Shown: positions 1 through 41,982 of the stretch, in pieces | Position numbering within the stretch: position 1 is the stretch's first letter | Layout: each line of letters opens with the position of its first letter | NCBI GenBank assembly: GCA_018668695.1 | Contig: JABJBS010000166.1 | Coordinates: 1 to 41,982, forward strand | Origin: Deltaproteobacteria bacterium | Lineage (GTDB): Bacteria > Myxococcota > XYA12-FULL-58-9 > JABJBS01 | Length of the DNA stretch: 41,982 bases | Direction: 5' to 3' | Notes under the pieces: generated by a model | The model's input: only the letters and a program-made list of their open reading frames with translations | What the model was told of the DNA's origin: nothing | Database searches by the model: none | Made by a program: the position numbers and the translations under genes

Positions 1-2
1 CA

Positions 3-1160
3 GTGCATGAATTAACCTCGTCTGAACAAGTTGCACCGGAGCTTGCTCAAGCTCTTAATCCCGATTTATTGGCAGCACTGGATACCGTCCCTCGTCTCGC
101 GGTTCTTTCGCAACACGATATCCAAGCCTACCTTGAAAAGAACCCCGCTCTTCAACCGAAGGACTGTGAACCCGACGCATGTTTTTTCGAGGTCAGTAAT
201 AACTTCGAATCCGAATTACTTTTAACCGCAACCTTGGGCCGCATAGGTAGAAAATGGGTCGCAAGCCTCACACTGACCCATCTTGAATCCAATCAAGTTA
301 TTCGCCAGGCAACCGGAGCACGCACTGGAGACAACTCAACAGCGAAGGATGCCATTCTCAATGCCGTAAGAAATCTTTTTCGAGAGGAACTCCCAGCAAA
401 GCTTCAAGGCCCCGGCTCTTTGTCTAGACTTGGGTTTCAAGCCGCCACGCTTGGATTCGCAAAAAGAGTCAGGCAACCGGACCAACCACTGAAACGGTAC
501 CGTAAGAGCATCATATTGGATCTGGTAGCAACGGAGCTTGAATTCGACGTGGCTCCAAAAATCGACATCCTCGACAATATTTCGAGAAATGAAATTGCCG
601 CACTCAAACTTGAATCCTTTTTGGCTCCCACCCGTGAGAATTACTTCCACTACCTCAGGGCTGAGCAAACCTGGCGAGCTTTGCGTGAAGATCTCAACCG
701 CGTCCGTGAGATTAGGGCCCGTGCCCGCACTCTAGGTATCAAGCCAACCGCACGTCCCCTACGCTTCGAAACCCCCGCACCCGTTGAGTGGCCAGCCCAA
801 ACCGAGATCGACGCCTATGTGGCCGCTGCCACCCCAATCATGCAAGTGATCGAAACCCTTATCCAAGGCTGGCAAACCGGGGACGAAAAACTCATGGGCA
901 GTGTTTACAGCGCGGCACACCCAACAGCTTTGAGTTATCGAATTGGACTCCGAGGCGATCAATCAGCCGCGTCTAACAAACTCTTTAGAGCTATCCCGTT
1001 TCATAACCTTTCCGCACGTATGCTTGAGGCAGCCATCGAGGCTCACGCACGTGGAGAACTCCTGATATATCTTGCTGAACTCGAACAAAACGCCGTTAAA
1101 GCGGCCAGTAGGGTCTTCCTCATCCAAGACAACGGAAGCTGGAAAATCAGACACTGGTAA
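3..1160 (+). CDS. TolB-like / NTF2-like hypothetical protein, 5' end probably outside the window
   Basis: The reading frame is open to the left edge. The first possible start is the GTG at position 3, but no upstream stop is visible, so the gene is probably partial. Residues about 28-130 resemble the TolB-type N-terminal fold common in myxobacterial secreted proteins: a 'VLSQHDIQAYL' helix, a Cys pair (CEPDAC), then a strand-rich part (LLLTATLGRIGRKWVASLTLTH). The middle is helical and Arg-rich. The last ~110 residues end in 'NGSWKIRHW', the usual closing strand of an NTF2/SnoaL-like domain. No catalytic motif is visible and the function is unknown. The fold assignments come from pattern similarity only. 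The next gene lies on the same strand after about 100 bp with its own promoter-like sequence. Confidence 0.6.
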   Translation: MHELTSSEQVAPELAQALNPDLLAALDTVPRLAVLSQHDIQAYLEKNPALQPKDCEPDACFFEVSNNFESELLLTATLGRIGRKWVASLTLTHLESNQVIRQATGARTGDNSTAKDAILNAVRNLFREELPAKLQGPGSLSRLGFQAATLGFAKRVRQPDQPLKRYRKSIILDLVATELEFDVAPKIDILDNISRNEIAALKLESFLAPTRENYFHYLRAEQTWRALREDLNRVREIRARARTLGIKPTARPLRFETPAPVEWPAQTEIDAYVAAATPIMQVIETLIQGWQTGDEKLMGSVYSAAHPTALSYRIGLRGDQSAASNKLFRAIPFHNLSARMLEAAIEAHARGELLIYLAELEQNAVKAASRVFLIQDNGSWKIRHW

Positions 1161-1226
1161 GCCGAAGTTCAGTCTTATAAACCAACGATTTTCATAAACA
1201 CTTAAAAACAATGAGTTTTTTTACGA

Positions 1227-1262
1227 TTGACAAAAAAGTGAACATTGTTTATTTAATAAACA
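1227..1262 (+). promoter_or_regulatory. Promoter and operator of the TetR gene
   Basis: TTGACA at 1227-1232 is a perfect -35. TTTAAT at 1252-1257 (19 nt spacing) or TATTTA at 1250-1255 (17 nt) could be the -10. Overlapping the -10 is a perfect palindrome, TGTTTATT-T-AATAAACA (1246-1262), whose last base is the A of the ATG at 1262. There is no Shine-Dalgarno sequence between promoter and ATG. TetR regulators commonly repress themselves through such sites. The predicted transcription start falls at or next to the ATG, which suggests a leaderless mRNA (inference). Confidence 0.6.
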
Positions 1263-2023
1263 TGACTCACCCAATAGACCGGCGAAGCCGCAAGAGACAA
1301 GAGCGCACACAGCTTATTCTCGCCACGGCACAAACCATTCTCCTCAATGAAGGGCTGGAGGCCGTCACGGTCCACCGTATTGCTCGGGAGCTGGATCTCA
1401 CGGTTGGAGCACTTTACCGCTACTTTCCGTCCAAGCAGGCCATGCTGACCGCCTTAGGGGAAGATATCGTTCGCAGTGTCACATCGTCGCTGGGCCAAAT
1501 CGCCGACATTTACGAGGCAAGTGTTCAAGACTCTCAGGCTGCCTCACCCCTCACTCCCGTGTTGGTTATTTCACGCGCCTTTATAGAAATGGCAGAGAGC
1601 TCACCAGCGCGATACCGCATGGTCGACCTCATGCTCGTCGATCCACGAAGCATGGTTCCCGAAGAGGACCGCCCAATGGTCCTTCACACTCTTTTTGAAA
1701 TGCTTGGCCGAGTGGAACAACTCCTTAAACAGTCCACTGCGGAGCATCTCATTTCGGCGGGCCAGCCCCGCGAACGCACCATCGTACTTTGGAGTGCACT
1801 TCTCGGCATCAACTCCATGTTGAAAATGCGCAGACTCTACCCTGAACAAGTACCAGCAAAAAACCTCGGGGAAGATACCATCACCGCACTCTTCGTTGCC
1901 TGGGGCTGCGATGCCTCCGTATTTAAAAATCATTTCAACGAAGCAACCGCATTTTTAGAAAACCTAAAAACCGAATCAAACTCTACCCATGAAGGAGATC
2001 TCTTATGGCGCTCACTATCTTAA
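1262..2023 (+). CDS. TetR/AcrR family transcriptional regulator
   Basis: The protein has 253 residues. The N-terminal helix-turn-helix at about residues 36-55 (TVHRIARELDL-TVGALYRYF) is the classic TetR DNA-binding motif, followed by 'PSKQAML'. The C-terminal part is a helical ligand/dimer domain without a recognisable ligand signature. The frame could open at 1211, but that start lies upstream of the TTGACA/-10 promoter, so ATG 1262 is preferred. The stop overlaps the start of the downstream hydroxylase gene (2005) by 19 bases, so the two are almost certainly co-transcribed and the hydroxylase is the likely regulated target. The ligand is unknown; a lipid or fatty-acyl compound is a guess from the neighbour. 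Confidence 0.88.
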   Translation: MTHPIDRRSRKRQERTQLILATAQTILLNEGLEAVTVHRIARELDLTVGALYRYFPSKQAMLTALGEDIVRSVTSSLGQIADIYEASVQDSQAASPLTPVLVISRAFIEMAESSPARYRMVDLMLVDPRSMVPEEDRPMVLHTLFEMLGRVEQLLKQSTAEHLISAGQPRERTIVLWSALLGINSMLKMRRLYPEQVPAKNLGEDTITALFVAWGCDASVFKNHFNEATAFLENLKTESNSTHEGDLLWRSLS

Positions 2024-2550
2024 TCGCTTTCTCGTTGGGCCTGCTCACCTGGACTTTCACTGAATACGCAATGCACAACTGGGTTGGCCATAAAGCCAAG
2101 GGTAAGAATGCATTCTCCAAAGAGCATCTCAAGCATCACCGACTCGGCAACTATTTTACACCTTGGGCCGGCAAAACCTTGAGAACCGTTGTTGTCCTCT
2201 CAAAAATCTTTGCAATCACCCTCTTTATATTTGGGACAGTAATTGCTGCAGCATTCACGATTGGGTTTGCGGTCGGATATGCATGGTACGAATATTTACA
2301 CTGGAGCCTGCACGTCAACCCGCCTCGCCACAGCTATGGGAGATGGGCGCGTCGCCACCATTTCCACCACCACTTTGAAAATCCCAAAATGAATCACGGC
2401 GTAACCACGCCGCTTTGGGATATCATTTTCGGAACCCATCAAGCACCAGCAACCATTCGGGTTCCAAAGAAAATAGTGATGCCATGGCTTATCGATCCGG
2501 TTAGCCGAACCGTCTACGGAGAGTACGTCGCAGATTTTAAATTACGTTGA
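2005..2550 (+). CDS. Membrane fatty-acid/sterol/carotenoid hydroxylase superfamily protein
   Basis: This 181-residue integral membrane protein carries the His clusters of the di-iron hydroxylase/desaturase superfamily (PF04116-like): HNWVGH (His24, His29), HLKHH (His41, 44, 45), HWSLH, HHFHHH and a late NHG. Hydrophobic segments lie at residues 3-20 and about 62-95. The size suits small bacterial hydroxylases such as CrtZ-like proteins, but the substrate (fatty acid, sterol or carotenoid) cannot be told from sequence. A strong Shine-Dalgarno (GAAGGAGA) precedes ATG 2005. The gene overlaps the TetR stop and is likely under TetR control. Its 3' end overlaps the convergent cyclase gene by 9 bases. 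Confidence 0.85.
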   Translation: MALTILIAFSLGLLTWTFTEYAMHNWVGHKAKGKNAFSKEHLKHHRLGNYFTPWAGKTLRTVVVLSKIFAITLFIFGTVIAAAFTIGFAVGYAWYEYLHWSLHVNPPRHSYGRWARRHHFHHHFENPKMNHGVTTPLWDIIFGTHQAPATIRVPKKIVMPWLIDPVSRTVYGEYVADFKLR

Positions 2551-5500
2551 TTTTACTTTAAGGCGACCCACAAGGCCTTCGTAGTTTTGGTCAAACTCAC
2601 TGATACCATAGTGGTCCATGTGAGCCTTGACCGCGCTTAAAGTGGTGTGAGCGGAAACCTTGTAGTCCTGCTTATCCGAACCACCGCTTTTCTCAAAGAG
2701 TTCAATAAAGCACTCGACTTGATTAAGTTGACCAATGCTCATCATCCGGGCGTCCCCCAATCTCGTCCAGAGATGAACCACTCTTCCAAAGACCACAGAT
2801 GCCTTGAGCCAATCTCCCGTCAGTGCCGCTACACATGCAAGATTCCCATCTGAATGAGCGAGTAATTCAACTTTAGAGCCAACTTCTCGTAACTCTTTCG
2901 CCTTTTGATACATCGTCTGCGCGGTATCGAGTTCTTTTTTCCCGAGACTAATCGTTCCGATGGTATCGTAGTGGCGCGCCAATGCCTCAGCCATCGATGA
3001 GCCCTCAATCTCTAAGCCCTCGTATTGAGAAATGATGGACCTCGATATTTTCAATGCCTCGTCTTCCTGCTCCATTTCTCGAAGCGCCCAAGCAATCGAC
3101 CCCTGAATATCAATCCGAGTGCATGGTGCAGATCCTGCATCGGAAAACCGAGAATATGCTTCCCGGTAAGCTACAATCGCCTGTTCAGGCGCGCCTCGTG
3201 TACGATAAACGTCGCCTCGCACTTTGTGTAGCTCTGCAGCAAACTTTTCAAGTTCCGACTCTTGTTCCCCATCTCGCTTCTCGGGCAATTGAAGCAGCTG
3301 AAAACCACAATCTATGGCAGCCATCGACTCATCAAGCTCACCTTGATGATAACAAACCCGTGCCCTTGCCTTATAATACCGAACACGTTTCGAACGCTCA
3401 GCAATACGCCCAATACTCTCCCCGGAATAAACATCCAATATATCTTGAATCTCGTCTAATAGATCCATTGCCTCTTGAAGAGAATATTCATCAAGACGAC
3501 TCTCAGCTCCCAATAAAAAACAAGTCACTGCACAATCAGGTTTGTCTCCTAATTTATAGTGGCGCCCAAGTAGAGCTTGCTCAATATTCATATTAACCAG
3601 GCTGAGCGAGTGACCCACCGATTCATGAATCCGTTTACGCTCTCGTTGAACCAATGAGTCATAACAGACCTGTTGAAAAATCTCACTTTGAAAACGGTAC
3701 TCCACGGCTCCTTCGAGCACCGATGAGCCGCGGCGGTGAAGCACCCCCGCTACCCGCAGCGACTGTAAGGCCCGCTGGATTTTGTATTCAGCGATGAGAT
3801 CTGCGCAAACCTGAACCATCAACCTGTCCCAAAAAACTCGGCCTACCACCGCAGCTCTTTGCAATAAGATTCGCTGAACAGGGCTCATTGCATCCAACTC
3901 TGCCTGAAGAGCGCCATGGATCGTTGGGGGTAGAACCATATCTTCTGGTTTCTCTGATACGATTGCCCAGGTGCCTAGTTCAGCATCGATAGCAAGCAGT
4001 CCCAGAGCCTGAAGAGAGCGTAGATGCTCTAGAACATAGAGCGGCCGGCCCTCAGCTTGGCCAACGATCCACTCCGCAACCCAAGCAGGAACCTCTCCCG
4101 CTGGCGAGAGGATTTCTTGAACCATTCTCGTAATGAAAACATCTTCCAGCGGTATCATTTCCAATAAACCGACCTTTGAGCCCTCAAAGAGTAACCTTGC
4201 TGATTCTTGATTTTCAGTGTTCGTCTGCATTTCCCAGCACACAAGGGTACGGGCTTTATCTCCCTGATCTCCAAGGAGGTATCTTACAAATTCTTGCATA
4301 GACTCGTCGGCTAGATGAGCATCCGCCACCACCAACACACACACAGTGTCCTCTGCTATAGCCTTGAAGAGATGCGTCAACGCCCTAAACAAAGCCTTGC
4401 GGGTCAAGTTGGTCGCATTGCCGCTCTCATGGAAGACATCGTTACCAGCGAAAAAGTTGTCCAAAAGTTCCAAGCCGGCGCCACTGATCGTTTCAGGGCC
4501 GGCCACCGCTAAGGATGATGAGCCAAGTAATGTGTGGATACCATTGCCGACTGACTCAAACTGAGTTTCCAGATAACTTTCCAAACCCTGACGAATCGGG
4601 GCCATAAAAAGATTAACGCTGCGCGTGCACCGACCATACACAATCCTTGCGCCGTGACGCTCCGATGCTACCCGTGAGAATTCGGTAACCATCCGGCTCT
4701 TTCCTGAGCCAAGAGTACCCGCAACCTTCACAAGATGAGCTGTTGAAACACTGGCTACAGTTTCTAGAGAATCCAGCAATAGATCGAGTTCGCCATCGCG
4801 TCCCAAAAACGGTACAGCCTGGCCCTCGAAAAAATCAGCCATATCGGCGATTTTCATTTCACGTTCTCGAACCACATAAAATGCTTGAACAGGTTTCGAC
4901 TTGCCCTTCACATCGAAGGTACCTGCGTCCTCTGTCACATAAGAGTTCAATATAGAGCGCTGCGTATTGGATGCCACAAGAACTCGGCCGCGCTCACATG
5001 CCGACTCCAGGCGACTCGCAAGATTAACCGCATCTCCCATCACCGTATAATCGCGATGCCCTTGGCCTCCCACAAAACCAGCCACCACCATACCGGTATT
5101 GAGCCCAACGCGAATCTCTAGCTTGCTGCCTATTTCCTTTTCAAACCGCTTCGACAACTTACCCACTTCACACTGGAGCTCCAAAGCAGACCGAACAGCC
5201 CTTTCAGCATCATCTCCGTAAGAACGGGGTGCTCCGAAAAGAGCCATCAAACAATCACCGATGTATTTGTCGATGGTTCCGCCGTTTTTCACAACAACAT
5301 CAGTCATGGCGTCAAAGACGGTATTCATGATGTCGCTTACTTCGTCAGGCTCAAGTCGTTCTGACAATTCTGTGAAACCAGAGATGTCGGCAAACAACAT
5401 GGTAACAACCCGCTTCTCAGATGCTTTTTCGCTCCCAATCGGTAATTTAGAAATTTGGTTATTCTTAGTTGGGGAAATGAAGTCCCGAGCCGCTTGGCCC

Positions 5501-5787
5501 TGAACGCCGCCATCTGCCGCTACACCCTCGTCATTTCTAACCAGATGAATCCCAGAGTCCCCGGGTCTGACGATCTGCTGAACCGAGGCCACAGGAACCA
5601 CATCCGAGGCGTGCTCTGAGTTATCAAAACCGCATCCACACTGATCGCAAAAACTTCCACGGGCCGGAGTGGGTAAACTGCAGGATTCACAGATACGCAG
5701 AGGCCAGACAGGGACACCACAGGCGTGGCAAAACCTAGCATTATGGCGAATATTCATCTCGCAGGCTGTACATTGGTCCAACATCAT
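2542..5787 (-). CDS. Zinc-ribbon / class III adenylate-guanylate cyclase / AAA ATPase / TPR regulator
   Basis: The 1081-residue protein has four parts. Two zinc ribbons (Cys6/9/20/23 and Cys33/36/47/50) are followed by a linker. A class III nucleotide cyclase domain spans about 125-310, with metal-binding Asp134 (FADISGF) and Asp178 (YIGD), Lys174 before it, and 'DYTVMGDAVNLASRLE' supplying purine-specifying Asp and catalytic Asn and Arg. A P-loop (AGTLGSGKS) near 355 opens an AAA/STAND-type ATPase. The C-terminal third is TPR-like helical repeats. The Lys...Asp pattern favours ATP, so cAMP, but this is inference. This architecture is widespread in Myxococcota. The cyclase appears catalytically complete. 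ATG 5787 was chosen because it precedes the first zinc ribbon; its Shine-Dalgarno is weak. Confidence 0.9.
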   Translation of the reverse strand: MMLDQCTACEMNIRHNARFCHACGVPVWPLRICESCSLPTPARGSFCDQCGCGFDNSEHASDVVPVASVQQIVRPGDSGIHLVRNDEGVAADGGVQGQAARDFISPTKNNQISKLPIGSEKASEKRVVTMLFADISGFTELSERLEPDEVSDIMNTVFDAMTDVVVKNGGTIDKYIGDCLMALFGAPRSYGDDAERAVRSALELQCEVGKLSKRFEKEIGSKLEIRVGLNTGMVVAGFVGGQGHRDYTVMGDAVNLASRLESACERGRVLVASNTQRSILNSYVTEDAGTFDVKGKSKPVQAFYVVREREMKIADMADFFEGQAVPFLGRDGELDLLLDSLETVASVSTAHLVKVAGTLGSGKSRMVTEFSRVASERHGARIVYGRCTRSVNLFMAPIRQGLESYLETQFESVGNGIHTLLGSSSLAVAGPETISGAGLELLDNFFAGNDVFHESGNATNLTRKALFRALTHLFKAIAEDTVCVLVVADAHLADESMQEFVRYLLGDQGDKARTLVCWEMQTNTENQESARLLFEGSKVGLLEMIPLEDVFITRMVQEILSPAGEVPAWVAEWIVGQAEGRPLYVLEHLRSLQALGLLAIDAELGTWAIVSEKPEDMVLPPTIHGALQAELDAMSPVQRILLQRAAVVGRVFWDRLMVQVCADLIAEYKIQRALQSLRVAGVLHRRGSSVLEGAVEYRFQSEIFQQVCYDSLVQRERKRIHESVGHSLSLVNMNIEQALLGRHYKLGDKPDCAVTCFLLGAESRLDEYSLQEAMDLLDEIQDILDVYSGESIGRIAERSKRVRYYKARARVCYHQGELDESMAAIDCGFQLLQLPEKRDGEQESELEKFAAELHKVRGDVYRTRGAPEQAIVAYREAYSRFSDAGSAPCTRIDIQGSIAWALREMEQEDEALKISRSIISQYEGLEIEGSSMAEALARHYDTIGTISLGKKELDTAQTMYQKAKELREVGSKVELLAHSDGNLACVAALTGDWLKASVVFGRVVHLWTRLGDARMMSIGQLNQVECFIELFEKSGGSDKQDYKVSAHTTLSAVKAHMDHYGISEFDQNYEGLVGRLKVKST

Positions 5788-5991
5788 TGCGAGTTCAGCC
5801 TATCACGATCTCATAGACCAGAGCTAAGCCAACAGGCGACTCGCCGCACTGCGGCATACGTCTAGAAGCCTCTTTGTCCACCGGGTCAATAAAACACCGC
5901 TGGATCTGAACTTTCAAACTAAATACTGTGAAACGAGACACGATGCTCCGGATTAGAAGCCGGTCCATGTACTTGAGAAGGGACGCATTTT

Positions 5992-7848
5992 TTGCTGATT
6001 GTCCACGTTGAACCGCCGTACTACGCGAGCCAGGAAGCTGAACAACACGTCTACCGAACCGAACAACCGTGCCGGTCGATCGGCGCTCTTGCGAATACTT
6101 ATATCGCCAGTGGTTCATTTCTCACACCCGCCATCCAAACGATGATGTGGAGTGCTGACCTTCTCATTCTCTGCGATACCTCTGATGCTGACTACCTGCC
6201 GATATTGGCCCACAGGCGCGCTCGAGGCTTACCTACAATATTCGAAATCAACAGTAATATCTCCGTGGCCCAACCTTGGATTCGAGGCGGGGTTTTGGAC
6301 CCAAGAGAACAAAGTACCTACTACCAATTGGCCAGTCAGGCAGAAACGCTTATTTTCGCGACCTCGGCGCTCGCGGAAAATTTTGAGCACTTGGCCACCC
6401 ACTGCGAGATTCTTCCAAGCCAACTCCGGGAAACCTTCGAAGCACCAAGCCCGCCCAATAAAGCAGCAAACGATGGCAACCAAAAAATTAGAATTGGATG
6501 GGGCGGCTCTAGAGGGCAGCGCGAAGACATTATCTACGCACTGCCTGCCTTAAGGCGCATTCTCGAAAATCATCCGGAGGCCACTTTGGCTATTATGGCC
6601 AACCCTGCAATCGAACATCACTTTGCCAATATCCCGTCCAACCAACTCGAATTCCACATGCCGGGAGCACTGGAGGAATACGTTTCATTCTTAAAAGGTT
6701 TGGATATTGGAATCGCTCCGCTTCTGCCTTCTGAATTCAACCATTGTCGTCATGATGTTAAATTTCTCGAGTATGCAGCAACCTCAACCGTTCCCGTTTG
6801 CTCCAACCTGCCGGTTTATCGTAACTCCATTAAGCATGGTGATACCGGACTGCTCTTTGATTCTGAACAGAACTTAGAGGTTGAGCTGGAGAAGCTGCTC
6901 ACCAATAAGGCCTCGATTAATAAGATTGCCAGCAACGCTTATCATCATGTCCAACAGCACCGCATGGAGTCACAGCATGCACACAAACGCATGGAGATTT
7001 ACGAAGAAGCTTGTAGTCGGGCACGGATGCTCGATACCAGCAGCGGCCGCCGCGATAGCTTTATGACGGCCTATGAGAGTCACGAAGAAGCCCCAACCTA
7101 CCCCAAGACACGCTACCGCAAGATCAAATATGGACGCATGGAAAAGCTACTCTACAACGGGCAAGCAAGCATCACCTCAGACTTAGCTGAGCGTATTCAC
7201 AACTTGGAACGCGCCCGCGACTTAGAGCCTGAATTTTACTTGCCTCATTTATGGCTCGGGAAAAACTACCCAGAGCCTGACCAAGCAGCTCAAGCACTGC
7301 GACAGGCGCGGGAACTAAGCCGAAAATCCTGCAGCGTTTATTTTGAATTGGCAAAAGTATTTGAGGAAGCTGGCGACATAGATCTTGCTCGTCGCACAAT
7401 GAGACAGTCCGTGGAGAATGCTCCAACATACGCTGTCGGCTTAGACCTGCTAGCAGATTATGCCCTATTGGAAAGCGAACTCATCGCAGCCGAGCGGCTT
7501 CGTCAAAGGGCGCTGGAAGCCAACCCTTGGTACCGAGTGCCGGCCCGTAAGCTTGCCCAAGCTGCCTGGGACGAAGGGCGTATGGAGGTTGCGCGTAAGT
7601 TACTCCAAGAAAACATCGAACACTCACAGCCCATTTGGACAGACCACTATCTACTGGGGCAAATCTATGCCTCCGAGCACCGCTACGAAAATGCCGTCAA
7701 ACATCTTGAAAAAGCTCAAGACCTTGAACCCGATTCCAGAGAGATCCTCACAACTTTGAGCCGGGTTTATCTCGCACTTGGAAAACCGGCCGAGGCTAAA
7801 CTCATTATGGCAAAACTCAAACAATCACCTCGGCGCAATGTGAAGTAG
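5992..7848 (+). CDS. GT-B glycosyltransferase (group 1-like) fused to C-terminal TPR repeats
   Basis: The protein has 618 residues and a TTG start with AGAAGGGA about 10 nt upstream. Residues 1-360 form a GT-B fold: an N-terminal half without a clear motif, then 'IRIGWGGSRGQREDI' at the start of the donor-binding half, and the GT4-type segment at about 249-283 (HDVKFLEYAAT, VPVCSNLPVYRNSI, GDTGLLF). From about 400 on there are TPR units ('NLERARDLEPEFYLPHLWLGK', 'AVKHLEKAQDLEPDSREIL'). It probably transfers a sugar onto a surface polysaccharide or protein, but donor and acceptor are unknown. It stands alone, diverging from the cyclase gene, and no other glycan gene is adjacent. Confidence 0.82.
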   Translation: MLIVHVEPPYYASQEAEQHVYRTEQPCRSIGALANTYIASGSFLTPAIQTMMWSADLLILCDTSDADYLPILAHRRARGLPTIFEINSNISVAQPWIRGGVLDPREQSTYYQLASQAETLIFATSALAENFEHLATHCEILPSQLRETFEAPSPPNKAANDGNQKIRIGWGGSRGQREDIIYALPALRRILENHPEATLAIMANPAIEHHFANIPSNQLEFHMPGALEEYVSFLKGLDIGIAPLLPSEFNHCRHDVKFLEYAATSTVPVCSNLPVYRNSIKHGDTGLLFDSEQNLEVELEKLLTNKASINKIASNAYHHVQQHRMESQHAHKRMEIYEEACSRARMLDTSSGRRDSFMTAYESHEEAPTYPKTRYRKIKYGRMEKLLYNGQASITSDLAERIHNLERARDLEPEFYLPHLWLGKNYPEPDQAAQALRQARELSRKSCSVYFELAKVFEEAGDIDLARRTMRQSVENAPTYAVGLDLLADYALLESELIAAERLRQRALEANPWYRVPARKLAQAAWDEGRMEVARKLLQENIEHSQPIWTDHYLLGQIYASEHRYENAVKHLEKAQDLEPDSREILTTLSRVYLALGKPAEAKLIMAKLKQSPRRNVK

Positions 7849-8270
7849 GTGCTCGGCTCATCACGGTTCGCTCAAGCGAACTTCGGATTCTTTCGAACTC
7901 TACCGTTTTGAGTTCACGATCTTTAAATCAGAGACAGAAAAACACACTCTAAACCTAAAAAGATCACAGGGCTAAAACAGGGTCATGATAAACCCAATAA
8001 CGACATGCACTTACACCCGCTCCTGGGTTTAACCCAAGAGGATTCAAGCCCGATCCCTGGCAAACCCTCCAAAAACAAAAGTGCGTTAAACCCCAATTAT
8101 TAAACGATTTTTTAAGAAATGGGGTTTTCAGTACTCACGGGCTGTGACATCCGCCCTTCCGATAGAGGGAAAAATAAAAATACAAATATCGCCCCGGTAA
8201 GCGTCAAACTTTTGAGGCCCGGAGCAACCGAATAATTGGTAGCACTTAAGCCTCAGCGCAGAGAGGAAAG
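7849..8270. other. Repeat-rich 422-bp intergenic region
   Basis: No coding sequence is visible. Two small hairpins follow the glycosyltransferase stop: GTTCGC-TCAA-GCGAAC (7866-7881) and GAACTC/GAGTTC (7895-7900, 7910-7915). Neither has a T tract. Then come several copies of an AAACCC-type motif: 7990-7995, a GGGTT-T-AACCC palindrome at 8025-8035, one in 8062-8066, and AAACCCCA (8088-8095), which pairs perfectly with TGGGGTTT (8120-8127). A further hairpin, CCCTT/GAGGG, lies at 8154-8169, followed by an A-rich stretch and a G+C-rich leader. The region may hold a complex promoter or a structured leader for the gene at 8271. Confidence 0.5.
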
Positions 8271-8684
8271 GTGTTGAAACCAGAGGGTGCCCCCCCAACG
8301 GAAACAACATCTCATTTACCGAGGACCGAAGATATGAACGTCGCAAGCAATCCCATTTTGGGGGAGGCTCACCTCCCTGAGTGTCAAGAAGAGTTCGTTA
8401 ATACCATGGCTGCATTGTCAGGTATCCCTACAGGAGAACGCATCACGCGCTCAGCATTTAATGTTGATACGACAGGTGTGAACCAAAACCTAAGAGGATA
8501 CAGCGCAAATCGCTCGGTGAACGAAGTGCAAGAAGTGAACAAGCTCGATTCAAACAGCCTTCTGGAGATGGCTGGCTTGAAGAAGCGCCGACGCATTCAG
8601 ATGGCAGGCGCCCTTGCCGCAACGACCGCAGCGTTAACTGCGGCCGGTACGCTTTTGAGCCTTTTTCCTTTAGTTCTCGCTTAA
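8271..8684 (+). CDS. Small hypothetical protein with one C-terminal membrane segment
   Basis: The frame encodes 137 residues from GTG 8271, which has AGAGGAAAG directly upstream. ATG 8334 (NVASNPILGE...) is an alternative start. The N-terminal ~100 residues are polar with no recognised domain. Residues about 104-107 are basic (KKRRR), and the last ~28 residues form a single hydrophobic helix (MAGALAATTAALTAAGTLLSLF) ending two or three residues before the stop, so the protein looks tail-anchored. Its TAA stop lies within TTAA 8681-8684, shared with the convergent marC-like gene. I do not recognise a family. The long, repeat-rich upstream region suggests dedicated regulation. Confidence 0.55.
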   Translation: MLKPEGAPPTETTSHLPRTEDMNVASNPILGEAHLPECQEEFVNTMAALSGIPTGERITRSAFNVDTTGVNQNLRGYSANRSVNEVQEVNKLDSNSLLEMAGLKKRRRIQMAGALAATTAALTAAGTLLSLFPLVLA

Positions 8685-9298
8685 GCAAGAAAAGCGAGAG
8701 TCCCGTCGGCGACATATTGCACAGCCAAGGCTGCTAGCAATACGCCTAGGATTCGGGTCACCACGTTGATGCCAGTGGTACCAAGAACTTTAGCAATTCT
8801 CTCGGCCAGCCTCAGAGCGGCCCAACACAACACTAAAACAATGGTCGTGCAGGCCAGTACAATGCCTGACCCCAAGGGATGCAACAACGCACCCTCACCG
8901 GCCAAAATCATAACACTTGCCATCGCACCCGGACCTGCCATGAGCGGAATTGCTAAAGGAAAGATACTGATGTCTTCCTTAGCCATCGCTTCGGCCTGCT
9001 CTTCTTCAGTTTCTCGCTCACGCTGAGCAAAAACCATATCAACGGCTATCTTAAACAAGAGTAACCCACCGGCGATTCTGAAAGCACTTAATGAGATTCC
9101 CAAAGTCGCCAGAAGTTTTCCACCGATTAAAGTAAACGACCACAATACGATTCCCGCAGCCATGGTTGAGCGGCGCGCAACCTGGCGATGGTCATCAGGG
9201 CCTAAGGAACCACTCACTCCCAAATACATCGGAACCAATGCAATCGGATCCATTACAACCAACAATGTCAAAAAGCTCTTAATCGCTAACGCTTCCAT
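8681..9298 (-). CDS. MarC family integral membrane protein
   Basis: This 205-residue protein is full length for the MarC/UPF0056 (NAAT-like) family. It shows six hydrophobic segments, the N-terminal 'FLTLLVVMDPIALVPMYLG' signature, 'FRIAGGLLLFKIAVDM' in the middle and 'FPLAIPLMAGPGAMASVMIL', the hallmark second-half motif. The transport function of the family is poorly established. The start ATG 9298 has GGAGG six bases upstream. The charged loop at about 95-110 is Glu-rich (REREETEEEQ-like). Its stop overlaps the stop of the plus-strand small membrane protein by four bases. Confidence 0.92.
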   Translation of the reverse strand: MEALAIKSFLTLLVVMDPIALVPMYLGVSGSLGPDDHRQVARRSTMAAGIVLWSFTLIGGKLLATLGISLSAFRIAGGLLLFKIAVDMVFAQRERETEEEQAEAMAKEDISIFPLAIPLMAGPGAMASVMILAGEGALLHPLGSGIVLACTTIVLVLCWAALRLAERIAKVLGTTGINVVTRILGVLLAALAVQYVADGTLAFLA

Positions 9299-9411
9299 TA
9301 CAAGCCTCCACGTTATTAGGAGATGGCAAATGCCACCCTAAGTCCACAAAAACCGCAAAACTGTCTCATTGAGAACAAATTTCGCTTCACTTCGTTTGAT
9401 ACGAATAATCA

Positions 9412-9431
9412 AGATCACAGGAATGTGATCT
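9412..9431 (-). terminator. Perfect 8-bp hairpin, possible weak terminator
   Basis: AGATCACA and TGTGATCT (arms 9412-9419 and 9424-9431) form a perfect stem with a 4-nt loop. It lies 39 bases after the stop of the minus-strand beta-barrel gene and is followed on that strand by TTGATTATT. The U tract is poor, so termination is tentative. The arms read TCACA/TGTGA, the reverse order of a CRP site. Confidence 0.4.
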
Positions 9432-9469
9432 ATCTTTTCAATTAGGGTCTAATGCTATTGGTTGGCTTC

Positions 9470-9994
9470 TCAAAATGGGAAGCTTACACCGATCTGAGCA
9501 CCTGCACGGCCAACATGGCGATAACCAAGTTCAACCCGCAAATCTACGCCCTGACCCAAATGCCAATAAATGCCAGCTATTCCGCCGCCATCTGGCTCAA
9601 AAATATCTGCACCAAGCCCGATGACCAAGCCTGTGCGCGCGCCTACATATGCTGTGAGTTCCTCGAGAATATGAAAATTCCACTTCACGCCAGCAGCAGG
9701 CTCTAAAAACAAATAATCTGCGTCGCCTTTGAAATACCAAGCAACGTAACCGCCAAGTTCGAGATCGAAAGAATCGTTAAGTCCGGGAACGAATCCGTCA
9801 TGCAACACGGGCATCACGAACCAGCCTGCGCCGCCAACAACATGGTTACTGACTGAACCCAAAATATCGAATCGCATATCTCTCTCAAGAGAAACATTAT
9901 CCTGAATAATGGGCTGCACCTTGGCAGATACGAGGGCAGGCATACACAGGCAAATCACGGCTGCCAACACATAAAAAACAGTCTTATTGCTCAT
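9470..9994 (-). CDS. Small outer-membrane beta-barrel protein
   Basis: The protein has 174 residues with a clear signal peptide (residues 1-24, ending ALVSA before KVQPI). The mature part alternates hydrophobic and polar residues in short strands (FDLELGGYVAWYF, LTAYVGARTGLVIGLG, VDLRVELGYRHVG) and ends in ...GVSFPF, a C-terminal Phe typical of BAM-inserted barrels. The size fits an 8-stranded opacity/OmpX-like barrel. A GGAG lies about 10 nt upstream of ATG 9994. Ligand and function are unknown. Confidence 0.75.
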   Translation of the reverse strand: MSNKTVFYVLAAVICLCMPALVSAKVQPIIQDNVSLERDMRFDILGSVSNHVVGGAGWFVMPVLHDGFVPGLNDSFDLELGGYVAWYFKGDADYLFLEPAAGVKWNFHILEELTAYVGARTGLVIGLGADIFEPDGGGIAGIYWHLGQGVDLRVELGYRHVGRAGAQIGVSFPF

Positions 9995-10126
9995 AACCTC
10001 AAACTCCGATCGCAGGTCCCTACCCTTAACCCGCTATAGCGAAAGCATTCACTCTCTGCCACACCCCTTGGACACGCAACATTAAAAAATACGGCAAAAA
10101 ATGTTTAAATAGCTTGTTTAACTGCA

Positions 10127-10621
10127 CTATTTCTTCGTCAGCCAACCATCGGCCAATGCTTCGGCCGCCTTGATAGTGGGGGCCCCCGATTTATTTCTTA
10201 CTTCATGTCCATACTCTTCAAAGCCTTTAAGGCCTTGTACCAAGATACGAAGCTCTGAGCCCTGGGCACTTTGGCCCCGCACAGTCACCGCACAAGTATA
10301 ACCGATAAGAGCTGCGAAAGGCCGGCCATCACGCATTCGCCAAGTAAGCTTTTTAATCTGCTGACCGGCTTCGCATCGAATCACGGCTGCAGAAAAAGCA
10401 GCCCCCGTGTTTTCCAGCGTAAGTTGTTCACCCATCGGTGTCTTATAAATCACCGCTTGGTATCCTTCAGGGCCAGTACAGGTTTTTATTTGAGATGGTC
10501 CTGCGGCTGAGACACTGCAGTCTCGAATCATATCGACATTCACAGAGCTTCGTGGGGTCGCCGCGACCGCACCAACCGGTAACAAAAGAAACACCGCGAA
10601 AGACATCAAGCCACGTATCAT
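10127..10621 (-). CDS. Secreted hypothetical protein
   Basis: The protein has 164 residues from ATG 10621, chosen because GGAGAG precedes it and a signal peptide (IRGLMSFAVFLLLPVGAVAA) starts there; the frame stays open further upstream without such signals. The mature protein contains six Cys in pairs (DCSV...KTCTG, IRCEAG...YTCAV), suggesting disulfides in the periplasm or outside. No known domain is recognised. It lies upstream of the beta-barrel gene on the same strand with a 132-bp gap and diverges from the OPT transporter gene. Confidence 0.6.
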   Translation of the reverse strand: MIRGLMSFAVFLLLPVGAVAATPRSSVNVDMIRDCSVSAAGPSQIKTCTGPEGYQAVIYKTPMGEQLTLENTGAAFSAAVIRCEAGQQIKKLTWRMRDGRPFAALIGYTCAVTVRGQSAQGSELRILVQGLKGFEEYGHEVRNKSGAPTIKAAEALADGWLTKK

Positions 10622-10786
10622 AGGACTCTCCTGGATATGAAACATCAACATGCCGCACTGCGCAATGTTGTTCATGGAATACTCTATCAATTTCAACATC
10701 TTGGCTACTCTTTGGGCAGCTTGCAAGACGAGAAATCAAACTGTATCTAGCCGGCCGTAGAAGCACCAGAACCAGGGAGCAAGGCA

Positions 10787-12619
10787 ATGCCAGAAGGCGT
10801 ACACGCGCGTGCAGTCAAAGATGCGATGGTCGAACCCTATCGCGAAATGACAGCTGCAGCATTCATACTCGGGGTCATTCAAGGAATCATTCTTAATCTC
10901 GCGTTTGTATACGCGGCACTTAAACTTGGATTCTCGATTGGTGGCTCAACCGTTGCGTCCATCATGGGTTACGCGTTGCTACGGGGTGTTCTTGGTAAAG
11001 GCACCATGATTGAAAACAACATCAACCAAACCATTGCCTCTGGTATCAACACCGCAGGTACGGGTGTTGTCTTTACACTTCCCGCACTCTTCATGCTGGA
11101 CGCAAAATGGAGAGCCGAGGGGCTGCCTGGAATCGAGTTCGATGCTCTGCCGCTCATCATTGGCGGAATCTCCGGTGCTATCCTCGGGGTCGTTCTAATC
11201 ATCCCTCTTCGCAAGCAAATGATTGACCTTGACCGATTGCGATTCCCGTCCGGTGTTGCGGTCTCAACGATTATCCGCTCCGGCTCATCAGGCATTGAGA
11301 AAGCCAAACTGCTGGGCATAGGCTTCGCCATCAGCGCTGCTTGGAAGCTCGTGATGGTTTCTGGGGCATTGGATGCACCCGGCATTCTTTCACATGAAGA
11401 GCTCAATATCAGTTTTGGCGTTATTCCTGATTACCTCTCTCCCGTCATTTATCTTTCGCTTATGAACCTCGCCGCCGGTCTTCTTTCTGGCCGAGGTGGT
11501 CTCCCATTTTTCGTTGGGGGTGTTATCGCTTGGTGGGTTGTCGCTCCCATCGCCTACAACATGGGCTGGACACCGCCCAATATTCCCACGGACCTTCTCG
11601 CCAACTTCACCGCTGGTGCCATCTCTGATGGAACGCCAGCCTTTGGCGCCCTCTACGGAAAAATGATTCGCCCTCTGGGCATCGGTGCATTGATTGGAGG
11701 CGCCTTGATGGGCGTTGTGGTCAGCTTTCCCGCTATTAAGAGCGCCATTCGCTCGCTCTCAACCGCTGCTAAAACCGCAAAGGCTGGTGGTAGCAAAGTT
11801 GGAACCGATGAATTGCCCCTCAACGTTCTAATCGCCGGCACCATTGGCGCGGTAGTTCTTTTCTTCATTGCGTCCATTCTGACTCCCGGCGTAAGCGTCC
11901 CACAGGCATTGCTTGCCTCTGTTGTGGGAACCATCTGGCTAGGCCTTGCCGGGCTTATCGTCGCCCAAGCAACTGGTATGACAGACATCTCCCCTATGAG
12001 CGGGATGGCTCTTATCAGCGTGACGCTGATGATGTTCCTCCTCAACGGAAACATTGCAGGCGCCATGGTCGTTGGTGTTGCGGTATGTGTCGCCATCGGA
12101 CAAGGCGCAGATATGATGCAGGATCTTAAGACCGGTTTTCTGATTGGCGGGCGTCCTATCAAGCAACAGATTGCACAATTTTGTGTTACCTGGATTGGAG
12201 CTGTCCTTGCACTTGGAGCCATCTACGTGCTCTGGACCAATGGCCCAGGTGGACAAGGCGGATTTGGCGAGGGCACTGCTCTTCCAGCTCCCCAAGCCGG
12301 CGCACTGATGGGAATCATCGATGCTGTGCAAAGCGGCAATGTGCCTACCGACAAATACGTCATGGGCGGTATTGTAGGTGCACTGCTAGGAGCAGCTCCC
12401 ATGAGTGGACTCGGCGTCTTGATTGGACTTGCAATGTACCTGCCATTTTCTATCACGCTTGGTTACGGCGTCGGTTGCCTGACCAACATGTACATCATGA
12501 AGAAAAAGGGCTCAGCCTTTGTTGAACATAAACTTGTTCCACTCGCCGCTGGATTAATTGTGGGAGAAGCCCTCTTGGGCATCGGACACGCAGCCTTCGA
12601 AATCTTCACAGGAGCTTGA
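10787..12619 (+). CDS. OPT family oligopeptide/metal-chelate transporter
   Basis: The 610-residue protein has about 14-16 hydrophobic segments and matches the bacterial OPT family (EspB/TIGR00733-like). Signatures include 'EMTAAAFILGVIQGIILNLAFVYAALKLGFSIGGSTVASIMGYALLR' near the N-terminus, 'ENNINQTIASGINTAGTGVVFTLPALFML', 'RFPSGVAVSTIIRSG' and 'LPFFVGGVIAWW' (quoted in parts). OPT proteins import oligopeptides or metal chelates with protons; the substrate here is unknown. ATG 10787 has AGGGAGCAAGG just upstream. The stop is five bases before the start of a small membrane protein gene, so both likely act together. Confidence 0.92.
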   Translation: MPEGVHARAVKDAMVEPYREMTAAAFILGVIQGIILNLAFVYAALKLGFSIGGSTVASIMGYALLRGVLGKGTMIENNINQTIASGINTAGTGVVFTLPALFMLDAKWRAEGLPGIEFDALPLIIGGISGAILGVVLIIPLRKQMIDLDRLRFPSGVAVSTIIRSGSSGIEKAKLLGIGFAISAAWKLVMVSGALDAPGILSHEELNISFGVIPDYLSPVIYLSLMNLAAGLLSGRGGLPFFVGGVIAWWVVAPIAYNMGWTPPNIPTDLLANFTAGAISDGTPAFGALYGKMIRPLGIGALIGGALMGVVVSFPAIKSAIRSLSTAAKTAKAGGSKVGTDELPLNVLIAGTIGAVVLFFIASILTPGVSVPQALLASVVGTIWLGLAGLIVAQATGMTDISPMSGMALISVTLMMFLLNGNIAGAMVVGVAVCVAIGQGADMMQDLKTGFLIGGRPIKQQIAQFCVTWIGAVLALGAIYVLWTNGPGGQGGFGEGTALPAPQAGALMGIIDAVQSGNVPTDKYVMGGIVGALLGAAPMSGLGVLIGLAMYLPFSITLGYGVGCLTNMYIMKKKGSAFVEHKLVPLAAGLIVGEALLGIGHAAFEIFTGA

Positions 12620-12624
12620 GCATT

Positions 12625-13167
12625 ATGACTACTGAATCACAATCATCGCGTTCATTCGGACCGTACATTTTTGCGGCAGGCATTCTTGTGGCAATTGCCG
12701 GCAGCGCAAAGCTTCCTCTGGAACGTGGCCAATTCCCCGACACGCTACCCGTGTTTATTGTCGGAGCAGTTGCCGCAGCCATCGGAATCTATTTATGGCG
12801 CAGGCAAATCAAAATCGAGCAGGACCAGCCTGATAATGACCCCAATGCCGTCAACCCGTTTGAGCGGCTCGAAAGCATTCAAGCCCCTCTCGCAGACCTT
12901 GGTTCAGACGCTAACGGTTTAACCACCGCCCAGCTCTGTGACCGCGTAGACGCTATTCTTCAAGAATATGTCGTTCCCTTTGCGATCGCTCGCAATAAGG
13001 TCGTCGAGAAGCTGGGGATGGACAAGGGCGCTGAACTTTTGGTTGTTGTGGCCTACGGCGAGCGCATGCTTAACCGTGCCTGGTCTGCAGCAGCAGATGA
13101 ACACGCACCAGAATCAATTTCTTCAATACTAGAAGCAATAGAGGCTTTTAAAGAAGTGGCGCCTTAA
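12625..13167 (+). CDS. Small membrane protein paired with the OPT transporter
   Basis: The protein has 180 residues from ATG 12625; GGAG at 12611-12614, inside the end of the transporter gene, serves as its Shine-Dalgarno. Two hydrophobic helices (about 12-30 and 43-60) form a hairpin, followed by a basic turn (WRRQIK) and a ~110-residue soluble domain, 'RLESIQAPLADLG...' to '...EAIEAFKEVAP', rich in helix. No family is recognised. The gene follows the OPT gene by five bases and may be an accessory subunit. Its stop shares TTAA 13164-13167 with the convergent methyltransferase. Confidence 0.65.
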   Translation: MTTESQSSRSFGPYIFAAGILVAIAGSAKLPLERGQFPDTLPVFIVGAVAAAIGIYLWRRQIKIEQDQPDNDPNAVNPFERLESIQAPLADLGSDANGLTTAQLCDRVDAILQEYVVPFAIARNKVVEKLGMDKGAELLVVVAYGERMLNRAWSAAADEHAPESISSILEAIEAFKEVAP

Positions 13168-14567
13168 GCGACGTTGTTCCGAGCCGCATATTGAGACGAG
13201 ACACGGCCCTGCATCTCTTGATAGGTTGGATAAGCAGGCACAGATTCATGCCGTAACCTCAGCCATTCGATCTCCGAACAAACATTGTAGATCCCAAGAA
13301 AACTCTGAGTAAGATCTTCTTGTGATGGAGCGAAGCCCCGTGCACGAAAGTCCTCGCAGACCATTTCAAAAATGGTTTTCAATGACCGCTCGCCATCAAT
13401 GTACTTCATGATTCGGCCGGTCAACGGGGTATTCGTAATCGCTATAGTCAGCCCCGTAGGATGCCGCACGACGTACTGCTCACCTGGATTACTTTCTAAC
13501 CAACTACAGGTTTCCCCAAGGTTAAGCTCGGTAAACACGGGTTCCCCTCCGCAATGACAATCACTGAAAAATGGAACCATCTCTAAATCGAGAGGGCTTG
13601 CCTGTGTGTCACTTTGATACGAGCAATAAAAAGAATGGAGACCAATCTTGGAACTTACGAGTTCCGCGACCGCCTGTCTTTTTGGCAGTGTAAACTTCAT
13701 CACACGGTCTAATAGATTTTCATCTTTAATATAAAGTTCAGGTCGATACTGAATCTTCTCGCCCATGGTAGCGTTGAAGTTTGTGAAACCATTCATTTCC
13801 AAACCGCAAGTATTGAGCCACTCGTATACTTCCGCCACGGTGTAAGCTCTATCCTGCGAATGCAGAAAAGTATCATACAAGTTGATAGGGTCATTAAAGA
13901 AGCCTTCAAGGTGGCGCTGCCGGTGAATACCGTGGCCAAGAAAAAACGTCTCCGGCAACGATTTCATTGCCGCCATTGTATTTTCAATTTTTTGCTCAGG
14001 TGCCTCTTTGTCATCGTTGATAAGCCCCATCATTTCCTGAACGTGATAGTAGGAAGCGCGGCCGTACTTGCCATAAACCATGAGGCCCATTGCACCGTCT
14101 GGTTTAAGCACAGAGCGCAACGCCATGAGGCCTGCTGTTGGATTTTCAAGGTGGTGCAGCACTCCAGTACAGTTGATGTAGTCAAACTGACCAATACCCA
14201 TCGTTGGAACATCTAAGAGCGACCCAGAGATCCAGTTGATATTGGTAAGCCCACGAACTTCTGCACGCTTTTGGGCGACTTCTCGCGAGGCCTTACTTAA
14301 GTCCACATAATAAATTTCGGCGTTCATCTCTCGCAATTGTTCAGCTAAAAAAACAACGGCGTGCCCCGTGCCACCTCCAGCCACCAATACGCGAAAGTTG
14401 TCTCTGAAATCTTTTTTTCCACCGAAACAATAGTGGTTGATATTTTGGAGCATGTCCTGCGGCATCACCTGCAGTCGCCACGTATCGTCGTACGCCTCCA
14501 CGGTTGGGAAAGGATAATCCTCATATTGCTGCTTAACGTCGGGAAGATAATTCGTACTGTCGTTCAT
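13164..14567 (-). CDS. Class I SAM-dependent methyltransferase with C-terminal extension
   Basis: The protein has 467 residues from ATG 14567, preceded by GGAGGGC. Near residue 10 is 'QYEDYPFP', a motif seen ahead of some class I methyltransferases. The SAM site is 'VLVAGGGTGHAVVFLAEQL' at about 65-83; 'EIYYVDLS' gives the acidic residue of motif II, and 'INCTGVLHHLENP' is motif IV/post-I. After about residue 330 comes a Cys-containing segment (SDCHCGGEP) and a helical, PqqD-like winged domain ('TPLTGRIMKYIDGERSLKTI'). The substrate is unknown. The tail could be a peptide-recognition element, but that is a guess. Confidence 0.82.
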   Translation of the reverse strand: MNDSTNYLPDVKQQYEDYPFPTVEAYDDTWRLQVMPQDMLQNINHYCFGGKKDFRDNFRVLVAGGGTGHAVVFLAEQLREMNAEIYYVDLSKASREVAQKRAEVRGLTNINWISGSLLDVPTMGIGQFDYINCTGVLHHLENPTAGLMALRSVLKPDGAMGLMVYGKYGRASYYHVQEMMGLINDDKEAPEQKIENTMAAMKSLPETFFLGHGIHRQRHLEGFFNDPINLYDTFLHSQDRAYTVAEVYEWLNTCGLEMNGFTNFNATMGEKIQYRPELYIKDENLLDRVMKFTLPKRQAVAELVSSKIGLHSFYCSYQSDTQASPLDLEMVPFFSDCHCGGEPVFTELNLGETCSWLESNPGEQYVVRHPTGLTIAITNTPLTGRIMKYIDGERSLKTIFEMVCEDFRARGFAPSQEDLTQSFLGIYNVCSEIEWLRLRHESVPAYPTYQEMQGRVSSQYAARNNVA

Positions 14568-14692
14568 GGAAGCCCTCCACCTCACTCGCTATCGCCAAAC
14601 CACCACGCCTCGACGCGGCAGCACCACAAAAATGTATCGACGTTATCGGGTAATTCTTGAAGGAAAAAAGAGTGAAGACCGCTAAAGTTTGA

Positions 14693-15223
14693 TCACATCT
14701 CCAGAAGACGTGGCAAAATCTCGACAAGGTTGCAGGGGCGAAATCGGTTATCTAATTGATATTGTAGTATTTTATCCCATCCATCGCGGCAAGCGCCCGG
14801 TGAACCGGGCAGCGCAAATAAATAAGTTCCACCGGCCACACCACCCGTTGCTCTACTTTGAAGGCTAGACGTTCCAATGGTTTCATAACTCTGTGCGCGA
14901 AAGAGCTCACCAAAACCAGGGATTTGCTTTTCATACACCGCAGCAAACGCTTCGGGCGTCACATCGCGACCTGTTAGCCCGGTACCACCGGTAGAAACCA
15001 CAACATCAATAGCTTGGTCGGCAATACACTCCTTCAACGACTCTTCAATGGCGGCCTGCTCGTCACGAACAATCCTCTTAAACCGAACGGAATGACCTGA
15101 GTTCTCAATCCGCTCCACCAAGGTTTGCCCAGAGACATCATCAGCTTCGGTTCGCGTATCAGAGATAGTGAGGACAACGATGTTCAATGCGATAAACGGT
15201 TTTGATTCATCTAAGCCTGCCAT
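14693..15223 (-). CDS. moaB: MoaB/MogA-family molybdopterin adenylyltransferase-like protein
   Basis: The protein has 176 residues, usual for MoaB. It shows 'VLTISDTRTEADDVSGQTL' at the N-terminus, the molybdopterin-binding 'VVSTGGTGLTGRDVTPEA' at about 83-100, and 'ATGGVAGGTYLFALPGSPGACRDGWD'-type C-terminal features (quoted as the GG and PGSP motifs). The family adenylylates molybdopterin or is a paralogue of unclear activity. The start lies 3 bp after the stop of the molybdopterin oxidoreductase gene, with GGAG inside that gene's end. It is plainly the last gene of a molybdoenzyme operon and would supply cofactor. Confidence 0.9.
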   Translation of the reverse strand: MAGLDESKPFIALNIVVLTISDTRTEADDVSGQTLVERIENSGHSVRFKRIVRDEQAAIEESLKECIADQAIDVVVSTGGTGLTGRDVTPEAFAAVYEKQIPGFGELFRAQSYETIGTSSLQSRATGGVAGGTYLFALPGSPGACRDGWDKILQYQLDNRFRPCNLVEILPRLLEM

Positions 15224-15226
15224 TAT

Positions 15227-17389
15227 TTAAACTCCAGCACGTTTCACTTCAACGGGCACTCCAGAGAAACCAGCGTTGCCGGTAAGACTGTCGAAGTGCT
15301 CTTCGTCCGTAAGGTCGTTGATGCTCACACCGGCATTCTTATTGGCCACGTCCAGGCTTGAGCCTTTCTTACCGTGACCAAAACCGTGTGGAATACTCAC
15401 CACGCCTGGCATCATCGAATCTGTTTTTTCCATGGTTATCTCAAGGCTTCCAACCCGCGACTCTACAACAACGGTATCGCCGTCATCGACCCCACGCTCT
15501 TGAGCGTCATCGGGATGCATCAATAAGGTACAGCGGTTCTTTCCGCCCATTAGCCTCTTACTATTATGCAACCAAGAGTTATTGCTTCGCAGTTGGCGAC
15601 GACCAATCAGAACCAATTCATTTTCGCTTTGCTCCGCATCCAGTAAAGAGCGCAGACGCTCCACATCGGCTACAATCACTTCTGGAGCTAAGTCGATAAG
15701 CTTATCTTCGGTGTAGAGACGTTCCGGCATACAGGGTTGTAATGGACCCAAATCCACACCACCACGGGTCTTTTTGACCTTGTCCAGGGTAAGCCCGTCA
15801 CCAAGAGGATTAAGGCCTGCGCCATAGGCTCCGAATCGCAGCGCCATATCTAAAGCACGCGGCGGCCCACCCAATTGCTGAATCAACGAGAACATTTTAC
15901 CCTGAGCCTGCTTCGCCTTACCCGGCCTCAAGGTCATCAAGCGCTTGCTGAGCTCAACAATAATTTCCCAGTCGGGCTTGGTGTTCCCATCTCTCTCAAA
16001 AAGAGGTTCACAGTATTTGACGGTGTTACGAACCGCGAAATTATGAAAAGCCAAACCAAAATGGTCTCGTTCCAGAGGGCTTACCGTCGGTAGAATAATA
16101 TCGGCATGCCGCGTTGTTTCATTGAGATACATATCCACTGAAACCATGAATTCGAGTTGCTCCAAGGCTTTGTCTAAGCGCTTACCATTTGGAGTACTCA
16201 ACACAGGATTGCCCGCCAACGTTACCAGCGCACGTATTTGACCTTTCCCGGGTGTATCAATCTCTTCAGCCATCACTGATACAGGCAGCTCGCCGCCAAA
16301 TTCAGGTAAACCACTCACTCGGCTTTGCCAGAGATTAAAATGACCCAGGTTTCCACTTTTTCCTGCAAGATGCGCGAAGTCGACAGCTGGCTTGGTGAAC
16401 ATCACACCGCCGCGGCGATCTAGATTACCGGTAAGAATATTCAATACGTTGAGTAGCCATGCACTGAGGCCGCCAAACTTTTGCGTGCAGACACCCATGC
16501 GACCATAGATAGCCGCAGAGGGAGCATCACACACTTCCTGAATAATTCGCTCGATGGTTTCAGCGCCCAAGCCAACATGCTTAGAAACAGCCTCAGGTGT
16601 AAAGGGTTTACAAACCTCTCGCACCACATCGAGCCCTTTAACGTAGTTTGTCCATGGGCCATTCGAGACCAATTTTTTGGAAAACAACACATTCACCCAG
16701 GCCATCATTAACAAAGCGTCTGTGCCGGGTTTTACGAAATGGTGTTCATCGACCAAGCGCGCCGTTTCCGTTCGACGAGGATCAAAGAGGACCACTTTTC
16801 CACCGCGAGCCCGAATGGCCTTTAAGCGCTTGGGCATGTCGGGTGCCGTCATTAAGCTGCCATTCGAAGCGGCCGGGTTCCCTCCTAGAATCAACATATG
16901 ATCGGTATGGTCAACATCCGGTACAGGAATAACCAACTGGTTACCAAACATGTAGAGCGCGGCAAACATGTGCGGAAGCTGGTCGGCTGATGTGGCCGAG
17001 AACCGGCTGCGTGCTCCTAGCGCCTTATGTAATACTTGGCTTGTCAGTATGCTTGCATAGTTGTGAGCGTTCGGGTTCCCCGCATAGACGGCAACAGCGC
17101 TTCGACCGTCCCGTTCTCGAACCTCGGTCAACTTCTCAGCCACGATATTCAAAGCGGTGTCCCAATCAATGGGAACAAAGCCGGACTCAGTTTTTTTCAA
17201 AGGCGTTCTCAGCCGATTGGGATCTGTATGCAGATCCTGCATCGCCACCCCTTTGGGGCAAAGATATCCCTTGCTTAGAACGTCATCTGCATCACCCCGA
17301 ATAGAGACAACCTGGTTGTCTTCCACAGTTAACTCAAGTCCGCAGAGGGCTTCGCAAATACTACAGGTTCGGTAATGTTTCGTTTTCAT
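15227..17389 (-). CDS. Molybdopterin-dependent oxidoreductase (BisC/FdhA superfamily)
   Basis: The 720-residue protein begins with a [4Fe-4S] motif, CSICEALCG...YLCPKG (C-x2-C-x3-C-x~27-C), followed by 'RLRTPLKK' and 'IDWDTAL', as in formate dehydrogenase-like enzymes. The central MGD-binding segments include 'ILGGNPAASNG', 'GGKVVLFDPRRTETA' and 'HFVKPGTDALL'; the C-terminal dinucleotide domain shows 'IGRRQLRSNNSWLHNS' and 'MHPDDA'. No Sec or obvious Cys ligand stands in the usual place ('FSATSADQLPH'), so the substrate is unclear. The start ATG 17389 shares its A with the TAA stop of the upstream Cys-rich lipoprotein (TAATG), implying translational coupling. No Tat signal is visible, so it is probably cytoplasmic. 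Confidence 0.9.
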   Translation of the reverse strand: MKTKHYRTCSICEALCGLELTVEDNQVVSIRGDADDVLSKGYLCPKGVAMQDLHTDPNRLRTPLKKTESGFVPIDWDTALNIVAEKLTEVRERDGRSAVAVYAGNPNAHNYASILTSQVLHKALGARSRFSATSADQLPHMFAALYMFGNQLVIPVPDVDHTDHMLILGGNPAASNGSLMTAPDMPKRLKAIRARGGKVVLFDPRRTETARLVDEHHFVKPGTDALLMMAWVNVLFSKKLVSNGPWTNYVKGLDVVREVCKPFTPEAVSKHVGLGAETIERIIQEVCDAPSAAIYGRMGVCTQKFGGLSAWLLNVLNILTGNLDRRGGVMFTKPAVDFAHLAGKSGNLGHFNLWQSRVSGLPEFGGELPVSVMAEEIDTPGKGQIRALVTLAGNPVLSTPNGKRLDKALEQLEFMVSVDMYLNETTRHADIILPTVSPLERDHFGLAFHNFAVRNTVKYCEPLFERDGNTKPDWEIIVELSKRLMTLRPGKAKQAQGKMFSLIQQLGGPPRALDMALRFGAYGAGLNPLGDGLTLDKVKKTRGGVDLGPLQPCMPERLYTEDKLIDLAPEVIVADVERLRSLLDAEQSENELVLIGRRQLRSNNSWLHNSKRLMGGKNRCTLLMHPDDAQERGVDDGDTVVVESRVGSLEITMEKTDSMMPGVVSIPHGFGHGKKGSSLDVANKNAGVSINDLTDEEHFDSLTGNAGFSGVPVEVKRAGV

Positions 17390-18555
17390 TAGAGCAACAC
17401 ACAAGCAGAAAGGATACAGCGTTGTTCGGGCCGGCAATCGCCATCCACGTCACATCCACTGCACACGCCAAAGATACTGCAATCATGGACCTCGCGGCAT
17501 TCATCATCTGAATCGCAGGTTCCATCTGCCGGATAACAGCTGCCGTCAAGCGGGTCACAAGCCTCCGTGGCTTCATCGCATTCAGCGGCTGAGCATGGAT
17601 CTGAGCCCACCGGATTAGGAAGGCATGCTCCAAAAGTACAGGTCAAGCCGGGCTGACAATCCGTATCATCAGTACAACCGACACAAACCGTTCCCACGCA
17701 TGTTCCCGTCACACAATCCGCGTCTGTCTCACATTGAAATTCTGGTGTACAAAACTGTGTAATGGCCGAGCAAAATTCTCCGTCAGGACAATCCGTATCT
17801 TCGCTGCAGTTCGGTTCGCAGATACCGGTTTGCCAATTACACGTTTGCCCTTCAGCGCATTCCATATTGATACAGTCACCGGCTGTACCAAGATCAGCTT
17901 CAACGCAAACACCTAAGATGCAGCGGGCATCGCCGGCACACATCAAGTCATCCAAGCAGCCAACACAAACACCAACCTGACACGTCATCAGCAGTGGGCA
18001 GTCGCCATCATCGCTGCAGACCGTGACCAATTCTCCGCTAAGCGGAACGCATGCGCCGTCGACGCAAGTTTCTCCAAACGAACAATCAAACACGCCGCCG
18101 CAACCACCATCTTCGATCGGAACACACTCTGACGAGGAGGCATCATCGGGGCAGGTGTAGCCATCAGGACAGTTCGCAGGATCACACGGACCGTCTGATG
18201 TTGTGTCTTCTTCGTCCTCGTCATCATCGCTTGAATCAGCGTCGGGCTCACACAAGTCCGAATCCTCATCACAGGTATAACCGGGAGGGCACTGGTCAAA
18301 AATACACCTTGGCACGCACTCTCCGTCGTCGTTGAGTGCTTGGCCCCATCCGCAATCATCATCTTCAGCATCGCTCTCTGAATCGTCTTCAGACCCGGAC
18401 GATGAATCCGAATCATCCGTGTTTTCGTCTGTGGTCTCTTCAGAGCCTGCCGGGTCATATGGAGGCGCTACGCACGACACCACCAAACCCAATGCGCACA
18501 GGGTAAATATCAGCCAAATAAATTGTCGAACAAAGTCTTTGCGGCGATGCATCAT
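17389..18555 (-). CDS. Cys-rich lipoprotein with acidic Ser/Asp linkers
   Basis: This 388-residue protein has a signal peptide with a lipobox (LVVSC, Cys28) and a very acidic Asp/Glu/Ser linker (about 35-67). It then has tandem Cys-rich units of the type 'D-x-C-x-x-G-x-x-C...C' (CPPGYTCDEDSDLC, CPDGYTCPDD, DCPDGEFCSAIT, DCQPGLTCTFGAC), with over 40 Cys in all. Such proteins are typical of the Myxococcota cell surface. ATG 18555 has GGAGG seven bases upstream. Its TAA overlaps the ATG of the molybdopterin oxidoreductase by one base. Why a surface protein is coupled to a cytoplasmic molybdoenzyme is unclear. A second in-frame ATG follows at once. Confidence 0.85.
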   Translation of the reverse strand: MMHRRKDFVRQFIWLIFTLCALGLVVSCVAPPYDPAGSEETTDENTDDSDSSSGSEDDSESDAEDDDCGWGQALNDDGECVPRCIFDQCPPGYTCDEDSDLCEPDADSSDDDEDEEDTTSDGPCDPANCPDGYTCPDDASSSECVPIEDGGCGGVFDCSFGETCVDGACVPLSGELVTVCSDDGDCPLLMTCQVGVCVGCLDDLMCAGDARCILGVCVEADLGTAGDCINMECAEGQTCNWQTGICEPNCSEDTDCPDGEFCSAITQFCTPEFQCETDADCVTGTCVGTVCVGCTDDTDCQPGLTCTFGACLPNPVGSDPCSAAECDEATEACDPLDGSCYPADGTCDSDDECREVHDCSIFGVCSGCDVDGDCRPEQRCILSACVLL

Positions 18556-18588
18556 CGTGAGCCTCCAGCGCTATTATCAGGTCGACAA

Positions 18589-18606
18589 AGCGTATACGCT
18601 ACGCGT
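18589..18606. promoter_or_regulatory. Perfect palindrome between divergent operons
   Basis: AGCGTATACGCT (18589-18600) is a perfect 12-bp palindrome, followed immediately by the ACGCGT palindrome (18601-18606) and a CGTCAA direct repeat (18604-18609, 18612-18617). It lies 34 bp upstream of the Cys-rich lipoprotein gene and 112 bp upstream of the ECF sigma gene. It is a candidate operator for either operon; the binding protein is unknown. Confidence 0.4.
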
Positions 18607-18712
18607 CAAACCGTCAATCAGGACATATTTTTACTTCGACTTTTCAACCACTTACGAATTAAATAGTTTTTTCCGTAAACCGAACTGATGTTTGAGGCAT
18701 CTAACCTATGTC

Positions 18713-19300
18713 ATGAGAATCAAAACCGAGAACATAGCTCATCCAGGCATCGCGACCGTATTTGAGTCACCGTCTGAAATCAGTCAGCAAGCCTGCTTCG
18801 ACGAGCTTATCAAGCGCCATCATAGTCAGGCGCTTTCAACTGCCTGGCGCCTACTTGGAAACCATGACTCTTTGGCCGAAGATGCCGTTCAAACCGCCTT
18901 TCAAAAAGCATGGGGAAACTTTTCCCAACTCGAAAACCCCAAACGTCTCAAAAGTTGGTTTTTCCAAATTCTCGTCAACGAATGCCGGACAATTCAGCGT
19001 CGCCATAAAACACGAAAGCTTCTTCGTCAGATCTTTTTACCCAGCAGATCCGTTGAAATGCCTGATTCTACGGCCGACCACGGACTACAAAAACGTATTC
19101 ACAAAGCCATGACCAAGCTCAGCCCTCGACAGCGCGAAGCATTTGTTTTGGTTCACCTCGAGGGATTCACGAATCAAGAAGCCGCTGACACTATGGGCTC
19201 CCCTCTCGGTACGCTCAAGAGTCACCTTCACCGAGCAACAGAGACTCTGCGCAAACAACTCCACGACATTAGACCCACGGAAGTCGAGAAAAAGTCATGA
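18713..19300 (+). CDS. ECF-type RNA polymerase sigma factor
   Basis: The protein has 195 residues from ATG 18713 (a TTG at 18692 is an alternative; no strong Shine-Dalgarno marks either). Region 2 at about 25-95 shows 'HHSQALSTAWRLLGNHDSLAEDAVQTAFQKAW' and 'LKSWFFQILVNECRTIQRR'. Region 4 at about 130-185 shows 'LSPRQREAFVLVHLEGFTNQEAADTMGSPLGTLKSHLHRA', a typical sigma-70 region 4 helix-turn-helix (quoted in parts). The stop overlaps the next start (ATGA at 19297-19300), so a membrane anti-sigma-like protein is co-translated. It likely directs its own operon in response to an envelope or metal signal (inference from context). Confidence 0.92.
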   Translation: MRIKTENIAHPGIATVFESPSEISQQACFDELIKRHHSQALSTAWRLLGNHDSLAEDAVQTAFQKAWGNFSQLENPKRLKSWFFQILVNECRTIQRRHKTRKLLRQIFLPSRSVEMPDSTADHGLQKRIHKAMTKLSPRQREAFVLVHLEGFTNQEAADTMGSPLGTLKSHLHRATETLRKQLHDIRPTEVEKKS

Positions 19301-19659
19301 CTCAGCCTGAACAAAGCGATGATGCCTGGATTGAGGCGATTGCTCAAAATTACAAGCATGAACCTGCCTCGCCTTTTGAGTTGAATACGATGGAGGCGAA
19401 AATACGCCGCGACCTTCAAAAAGGAGACCCGGGAGAACGAAATGTGTTTCCAGCATTTGCTGCTGTGTTCTCATTGCTTCTTCTCGTCGGGGCAATTGTC
19501 ACTCAAACCAATCTATTCGAAGTCTCTGAACAACAATTAGCTGCAACGGTTCTAGATGAACCAACGGTTCAGCTCTTTTCAAACTACGACCCAGACAACG
19601 ACCACGAAACTTATTTACCAGATGACTACATCACCATTTCACAGGTGATGTTTGACTAA
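19297..19659 (+). CDS. Short single-pass anti-sigma-like protein
   Basis: The protein has 120 residues: an acidic-to-neutral N-terminal cytoplasmic part (~47 residues), one membrane helix (FPAFAAVFSLLLLVGAIV, about 50-68) and a periplasmic tail of about 50 residues rich in Asp. The start overlaps the sigma factor stop (ATGA). It lacks the His-x3-Cys-x2-Cys zinc motif of ZAS anti-sigmas and contains no Cys at all. Position and topology resemble short anti-sigmas such as CnrY; function is inferred from context. Confidence 0.68.
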   Translation: MTQPEQSDDAWIEAIAQNYKHEPASPFELNTMEAKIRRDLQKGDPGERNVFPAFAAVFSLLLLVGAIVTQTNLFEVSEQQLAATVLDEPTVQLFSNYDPDNDHETYLPDDYITISQVMFD

Positions 19660-19687
19660 TACCCAGGCCCCGAAAGGATTCAGTTCA

Positions 19688-20149
19688 ATGAACTCAAAAT
19701 TATTTCTAACACTTGCTGCAGCATCTATGCTTTTCGTTTCTACCTCAGGCACAGCTTGGGCACGTGGGCATGGCGGTAAAGGCAACGCCATGGGGCCAGA
19801 TCTTGAAAAGGTGGCCGCAGAGCTGGGTCTCGACTCAAGTACCGTTGCATCTATGAAAGAAATCCGGCGCGAAGCACGAGATGCCATCATGGAGATTAAA
19901 TTCGAAGTTAAAAAGCTTAAAGTTGCCATGCACGATTCACTCGATGTCGAGCAACCCAACGAATCAGAGATCATGCGAATGGTTGAAGACATTGGTAAAC
20001 TGGAAATCGAGATTCACAAGACACGTGTAAAGGCAATGCTTAAGGCTCGTGCTCATCTCACGCCGGAACAGCGCGATCAGTTTAAGGCGATGAAAAAAGA
20101 TGCTCGTCGCAAGAACGGTAAGCGTAACAAGAGACGAGCAAATTTCTAA
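19688..20149 (+). CDS. Spy/CpxP/CnrX-like periplasmic protein
   Basis: The protein has 153 residues from ATG 19688, with AAGGA ten bases upstream. A signal peptide (residues 1-26, ending TAWA) precedes 'RGHGGKGN', then a long helical hairpin rich in Glu, Lys and Arg (about 40-120) and 'HLTPEQRDQFKAM', the LTxxQ-type motif of the Spy/CpxP/ZraP and CnrX metal-resistance families. The C-terminus is very basic. The gene is third in an ECF sigma / anti-sigma cassette, the arrangement of the cnr metal-response system. A periplasmic sensor or chaperone role is inferred. The stop directly abuts the convergent hydrolase gene. Confidence 0.78.
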   Translation: MNSKLFLTLAAASMLFVSTSGTAWARGHGGKGNAMGPDLEKVAAELGLDSSTVASMKEIRREARDAIMEIKFEVKKLKVAMHDSLDVEQPNESEIMRMVEDIGKLEIEIHKTRVKAMLKARAHLTPEQRDQFKAMKKDARRKNGKRNKRRANF

Positions 20150-21373
20150 TCAACGGGTGCGGATGCTCAAGATACCTTCTTGGGCATCGTCCTGTACTGG
20201 CTGACCTGCAATATAGGGGTCAAAGCCATTGTCTGCATTCAGATGCTTACCAAAAAATCCCACGATACTTCTTCTAGCGATTTCCTTCACAACATCATCA
20301 CCTAAATCACCGCTTTGGCAGAATGAACAAAAGAGGCAATTGGGATTATCTAGAAAGTCCATGTGGCCTACTCCAAACAACTCAATCTCAATCGTCCCTG
20401 GGCGCGATGATTCAAAGAACTGACGAAAATTATCAGCTTCTGGTGCACAAGCTTGAAAAGAACCCGTTGAATCTAGCATCTCTCCTAAAATCAACACAGG
20501 TGCTTCAACATCCATCATACGATCTGGAGCAACCGGCTCATCGTCACTGTCCACAGGGTCCAGCGCCACTACTGCTCCAATACGTGCATCTTGAGAGGCT
20601 GCAAGCAGGCTTAGCTTTCCGCCGAGAGAATGTCCCACAAGCCCTACTTCACCATTCCAAGATGGGAAGTTACCGGCTCCTTCGGTTTCCAACCAGTCGA
20701 TTAGTCCAGTTGTATCTGCAGCCAAGTTGCCATGGCTCATAAAGAAACCGCTCTCAGAGTATGTTTGTAAAATGGCGATGTATCCCCAGGATGCTAAATG
20801 AGCGCAGTAGCTCTCATACAGTTCACGACCCAATTGAAAGCCTGGCGATACCAAGACGATGGCATGCTCATTGCCCGTTGATGGCGTGCAGACAGTAGTG
20901 GTCATCACACGGCCATCAGCGCCGGGAAGCTCCACGCCGTCTTCGCGAGTTTGCTCATAATTGCCCGTATCAGCGATATTACCGTAGCTTGCCTGGTTAT
21001 TTCCACCTTGGGAATCAGTGTCATCGCCGGTATCGGTATCGGTATCGGTATCGGTATCGGTCGTGTCGCTCGAATCTTGATTAGAATCGGTCGTATCGCC
21101 TGTGCTCTCACCGTTGTCCGAATTACCCGCGTCTTCATTGGTCGAACCATCATCGGTCGAGGGCTGAGTATCCTCACCCGCGGTCTCATCAGTACTCGAA
21201 TCCGTGTTCTCGTCATCCATGCCGGCGTCATCTGCGCCAGCTGTATCATTTTGCTCTTCGCCAGCTTGCGTATTTTCTTGGTAGTTCTCAGCAGTTGAGC
21301 TTCCACAAGAAGAAGTAACTAACCCCAGTGCAAGCCACGAGGCTGCTACAACAATACATTTCAATTTCATCAA
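20150..21373 (-). CDS. Lipoprotein alpha/beta hydrolase with Thr-Asp repeat linker
   Basis: The 407-residue protein has an N-terminal signal ending at TSSC (Cys23, a weak lipobox) and a disordered linker of about 110 residues rich in Asp, Ser, Thr, Glu and Asn, including TDTDTDTDTDTGDD. It then has an alpha/beta hydrolase domain of the chlorophyllase/PHB-depolymerase type: 'IVLVSPGF', nucleophile Ser249 in GHSLGG, acid probably in 'ALDPVD', and His337 in 'GVGHMDF'. Four Cys in the catalytic domain (ACAPE, CLFCSFC) may form disulfides. It probably acts as a surface esterase or lipase-like enzyme; the substrate is unknown. The linker is encoded partly by a hexanucleotide repeat. Confidence 0.85.
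   Translation of the reverse strand: MMKLKCIVVAASWLALGLVTSSCGSSTAENYQENTQAGEEQNDTAGADDAGMDDENTDSSTDETAGEDTQPSTDDGSTNEDAGNSDNGESTGDTTDSNQDSSDTTDTDTDTDTDTGDDTDSQGGNNQASYGNIADTGNYEQTREDGVELPGADGRVMTTTVCTPSTGNEHAIVLVSPGFQLGRELYESYCAHLASWGYIAILQTYSESGFFMSHGNLAADTTGLIDWLETEGAGNFPSWNGEVGLVGHSLGGKLSLLAASQDARIGAVVALDPVDSDDEPVAPDRMMDVEAPVLILGEMLDSTGSFQACAPEADNFRQFFESSRPGTIEIELFGVGHMDFLDNPNCLFCSFCQSGDLGDDVVKEIARRSIVGFFGKHLNADNGFDPYIAGQPVQDDAQEGILSIRTR
21028..21061. repeat. Hexanucleotide tandem repeat in the hydrolase gene
   Basis: The unit CGGTAT is repeated about 5.7 times without mismatch. Read on the minus strand it encodes alternating Thr and Asp in the linker of the lipoprotein hydrolase. Because the unit is six bases, copy-number change would lengthen or shorten the linker without breaking the frame. 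Confidence 0.9.
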
Positions 21374-21413
21374 TAATCCCTAAACCCATAAATTCAGTGC
21401 GCGCTATTTTATA

Positions 21414-22202
21414 TTATTGAGGCGATGCCCCGCCCATAAGTTTCGTTACTTCTCGTAAGAGTAATTGCGAGCGAATTGCCAAAACGAGACGCTCGCTCAA
21501 AGCCGTTGCATTTCGTGCAACTTCATCAAAGGGTTGGTCCGGTAAATCCGCACCATCCAATACTCGCTCTCTGAATAATGAAAGTTCACGCTCGACCAGC
21601 GTTCCGATAGATTCGATGTATGGCTCTAGGATTTCCATCGGGAAAATATCGCCCATGCCAGCTTCCCGGGTCTCATGAATAATGCGAACCATGTCCAGGC
21701 CAACGCCCTCATAGATCCGCTCCCCGTTTTTATCGTGAGCTTCGGGTGTCATGCCCAGCTTATCGAGAATCGCCAGCTCATCTTCAGAAATTTCCAGTTT
21801 GAGAATCTCGCTGCGGCTCAACACATCGCCAGCCTCATCGGCATTACGGTCGAAGCGGCTTGCGGAGGTTGATTGCTCGATCACTTCACCTATGCGCCCC
21901 AACCGTCGTCGCATCTCAATATCGATGTCGTCGCGGATGTTTGCACTCGGTGCTGGCTCTAAGATTTCGCCAATCATTTTGAGAGGAAAGAAGTGATTGC
22001 TTTGTAAATCTTTAATCACTTTGACCCGCTCGGCGAGAACCGGATCGTACCAAGCCATGTTACGACTGGTTTTGAGCGCGGGCCCAGGAAGTAACCCTTC
22101 GGTCATATAATACTTAATCGTAGGCGTAGAAACGCCTGACATAGCAGCCAATTTTGAAATTTTGACCAATGAGGCCTTATCCACCGGGTTCGCCTGAGGC
22201 AT
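21414..22202 (-). CDS. MerR family transcriptional regulator
   Basis: The protein has 262 residues from ATG 22202, chosen for the GGGAGA upstream; the frame stays open to 22244. The N-terminal winged helix-turn-helix at about 12-75 (VKISKLAAMSGVSTPTIKYYMTEGLLPG) is MerR type, with 'KVIKDLQSNHFFPLKMIGEIL' following. The C-terminal domain (about 100-262) is helical and longer than in small MerR proteins; no metal-binding Cys cluster is present, which argues against a metal sensor. The effector is unknown. An AAGTGG-N13-CCACTT inverted repeat lies upstream and suggests autoregulation. Confidence 0.87.
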   Translation of the reverse strand: MPQANPVDKASLVKISKLAAMSGVSTPTIKYYMTEGLLPGPALKTSRNMAWYDPVLAERVKVIKDLQSNHFFPLKMIGEILEPAPSANIRDDIDIEMRRRLGRIGEVIEQSTSASRFDRNADEAGDVLSRSEILKLEISEDELAILDKLGMTPEAHDKNGERIYEGVGLDMVRIIHETREAGMGDIFPMEILEPYIESIGTLVERELSLFRERVLDGADLPDQPFDEVARNATALSERLVLAIRSQLLLREVTKLMGGASPQ

Positions 22203-22245
22203 GTCTTGTTTCTCCCAACACGTCGTAGAGTATCTGCCCAACACA

Positions 22246-22296
22246 GAAGTGGCAAGTTGAACCTTCCACTTTTCCGAAGGTCTTACTTTCCACTTC
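22246..22296 (-). promoter_or_regulatory. Inverted repeats upstream of the MerR gene
   Basis: AAGTGG (22247-22252) and CCACTT (22266-22271) form an inverted repeat spaced by 13 bases, and a third half site, CCACTTC, lies at 22290-22296. It sits 44-94 bp upstream of the MerR start. Operators of this kind are typical of MerR regulators, which bind between the -35 and -10 boxes. No convincing -35/-10 pair brackets it. Confidence 0.4.
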
Positions 22297-22444
22297 TCGA
22301 TATAACAAGATTCGAACGCTGGGCAAAACTGTCCAGTCCTGATCGATAACCAAGATTCAAATTAGGTTCTTTTGTAAAGGAATTCTCGGAACAAGGGATT
22401 GGGAAAAAGAAGCCAGGAAACGATTAAGTCACTAATAAGATTAG

Positions 22445-22780
22445 CTATTTTATCTTTTCGAAGTAGGGACCCAGTTGCATTTGCGGAATCATAAATCGCA
22501 ACGCCATCACACTGCCTTTTGAACTAGCATCAACCCGAATCACTCGCGCTGGCGTGCTAAACGGCATTGAGCCATCCTGAAGATCGATTTCCATCACGAC
22601 CAAGGTGTCTTTGGTGTAACCACGCTCCACTAGACAGCTGATCCCACCATAGCCCAGGCTCAACGGCTTGAAAAATTGCTTTCCTGGAATCATTTCACGC
22701 ACATTCACCGGGGCGGGATAGCGCTTATGAGCACGTCTTTCAGGGCCATGGTACTGCGTTACGGTCGCGTTATGTTGCAC
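22445..22780 (-). CDS. PilZ-domain protein (divergent c-di-GMP motif)
   Basis: The protein has 111 residues from a GTG start with GAGG seven bases upstream. A PilZ domain fills it: the RxxxR motif is present in 'PERRAHKRYP' (about 14-22), while the second motif, normally D/N-x-S-x-x-G, reads 'PLSLGYGGI', with Pro in place of the acidic or Asn residue. Ligand binding may therefore be weak or lost. It is a single-domain adaptor, and its target is unknown. A second PilZ gene lies 1.1 kb away on the other strand beyond the EamA transporter. Confidence 0.8.
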   Translation of the reverse strand: MQHNATVTQYHGPERRAHKRYPAPVNVREMIPGKQFFKPLSLGYGGISCLVERGYTKDTLVVMEIDLQDGSMPFSTPARVIRVDASSKGSVMALRFMIPQMQLGPYFEKIK

Positions 22781-22897
22781 AACAATGCCTCACATCTTCA
22801 CTGGCGCGTCCCTGCGCCATCAACTCAGAAGATAAGGGGCGTTAAGCAAGAGATCAAAAAACTCGCAAACTCAACAATCTGCAGTAAATCTAGGAAC

Positions 22898-23767
22898 TTA
22901 TGACTTTGGCTTCAGAGCAACGAAGAGACCGGCAATCACCAACAACCCGCCGATGATCTCCAAAGAGCTGGGGATCTGCACCAAAAAGACAAAAGCCAGG
23001 ACCGCCGCGCCAATGGGTTCCAAGAGCGTCACCGCGGTGACTGTGGAAGCTGGTAAGAACTTCAGAACATAGTTGAGCCCGTTATGCCCAATCAGTTGCG
23101 GGCCTGCGACCAAAGCCGCCAACAAGAGACACTCTCGAAGGCCAAACCCCCAAAGAGGAGCCCCTGAGACCACAACCACGGGCAAAAGTGCCAATGCAGC
23201 AACGCCGCAGACCACCCACATATAGGGCATGACCGCCATGCGCTTGCGCACCTCACTGCCGATCACGAAATAGGCTGCGCCGCTTATTCCACCTAGAATA
23301 GCGAGCCCATCGCCCACCCATTGCCCTCCTCCACCGAAGCCATCGGTCATCACACCCACGCCTGGAATGGCAACCGCTAAACCCAGCCAGAACTGGCGTA
23401 CCGGTGGCTTGCGTAAAACGCCCCACTCAATCAAACCGGCCCAAATCGGAGCAATCGTAACCAATAAGGTAGACCTCATCACCGGGATATAGCGTAAGGA
23501 TGCGAACCACGTGGCAAAGTGGATTGCCAAGAATAACCCCGCCAGCGCCATGCGCCAAGCTTCACGCCATTGAACCTGGCGACAAAATGGTGCGAGGACG
23601 ACGAATGAGCCCAGCATACGCCACCAAGCGATGACTCTGGCGTCCACCGTTTCATTCGATGCAACCAGGACCCCAGCTGAGCTAATCGTTGTGACCGCCA
23701 CAAACAGGACGACAACCGCCCGCATGGGGACATTGGGCTCAACCGCTTTTTGGATATCATTCGACAT
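22898..23767 (-). CDS. EamA/DMT-superfamily transporter
   Basis: The 289-residue protein has about ten membrane helices in two EamA halves: the first includes 'WWRMLGSFVVLAPFC' and 'SLRYIPVMRSTLLVTIAPIWAGLIEW' (quoted in parts), the second 'AGPQLIGHNGLNYVLKFLPASTVTAVTLLEPIGAAVLAF', the typical 'LEP' motif region. This family exports metabolites such as amino acids or riboflavin, or imports drugs; no substrate can be given. The start ATG 23767 has a weak Shine-Dalgarno. It is flanked by two PilZ genes, but nothing ties their functions together. Confidence 0.88.
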   Translation of the reverse strand: MSNDIQKAVEPNVPMRAVVVLFVAVTTISSAGVLVASNETVDARVIAWWRMLGSFVVLAPFCRQVQWREAWRMALAGLFLAIHFATWFASLRYIPVMRSTLLVTIAPIWAGLIEWGVLRKPPVRQFWLGLAVAIPGVGVMTDGFGGGGQWVGDGLAILGGISGAAYFVIGSEVRKRMAVMPYMWVVCGVAALALLPVVVVSGAPLWGFGLRECLLLAALVAGPQLIGHNGLNYVLKFLPASTVTAVTLLEPIGAAVLAFVFLVQIPSSLEIIGGLLVIAGLFVALKPKS

Positions 23768-23874
23768 AACAACCGTGTACCGAAGCGGGGCGCTAATGTG
23801 AAACCCATAAAACGACAGGCGTTCTCTAAACCTTTTATCGACCGAAATGGGAATCCTATGCTAGAATTTTAGCA

Positions 23875-24264
23875 GTGGATAAAAGAACAACCACAAGCGG
23901 AGCGGGGTTGATTTTGAAGTTGCCGTGGGACCGAGACAATCGCAGGAAATTCGAGCGTATCCGGGTGCTTGTGCCCTGTAAACTCATTGCTGGCGACAAG
24001 ACATTTCTTGGTAAGACTTACGATATTGGACTTGGCGGTGCTAGGTTTGACGCAGGTCTAGAACCCGATCTTCCAAATCAAGTACTCGAAGACTTCGGCA
24101 ACCTTCATCTGCTCTTGCCGGAAATAGAAATCGTTATTCACAGTAAGATCTTACGAGCTGCCTCAACTTTTGTCGCGCTTCAATTTACCACCGAGAACCC
24201 TACGGAGACGATGAAGATTCTCAAAGATTTCCTCGAAACTCAGGTAAGTTACATCAACCTCTAA
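23875..24264 (+). CDS. PilZ-domain protein
   Basis: The protein has 129 residues from GTG 23875. TTG 23908 (MILKLPWDRD) is a good alternative because GGAG lies five bases before it, while the GTG has no visible Shine-Dalgarno. The PilZ motifs are RxxxR in 'NRRKFERIRV' (about 22-28) and 'YDIGLGGARF' (about 50-59), where Gly replaces the usual Ser of DxSxxG. Binding of c-di-GMP is possible but uncertain. The next gene downstream has its own promoter, so it is probably a single transcription unit. Confidence 0.8.
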   Translation: MDKRTTTSGAGLILKLPWDRDNRRKFERIRVLVPCKLIAGDKTFLGKTYDIGLGGARFDAGLEPDLPNQVLEDFGNLHLLLPEIEIVIHSKILRAASTFVALQFTTENPTETMKILKDFLETQVSYINL

Positions 24265-24339
24265 CTCACAGAGCTTTGCGCCACGCACCCAGAGGACACT
24301 CTTTGTTTGCTGCGCGTCGTATTTTCGAATTCTGCCGCG

Positions 24340-24367
24340 TTGCACCTGCAAGATCACTGTGTATATA
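24340..24367 (+). promoter_or_regulatory. Candidate sigma70-type promoter for the deacylase operon
   Basis: TTGCAC (24340-24345) and TATATA (24362-24367) are spaced by 16 bases. The predicted transcription start near 24374 lies upstream of ATG 24400. This supports that ATG over the earlier in-frame TTG at 24307, which would lie upstream of the promoter. Confidence 0.5.
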
Positions 24368-24399
24368 GACCACGAAAGCTTCAGACCGCGAGAACGTCT

Positions 24400-25377
24400 A
24401 TGACTCAAGTCCAAACATACCTCGATCAGTTCGCTGCCTTGGTGCCAAAGCACGGTGGGCCCATACCTTGGACCCTTTCTTTCGACTTTGGAAAACACGA
24501 CCAACATATGGTTTTTGGTGCCATTACACATGGTAACGAGACCGGAAGCCTCCCCGGCTTCGTCCAAATGGCGCAAGCCCTGGCAAACGGTGAGTTTGAG
24601 TACGGCGGCCGCGTCACCCTGATGCTTGGAAATATCGAAGCCTGTAAAAAAGACCAACGCTTTCTTGAGGCCGATCTCAATCGAGTCTTCCTTGAGGAGG
24701 CTCCAGAGAGCCTCGAAAAGAAGCGGGCTTTTGAAATGATGGAAGTCCTCAACCAGGCCGACGTCTTCATCGATTTTCACCAAACCATCGAGCCATCTGA
24801 AAAACCGTTTTACATTTTCCCTTTTCATGAGTCTGGATACCAATGGGCTAAACTGCTCGGCGGTGGCACCAGCTTGATCACACGTGACTCCCGCCACGCT
24901 TTCTCCGCAGGTTGTGTTTGCGCGGATGAGTTCGCTCGCAACCGCGGTATTCCCGGCATCACATTGGAAATGGGCCAAAAGGGGATCACGGAAATTGCCA
25001 AAGAGCTTACATGGCAAACCATGGAACGCGCATTGAACGCATTGAATGCCGTCGCCGCGGGACAGAGCATCAAAGCACAACTCGAAAGCTCAAACCCGCC
25101 GGAATTTGAATTTATCGAAATTCAATATGCAGAAAGCTTCTCCGGGCCCGGTAGCCAGCTTGAACCAGGCCTTCTCAACTTTACCTGGGTTGAAAAATCC
25201 CAAGTGATTGGTAAGCACGACGACGGGTCCGATATGGTAGTGCCGCAAGCGGGTTACTTGGTCTTTCCAAAGTATCCACAGCGTGACGAGCATGGCATTG
25301 TTATCGGCCGAGCGCCGGGACAAATCTATAATCTTGCAGTAAAAATGGATGAACATCCATTAATTGCATTTGCGTAA
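24400..25377 (+). CDS. Succinylglutamate desuccinylase / aspartoacylase-like zinc deacylase
   Basis: The protein has 325 residues from ATG 24400. It shows the AstE/AspA zinc carboxypeptidase-type motifs: 'THGNETG' with His44 and Glu47 as zinc ligands, 'DLNRVF' for substrate binding, 'FIDFHQT' with third ligand His127, and 'ITLEMGQKG' with catalytic Glu190. All key residues are present, so it should be active. The family removes N-acyl groups from amino acids (N-succinylglutamate, N-acetylaspartate); the substrate here is not predictable. It heads an operon-like run with a DUF493 protein and two receptor proteins. Confidence 0.86.
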   Translation: MTQVQTYLDQFAALVPKHGGPIPWTLSFDFGKHDQHMVFGAITHGNETGSLPGFVQMAQALANGEFEYGGRVTLMLGNIEACKKDQRFLEADLNRVFLEEAPESLEKKRAFEMMEVLNQADVFIDFHQTIEPSEKPFYIFPFHESGYQWAKLLGGGTSLITRDSRHAFSAGCVCADEFARNRGIPGITLEMGQKGITEIAKELTWQTMERALNALNAVAAGQSIKAQLESSNPPEFEFIEIQYAESFSGPGSQLEPGLLNFTWVEKSQVIGKHDDGSDMVVPQAGYLVFPKYPQRDEHGIVIGRAPGQIYNLAVKMDEHPLIAFA

Positions 25378-25387
25378 AGAGCAACAC

Positions 25388-25693
25388 GTGACGACAAAAT
25401 CCATAAAACCAATCAGCGTACCCTCTATTGAGGCCCTCGAAACAGCGCACTCGTTTCCGGCCCAGTACCTCATCAAGATTATTGGTCCTGATACTGAAGC
25501 CTTTCGCGCCGATGCGAAAACAATCTGCGTGAAACACTTGGGACCCGATGCACAAATCGAAACGAGTGAGCGCCAAAGTAAAACCGGTCAACACTTGGCA
25601 TTAACACTCAGGTTTCAAGTTGCTACCCCACTGCTGGTCCAAGAAATTTATAAAAACCTAGCTCAACTCACCGGACTTAAGTTTATAATTTAG
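25388..25693 (+). CDS. DUF493 (YbeD-like) small protein
   Basis: The protein has 101 residues from GTG 25388, with AGAG seven bases upstream; TTG 25364 would overlap the deacylase end. It matches the DUF493/YbeD family in length and pattern: 'FPAQYLIKIIGPDTEAF' at the start, a helix, then 'ERQSKTGQHLALTLRFQV' and 'IYKNLAQLTGLKFII', an ACT-like fold. E. coli YbeD has no firmly established function; a regulatory ACT-like role is possible. It is followed after 8 bp by the first 7TMR gene. Confidence 0.8.
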   Translation: MTTKSIKPISVPSIEALETAHSFPAQYLIKIIGPDTEAFRADAKTICVKHLGPDAQIETSERQSKTGQHLALTLRFQVATPLLVQEIYKNLAQLTGLKFII

Positions 25694-25701
25694 CTGCCGA
25701 T

Positions 25702-27744
25702 ATGACACGCCTATCTTTAAAGATATTCTCACTGCTCTTTGTCCTGAGCACTTCTCTCCTTGCTACGACCGCGCATGCCAAACCTGCCCCAGATATTTAT
25801 ATCAGTGAGTCTAAAACGTCCTTGGGAGCCGATGCTTTAATCTTGAGGGGCTCACCCACTCAACTAAACGCAGAAGCAATACCTGAACTCTATGCATCAG
25901 ACGCATTTCATATATCAAACAACCATACACCATCTTTAGGCATAACCGATGATGTCGTTTGGGTAGCGTTACCCATCAAATTGATATCTTCAAAATCAGG
26001 GAAATTCTATCTAGAACTCGGTTACTCTCAGCTCGATTCGGTCACTCTCTACCAACTCACAGAGAACTCGCTCGAACATCTTCACTCTACTGGCGATACA
26101 TACTTTTTTAATCAGCGCCCGATCATCCATCGCCACTTTATCTTCCCCATTGACCTCGCTGATTCTCAAACCAACACATTCTTCTTGCGAATAGAGACAA
26201 CGGGCTCCATGCAGTTCCCGATTAATCTTTGGACTCAACGCGCATTTTGGGACCATGACCAAGGCAGACTATTCCTCCAGGCAATCTACCTCGGAATCAT
26301 TCTCGTTATGGTCATCTACAATCTCTTTCTCTTCGTTAGTACTCGGGAGCGCGTCTATCTTTATTATATATTAAGCATCTCTTCGATCGCAGCCATGCTT
26401 CTTACACTCACAGGCATGGGTTTTCAGATGATCTGGCCCGACGCGCCCGCATTCAACAACCTTGCGACCCCATTGTTTATTACACTGGCCACCATCTTCT
26501 CTGCACGCTTTGCGGACGACTTCCTCTCACTTCCAATTCAATTACCTTGGGCCTCACGTATTCTGCGATTCATTGCTTTTGCTGGCCTGATTAATCTCTT
26601 CATCATTCCCTGGGCGCCCTACACCTTTAATATTCGTCAATGCGGAGTCGTTTCCGTCTTTTGCCTTGTCATGAACCTAACCGCTGGCTCTATCTGTTTT
26701 CAAAAAGGCGACCGCTCGGCCGGGTATTATATGTTGGCATGGTCCACATTTCTAATCGGCGGCCTGAGCGTGGCTTTGAACAAATTTGGCATCATTAGCA
26801 AAGCTCCTGCATCGGAATATGCTCTACAAGTAGGATCCGCTCTGGAGGTTATTCTTCTCTCGTTTGCCTTGGGTTATCGAATGAACCTACTGGAAGAGCA
26901 AAATCACGAGGCCAACCGGCAGCGCACGATGCTTCGCAAAGAGATGACGAGCCACCTACAATCACGATTGCACATCTTTTCTAGAGTCACCTCGGAACTG
27001 AATAAACCTCTCGGCGAGATGCATCGTTTGCTGCGCTTACTTTCAGAGAACATGGTCGGCGCCTCAAGCGTTGTAGACTTTCTCTTCCCGGGCAGTATCG
27101 GCGATGACAACAAAACCAAAATCGATCTTGAACGCAGTGTCGAAGAGCGAAGATCCCATTTGAAGACTTTGGATGAGTCATTTAAGAACGTCTCTCTTGT
27201 GGTCCGCGAACTTCAAGGCATGGGAGTAGTGGGTGGCCGGCTCAACGAAAAAATATCTCTGCAACACCTCATTAAAAATGCACTTGAGCGCGTGAAAAAT
27301 GAGCACGGTGTACGCAATTATCAGAAGATTAGTTTGAAGATAGATAACTCAAACCTAGACGATATTGGGCATACCTTTGGTAATCCATACATCATTGGAC
27401 ATGCCACCTCCGCAATCATCTTAAATGCTTTTACTTATTGCCTCGACTCCCTCAATCCCTCCGTACTGATTGTCGTCACCGAAGGCGCTCAAACTAGAAC
27501 CATTACTGTTAAGAATAATGGACCGGCCATACCTCTTGATACGGTATCCACTCTCTTTGATCATTCTCGGTCTGTTACGGGCAACCAAGCTACCAGCTTA
27601 CCGGTCCTGAGAACCGTTCTGCAGCAACAGGGCGCGAATGTTCGTCTGCTCGATTCAGGCAACCAAAGTGGATGGGTCCAATTTGAGATTATTCTACCCA
27701 AGAATAAAGCGATAAGACCACAATCGGAAAGGACTGTGGCATGA
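25702..27744 (+). CDS. 7TMR-DISM receptor with degenerate histidine-kinase domain (first copy)
   Basis: The 680-residue protein has a signal peptide (1-26), a periplasmic 7TMR-DISMED2-type sensor domain (about 40-185), seven membrane helices (about 190-390, opening 'LQAIYLGIILVMVIYNLFLFVSTRERVYLYY' in parts), a coiled stretch and a kinase-like region. In the dimerisation helix the usual S-H-E-L-R-x-P-L reads T-S-E-L-N-K-P-L, so the phosphoacceptor His is Ser431. The HATPase-like part keeps an Asn (LNAFTY), has 'VKNNGPAIP' for the G1 box, and its G2 box is degenerate (ATSLPVLRTVL). It probably does not autophosphorylate. It sits 8 bp after the DUF493 gene and overlaps the second copy by four bases. 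Confidence 0.85.
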   Translation: MTRLSLKIFSLLFVLSTSLLATTAHAKPAPDIYISESKTSLGADALILRGSPTQLNAEAIPELYASDAFHISNNHTPSLGITDDVVWVALPIKLISSKSGKFYLELGYSQLDSVTLYQLTENSLEHLHSTGDTYFFNQRPIIHRHFIFPIDLADSQTNTFFLRIETTGSMQFPINLWTQRAFWDHDQGRLFLQAIYLGIILVMVIYNLFLFVSTRERVYLYYILSISSIAAMLLTLTGMGFQMIWPDAPAFNNLATPLFITLATIFSARFADDFLSLPIQLPWASRILRFIAFAGLINLFIIPWAPYTFNIRQCGVVSVFCLVMNLTAGSICFQKGDRSAGYYMLAWSTFLIGGLSVALNKFGIISKAPASEYALQVGSALEVILLSFALGYRMNLLEEQNHEANRQRTMLRKEMTSHLQSRLHIFSRVTSELNKPLGEMHRLLRLLSENMVGASSVVDFLFPGSIGDDNKTKIDLERSVEERRSHLKTLDESFKNVSLVVRELQGMGVVGGRLNEKISLQHLIKNALERVKNEHGVRNYQKISLKIDNSNLDDIGHTFGNPYIIGHATSAIILNAFTYCLDSLNPSVLIVVTEGAQTRTITVKNNGPAIPLDTVSTLFDHSRSVTGNQATSLPVLRTVLQQQGANVRLLDSGNQSGWVQFEIILPKNKAIRPQSERTVA

Positions 27745-29747
27745 AGTACTTCTCTGTGCTCTTGGCTGTACTGTCCTTTCTAGCACCGCAGTACGTTTCT
27801 GCTGATCCTGTCAAACCCTGGACTCTTGGAAATACGAACACTGAACAACTCATGGGGAATGGGTCGCAGTTCATATTTTTCGACCACAACAACGACCTAA
27901 CTCCATTAGAAGCCATGCGATATGCTCGAGAAGGAAAGTTCACAACAGTCGCAATCGAGACTCCCTCTTTGGGTTACACCGAAACGACAACTTGGATTTA
28001 CATCAAGTTAGATGCAGCGAATATTTCCGCTAAGGATTGGTACATCGTACTCAGAAACCCTTCCCTGAGTTTAATCGACGTCTACGAGTCTTCAGGCAGC
28101 CGAACCATTCCAAGGTGGCGAACAGGCAGTACTCGCTCCTTTTACTCCCGTCCGGTTTCTCACCGAGACTTTCTCTTTCCGGTCGACTTCAAAGTTCACA
28201 CAAGCCAAGAGTTTTTAATTCGGGTTCGCTCTGCAATTGCAATGCAACTCCCTCTCTCAGTACAAAGTTACGATGGGTTTTGGGCTGACGAACAATACCA
28301 CCAAGCTCAGATAGGGCTCTTCTTCGGTATGGCCATCGTCATGGTCATCTTTAATCTCTTCATTTTTCTGATGATTGGTGACCGTGGCTATATTCCGTAT
28401 GTCATCTTTGTCATTTCACTGACAACATTCCTCGGTACCATTGAAGGGCTCGGCTACCAGTTCTTTTGGCCGGAGAGTTCGCGTCTAAACGGGGCCGCAC
28501 TCACGGTATCTCTCGCCGCATCTGCCGCATCTGGACTGCTCTTTGTAAATTGGTTCCTCGAAATGGAGACCATTCGGCCTCGAACCTCTATTGCTCTAAC
28601 CCTTGTAACAAGAATGCTCTGGCTTGTGGCTTTAGCTGGAATCTTTATGCCCTTTAGCACCGTCATCAAGCCCGCCATTGGACTGTCTGTTCTCGGCGTA
28701 ACCATCGCATTTGTGACGGGCTTAGCGGAATGGAAGAATGGCTCGGCCACTGCAAGGTATTTTACCATCTCGTGGCTCGGCATCGTCTTTGGCGCATTCG
28801 CGCTTGCATTTAGTAAGCTGGGTTTTATTCCTCGTACTACTATTACAACCTACAGCTTGCATTATGGAGCCGCCGCGGAATTCGTGATGCTGGCCATGGC
28901 TTTAGGTGCTCGAATCAATCGTGTGCGAGAAGAAACAGTACAAGCCGACGCTGAATCCGAAAAACTACGCCGCCAACTCAATAAAGAGATGGAAGCCAGG
29001 ATTCAAATCTTCTCAAATATAGCTCAAGCACTGGATAAACCACTGCGTTCCCTGGAGGATGCTGCCGGGCATTATCGCCAAAGCTTAGCAAGCGCGACCT
29101 ACATCACCGACTCCGTGTTCGACCTCTCAGATGGTACCACACAGGTGAATGATATGAGTCTGCGCGCAGAAAAGAACAATATCGACCAGCGTCATCACCT
29201 AACGGCGCTTGAGCGGCATTCCCAAAGACTGGCCGACGTTGTTGAGGAGATGAATGCTTTAAGCAACGAGCCAAAGAAATCAAACCGCCTTATCTCGCTC
29301 AACGAGCTTTGGGAAAGAGCCATCGAAGATAGCCGCCAATCGGTTGGAGATGTTTTTAGTCATGTTCAATTTAAAGAAAATATCTCCAGCGCTTCCTCAC
29401 AGGTTCTGGTGCATGGAAACCCGTTTATTCTAACAGATGCACTGAACTCGATGCTTACCTACGCTATTCGGCATGCGCTCACCGGCAGAATGCCTGTCTT
29501 ACACGTGCGCATGACAGAGGAAAGCAACTGCGTTCGATTACTCTTCGGCAGCAATGGTAATCCCATCTCGCCAGAACTGGCTTTTGAAATCTTTGATGTT
29601 GAAAATGAGTCCATTCAAACTGACTTAGCTGTCACGCGAGCAATTATTCAACAACAAGGTGGCAATATCATTCTACGCAACCCTGGGCGTGCAGACCGAG
29701 CCACCGAGTTTGAGTTCACATTGTCCAAAGAGAGTTCCGGTTTATAG
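27741..29747 (+). CDS. 7TMR-DISM receptor with degenerate histidine-kinase domain (second copy)
   Basis: The protein has 668 residues and is a paralogue of the preceding gene with the same layout: signal peptide (1-21), DISMED2 sensor (about 35-180), seven helices (about 190-390, 'IGLFFGMAIVMVIFNLFIFL') and a kinase-like region. The H-box equivalent is 'AQALDKPL', with Gln429 in the place of His; the N-box Asn is replaced by Tyr (LTYAIRH), and the G2 box has no Gly (TDLAVTRAII). Both catalytic halves look inactive. ATG 27741 overlaps the preceding TGA (ATGA), so translation is coupled. The two may form a heteromeric receptor; that is inference. Its 3' end overlaps the convergent amidohydrolase by six bases. 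Confidence 0.85.
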   Translation: MKYFSVLLAVLSFLAPQYVSADPVKPWTLGNTNTEQLMGNGSQFIFFDHNNDLTPLEAMRYAREGKFTTVAIETPSLGYTETTTWIYIKLDAANISAKDWYIVLRNPSLSLIDVYESSGSRTIPRWRTGSTRSFYSRPVSHRDFLFPVDFKVHTSQEFLIRVRSAIAMQLPLSVQSYDGFWADEQYHQAQIGLFFGMAIVMVIFNLFIFLMIGDRGYIPYVIFVISLTTFLGTIEGLGYQFFWPESSRLNGAALTVSLAASAASGLLFVNWFLEMETIRPRTSIALTLVTRMLWLVALAGIFMPFSTVIKPAIGLSVLGVTIAFVTGLAEWKNGSATARYFTISWLGIVFGAFALAFSKLGFIPRTTITTYSLHYGAAAEFVMLAMALGARINRVREETVQADAESEKLRRQLNKEMEARIQIFSNIAQALDKPLRSLEDAAGHYRQSLASATYITDSVFDLSDGTTQVNDMSLRAEKNNIDQRHHLTALERHSQRLADVVEEMNALSNEPKKSNRLISLNELWERAIEDSRQSVGDVFSHVQFKENISSASSQVLVHGNPFILTDALNSMLTYAIRHALTGRMPVLHVRMTEESNCVRLLFGSNGNPISPELAFEIFDVENESIQTDLAVTRAIIQQQGGNIILRNPGRADRATEFEFTLSKESSGL

Positions 29748-31154
29748 CCAGTCCGAGATGTAAGGAATGAGGTCATTCATATACCGATAAAGGCCTTTGC
29801 GACTCGACTTAATTTGCTTACGTTGATGCAATGTTAACTTACGTGCACTGTACGCTCTTCCCTGAACCACAACTTCTTCAAGGGTCGATAGATTCTCTAA
29901 ATCCTTAGATGGGTCACTGGAGAGTACGAGTAGATCTGCTTGAGCGCCCTCTTTTATAACTCCGGTATCTTCCAAGCCAAGCCGCTGAGCCGCCACCACT
30001 GTAGCCGAGGCCAAAGCCTGCTCGCTTGACATACCCGCCTGAACCAACAAATTCAGCTCATCATAAAAAGACGCTCCGGGGACGATATTATCCATCGGGC
30101 TATCGGTACCCACCATGATCGGGACACCTGCTTTATGGAGGGCTTTAACCGTTTTCATCATTTTCGGAATAGCCACCTTAGCCGATTTTCGAACACTTTT
30201 TTTCAAGCTGTAATAATGGGTTCCATTCGTGTCTGAATACCAGTCGGGCATAAGTCTGAGCTTCGGTTTCGGTAATTTTCTATTCTTATGAGAAGCTAGG
30301 TATCCGATACCAACAAGGGAGGGTACGTGAGCCGACTTGTATAACTGCGCCATCCGAACCGAGATTCCAAGGCGCTCCTTATTGAATTTTTTACGCCATG
30401 ACTTCAGCCAACCTGACACATCTTGGGTTCTAAAGCCCGGTGACACCACATCGAGCACACCGTGCAGGTGATGCACCTCGTCCATACTGGCGCCTTCAAT
30501 CCCAAGTCGGTTATTCATACGACCGACGACCGGAAGCCCCAGTTCCTCAGAACGTTTCTTGATCGCTAAAAATACTTGAGGTGGCAGCGTTGGGTATACT
30601 TTAATGCAGCTCGCTCCGGCCTCATGCCGCGCATTCACCGCTTCAATCGCGTCCTCGGGGTTATCTAAATGCTCGGAAATCGAAGTGCCCTGAGGTCCAT
30701 CTAACGGTGTTCCACAGCCCAGCAGTCTCGGACCGATTCGTTCACCCTTCGAGATATCTTGAGCCAGTTCAAAAATTTCATCTCCATCACTCAGGTTACG
30801 CACAGTGGTTACGCCATGCATTAAATAGAGTGTATTAAAGAGTTCTAAGTCGGGCTGGAAGCGCGGCGAATGAACATGAACATCGATTAAACCCGGCATC
30901 ACATAACGAGCGATATTGCGGCGCTCTGTCTTCGCTGCCGGTACAATCGATTCGATGACCCCATTTTTAAGCGTGATGGTTTGATGTGAAAGTATGGGTT
31001 GTCCTGGATTAATGATGTGGACATTCGCAAAAGTTTTATCGAGGGTCAGTGGAACAGCAAGAGCCGGTAAAGCTGCGATATTCCAAACGATGGTCAACAC
31101 ACTTAGTGCGAGCACTATAATTGTGATGAAGGCATACCCTACGACCCTAAGCAT
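29742..31154 (-). CDS. Membrane-anchored amidohydrolase-family protein
   Basis: The 470-residue protein has an N-terminal membrane anchor (about 5-35), then an imidazolonepropionase-like amidohydrolase domain: 'MPGLIDVHVH' (first metal His pair), 'HGVTTVRNLSDGD', 'CIKVYPTLP' (Lys), and 'IMVGTDSPM' (metal Asp). The segment that normally carries the next metal His reads 'PVVGRMNNRLG' (Met213 at the expected place), while 'VHHLHG' keeps the following His. The metal centre may be altered, so activity is uncertain. The extreme C-terminus is basic (KQIKSSRKGLYRYM). The DUF971 gene lies 67 bp upstream on the same strand, perhaps in one operon. Confidence 0.8.
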   Translation of the reverse strand: MLRVVGYAFITIIVLALSVLTIVWNIAALPALAVPLTLDKTFANVHIINPGQPILSHQTITLKNGVIESIVPAAKTERRNIARYVMPGLIDVHVHSPRFQPDLELFNTLYLMHGVTTVRNLSDGDEIFELAQDISKGERIGPRLLGCGTPLDGPQGTSISEHLDNPEDAIEAVNARHEAGASCIKVYPTLPPQVFLAIKKRSEELGLPVVGRMNNRLGIEGASMDEVHHLHGVLDVVSPGFRTQDVSGWLKSWRKKFNKERLGISVRMAQLYKSAHVPSLVGIGYLASHKNRKLPKPKLRLMPDWYSDTNGTHYYSLKKSVRKSAKVAIPKMMKTVKALHKAGVPIMVGTDSPMDNIVPGASFYDELNLLVQAGMSSEQALASATVVAAQRLGLEDTGVIKEGAQADLLVLSSDPSKDLENLSTLEEVVVQGRAYSARKLTLHQRKQIKSSRKGLYRYMNDLIPYISDWL

Positions 31155-31221
31155 TCGAACCCGACTTTCCAGCTGTAAGCTTTAGTGAAAACCTATATCG
31201 CAGGTTCGAGATCGCTACCAA

Positions 31222-31596
31222 TTAGACAATGGTTAGCGGGTCGCGGCTGGCGCCAGCCTTCTCGAGGCGTTCGAGGTAATCGCCCCATAGGTGGTCTTGA
31301 TTCTCACCCAACTCATAGAGCCATTCGAAGCTATAAAGACCTGTATTGTGGCCATCGTCGAAATCAATCCGAACAGCATAATTGCCCACCGGCTCGACCA
31401 ATTTGATGCCCACCTTCTTCTTGCCTGTCTGCAGAACCGATTCGGACTCCGTATGTCCTCGAACCTCTGCTGAAGGGCTATAAACCCTCAGAAATTCATA
31501 GGAAAACTCGAATTCTTTTTCGTTCGAAAAAATCAACAACATCTTGTTGTCATCGTTATTAAGGCGAATCTCAGTCAATACCGGTGCCAAGTCCAT
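31222..31596 (-). CDS. DUF971 (gamma-butyrobetaine hydroxylase N-terminal-like) protein
   Basis: The protein has 124 residues from ATG 31596, with GGAGG eleven bases upstream. It shows the DUF971 pattern: 'LRVYSPSAEVRGHT' followed by 'VGIKLVEPVGNYAVRIDFDDGHNTGLYSFEWLYELG' (quoted in parts), the conserved stretch of the family. In eukaryotes this fold is the N-terminal domain of gamma-butyrobetaine hydroxylase; the free-standing bacterial proteins are often linked to Fe-S metabolism, but their role is not settled. It diverges from the S9 peptidase gene. Confidence 0.85.
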   Translation of the reverse strand: MDLAPVLTEIRLNNDDNKMLLIFSNEKEFEFSYEFLRVYSPSAEVRGHTESESVLQTGKKKVGIKLVEPVGNYAVRIDFDDGHNTGLYSFEWLYELGENQDHLWGDYLERLEKAGASRDPLTIV

Positions 31597-31717
31597 CTCT
31601 ACATTCCTCCTACAGGTGAAAATGTGTCTATCAGACTGAAGCGATAGATCCAGCCCGTATTTGCAGGGCTGACCCACCCCTGGTAGACCACCTCGCCAAT
31701 AAAACTCGGAGAATTTT

Positions 31718-33853
31718 ATGCGCTACATAACACTTACATCTTTGATATTACTTGCCGCCTGCGCAAACCAAAACCAGTCCGTCACAACTTTACCCTCACC
31801 GGAAGCCCAGTCCATGCAAGCCCCCATTGCTCAAATTAAGCCCCATGTTACCCAGCTTCATGGAACCCAACGTACCGATAACTATTTTTGGCTACGAGAA
31901 AAAACCAATCCGGAGACCATTGCGTACCTAGAGAACGAAAATAAATATACCCAAGCGCAAATGATTCACACAGAAGCGCTTCAAAAATCGCTTTATGACG
32001 AGATGCTGCACCGGATTGTCGAGGACGATGCATCCGTACCGAATCGCAAAGGCGACTACCTTTATTACTCGCGCACGGTAAGCGGGAAGCCCTACTCTAT
32101 CTATTGCCGAAAAGAGATAAAACCAGATGCGCCCGAAGAGATCCTTCTTGATGTCAATGCGCTCGCCGATGGCAAAAAATACATGGATCTCGGAATATTT
32201 GAAGTAAGCCCCGACCACAGCATTCTCGCGTTTTCTACGGATTCCAGCGGTTATGAACAATTCACCCTGCAATTCAAAGATCTCAAAACAGGAAAAATGC
32301 TTCCAGACACCATTGAGAAAACTTACGACTCGGCCGCTTGGGGCAACGATAACGCAACGATATTCTACACCACTGTCGACGAAGCCAATCGCCCATACCG
32401 GCTGCACAGCCATCGCCTCGGCTCTGAAAGCCAAGACGACAAGATTGTTTACGAGGAGGCCGACGACCGGTTCTTCCTCAACGTAGAGAAAACTCGGAGT
32501 GGACAATTCATCACGATGTCACTCGAAAGCGCCATCACAACAGAGGTCCATACGATCAACGCCGATACCCCAAGTGAAGCCTTGAAAGTCGTGCTACCTC
32601 GCCAACAAGGTCACGAGTATGGAATCGACCATCACGGCGACCATTTCTACATACTCTCCAATTTAAATGCCCAGAACTTTAAACTTCTACGTACTCCCAC
32701 AGCAAAGACAAACCTCGACTCATGGCAAACGGTCATTGAGCACTCCGACTCAGTTACCCTCAATAGTATCGCTGCGTTCCAAAACTACTTGGTCCTCTGG
32801 GAGCGGTCGGACGGGTTGCCTCAACTGCGGATCAAGGAACTGAACACGCAAGGTGCTGAACATAGAATTTCTTTCGACGAGGCAAGCTATGACGTCTGGC
32901 CCAGCACAAATGAAGAATTTTCAACTGATATCTTCCGCTTTAAATACACTTCCATGAAAACTCCAAGCTCTGTCTTTGACTATGACATGAAGACAAAGAG
33001 CAAGACGCTGATGAAAGAGATGCCAGTTCGTGATTACGACCGCTCGCAATATGTGACCGACCGAATTTTCGCGGAAGCCAAAGACGGCGTTAAAGTTCCA
33101 ATATCGATTATTCGCAAAAAGACTGTGGCCGCCAATGCCAAAGCTCCCATGCTTCTCTATGGATACGGTTCATATGGCTATCCCTATGACGCATCGTTTC
33201 GTTCAAGCTGGTTTTCATTGCTCGACCGGGGCATGACGATTGGCATCGCTCATATCCGAGGAGGCGGTGAATACGGCCGCCAATGGAAACTAGACGGCAA
33301 GCTTGAAAAGAAAATGAACACGTTCACTGACTTTATAGCCTGTGCAGAGCATCTCACTCAAAATGGCTACACCCAATCAGACAGACTCATCATCGAAGGA
33401 CGCAGCGCAGGTGGGTTGCTCATGGGTGCGGTCATGAACATGCGCCCCGACCTCTTCAAAGCAGTCGTTGCAGGCGTACCCTTTGTGGATGTTGTAAACA
33501 CCATGCTCGATGAAACGATTCCGCTGACCGCCATCGAATGGGAAGAATGGGGTAATCCGAATCAAGAAAAAGATTTTCACACCATCAATGCATACTCGCC
33601 ATACGATAACATCAAGGCGCAGAACTACCCCGCAACGCTTATCCTCGCGGGCCTCAATGACCCAAGAGTCCATTACTGGGAACCCGCTAAATTTACGGCG
33701 AAACTACGAGCCACCCGAACGGGTACCCAGAAACTACTACTAAAAACCAATATGGGCGCGGGGCACGGAGGTTCTTCAGGTCGTTATGGTCGGCTCAAGG
33801 AAAAAGCTTTTGAATATGCTTTTATGCTCGACCAGATAGGCGTGACAAAATAG
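31718..33853 (+). CDS. S9 prolyl oligopeptidase family lipoprotein (oligopeptidase B-like)
   Basis: The 711-residue protein has a lipoprotein signal (LLAAC, Cys15). Residues about 40-430 form the beta-propeller with 'RTDNYFWLREKTNPETIAYLENEN'-type N-terminal motif (in parts), and about 430-711 form the alpha/beta hydrolase domain. The catalytic triad is complete: Ser563 (GRSAGG), Asp648 (GLNDPRV) and His683 (GAGHGG). 'DETIPLTAIEWEEWGNP' is the oligopeptidase B hallmark. Such enzymes cut peptides after basic residues; a periplasmic or outer-membrane location is inferred from the lipobox and is unusual for the cytosolic family. A GGAG precedes ATG 31718. Confidence 0.93.
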   Translation: MRYITLTSLILLAACANQNQSVTTLPSPEAQSMQAPIAQIKPHVTQLHGTQRTDNYFWLREKTNPETIAYLENENKYTQAQMIHTEALQKSLYDEMLHRIVEDDASVPNRKGDYLYYSRTVSGKPYSIYCRKEIKPDAPEEILLDVNALADGKKYMDLGIFEVSPDHSILAFSTDSSGYEQFTLQFKDLKTGKMLPDTIEKTYDSAAWGNDNATIFYTTVDEANRPYRLHSHRLGSESQDDKIVYEEADDRFFLNVEKTRSGQFITMSLESAITTEVHTINADTPSEALKVVLPRQQGHEYGIDHHGDHFYILSNLNAQNFKLLRTPTAKTNLDSWQTVIEHSDSVTLNSIAAFQNYLVLWERSDGLPQLRIKELNTQGAEHRISFDEASYDVWPSTNEEFSTDIFRFKYTSMKTPSSVFDYDMKTKSKTLMKEMPVRDYDRSQYVTDRIFAEAKDGVKVPISIIRKKTVAANAKAPMLLYGYGSYGYPYDASFRSSWFSLLDRGMTIGIAHIRGGGEYGRQWKLDGKLEKKMNTFTDFIACAEHLTQNGYTQSDRLIIEGRSAGGLLMGAVMNMRPDLFKAVVAGVPFVDVVNTMLDETIPLTAIEWEEWGNPNQEKDFHTINAYSPYDNIKAQNYPATLILAGLNDPRVHYWEPAKFTAKLRATRTGTQKLLLKTNMGAGHGGSSGRYGRLKEKAFEYAFMLDQIGVTK

Positions 33854-33861
33854 GTCGTGGA

Positions 33862-33898
33862 TTGAGCACCGAATCCATAATTGTGAAACGGTGCTCAA
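33862..33898. terminator. Bidirectional terminator-like stem-loop
   Basis: TTGAGCACCG (33862-33871) and CGGTGCTCAA (33889-33898) form a perfect 10-bp stem with a 17-nt loop between the ends of two convergent genes. Position and stem suit a shared terminator, but there is no run of T on either side. Confidence 0.55.
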
Positions 33899-33931
33899 CT
33901 CGCGCTTTAATCTCTACGATCACAGCAGTCC

Positions 33932-34339
33932 CTAGTTGTTGAGTGCGCCGCCGTTTATCCAGCTGCCAATCACATCAATGTCTGACTCTGAAAGCATCAT
34001 TCCTGAGCCAGGCATCACGTTTCCACCAGAGTCTGGTGGGTCATTCGCAATCTTATCGAAAAGTGATGAGTTCGCAGCATCTCCAGGAACGACATACTTG
34101 GTAAATCCGCCAACGGTATCAGCACTCACGTCGCCGTTGAGCAGTACATCGTAAGTTGATGCTGCATCGACAAAGAGTACGTTCGAATTGTAGTATTCTT
34201 GTCCCGCTGCATCATGACAAGCACTGCAACGCGATTCGATAAGCGGCCAAACATCACCACTGTAGGTAACTTCCCCACCGGCGCCGCCGCAAGCGGTTAG
34301 TCCAAGAGTTAATAGCAAAGAGCAGAGTAAGAGCCTCAT
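33932..34339 (-). CDS. Monohaem c-type cytochrome lipoprotein
   Basis: The protein has 135 residues from ATG 34339, chosen because AAGGA lies six bases upstream; the frame stays open further. A lipobox (LTAC, Cys17) follows the signal peptide. The haem motif CSACH is at about 38-42, and the distal Met ligand is probably in 'NVMPGSGMML' near the C-terminus, followed by the closing helix 'SESDIDVIGSWI'. It is a small periplasmic electron carrier anchored in a membrane. It follows the repeat lipoprotein gene on the same strand after 65 bp; the redox partner is unknown. Confidence 0.84.
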   Translation of the reverse strand: MRLLLCSLLLTLGLTACGGAGGEVTYSGDVWPLIESRCSACHDAAGQEYYNSNVLFVDAASTYDVLLNGDVSADTVGGFTKYVVPGDAANSSLFDKIANDPPDSGGNVMPGSGMMLSESDIDVIGSWINGGALNN

Positions 34340-34404
34340 GTGCATTCCTTTCAAAGAGCTGTCGCATGAATAGGTCTGAATCATAAGTCTCTAGGGTCAT
34401 TGCG

Positions 34405-35337
34405 TCAATTAACATCATCCTCGGTCAATACTTCATCAACACAGCTGACCAAAGCGTCACCATAATGCTCGCCGGCTATCATGCCCCCACCATTTTCAAC
34501 CGAACAAACCTGAACGGGATCAGATGGCTGGCTCGAGACAACAATTTCAAAAAGCCGTCCATCTTCAACAAGTGAATCTAAAAACTGAAATTCGCCATCG
34601 CCCGATATTTCAAGCGCTGAGTTCCCCAAGGACAAGACCAAGCCCGCCCCAGTTAATCCCGTCACATTACCACCCACAGCATAGCGGTTGGTCGTGCACC
34701 GTACTTCCAAGCTCGTCACGTCTGAACCGTTGAGCGTGCCCTGACCATTTTCCACCACACAGGTTTGATTTGGCCCTTCTGGCTGCTCTAAAACTTCGAC
34801 CGAAAAAGACGAACCGTCCGGCAGATATGCGGATTGAAAGGTCAGATCACCATTGGCCTCAGGTTGAAGCTCCCAAGTGCCATTGAGGCTCACAGTCAGG
34901 CCCTCGCCTGCCATCCCCGACAGCAAACCACCTACGCGAAAGGTGTTCACGCTGCAGCTCACTTCTAGATTCTCAATATTGGCTGCATCGATAACTCCTG
35001 AAGCACCAACAATGACACATTCCTGACTTGGGATGCGGGGCTGATTGGCCACCTCTACACTGTAAGTCTCTCCAGGCTGGAGGGGAGAATCTATAAATCC
35101 AAACGTACCATCTACCGCTACTTGGATTTGTGCATCGTCATTAAGCTCCAGAACGAGCCCTTCGCCTTGAAGACCTGCGACCGAGCCAGAGACATAATAA
35201 ACTTCGTCCTCAGGGTCGGGGGTATCCGATGCATCATAAACGTGGGTGTGAATGACACCGTCAGTGCCACAAGAACAAAGTAAAGCCGCGAGACATAACA
35301 AACGACTGGGTTGATGCCAGGTTACACGCTGATTCAT
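34405..35337 (-). CDS. Lipoprotein with three tandem ~84-residue beta-sandwich repeats
   Basis: The protein has 310 residues with a lipobox (LCSC, Cys23). Three repeats follow at about 47-130, 131-214 and 214-298. Each has the pattern 'V-x-G-x-V-x-G-L-x-G-x-G-L-V-L-x-L', '...L-x-x-G-x-x-Y/F-x-V-x-V-x-x-Q-P', and ends 'Q-x-C-x-V-x-N/G-G-x-G-x-I...V-x-C', with two Cys per repeat that may form a disulfide. This repeat is common in surface proteins of Myxococcota and marine Gammaproteobacteria. A structural, surface or adhesive role is likely but unproven. Confidence 0.8.
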   Translation of the reverse strand: MNQRVTWHQPSRLLCLAALLCSCGTDGVIHTHVYDASDTPDPEDEVYYVSGSVAGLQGEGLVLELNDDAQIQVAVDGTFGFIDSPLQPGETYSVEVANQPRIPSQECVIVGASGVIDAANIENLEVSCSVNTFRVGGLLSGMAGEGLTVSLNGTWELQPEANGDLTFQSAYLPDGSSFSVEVLEQPEGPNQTCVVENGQGTLNGSDVTSLEVRCTTNRYAVGGNVTGLTGAGLVLSLGNSALEISGDGEFQFLDSLVEDGRLFEIVVSSQPSDPVQVCSVENGGGMIAGEHYGDALVSCVDEVLTEDDVN

Positions 35338-35366
35338 TTAAAGAGCTCCCAAACGCGGCGACTCCG

Positions 35367-35382
35367 ACATTTGGGCAAATGT
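35367..35382 (-). promoter_or_regulatory. Operator-like palindrome upstream of the repeat lipoprotein gene
   Basis: ACATTTG-GG-CAAATGT is a perfect 7-bp inverted repeat with a 2-bp centre, 30-45 bp upstream of the start at 35337. The tiny centre argues for a protein-binding site rather than an RNA hairpin. Confidence 0.4.
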
Positions 35383-35432
35383 AGGGCGCCTCGAAGACGT
35401 GTCCTACGACCTTCAATCAACAAAATCAATGC

Positions 35433-37118
35433 TTAGGGCGTGAGGTACGTCTTCTTCGGGTTCATGATCCCATTGGGGTCAACGTGTTCTCGTGCTGCTT
35501 TCAGCATTCCCACACCCAAAGTCGATTTCTCAGCCTCAATCCATGGAAGATGATCCATCCCGACGCCGTGGTGGTGACTCATCGACGCCCCATGCTCACT
35601 TATGACTTGGGAAGCGGCTTTTTTAATCGCAGTCCATTGCTCCATCTCGCGCCCGGTGGCTTGCCCAAAGACAAACGTAAAATACAGGCTGCACCCATCA
35701 TGGTATGAGTGAGAAACGTGGCACATCACCAATGCTCCAGCACCAGGATGAGCGGATTCTGCACGAATTGTGTCGTTGATTGTTTGAATCACGGCTCGGT
35801 GCAAGGTGCTTACTTTAGACCAACTGATCGCAGTTTCAAGGGTGTCGACACCCAGACCACGGTCCATCAAAGGGTCTCGTAGATAGGGCATCTCAAAACG
35901 ATTTTTATACCAATTCTCACCAGCCTTCGGACCAACGGGCAAACCGCCGTGCTTCATGCATATGATATTGGTCTGCGCCACAGCCGGCTTCACATGACTA
36001 TTATTGCCTTCGATTCCCAAAAGGAGAATACATGCGCCGTCCCCATAACCCGTTGCAGACAACACGTTATTCGTTAAAGCCTTTAGAGTCGTTTCTTCCG
36101 TTCCCAGAGACTTAAAATCCATCAGGAAAGCGGTCTCATCCGGATCTGAAAGACGTGCCATTGCGATCGGGATTTCCTCTTGAACGATCTCTCGCAATGC
36201 ATCCACACCAGAGGCGAAATCTTTAAACAAATAGCCGCGATAATCACGTGCAGGAGGAAGCTTATGAATCTTCACCGTCGCTTCGGTAATAATACCTAAA
36301 GTCCCCTCAGAGCCCGCTATAAGGTGATTTAAGTCTGGTCCGGTGGATGCATGCGGAATGGATGCAACCGTGCCCCACTCGCCATTGGGGCTTACCACCC
36401 GCGCTGAAACCAACCATTTGTCGGCGGCTCCATAACGATTGGACTGTTGACCTGCACCCTTGGCGGCAATCCAGCCACCCAAGGTCGAGAACTCAAAAGA
36501 CTGTGGGTAATGCCCAAGCGTAAAGCCTCTGTCTTGTAGAGCACGCTCGAGCTTCGGACCATAAACACCGGCTTGTACAGTTGCCGTCATCGAAACGGTA
36601 TCAATGGCGATAATATTTTCCATCATGGAGAGGTCTACTGTCCACACACCTGCGTGGCCCTCCTCACCGATGGCTTCAACGCCGCCCACCACGCTCGAGC
36701 CGCCCCCGAATGGAACAACGGCTACATTGCGCTTCACTGCAAGCTGCATAATCGCTTCTACTTCGGCCGTTCCTTTTGGATAGAGAACAACGTCTGGAGC
36801 GCCTGGTAACTTGCCAGTTCGTAGTCGTAACAAATCTCGATAGCTTCGGCCCAGCGCATGAAAGACGCGCTCATATTGATCGGTACAAACACGCTCTTCA
36901 CCCAAAATGGCGACGAGCTGCTTGCGCGTTGCTGCGGTCAGTTTAGATTTACCCGCATCGACTTCTTCCCATTTTAACGAAGGGGTGTCCGGTAGTTCGT
37001 GACTTCCCAAGTGGCCCTGCACGAACTTCCAAAAGTCGGTGTCTTTACCATGGAAGGGAAAACTTCGTCCGTGCCAGCCCCAACCATTCCACTTCAATCG
37101 TTTGCGCGAGTAATCCAT
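35433..37118 (-). CDS. FAD-dependent alkyldihydroxyacetonephosphate synthase-like protein
   Basis: The protein has 561 residues from ATG 37118, with AGGA upstream. It shows the PCMH-type FAD domain: 'PFGGGSSVVGG' around residue 136, 'LGHYPQSFEFSTLGGWIAAKGAGQQSNRYG' in parts, and 'IAGSEGTLGIITEATVKIH'. Near residue 515 is 'HHHGVGMDHLPW', the histidine-rich motif of alkyl-DHAP synthase, and the C-terminus reads 'VDPNGIMNPKKTY'. AGPS makes the ether bond of ether phospholipids from acyl-DHAP and fatty alcohol, a pathway known in Myxococcota. A paralogue with other substrates cannot be excluded. It diverges from an SDR gene. Confidence 0.86.
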   Translation of the reverse strand: MDYSRKRLKWNGWGWHGRSFPFHGKDTDFWKFVQGHLGSHELPDTPSLKWEEVDAGKSKLTAATRKQLVAILGEERVCTDQYERVFHALGRSYRDLLRLRTGKLPGAPDVVLYPKGTAEVEAIMQLAVKRNVAVVPFGGGSSVVGGVEAIGEEGHAGVWTVDLSMMENIIAIDTVSMTATVQAGVYGPKLERALQDRGFTLGHYPQSFEFSTLGGWIAAKGAGQQSNRYGAADKWLVSARVVSPNGEWGTVASIPHASTGPDLNHLIAGSEGTLGIITEATVKIHKLPPARDYRGYLFKDFASGVDALREIVQEEIPIAMARLSDPDETAFLMDFKSLGTEETTLKALTNNVLSATGYGDGACILLLGIEGNNSHVKPAVAQTNIICMKHGGLPVGPKAGENWYKNRFEMPYLRDPLMDRGLGVDTLETAISWSKVSTLHRAVIQTINDTIRAESAHPGAGALVMCHVSHSYHDGCSLYFTFVFGQATGREMEQWTAIKKAASQVISEHGASMSHHHGVGMDHLPWIEAEKSTLGVGMLKAAREHVDPNGIMNPKKTYLTP

Positions 37119-37220
37119 AATTTTTCCTCTGAGCATGCAGCCAGTAATGCTTTGGTCCGCCTGCACCATAAAAACTTTGCAAGGCATCGGCAAGGTTATG
37201 ACCCCTTGCGTCAAAAAAAA

Positions 37221-37271
37221 GGCTACTTATTATGACTTCCACCACAATACGCCTAGCTTCACAAAGTAGCC
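37221..37271. promoter_or_regulatory. Inverted repeat between divergent AGPS and SDR genes
   Basis: GGCTACTT (37221-37228) and AAGTAGCC (37264-37271) are perfect 8-bp arms 35 bp apart, in the 195-bp gap between the two divergent genes. It may be a double operator or part of a leader hairpin upstream of the SDR. Confidence 0.35.
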
Positions 37272-37313
37272 CAAAACGAGATAGGCTCCTAAGGGTTCAA
37301 AAAGGAAATCACG

Positions 37314-38201
37314 ATGAAGAAACCTCAAGTGCCTGATTTAAATAATAAAATTGTTCTGATCACCGGTGCCACAAATGGCATCGGAAAGCAGACCGCCGAG
37401 GCAATCGCACCCAGCGGCGCTACATTGGTGATCGTCGGACGCAATCCTGAAAAAACAGCCCAACTGACCGCAGAACTCCAATCAATGCCTGGCGCAGGTA
37501 AAATCCACAGCCTGATTGCCGATTTAAGCTCTCAAGCAGACATCCGAAAACTCGCCGAGGAGTTTAAAAGTTCATTCAGTAGGCTCGATATCCTCATTAA
37601 TAATGCAGGTGCTCTTTTCACAAGCCATGAAACCACCGTCGATGGCTATGAACGAACCTGGGCCCTTAATCACCTCAACTACTTTTTACTGACGACGCTT
37701 CTCAAAGATCTACTCCTCGCCAGCGCGCCTGCTCGGATTGTCAATGTGTCCTCAGATGCACACAAGCCGGCTAAAATGCTTTGGAACGACCTCCAATTCA
37801 ACCAAGCAACTTTTGCATCGGGCTGGCCTGCTTACTGTCAATCTAAGCTGGCCAACATTCTGTTCACGAAGGAGTTGTCTCGAAAGCTTGCGGGCACGGG
37901 AGTCATCACCAATTGCTTGCACCCCGGCTTCGTGAATACCGGATTTGCCAAAAACAATGGTAAATTAGCCAAAGCTGCGATGCTGATTTCGCGTCCCTTT
38001 CAACGTAACGCACTCAAAGGTGCAGAAACCGTCATCTGGGCTGCCACAAGTATCGATGCAGGAAAGCTCTCTGGGGAATACCTTTACGACTGTAAGGTTC
38101 GCAAACCAACGAGAACCGCTAGAGACGTTGCCGATGCCAAACGGCTATGGAGCCTAAGTGAAGAAATGACCACGACACAGGGTGCCTGGGCCACCGCTTA
38201 G
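37314..38201 (+). CDS. Short-chain dehydrogenase/reductase
   Basis: The 295-residue protein is a classical/extended-C-terminus SDR of the retinol-dehydrogenase-like group. The cofactor motif TGATNGIG (17-24) with 'GRNPEK' after the second strand suggests NADP(H); 'NNAGAL', 'VNVSSDAH' (catalytic Ser) and Tyr174-x3-Lys178 complete the active site. The substrate is unknown; divergent pairing with the alkyl-DHAP synthase gene hints at lipid metabolism (inference). AAGGAA lies eight bases upstream of ATG 37314. Confidence 0.9.
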   Translation: MKKPQVPDLNNKIVLITGATNGIGKQTAEAIAPSGATLVIVGRNPEKTAQLTAELQSMPGAGKIHSLIADLSSQADIRKLAEEFKSSFSRLDILINNAGALFTSHETTVDGYERTWALNHLNYFLLTTLLKDLLLASAPARIVNVSSDAHKPAKMLWNDLQFNQATFASGWPAYCQSKLANILFTKELSRKLAGTGVITNCLHPGFVNTGFAKNNGKLAKAAMLISRPFQRNALKGAETVIWAATSIDAGKLSGEYLYDCKVRKPTRTARDVADAKRLWSLSEEMTTTQGAWATA

Positions 38202-38236
38202 ACCACTCCATTGGCTACAGAGTTAAGAGATTCAAT

Positions 38237-38674
38237 TTACTGGGCTACCGATAGGTGCGGTCGCGGATGAACCGTTTGTGAAATGAGCTGAACCCAATGG
38301 CGGGGGCTTTGAGTCTTGGTGATACTGCCGTGCGCGCCTGCCAACATCGCCGATGCAAGCTGATCTTGCTCATCGAACATCGTCATCACCAATACTTTAA
38401 CTTGTGGGTAGTCGTTACGTATTTTCCGGATGAAATCGGCACCACGTCCCGTACCGAGACAAAAGTCGACCAGTAAAACATCAACGACTTGGGAATCTAA
38501 TATACCAGTGACCTCAGCAGCCGTAGAAGTCTCAGCTACAACATCTAGCTTCGCTTCACCTGACAAAAAGCCGGTAAGTCCCATCCGAAAAACCGGATGC
38601 TCATCAAACAATAAAACCCTAATCTTAGGGTCGAGATTTTTTATAGTAAGGGATGCAACTGGTTTTTGAGACAT
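38237..38674 (-). CDS. Response regulator consisting of a receiver domain only
   Basis: The protein has 145 residues from ATG 38674, with GAGG six bases upstream. After a 15-residue lead, the NarL-type receiver domain shows 'LLFDEHPVFRMGL' (acidic pocket), phosphoacceptor Asp70 in 'VLLVDFCLG', Thr in 'VLVMTMFDE' and Lys in 'SITKTQS'. The receiver looks active, but there is no DNA-binding output domain. It resembles a FixJ/NarL receiver that has lost its HTH and probably acts through protein contact. An in-frame extension to 38971 is possible but resembles non-coding sequence. No kinase is adjacent; the pseudokinases lie about 9 kb away. Confidence 0.85.
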   Translation of the reverse strand: MSQKPVASLTIKNLDPKIRVLLFDEHPVFRMGLTGFLSGEAKLDVVAETSTAAEVTGILDSQVVDVLLVDFCLGTGRGADFIRKIRNDYPQVKVLVMTMFDEQDQLASAMLAGAHGSITKTQSPRHWVQLISQTVHPRPHLSVAQ

Positions 38675-38843
38675 CTTCAACCTCAAAGCCGCACGTGCAC
38701 AAGCCGGCTCTAAATTATTCATATAAGATTTCAATATAAGCTCCCGAGAAAGCCGAGGCGCCCATAACATACCAAACTCAAAGGTCCAGAAAGCAGCATT
38801 TATACCAAGTGGTTTATTTTGAGACCGCGAACCATTCAAAAGT

Positions 38844-38955
38844 GGACTGCCGACAAGCACCACTTTGTCGACAGTCCTAAGCATACTGAGCCCATGGGGC
38901 CAGCAGGCGATAAATCGTATGCAGCTTTGCCGGTTTGCCGGTAAGACTCTCTTAC
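38844..38955 (-). ncRNA. Structured 5' leader or small RNA candidate of the receiver gene
   Basis: Three stem-loops are packed into 112 nt. The first is GTAAGA-GAG-TCTTAC (38941-38955). The second is GCATAC/GTATGC (38917-38922 with 38881-38886), enclosing an inner hairpin, CTGGCCC-CAT-GGGC(T)CAG. The third, at 38844-38877, is a 13-bp stem, GGACTGTCGACAA with TTGTCGGCAGTCC, with one G-U pair and an 8-nt loop. The last is followed by ACTTTTG, a weak U tract. It could be an attenuator, riboswitch or sRNA; no known family is recognised. Confidence 0.5.
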
Positions 38956-38960
38956 TAAAA

Positions 38961-38975
38961 GCCAAAATCATGCCA
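38961..38975 (-). promoter_or_regulatory. Sigma54-like promoter upstream of the structured leader
   Basis: On the minus strand the sequence reads TGGCATGATTTTGGC, with GG and GC separated by 10 bases as sigma54 requires (consensus TGGCACG-N4-TTGC, two mismatches). Transcription would start near 38950, just at the first hairpin. The site is short and could be chance. Confidence 0.35.
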
Positions 38976-39020
38976 TCTCCAGATTTTTGGGAAAACTCTT
39001 ATTAATCAGGTCTTTCTTTG

Positions 39021-39059
39021 ATTTTTGTTCGATTTACATTTTTCTAAATCAACAAAAAT
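39021..39059. promoter_or_regulatory. AT-rich 14-bp hairpin
   Basis: ATTTTTGTT-c-GATTT pairs with AAATC-AACAAAAAT: 14 base pairs with one bulged C and a 10-nt loop. It lies in a divergent control region, where no terminator is expected, so a protein-binding or cruciform site is more likely. Confidence 0.45.
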
Positions 39060-39075
39060 GTCATTTCCTGGAGAT

Positions 39076-39088
39076 AAAACGACGTTTT
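39076..39088. promoter_or_regulatory. Palindrome upstream of the CheR-CNB gene
   Basis: AAAACG-A-CGTTTT is a perfect 6-bp inverted repeat about 92 bp upstream of ATG 39180 and about 40 bp upstream of a TATAGT box at 39130-39135, suitable for an activator or repressor site. Confidence 0.4.
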
Positions 39089-39179
39089 GGTGGTTCTAAT
39101 CGTCATTCGCACCCAACGTCCAAGCTCGCTATAGTGAACGCTTAAAGCCGTTTTAAATACGACGAAGACGAAATAAACG

Positions 39180-41132
39180 ATGAACCTGTCAGAAGCTGAG
39201 TTTACATTTTTTCAAGAGCTGATCATCCAGCGATCGGGCATTGAAATGAAGTCCCGTAAAAGAGCGGTCGTTGCTCAGCGTCTGGAACCCCTCATGGATG
39301 AACTTGGACTTATCGCTTTTGGTAAGCTCATCGACCTCATCAAACTAAGCGGTCCCAAAAGTAGTATATACCGGCAAACCATCGATGCACTCCTCACGGC
39401 TGATGGCGGACTGTTTCGCGGATTTGGTGCTTATCGCTTTATGAAACACATCGGCATTCCCGAACTGATGCACATCAAGGGGCCGGACAAAAAGCTGAGG
39501 ATATGGTCTATCGGTTGCGGAGCTGGTGAAGAGCCCTACTCCATAGCCATCGCACTGCGCAACAGCATCCCCGAACTCAGTAAGTGGGATGTGGAAATCA
39601 TCGGCACCGATATTGCGACCAGCAATATCGAAAAGGCTCGAACCGGACTCTACTATAAAAAAGACATTGCCCGCGGGGCTCCTAAAGAGCTTGTAGAAAA
39701 CAACTTAGAGTCATTCGGTAAACAATGGAGTATCAAGAAAGAGCATCGAGAGTGGGTTCAGTTTAAGACCATGAACATTCTTAAGCCTTGGGCTGAATTA
39801 CCCATTTTTGATGTCATCCTGATGCGCAATGTTTTGCTCTACCTAGATGCCAACGGTAGAAATAACGTCATCGCTAAAATATTAAATCAAGTGCATGAGC
39901 ATAGCTTCATATTCCTGGGTCCCGGTGAGCTGCCTCCCTGCTCTCACCCCATGTTTATGTCCGTCTCTGATGAGCGAATCAGTGCTTATCGTCTGATGCC
40001 TGAGCTCATGGAGTCGGCTAAGACCAAACCCCACGCACCTAAAAAACCAGAGCCATCACAAGGCCCTGATTCAGTGATGCTCTCCGGCGTCATGAAGCTT
40101 ACGCCAACCAATTCCGACCTAATAAAACTCTCCAAACTCGTGAGCGATATTTATCTATTTCGGGCAATGCCGCCTCACATCATTGATAAAGTTTGTGACC
40201 GGCTAGAACTTTTTGGCTTTGGGAATGACGAAGCCCTGATTAAACAAGGTCAGCAAGGCGAAGCTTTCTTCATCCTCTTAGACGGAAAAGTCGACGTCAT
40301 CGTCAACCGGAGCCTGTTTCGAAAAGGTACAACTCTGGCGACTCTTGAGGCGGGAAACATTTTCGGTGAGATGTCCTTGATTATGGATCAACCATGCAAT
40401 GCCAGTGTGGTTGCGTCGGGTGGTGCACGTGCATTTCTCGCAAGTCGAAGTCTTTTTGAATATTTACTCGTAGAAAATGAGCCCTTCGCCCAAACCATCC
40501 AAGAAATTATTATTGAACGTACGGCAGACTCTTCAGTAAAAAATCAAACGAAAACAAAAACTCGACATGTAAAAAAATTAGCCCCCACACCAGATGAGAG
40601 CGATGCTCCGCTGAGTGCCGTCAAGCCCAACACAGCCTCCAAGACAGACCTAGAGTTCACTCAAGTCATGCAACTTCCACTCGACAATCAAGTCTACGGC
40701 CAGCTCTCTAAACTGGTTCGCAGCATTTATCTTTTCAAAGGACTGCGGGCTGGTGAGATCGATTCAATCTGCCAAAAAATTAAACTCTATGGGTTTCCAA
40801 CTGACCACGCCATTCTCAAGCATGGTGAAGATGGGTCTTCATTTTACATCATTTACGAAGGCAGCGTGAAAGTAATGAGTAAGGGTGGATTTTTAAAAAA
40901 AGGAATTGAACTCGCCAAGCTGGGACCGGGTGATGTTTTTGGAGAGATATCACTCATCCTCGACAGACCTTGCGGAGCCAATGTGATTACCGACGGCTCG
41001 ATGAAAGCTTTTCGCGTAAGTAAAAATCTCTTTGACTACCTCTTTGAAGAAAACAAAACATTCGCAGCCACCGTCAATGCCATAGCCCTTCAAAGGCGCG
41101 CTGACACCGCAGTTAAAATGCAGATGTCCTAG
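39180..41132 (+). CDS. CheR-type methyltransferase fused to two cyclic-nucleotide-binding-like domains
   Basis: The 650-residue protein has a CheR domain at 1-275: N-terminal helical part, SAM motif 'SIGCGAGEEPYS' (about 110-120), acidic 'IIGTDIAT', and 'DVILMRNVLLYLD'. The motif before the catalytic Arg, usually TNET-x-FFR, reads 'TADGGLFR'. Two CNB-like domains follow (about 315-440 and 510-640), joined by a Lys/Thr-rich linker. Their phosphate-binding cassettes 'FGEMSLIMDQPCNASV' and 'FGEISLILDRPCGANV' keep the FGE but have Cys406 and Cys598 where cAMP receptors have Arg. It may methylate a chemoreceptor under control of an unusual ligand. No receptor or CheB is nearby. Confidence 0.88.
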   Translation: MNLSEAEFTFFQELIIQRSGIEMKSRKRAVVAQRLEPLMDELGLIAFGKLIDLIKLSGPKSSIYRQTIDALLTADGGLFRGFGAYRFMKHIGIPELMHIKGPDKKLRIWSIGCGAGEEPYSIAIALRNSIPELSKWDVEIIGTDIATSNIEKARTGLYYKKDIARGAPKELVENNLESFGKQWSIKKEHREWVQFKTMNILKPWAELPIFDVILMRNVLLYLDANGRNNVIAKILNQVHEHSFIFLGPGELPPCSHPMFMSVSDERISAYRLMPELMESAKTKPHAPKKPEPSQGPDSVMLSGVMKLTPTNSDLIKLSKLVSDIYLFRAMPPHIIDKVCDRLELFGFGNDEALIKQGQQGEAFFILLDGKVDVIVNRSLFRKGTTLATLEAGNIFGEMSLIMDQPCNASVVASGGARAFLASRSLFEYLLVENEPFAQTIQEIIIERTADSSVKNQTKTKTRHVKKLAPTPDESDAPLSAVKPNTASKTDLEFTQVMQLPLDNQVYGQLSKLVRSIYLFKGLRAGEIDSICQKIKLYGFPTDHAILKHGEDGSSFYIIYEGSVKVMSKGGFLKKGIELAKLGPGDVFGEISLILDRPCGANVITDGSMKAFRVSKNLFDYLFEENKTFAATVNAIALQRRADTAVKMQMS

Positions 41133-41173
41133 TCTCAACTGAACCGATTCGAACCAACTCACCAGGAGTATTT

Positions 41174-41982
41174 ATGTCCCAAGAATCCCCAACACACCCT
41201 CCTGTTACAAAAACTGAAATTGGTGGCTGGGCCTGTTTTGATTTTGCAAACTCAAGCTATGTCACCGTCGTCATTACCGTCATTTACGCTCCTTTTTTCG
41301 CAGAACATATTGTTCCCGCAGAATCCGGGTTACGAACATCCTACTGGTCTCTAGCCATCGCAATCAGTACGCTTATCGCGTTGACCATGGCTCCGCTGGT
41401 AGGTGCAATTTGCGACTTGAGTGGTAACAAAAAAAGATATCTCATTGCCACCACCTTGGTATGTTCTGTAGCAACAATGCTTCTAAGCATGGTCGGTCCC
41501 GGAGATATTGAATTTGCGATTATTCTCGTGGCCCTAAGTTACGCGACGTTCATGCTCAGTGAGAGTTTCTGTGGTGCGTTCCTAACAGATATCGCTACTC
41601 CCAAAAATATGGGAATCATCTCAGGCATTGGTTGGGGAGTTGGATATTTTGGCGGGATTGCCAGCCTCTTAATGGTCAAAGCACTTGTCACCGCGGATCC
41701 CGCAACAGACCTCCCCCTTTATATTGAGCAAAACCAAACCGCGATGGGAGCTACGGGACTCTTTTTCTTGGTCGCAGCATTACCGACATTTTTGCTAGTA
41801 AAAAATCGTACCGCGCCCAAGCCCGGCTTTGAGGAAGCGGCCCTTGGAACACTCTTTTCCGAAGGCTTTAAACAGCTCAAATCCACCCTAGCCAATGCCA
41901 AAGAGCACGATACTTTTTTTAAATTCTTAAGAGCCTTCTTGTTTTATTACGCGGGAATGTCAGCCTGTATAAGCTTCTCCGG
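41174..41982 (+). CDS. MFS transporter of the UMF1 (Atg22-like) type, cut by the window end
   Basis: ATG 41174 has AGGAG eight bases upstream. The frame is open to the last base (269 codons seen), so the gene continues outside. It begins 'TEIGGWACFDFANSSYVTVVITVIYAPFFAEHIV' (in parts), the N-terminal signature of the UMF1 family, followed by 'LTMAPLVGAICDLSGNKKRYL', the MFS loop 2-3 motif, and 'FLTDIATPKNMGIISGIGWGVGYFGG'. At least six or seven helices are visible. Yeast relatives export amino acids from the vacuole; bacterial substrates are unknown. It is 41 bp after the CheR-CNB gene and may be in the same operon. Confidence 0.85.
   Translation, partial: MSQESPTHPPVTKTEIGGWACFDFANSSYVTVVITVIYAPFFAEHIVPAESGLRTSYWSLAIAISTLIALTMAPLVGAICDLSGNKKRYLIATTLVCSVATMLLSMVGPGDIEFAIILVALSYATFMLSESFCGAFLTDIATPKNMGIISGIGWGVGYFGGIASLLMVKALVTADPATDLPLYIEQNQTAMGATGLFFLVAALPTFLLVKNRTAPKPGFEEAALGTLFSEGFKQLKSTLANAKEHDTFFKFLRAFLFYYAGMSACISFS

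Follow-up and report, generated by a model that had tools for sequence, protein, structure and literature searches.

Gene content and domain organisation of the locus

The window, which is the whole stretch of 41,982 nucleotides that was analysed, contains two overlapping genes, P1 and P2, preceded on the same strand by genes encoding a deacylase, a DUF493 protein and a PilZ-domain protein. The features of this region are:

23875..24264, + strand: PilZ-domain protein (Pfam), upstream, with no evidence of belonging to the unit
24400..25377, + strand: AspA/AstE-like deacylase (Pfam AstE_AspA_cat, E 2e-16)
25388..25693, + strand: DUF493 protein (Pfam, E 9.8e-13), with a proposed GTG start; the longest ORF runs from 25364
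25702..27744, + strand: P1, 7TMR-DISM receptor with a putatively dead histidine-kinase-like transmitter, 680 aa, uninterrupted ORF
25852..26235, + strand: P1 7TMR-DISMED2 sensor domain, aa 51-178 (Pfam, E 3.6e-30)
26272..26880, + strand: P1 7TM domain, aa 191-393 (Pfam, E 1.1e-48)
26887..27735, + strand: P1 signalling helix with DHp-like and CA-like module, aa 396-678 (profile A1, Foldseek)
27741..27744, + strand: ATGA, 4 nt common to the end of P1 and the beginning of P2 (sequence)
27741..29747, + strand: P2, second 7TMR-DISM receptor with a putatively dead transmitter, 668 aa, uninterrupted ORF
27873..28265, + strand: P2 7TMR-DISMED2 sensor domain, aa 45-175 (Pfam, E 3.1e-25)
28314..28913, + strand: P2 7TM domain, aa 192-391 (Pfam)
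28920..29744, + strand: P2 DHp-like and CA-like module (profile)

Both proteins show 7TMR-DISMED2 and 7TMR-DISM_7TM domains well over the Pfam cut-off (166 and 105 bits in P1, 134 and 89 bits in P2), and two intact genes joined by an ATGA overlap, with sensor and seven-helix parts retained, are what the initial annotation had described. Read by eye, the N-termini of P1 and P2 are signal-like, and GGAAAGGA, just 5' of the overlap, is a possible ribosome-binding site. The comparison with Pfam HisKA and HATPase_c proposed in that annotation agrees with a degenerate transmitter: HisKA has no match in P1 or P2, and HATPase_c scores 24.1 and 16.2 bits, respectively, under the cut-off of 26.4. Response_reg has no Pfam match in either protein, and RetS-type receiver domains do not follow the transmitter. 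The AlphaFold models (mean pLDDT 81.7 for P1 and 80.8 for P2) show intact full-length predicted folds, in which beta strands precede helices, as in receptors with a periplasmic beta-rich sensor. A direct PDB sequence search with P1 as query gave no match, and Foldseek retrieved histidine kinases (ZraS, CpxA, HK853, DivL 4q20 and RetS 6dk7). In the models, the tails adopt the predicted DHp and CA fold of HisKA kinases.

The gaps are short: 10 nt between the AspA gene and DUF493 (with the proposed start) and 8 nt between DUF493 and P1, followed by the 4-nt overlap. The AspA gene probably shares a transcript with P1 and P2, and its motifs HGNE, DLNR, DFHQ and TLEMGQ read as intact, as expected of the intact deacylase first described. 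Gaps and motifs would suit a four-gene functional unit in which AspA and DUF493 produce or control the ligand that P1 and P2 sense, a tie that had been suggested from the gene order. Gene neighbourhoods in related genomes do not support such a unit, and it is the least probable of the explanations considered: of the 27 further DUF493 loci in the phylum, none has AspA in its vicinity (0/27), and in a same-order relative with a close AspA, whose two fragments have a PurU-like gene and cysS as neighbours, the AspA orthologue has neither DUF493 nor a 7TMR gene beside it. The promoter and terminator scan was no better than shuffles and is uninformative. The genes next to P1 and P2 include neither a response regulator nor an active kinase.

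Catalytic residues and the clade of degenerate modules

When P1 and P2 are aligned with His-bearing paralogues that this genome encodes, the phosphoacceptor column contains Ser431 in P1 and Gln429 in P2, with no other His at this column in either protein. Position H+4 is Lys in both (K435 in P1 and K433 in P2), in place of the Asn or Thr linked to phosphatase activity in HisKA kinases. P1 retains the N-box Asn (N575), where P2 has Tyr574. In G1, Asn605 (P1) and Ser604 (P2) stand at the Asp position, and Ala and Pro, respectively, at that of the second Gly. G2 GxGLG is absent from both, so that neither protein carries the DxGxG and GxGLG ATP boxes of HisKA kinases. Judged by this alignment, P1 and P2 are without the residues for autophosphorylation and His phosphotransfer, and very probably without phosphatase activity. 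The initial annotation had reported Ser431 and Gln429, the degenerate G2 boxes and the N-box loss in the second gene, and had named a His at the phosphoacceptor position as what would speak against it; the alignment bears out all three losses and places no His there. The Lys at H+4 had been overlooked.

Some His-less plant ethylene receptors are reported to act as Ser/Thr kinases, and the P1 and P2 tails might likewise retain a cryptic activity, by binding nucleotide, by being phosphorylated at another residue or as Ser/Thr kinases. Asn575 and the retained fold are in line with this, and a His-less kinase with an intact ATP site can phosphorylate its partner, which may apply to the paralogue C359b2. 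However, cryptic activity is very improbable here, because both proteins have lost the Asp and the second Gly of G1 as well as the G2 lid, the lid region being a low-confidence loop in both models, and P2 is also without the N-box Asn.

The genome contains six degenerate transmitter modules: P1, P2, C95, C319, C34 and C267-C. The last four keep the His, with an ATP site broken as in P1 and P2, and defective G1 and G2 are common to 6/6. Outside this genome, the degenerate module was found in none of 195 genomes of the phylum (E<=1e-25). The best matches in wider contigs are 21-27% identical; the 50 inspected retain the His and a G2-like box, and G1 is canonical in nearly all (one has Glu for Asp and in one G1 was unmatched by the search). 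In a different phylum (398 genomes), the best matches are canonical throughout. Since it is common to all six modules, absent from the 195 phylum genomes and canonical in the best outside matches, the broken ATP site reads as a feature of the clade, and the pair-specific losses in the alignment are the His and H+4 only. The earlier view that the two genes lost the same catalytic residues is not supported as a trait of the pair, since the ATP-site loss is common with His-bearing paralogues. Three degenerate modules lie in the company of kinases and receivers: C267 is an HK-REC-module fusion carrying one, C34 shares an operon with a Y_Y_Y kinase and two REC-cyclases, and at C232 a related module adjoins an intact 7TMR kinase and a REC-cyclase.

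P1 and P2 are about 24-26% identical, the CA part as much as the 7TM part (26% each), and each scores nearer C95 than the other. By these comparisons they are old, diverged paralogues; a recent tandem duplication is ruled out by the identity of about 24% and the nearer scores to C95. The N-terminal tree of P1, P2 and their relatives is not resolved, and the C-terminal tree joins the two at 84/84, to be read with caution as long branches meet there. Their terminal branches in this tree (1.75 and 1.88, versus 0.84 in C95, about 2-fold) are the longest of the clade apart from the C267 module. Outside its own genome, no P1 orthologue was found among 58 relatives (E<=1e-60), in 195 genomes of the phylum (E<=1e-45) or in a scan of wider genome contigs, which is able to show close relatives only.

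Branches about twice as long as that of C95 also fit relaxed constraint, and together with the missing orthologues they would suit relics that drifted after the clade lost ATP binding, with a transmitter almost or wholly functionless and perhaps the sensor and 7TM alone still used. This is rather improbable, as two ORFs of about 2 kb lack any stop or frameshift, the clade-invariant CA residues, among them the NP pair and the G1 NG, are retained, and the CA part is as conserved as the 7TM part. Intact ORFs at about 24% identity argue against neutral decay, which would have introduced stops. Because the residues of the chemistry are lost yet frames, sensor, 7TM and kinase-like fold are kept, a non-kinase role is indicated; the initial annotation had called this role conserved, which the absence of P1 orthologues in the 195 phylum genomes does not support.

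Overlapping tandems of 7TMR-DISM kinases

This genome shows four co-directional overlapping tandems with 7TMR-DISM kinases, and 4/4 carry a catalytically defective module. Besides P1 and P2, C359b1 has the His and its partner C359b2 has Asp in its place and a full ATP site; C281a, with a His-less terminal module (Met), adjoins the intact C281b; and a dead module precedes the intact C232. Among the 29 kinases examined, His-less modules (Ser, Gln, Asp and Met) are confined to overlapping tandems: all four His-less genes are paired, with 7/29 kinases paired overall (post hoc hypergeometric p 0.0015; treating P1 and P2 as a single case gives 0.006). This tandem pattern is a new observation, and the three further tandems, each with a defective module, make the heteromeric receptor first proposed for P1 and P2 more likely. 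As a broader reading, held tentatively, overlapping, co-translated gene pairs in this lineage may encode 7TMR-DISM receptor-kinases that are obligate heteromers, with catalytic parts split between the partners or lost, and P1/P2 (C166) would be the end point, both halves being purely allosteric.

The partner could instead be encoded elsewhere, each of P1 and P2 dimerising with or sequestering a 7TMR kinase that is active or carries the His (C95 or C66, for example). The genome contains 30 7TMR-DISM domains, many with close transmitters, both proteins have C95 as their closest relative, and precedents exist in the ChrS-HrrS heterodimers (PMC9491836) and in RetS-GacS binding (PMC7695008). Translational coupling and the overlapping-tandem pattern favour the neighbour as partner, and such modulation in trans seems unlikely.

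A probable non-catalytic receptor pair

On balance, we slightly favour the reading of P1 and P2 as a co-translated, non-catalytic receptor pair that acts through protein contact, like DivL or RetS. Both would be full 7TMR-DISM receptors with a pseudo-histidine-kinase as cytoplasmic tail, in which the DHp and Bergerat (CA) fold is kept. Translational coupling would cause them to be made together and most likely to assemble with each other. Binding of a ligand to the periplasmic DISMED2 domain would alter the DHp/CA surface, which may then bind or release a receiver domain or active kinase whose gene lies elsewhere, as in DivL-DivK~P and RetS-GacS; in this scheme we infer the heteromer, its partner and which way the effect runs. 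The company of C267, C34 and C232 with active kinases and receivers was counted for this explanation; counted against it were the lack of a regulator or kinase at the locus, the lack of orthologues, the long branches and the N-box Asn of P1.

DivL of Caulobacter (His to Tyr), matched by Foldseek and by profile, is like P1 and P2 a histidine kinase fold without phosphoacceptor. It shows neither kinase nor phosphatase activity and binds DivK~P via the response-regulator docking face (PMC4211667). Unlike P1 and P2, it has PAS sensors instead of 7TMR-DISM, is a single gene with a known partner, and its CA domain still binds ATP weakly. The Pseudomonas 7TMR-DISM hybrid kinases RetS and LadS share with P1 and P2 the 7TMR-DISMED2 domain, the 7TM domain and a kinase-fold tail. 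RetS keeps its His and carries receiver domains, which P1 and P2 lack, and it is not in tandem. This 7TMR-DISM receptor inhibits GacS partly by non-enzymatic contact (PMC7695008). Phosphotransferases of the ChpT/Spo0B type show a DHp and a degenerate Bergerat domain that has lost both the lid and ATP binding (PMC3433190), and a membrane-bound Spo0B exists (PMC12826061). This likeness fits the His-bearing C95, C319, C34 and C267-C, whereas P1 and P2 are without the phosphorylatable DHp His and for this reason cannot be phosphotransferases. In Corynebacterium, native ChrS and HrrS heterodimers have been shown, and a ChrS pseudokinase variant is a catalytically dead paralogue that improves signalling via the related kinase HrrS (PMC9491836). 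This variant is a laboratory-evolved truncation, whereas P1 and P2 are dead receptors kept in tandem in nature.

Histidine kinases are generally regarded as homodimers, and to our knowledge few natural pseudo-histidine-kinases are understood. This genome contains a natural series that begins with active kinases, passes through phosphotransfer-like modules and ends in receptors that are fully dead. Repeated His-less overlapping 7TMR-DISM tandems sit inside or beside an ATP-dead transmitter clade linked to receiver-cyclases, and they open the question of heterodimeric sensor kinases to direct tests by ordinary two-hybrid and phosphorylation assays in E. coli.

Catalytic residues and predicted architecture of P1 and P2

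The adjacent 7TMR-DISM receptor genes P1 and P2 overlap at an ATGA junction:

25702-27744, + strand: P1, 680 aa, intact ORF
27741-29747, + strand: P2, 668 aa, intact ORF, overlapping P1

The end of P2 shows a 6-nt convergent overlap (29742-29747) with a minus-strand amidohydrolase gene. Both proteins show strong Pfam scores for 7TMR-DISMED2 and 7TMR-DISM_7TM, HATPase_c is under its cut-off in each, and Pfam gives no HisKA match in either. AlphaFold models, whose input alignment contained 19 rows of own-genome paralogues (pLDDT 81.7 for P1 and 80.8 for P2), show a beta-rich sensor, seven helices, and a single long signalling helix leading to a dimerisation (DHp) hairpin and a CA-like ATP-binding domain with a low-confidence lid. 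In Foldseek, the P1 tail matches histidine kinases, including DivL and RetS; global TM-scores are low because the match is limited to the tail and hinge angles differ.

When the two proteins are aligned with own-genome paralogues in which the H-box is kept, Ser431 of P1 and Gln429 of P2 fall in the phosphoacceptor column, in agreement with the initial annotation, which had read these residues as replacements of the His. Proteins of the HisKA type with phosphatase activity, such as EnvZ-type kinases, have Asn or Thr at the fourth residue after the His (H+4). Because this residue is Lys in both proteins (K435 in P1, K433 in P2), phosphatase chemistry has very probably been lost too. Judged by these residues, P1 and P2 cannot relay phosphate, and the pair is further gone than the His-bearing modules described below.

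Degenerate modules and overlapping tandems in the genome

A tail profile finds exactly six strong members in this genome: P1, P2, the proteins of contigs C95, C319 and C34, and the C-terminal module of C267. None of the six has the G1 Asp, for which four carry Asn, P2 Ser and C267 Gln; the second G1 Gly is likewise replaced in all, and G2 is degenerate throughout, with a GTGL remnant in C34; the His is kept in four. Loss of the ATP site is thus not peculiar to the pair; this sharing and the H+4 Lys were both absent from the initial annotation. With this profile, no degenerate module was matched past E 1e-25 in 195 genomes of the phylum. All 50 genome_contigs matches inspected have the His and a G2-like box, nearly all with canonical G1, and 15/15 matches from another phylum (398 genomes) are canonical: the best matches beyond this genome are canonical kinases.

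In the tail tree the six modules form one clade (support 100/99), within which P1 joins P2 at 84/84, with a warning of long branches meeting; the sensor/7TM tree leaves their placement unresolved. The [N/D]KPL motif common to both fits a common ancestor. Since their identity is just 24-26%, P1 and P2 read as old paralogues. A phylum search with P1 (195 genomes) found no orthologues.

The genome contains 30 7TMR-DISM_7TM domains. This large expansion is lineage-specific, since none of seven genomes examined from the same order shows the domain at E<=1e-10. A survey of the transmitters and neighbours of its 7TMR-DISM proteins found four co-directional overlapping tandems with 7TMR-DISM kinases, each with a defective module; in this draft assembly of 424 contigs, two of the four reach a contig end:

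25702-27744 and 27741-29747, + strand: P1/P2, both defective
L037:3638-5755 and 5745-7922: C359b1/C359b2, two overlapping 7TMR-DISM kinases
L182:1-2622 and 2583-6017: C281a/C281b, overlapping HK-REC-HK proteins
L187:10412-10927: module fragment at the end of contig C232, ATGA overlap with the C232 kinase

C359b1 has the His and a weak G2, and C359b2 has Asp in place of the His, a full GTGLGL and a complete ATP site, so that their defects are complementary. The terminal kinase module of C281a shows Met at the His position and its partner C281b is intact; the C281a sensor, truncated by the contig start, has no 7TMR Pfam match. The C232 fragment, also truncated by a contig edge, is a very degenerate transmitter module with a destroyed G1, upstream of an intact 7TMR kinase. 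No His-less module occurs among the 22 unpaired 7TMR kinases. Of the 29 genes, 7 are paired and scorable, and these 7 include all four His-less ones (p 0.0015, or 0.006 if P1 and P2 are taken as a single case). The test is post hoc, uses our own paired/unpaired counts and is confined to 7TMR kinases.

Gene context and proposed role

An AspA-like gene that reads as intact and an adjoining DUF493 gene lie near P1/P2. The proposal that they act in receptor-ligand metabolism finds no comparative support, because the AspA-DUF493-receptor order was not seen in the related genomes compared; these genes possibly lie on a simple shared transcript.

Related modules have kinase or receiver neighbours. 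The C267 protein (L035:8185-11676) contains a 7TMR-like region, an active HK, a receiver and the C-terminal degenerate HK module. The apparent C34 operon (L033:1882-8177) encodes a Y_Y_Y kinase, a receiver-cyclase, the His-bearing ATP-degenerate 7TMR module and a second receiver-cyclase 56% identical to the first. The receiver-cyclase after C232 is 50% identical to one of these, and another receiver-cyclase follows the intact 7TMR kinase C66. Given such neighbours, the His-bearing modules could act in phosphotransfer or as docking elements, in the manner of ChpT, which has lost the lid and binds no ATP (PMC3433190), or Spo0B, of which a membrane-bound form exists (PMC12826061), a likeness that does not extend to P1/P2, which lack the ability to relay phosphate. 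A receiver-cyclase of the C34/C232 type on C111 (L199:8611-9774) has no adjoining kinase and may be a partner of orphan modules. A caspase-fold (Peptidase_C14) protein (L031:7007-8626) is encoded upstream of the 7TMR module on C95, near an ECF-sigma-like gene.

The best-supported reading of P1/P2 is a co-translated non-catalytic receptor pair, in which ligand binding would alter how the proteins contact a receiver or an active kinase; we infer the P1-P2 heteromer, its partner and its ligand alike. DivL, which retains neither kinase nor phosphatase activity and senses DivK~P (PMC4211667), is a precedent for such a non-catalytic signalling protein. RetS, itself a 7TMR-DISM receptor, blocks GacS in part through contact alone (PMC7695008) and is a precedent for a receptor of this family that acts partly by contact, as P1 and P2 may do.
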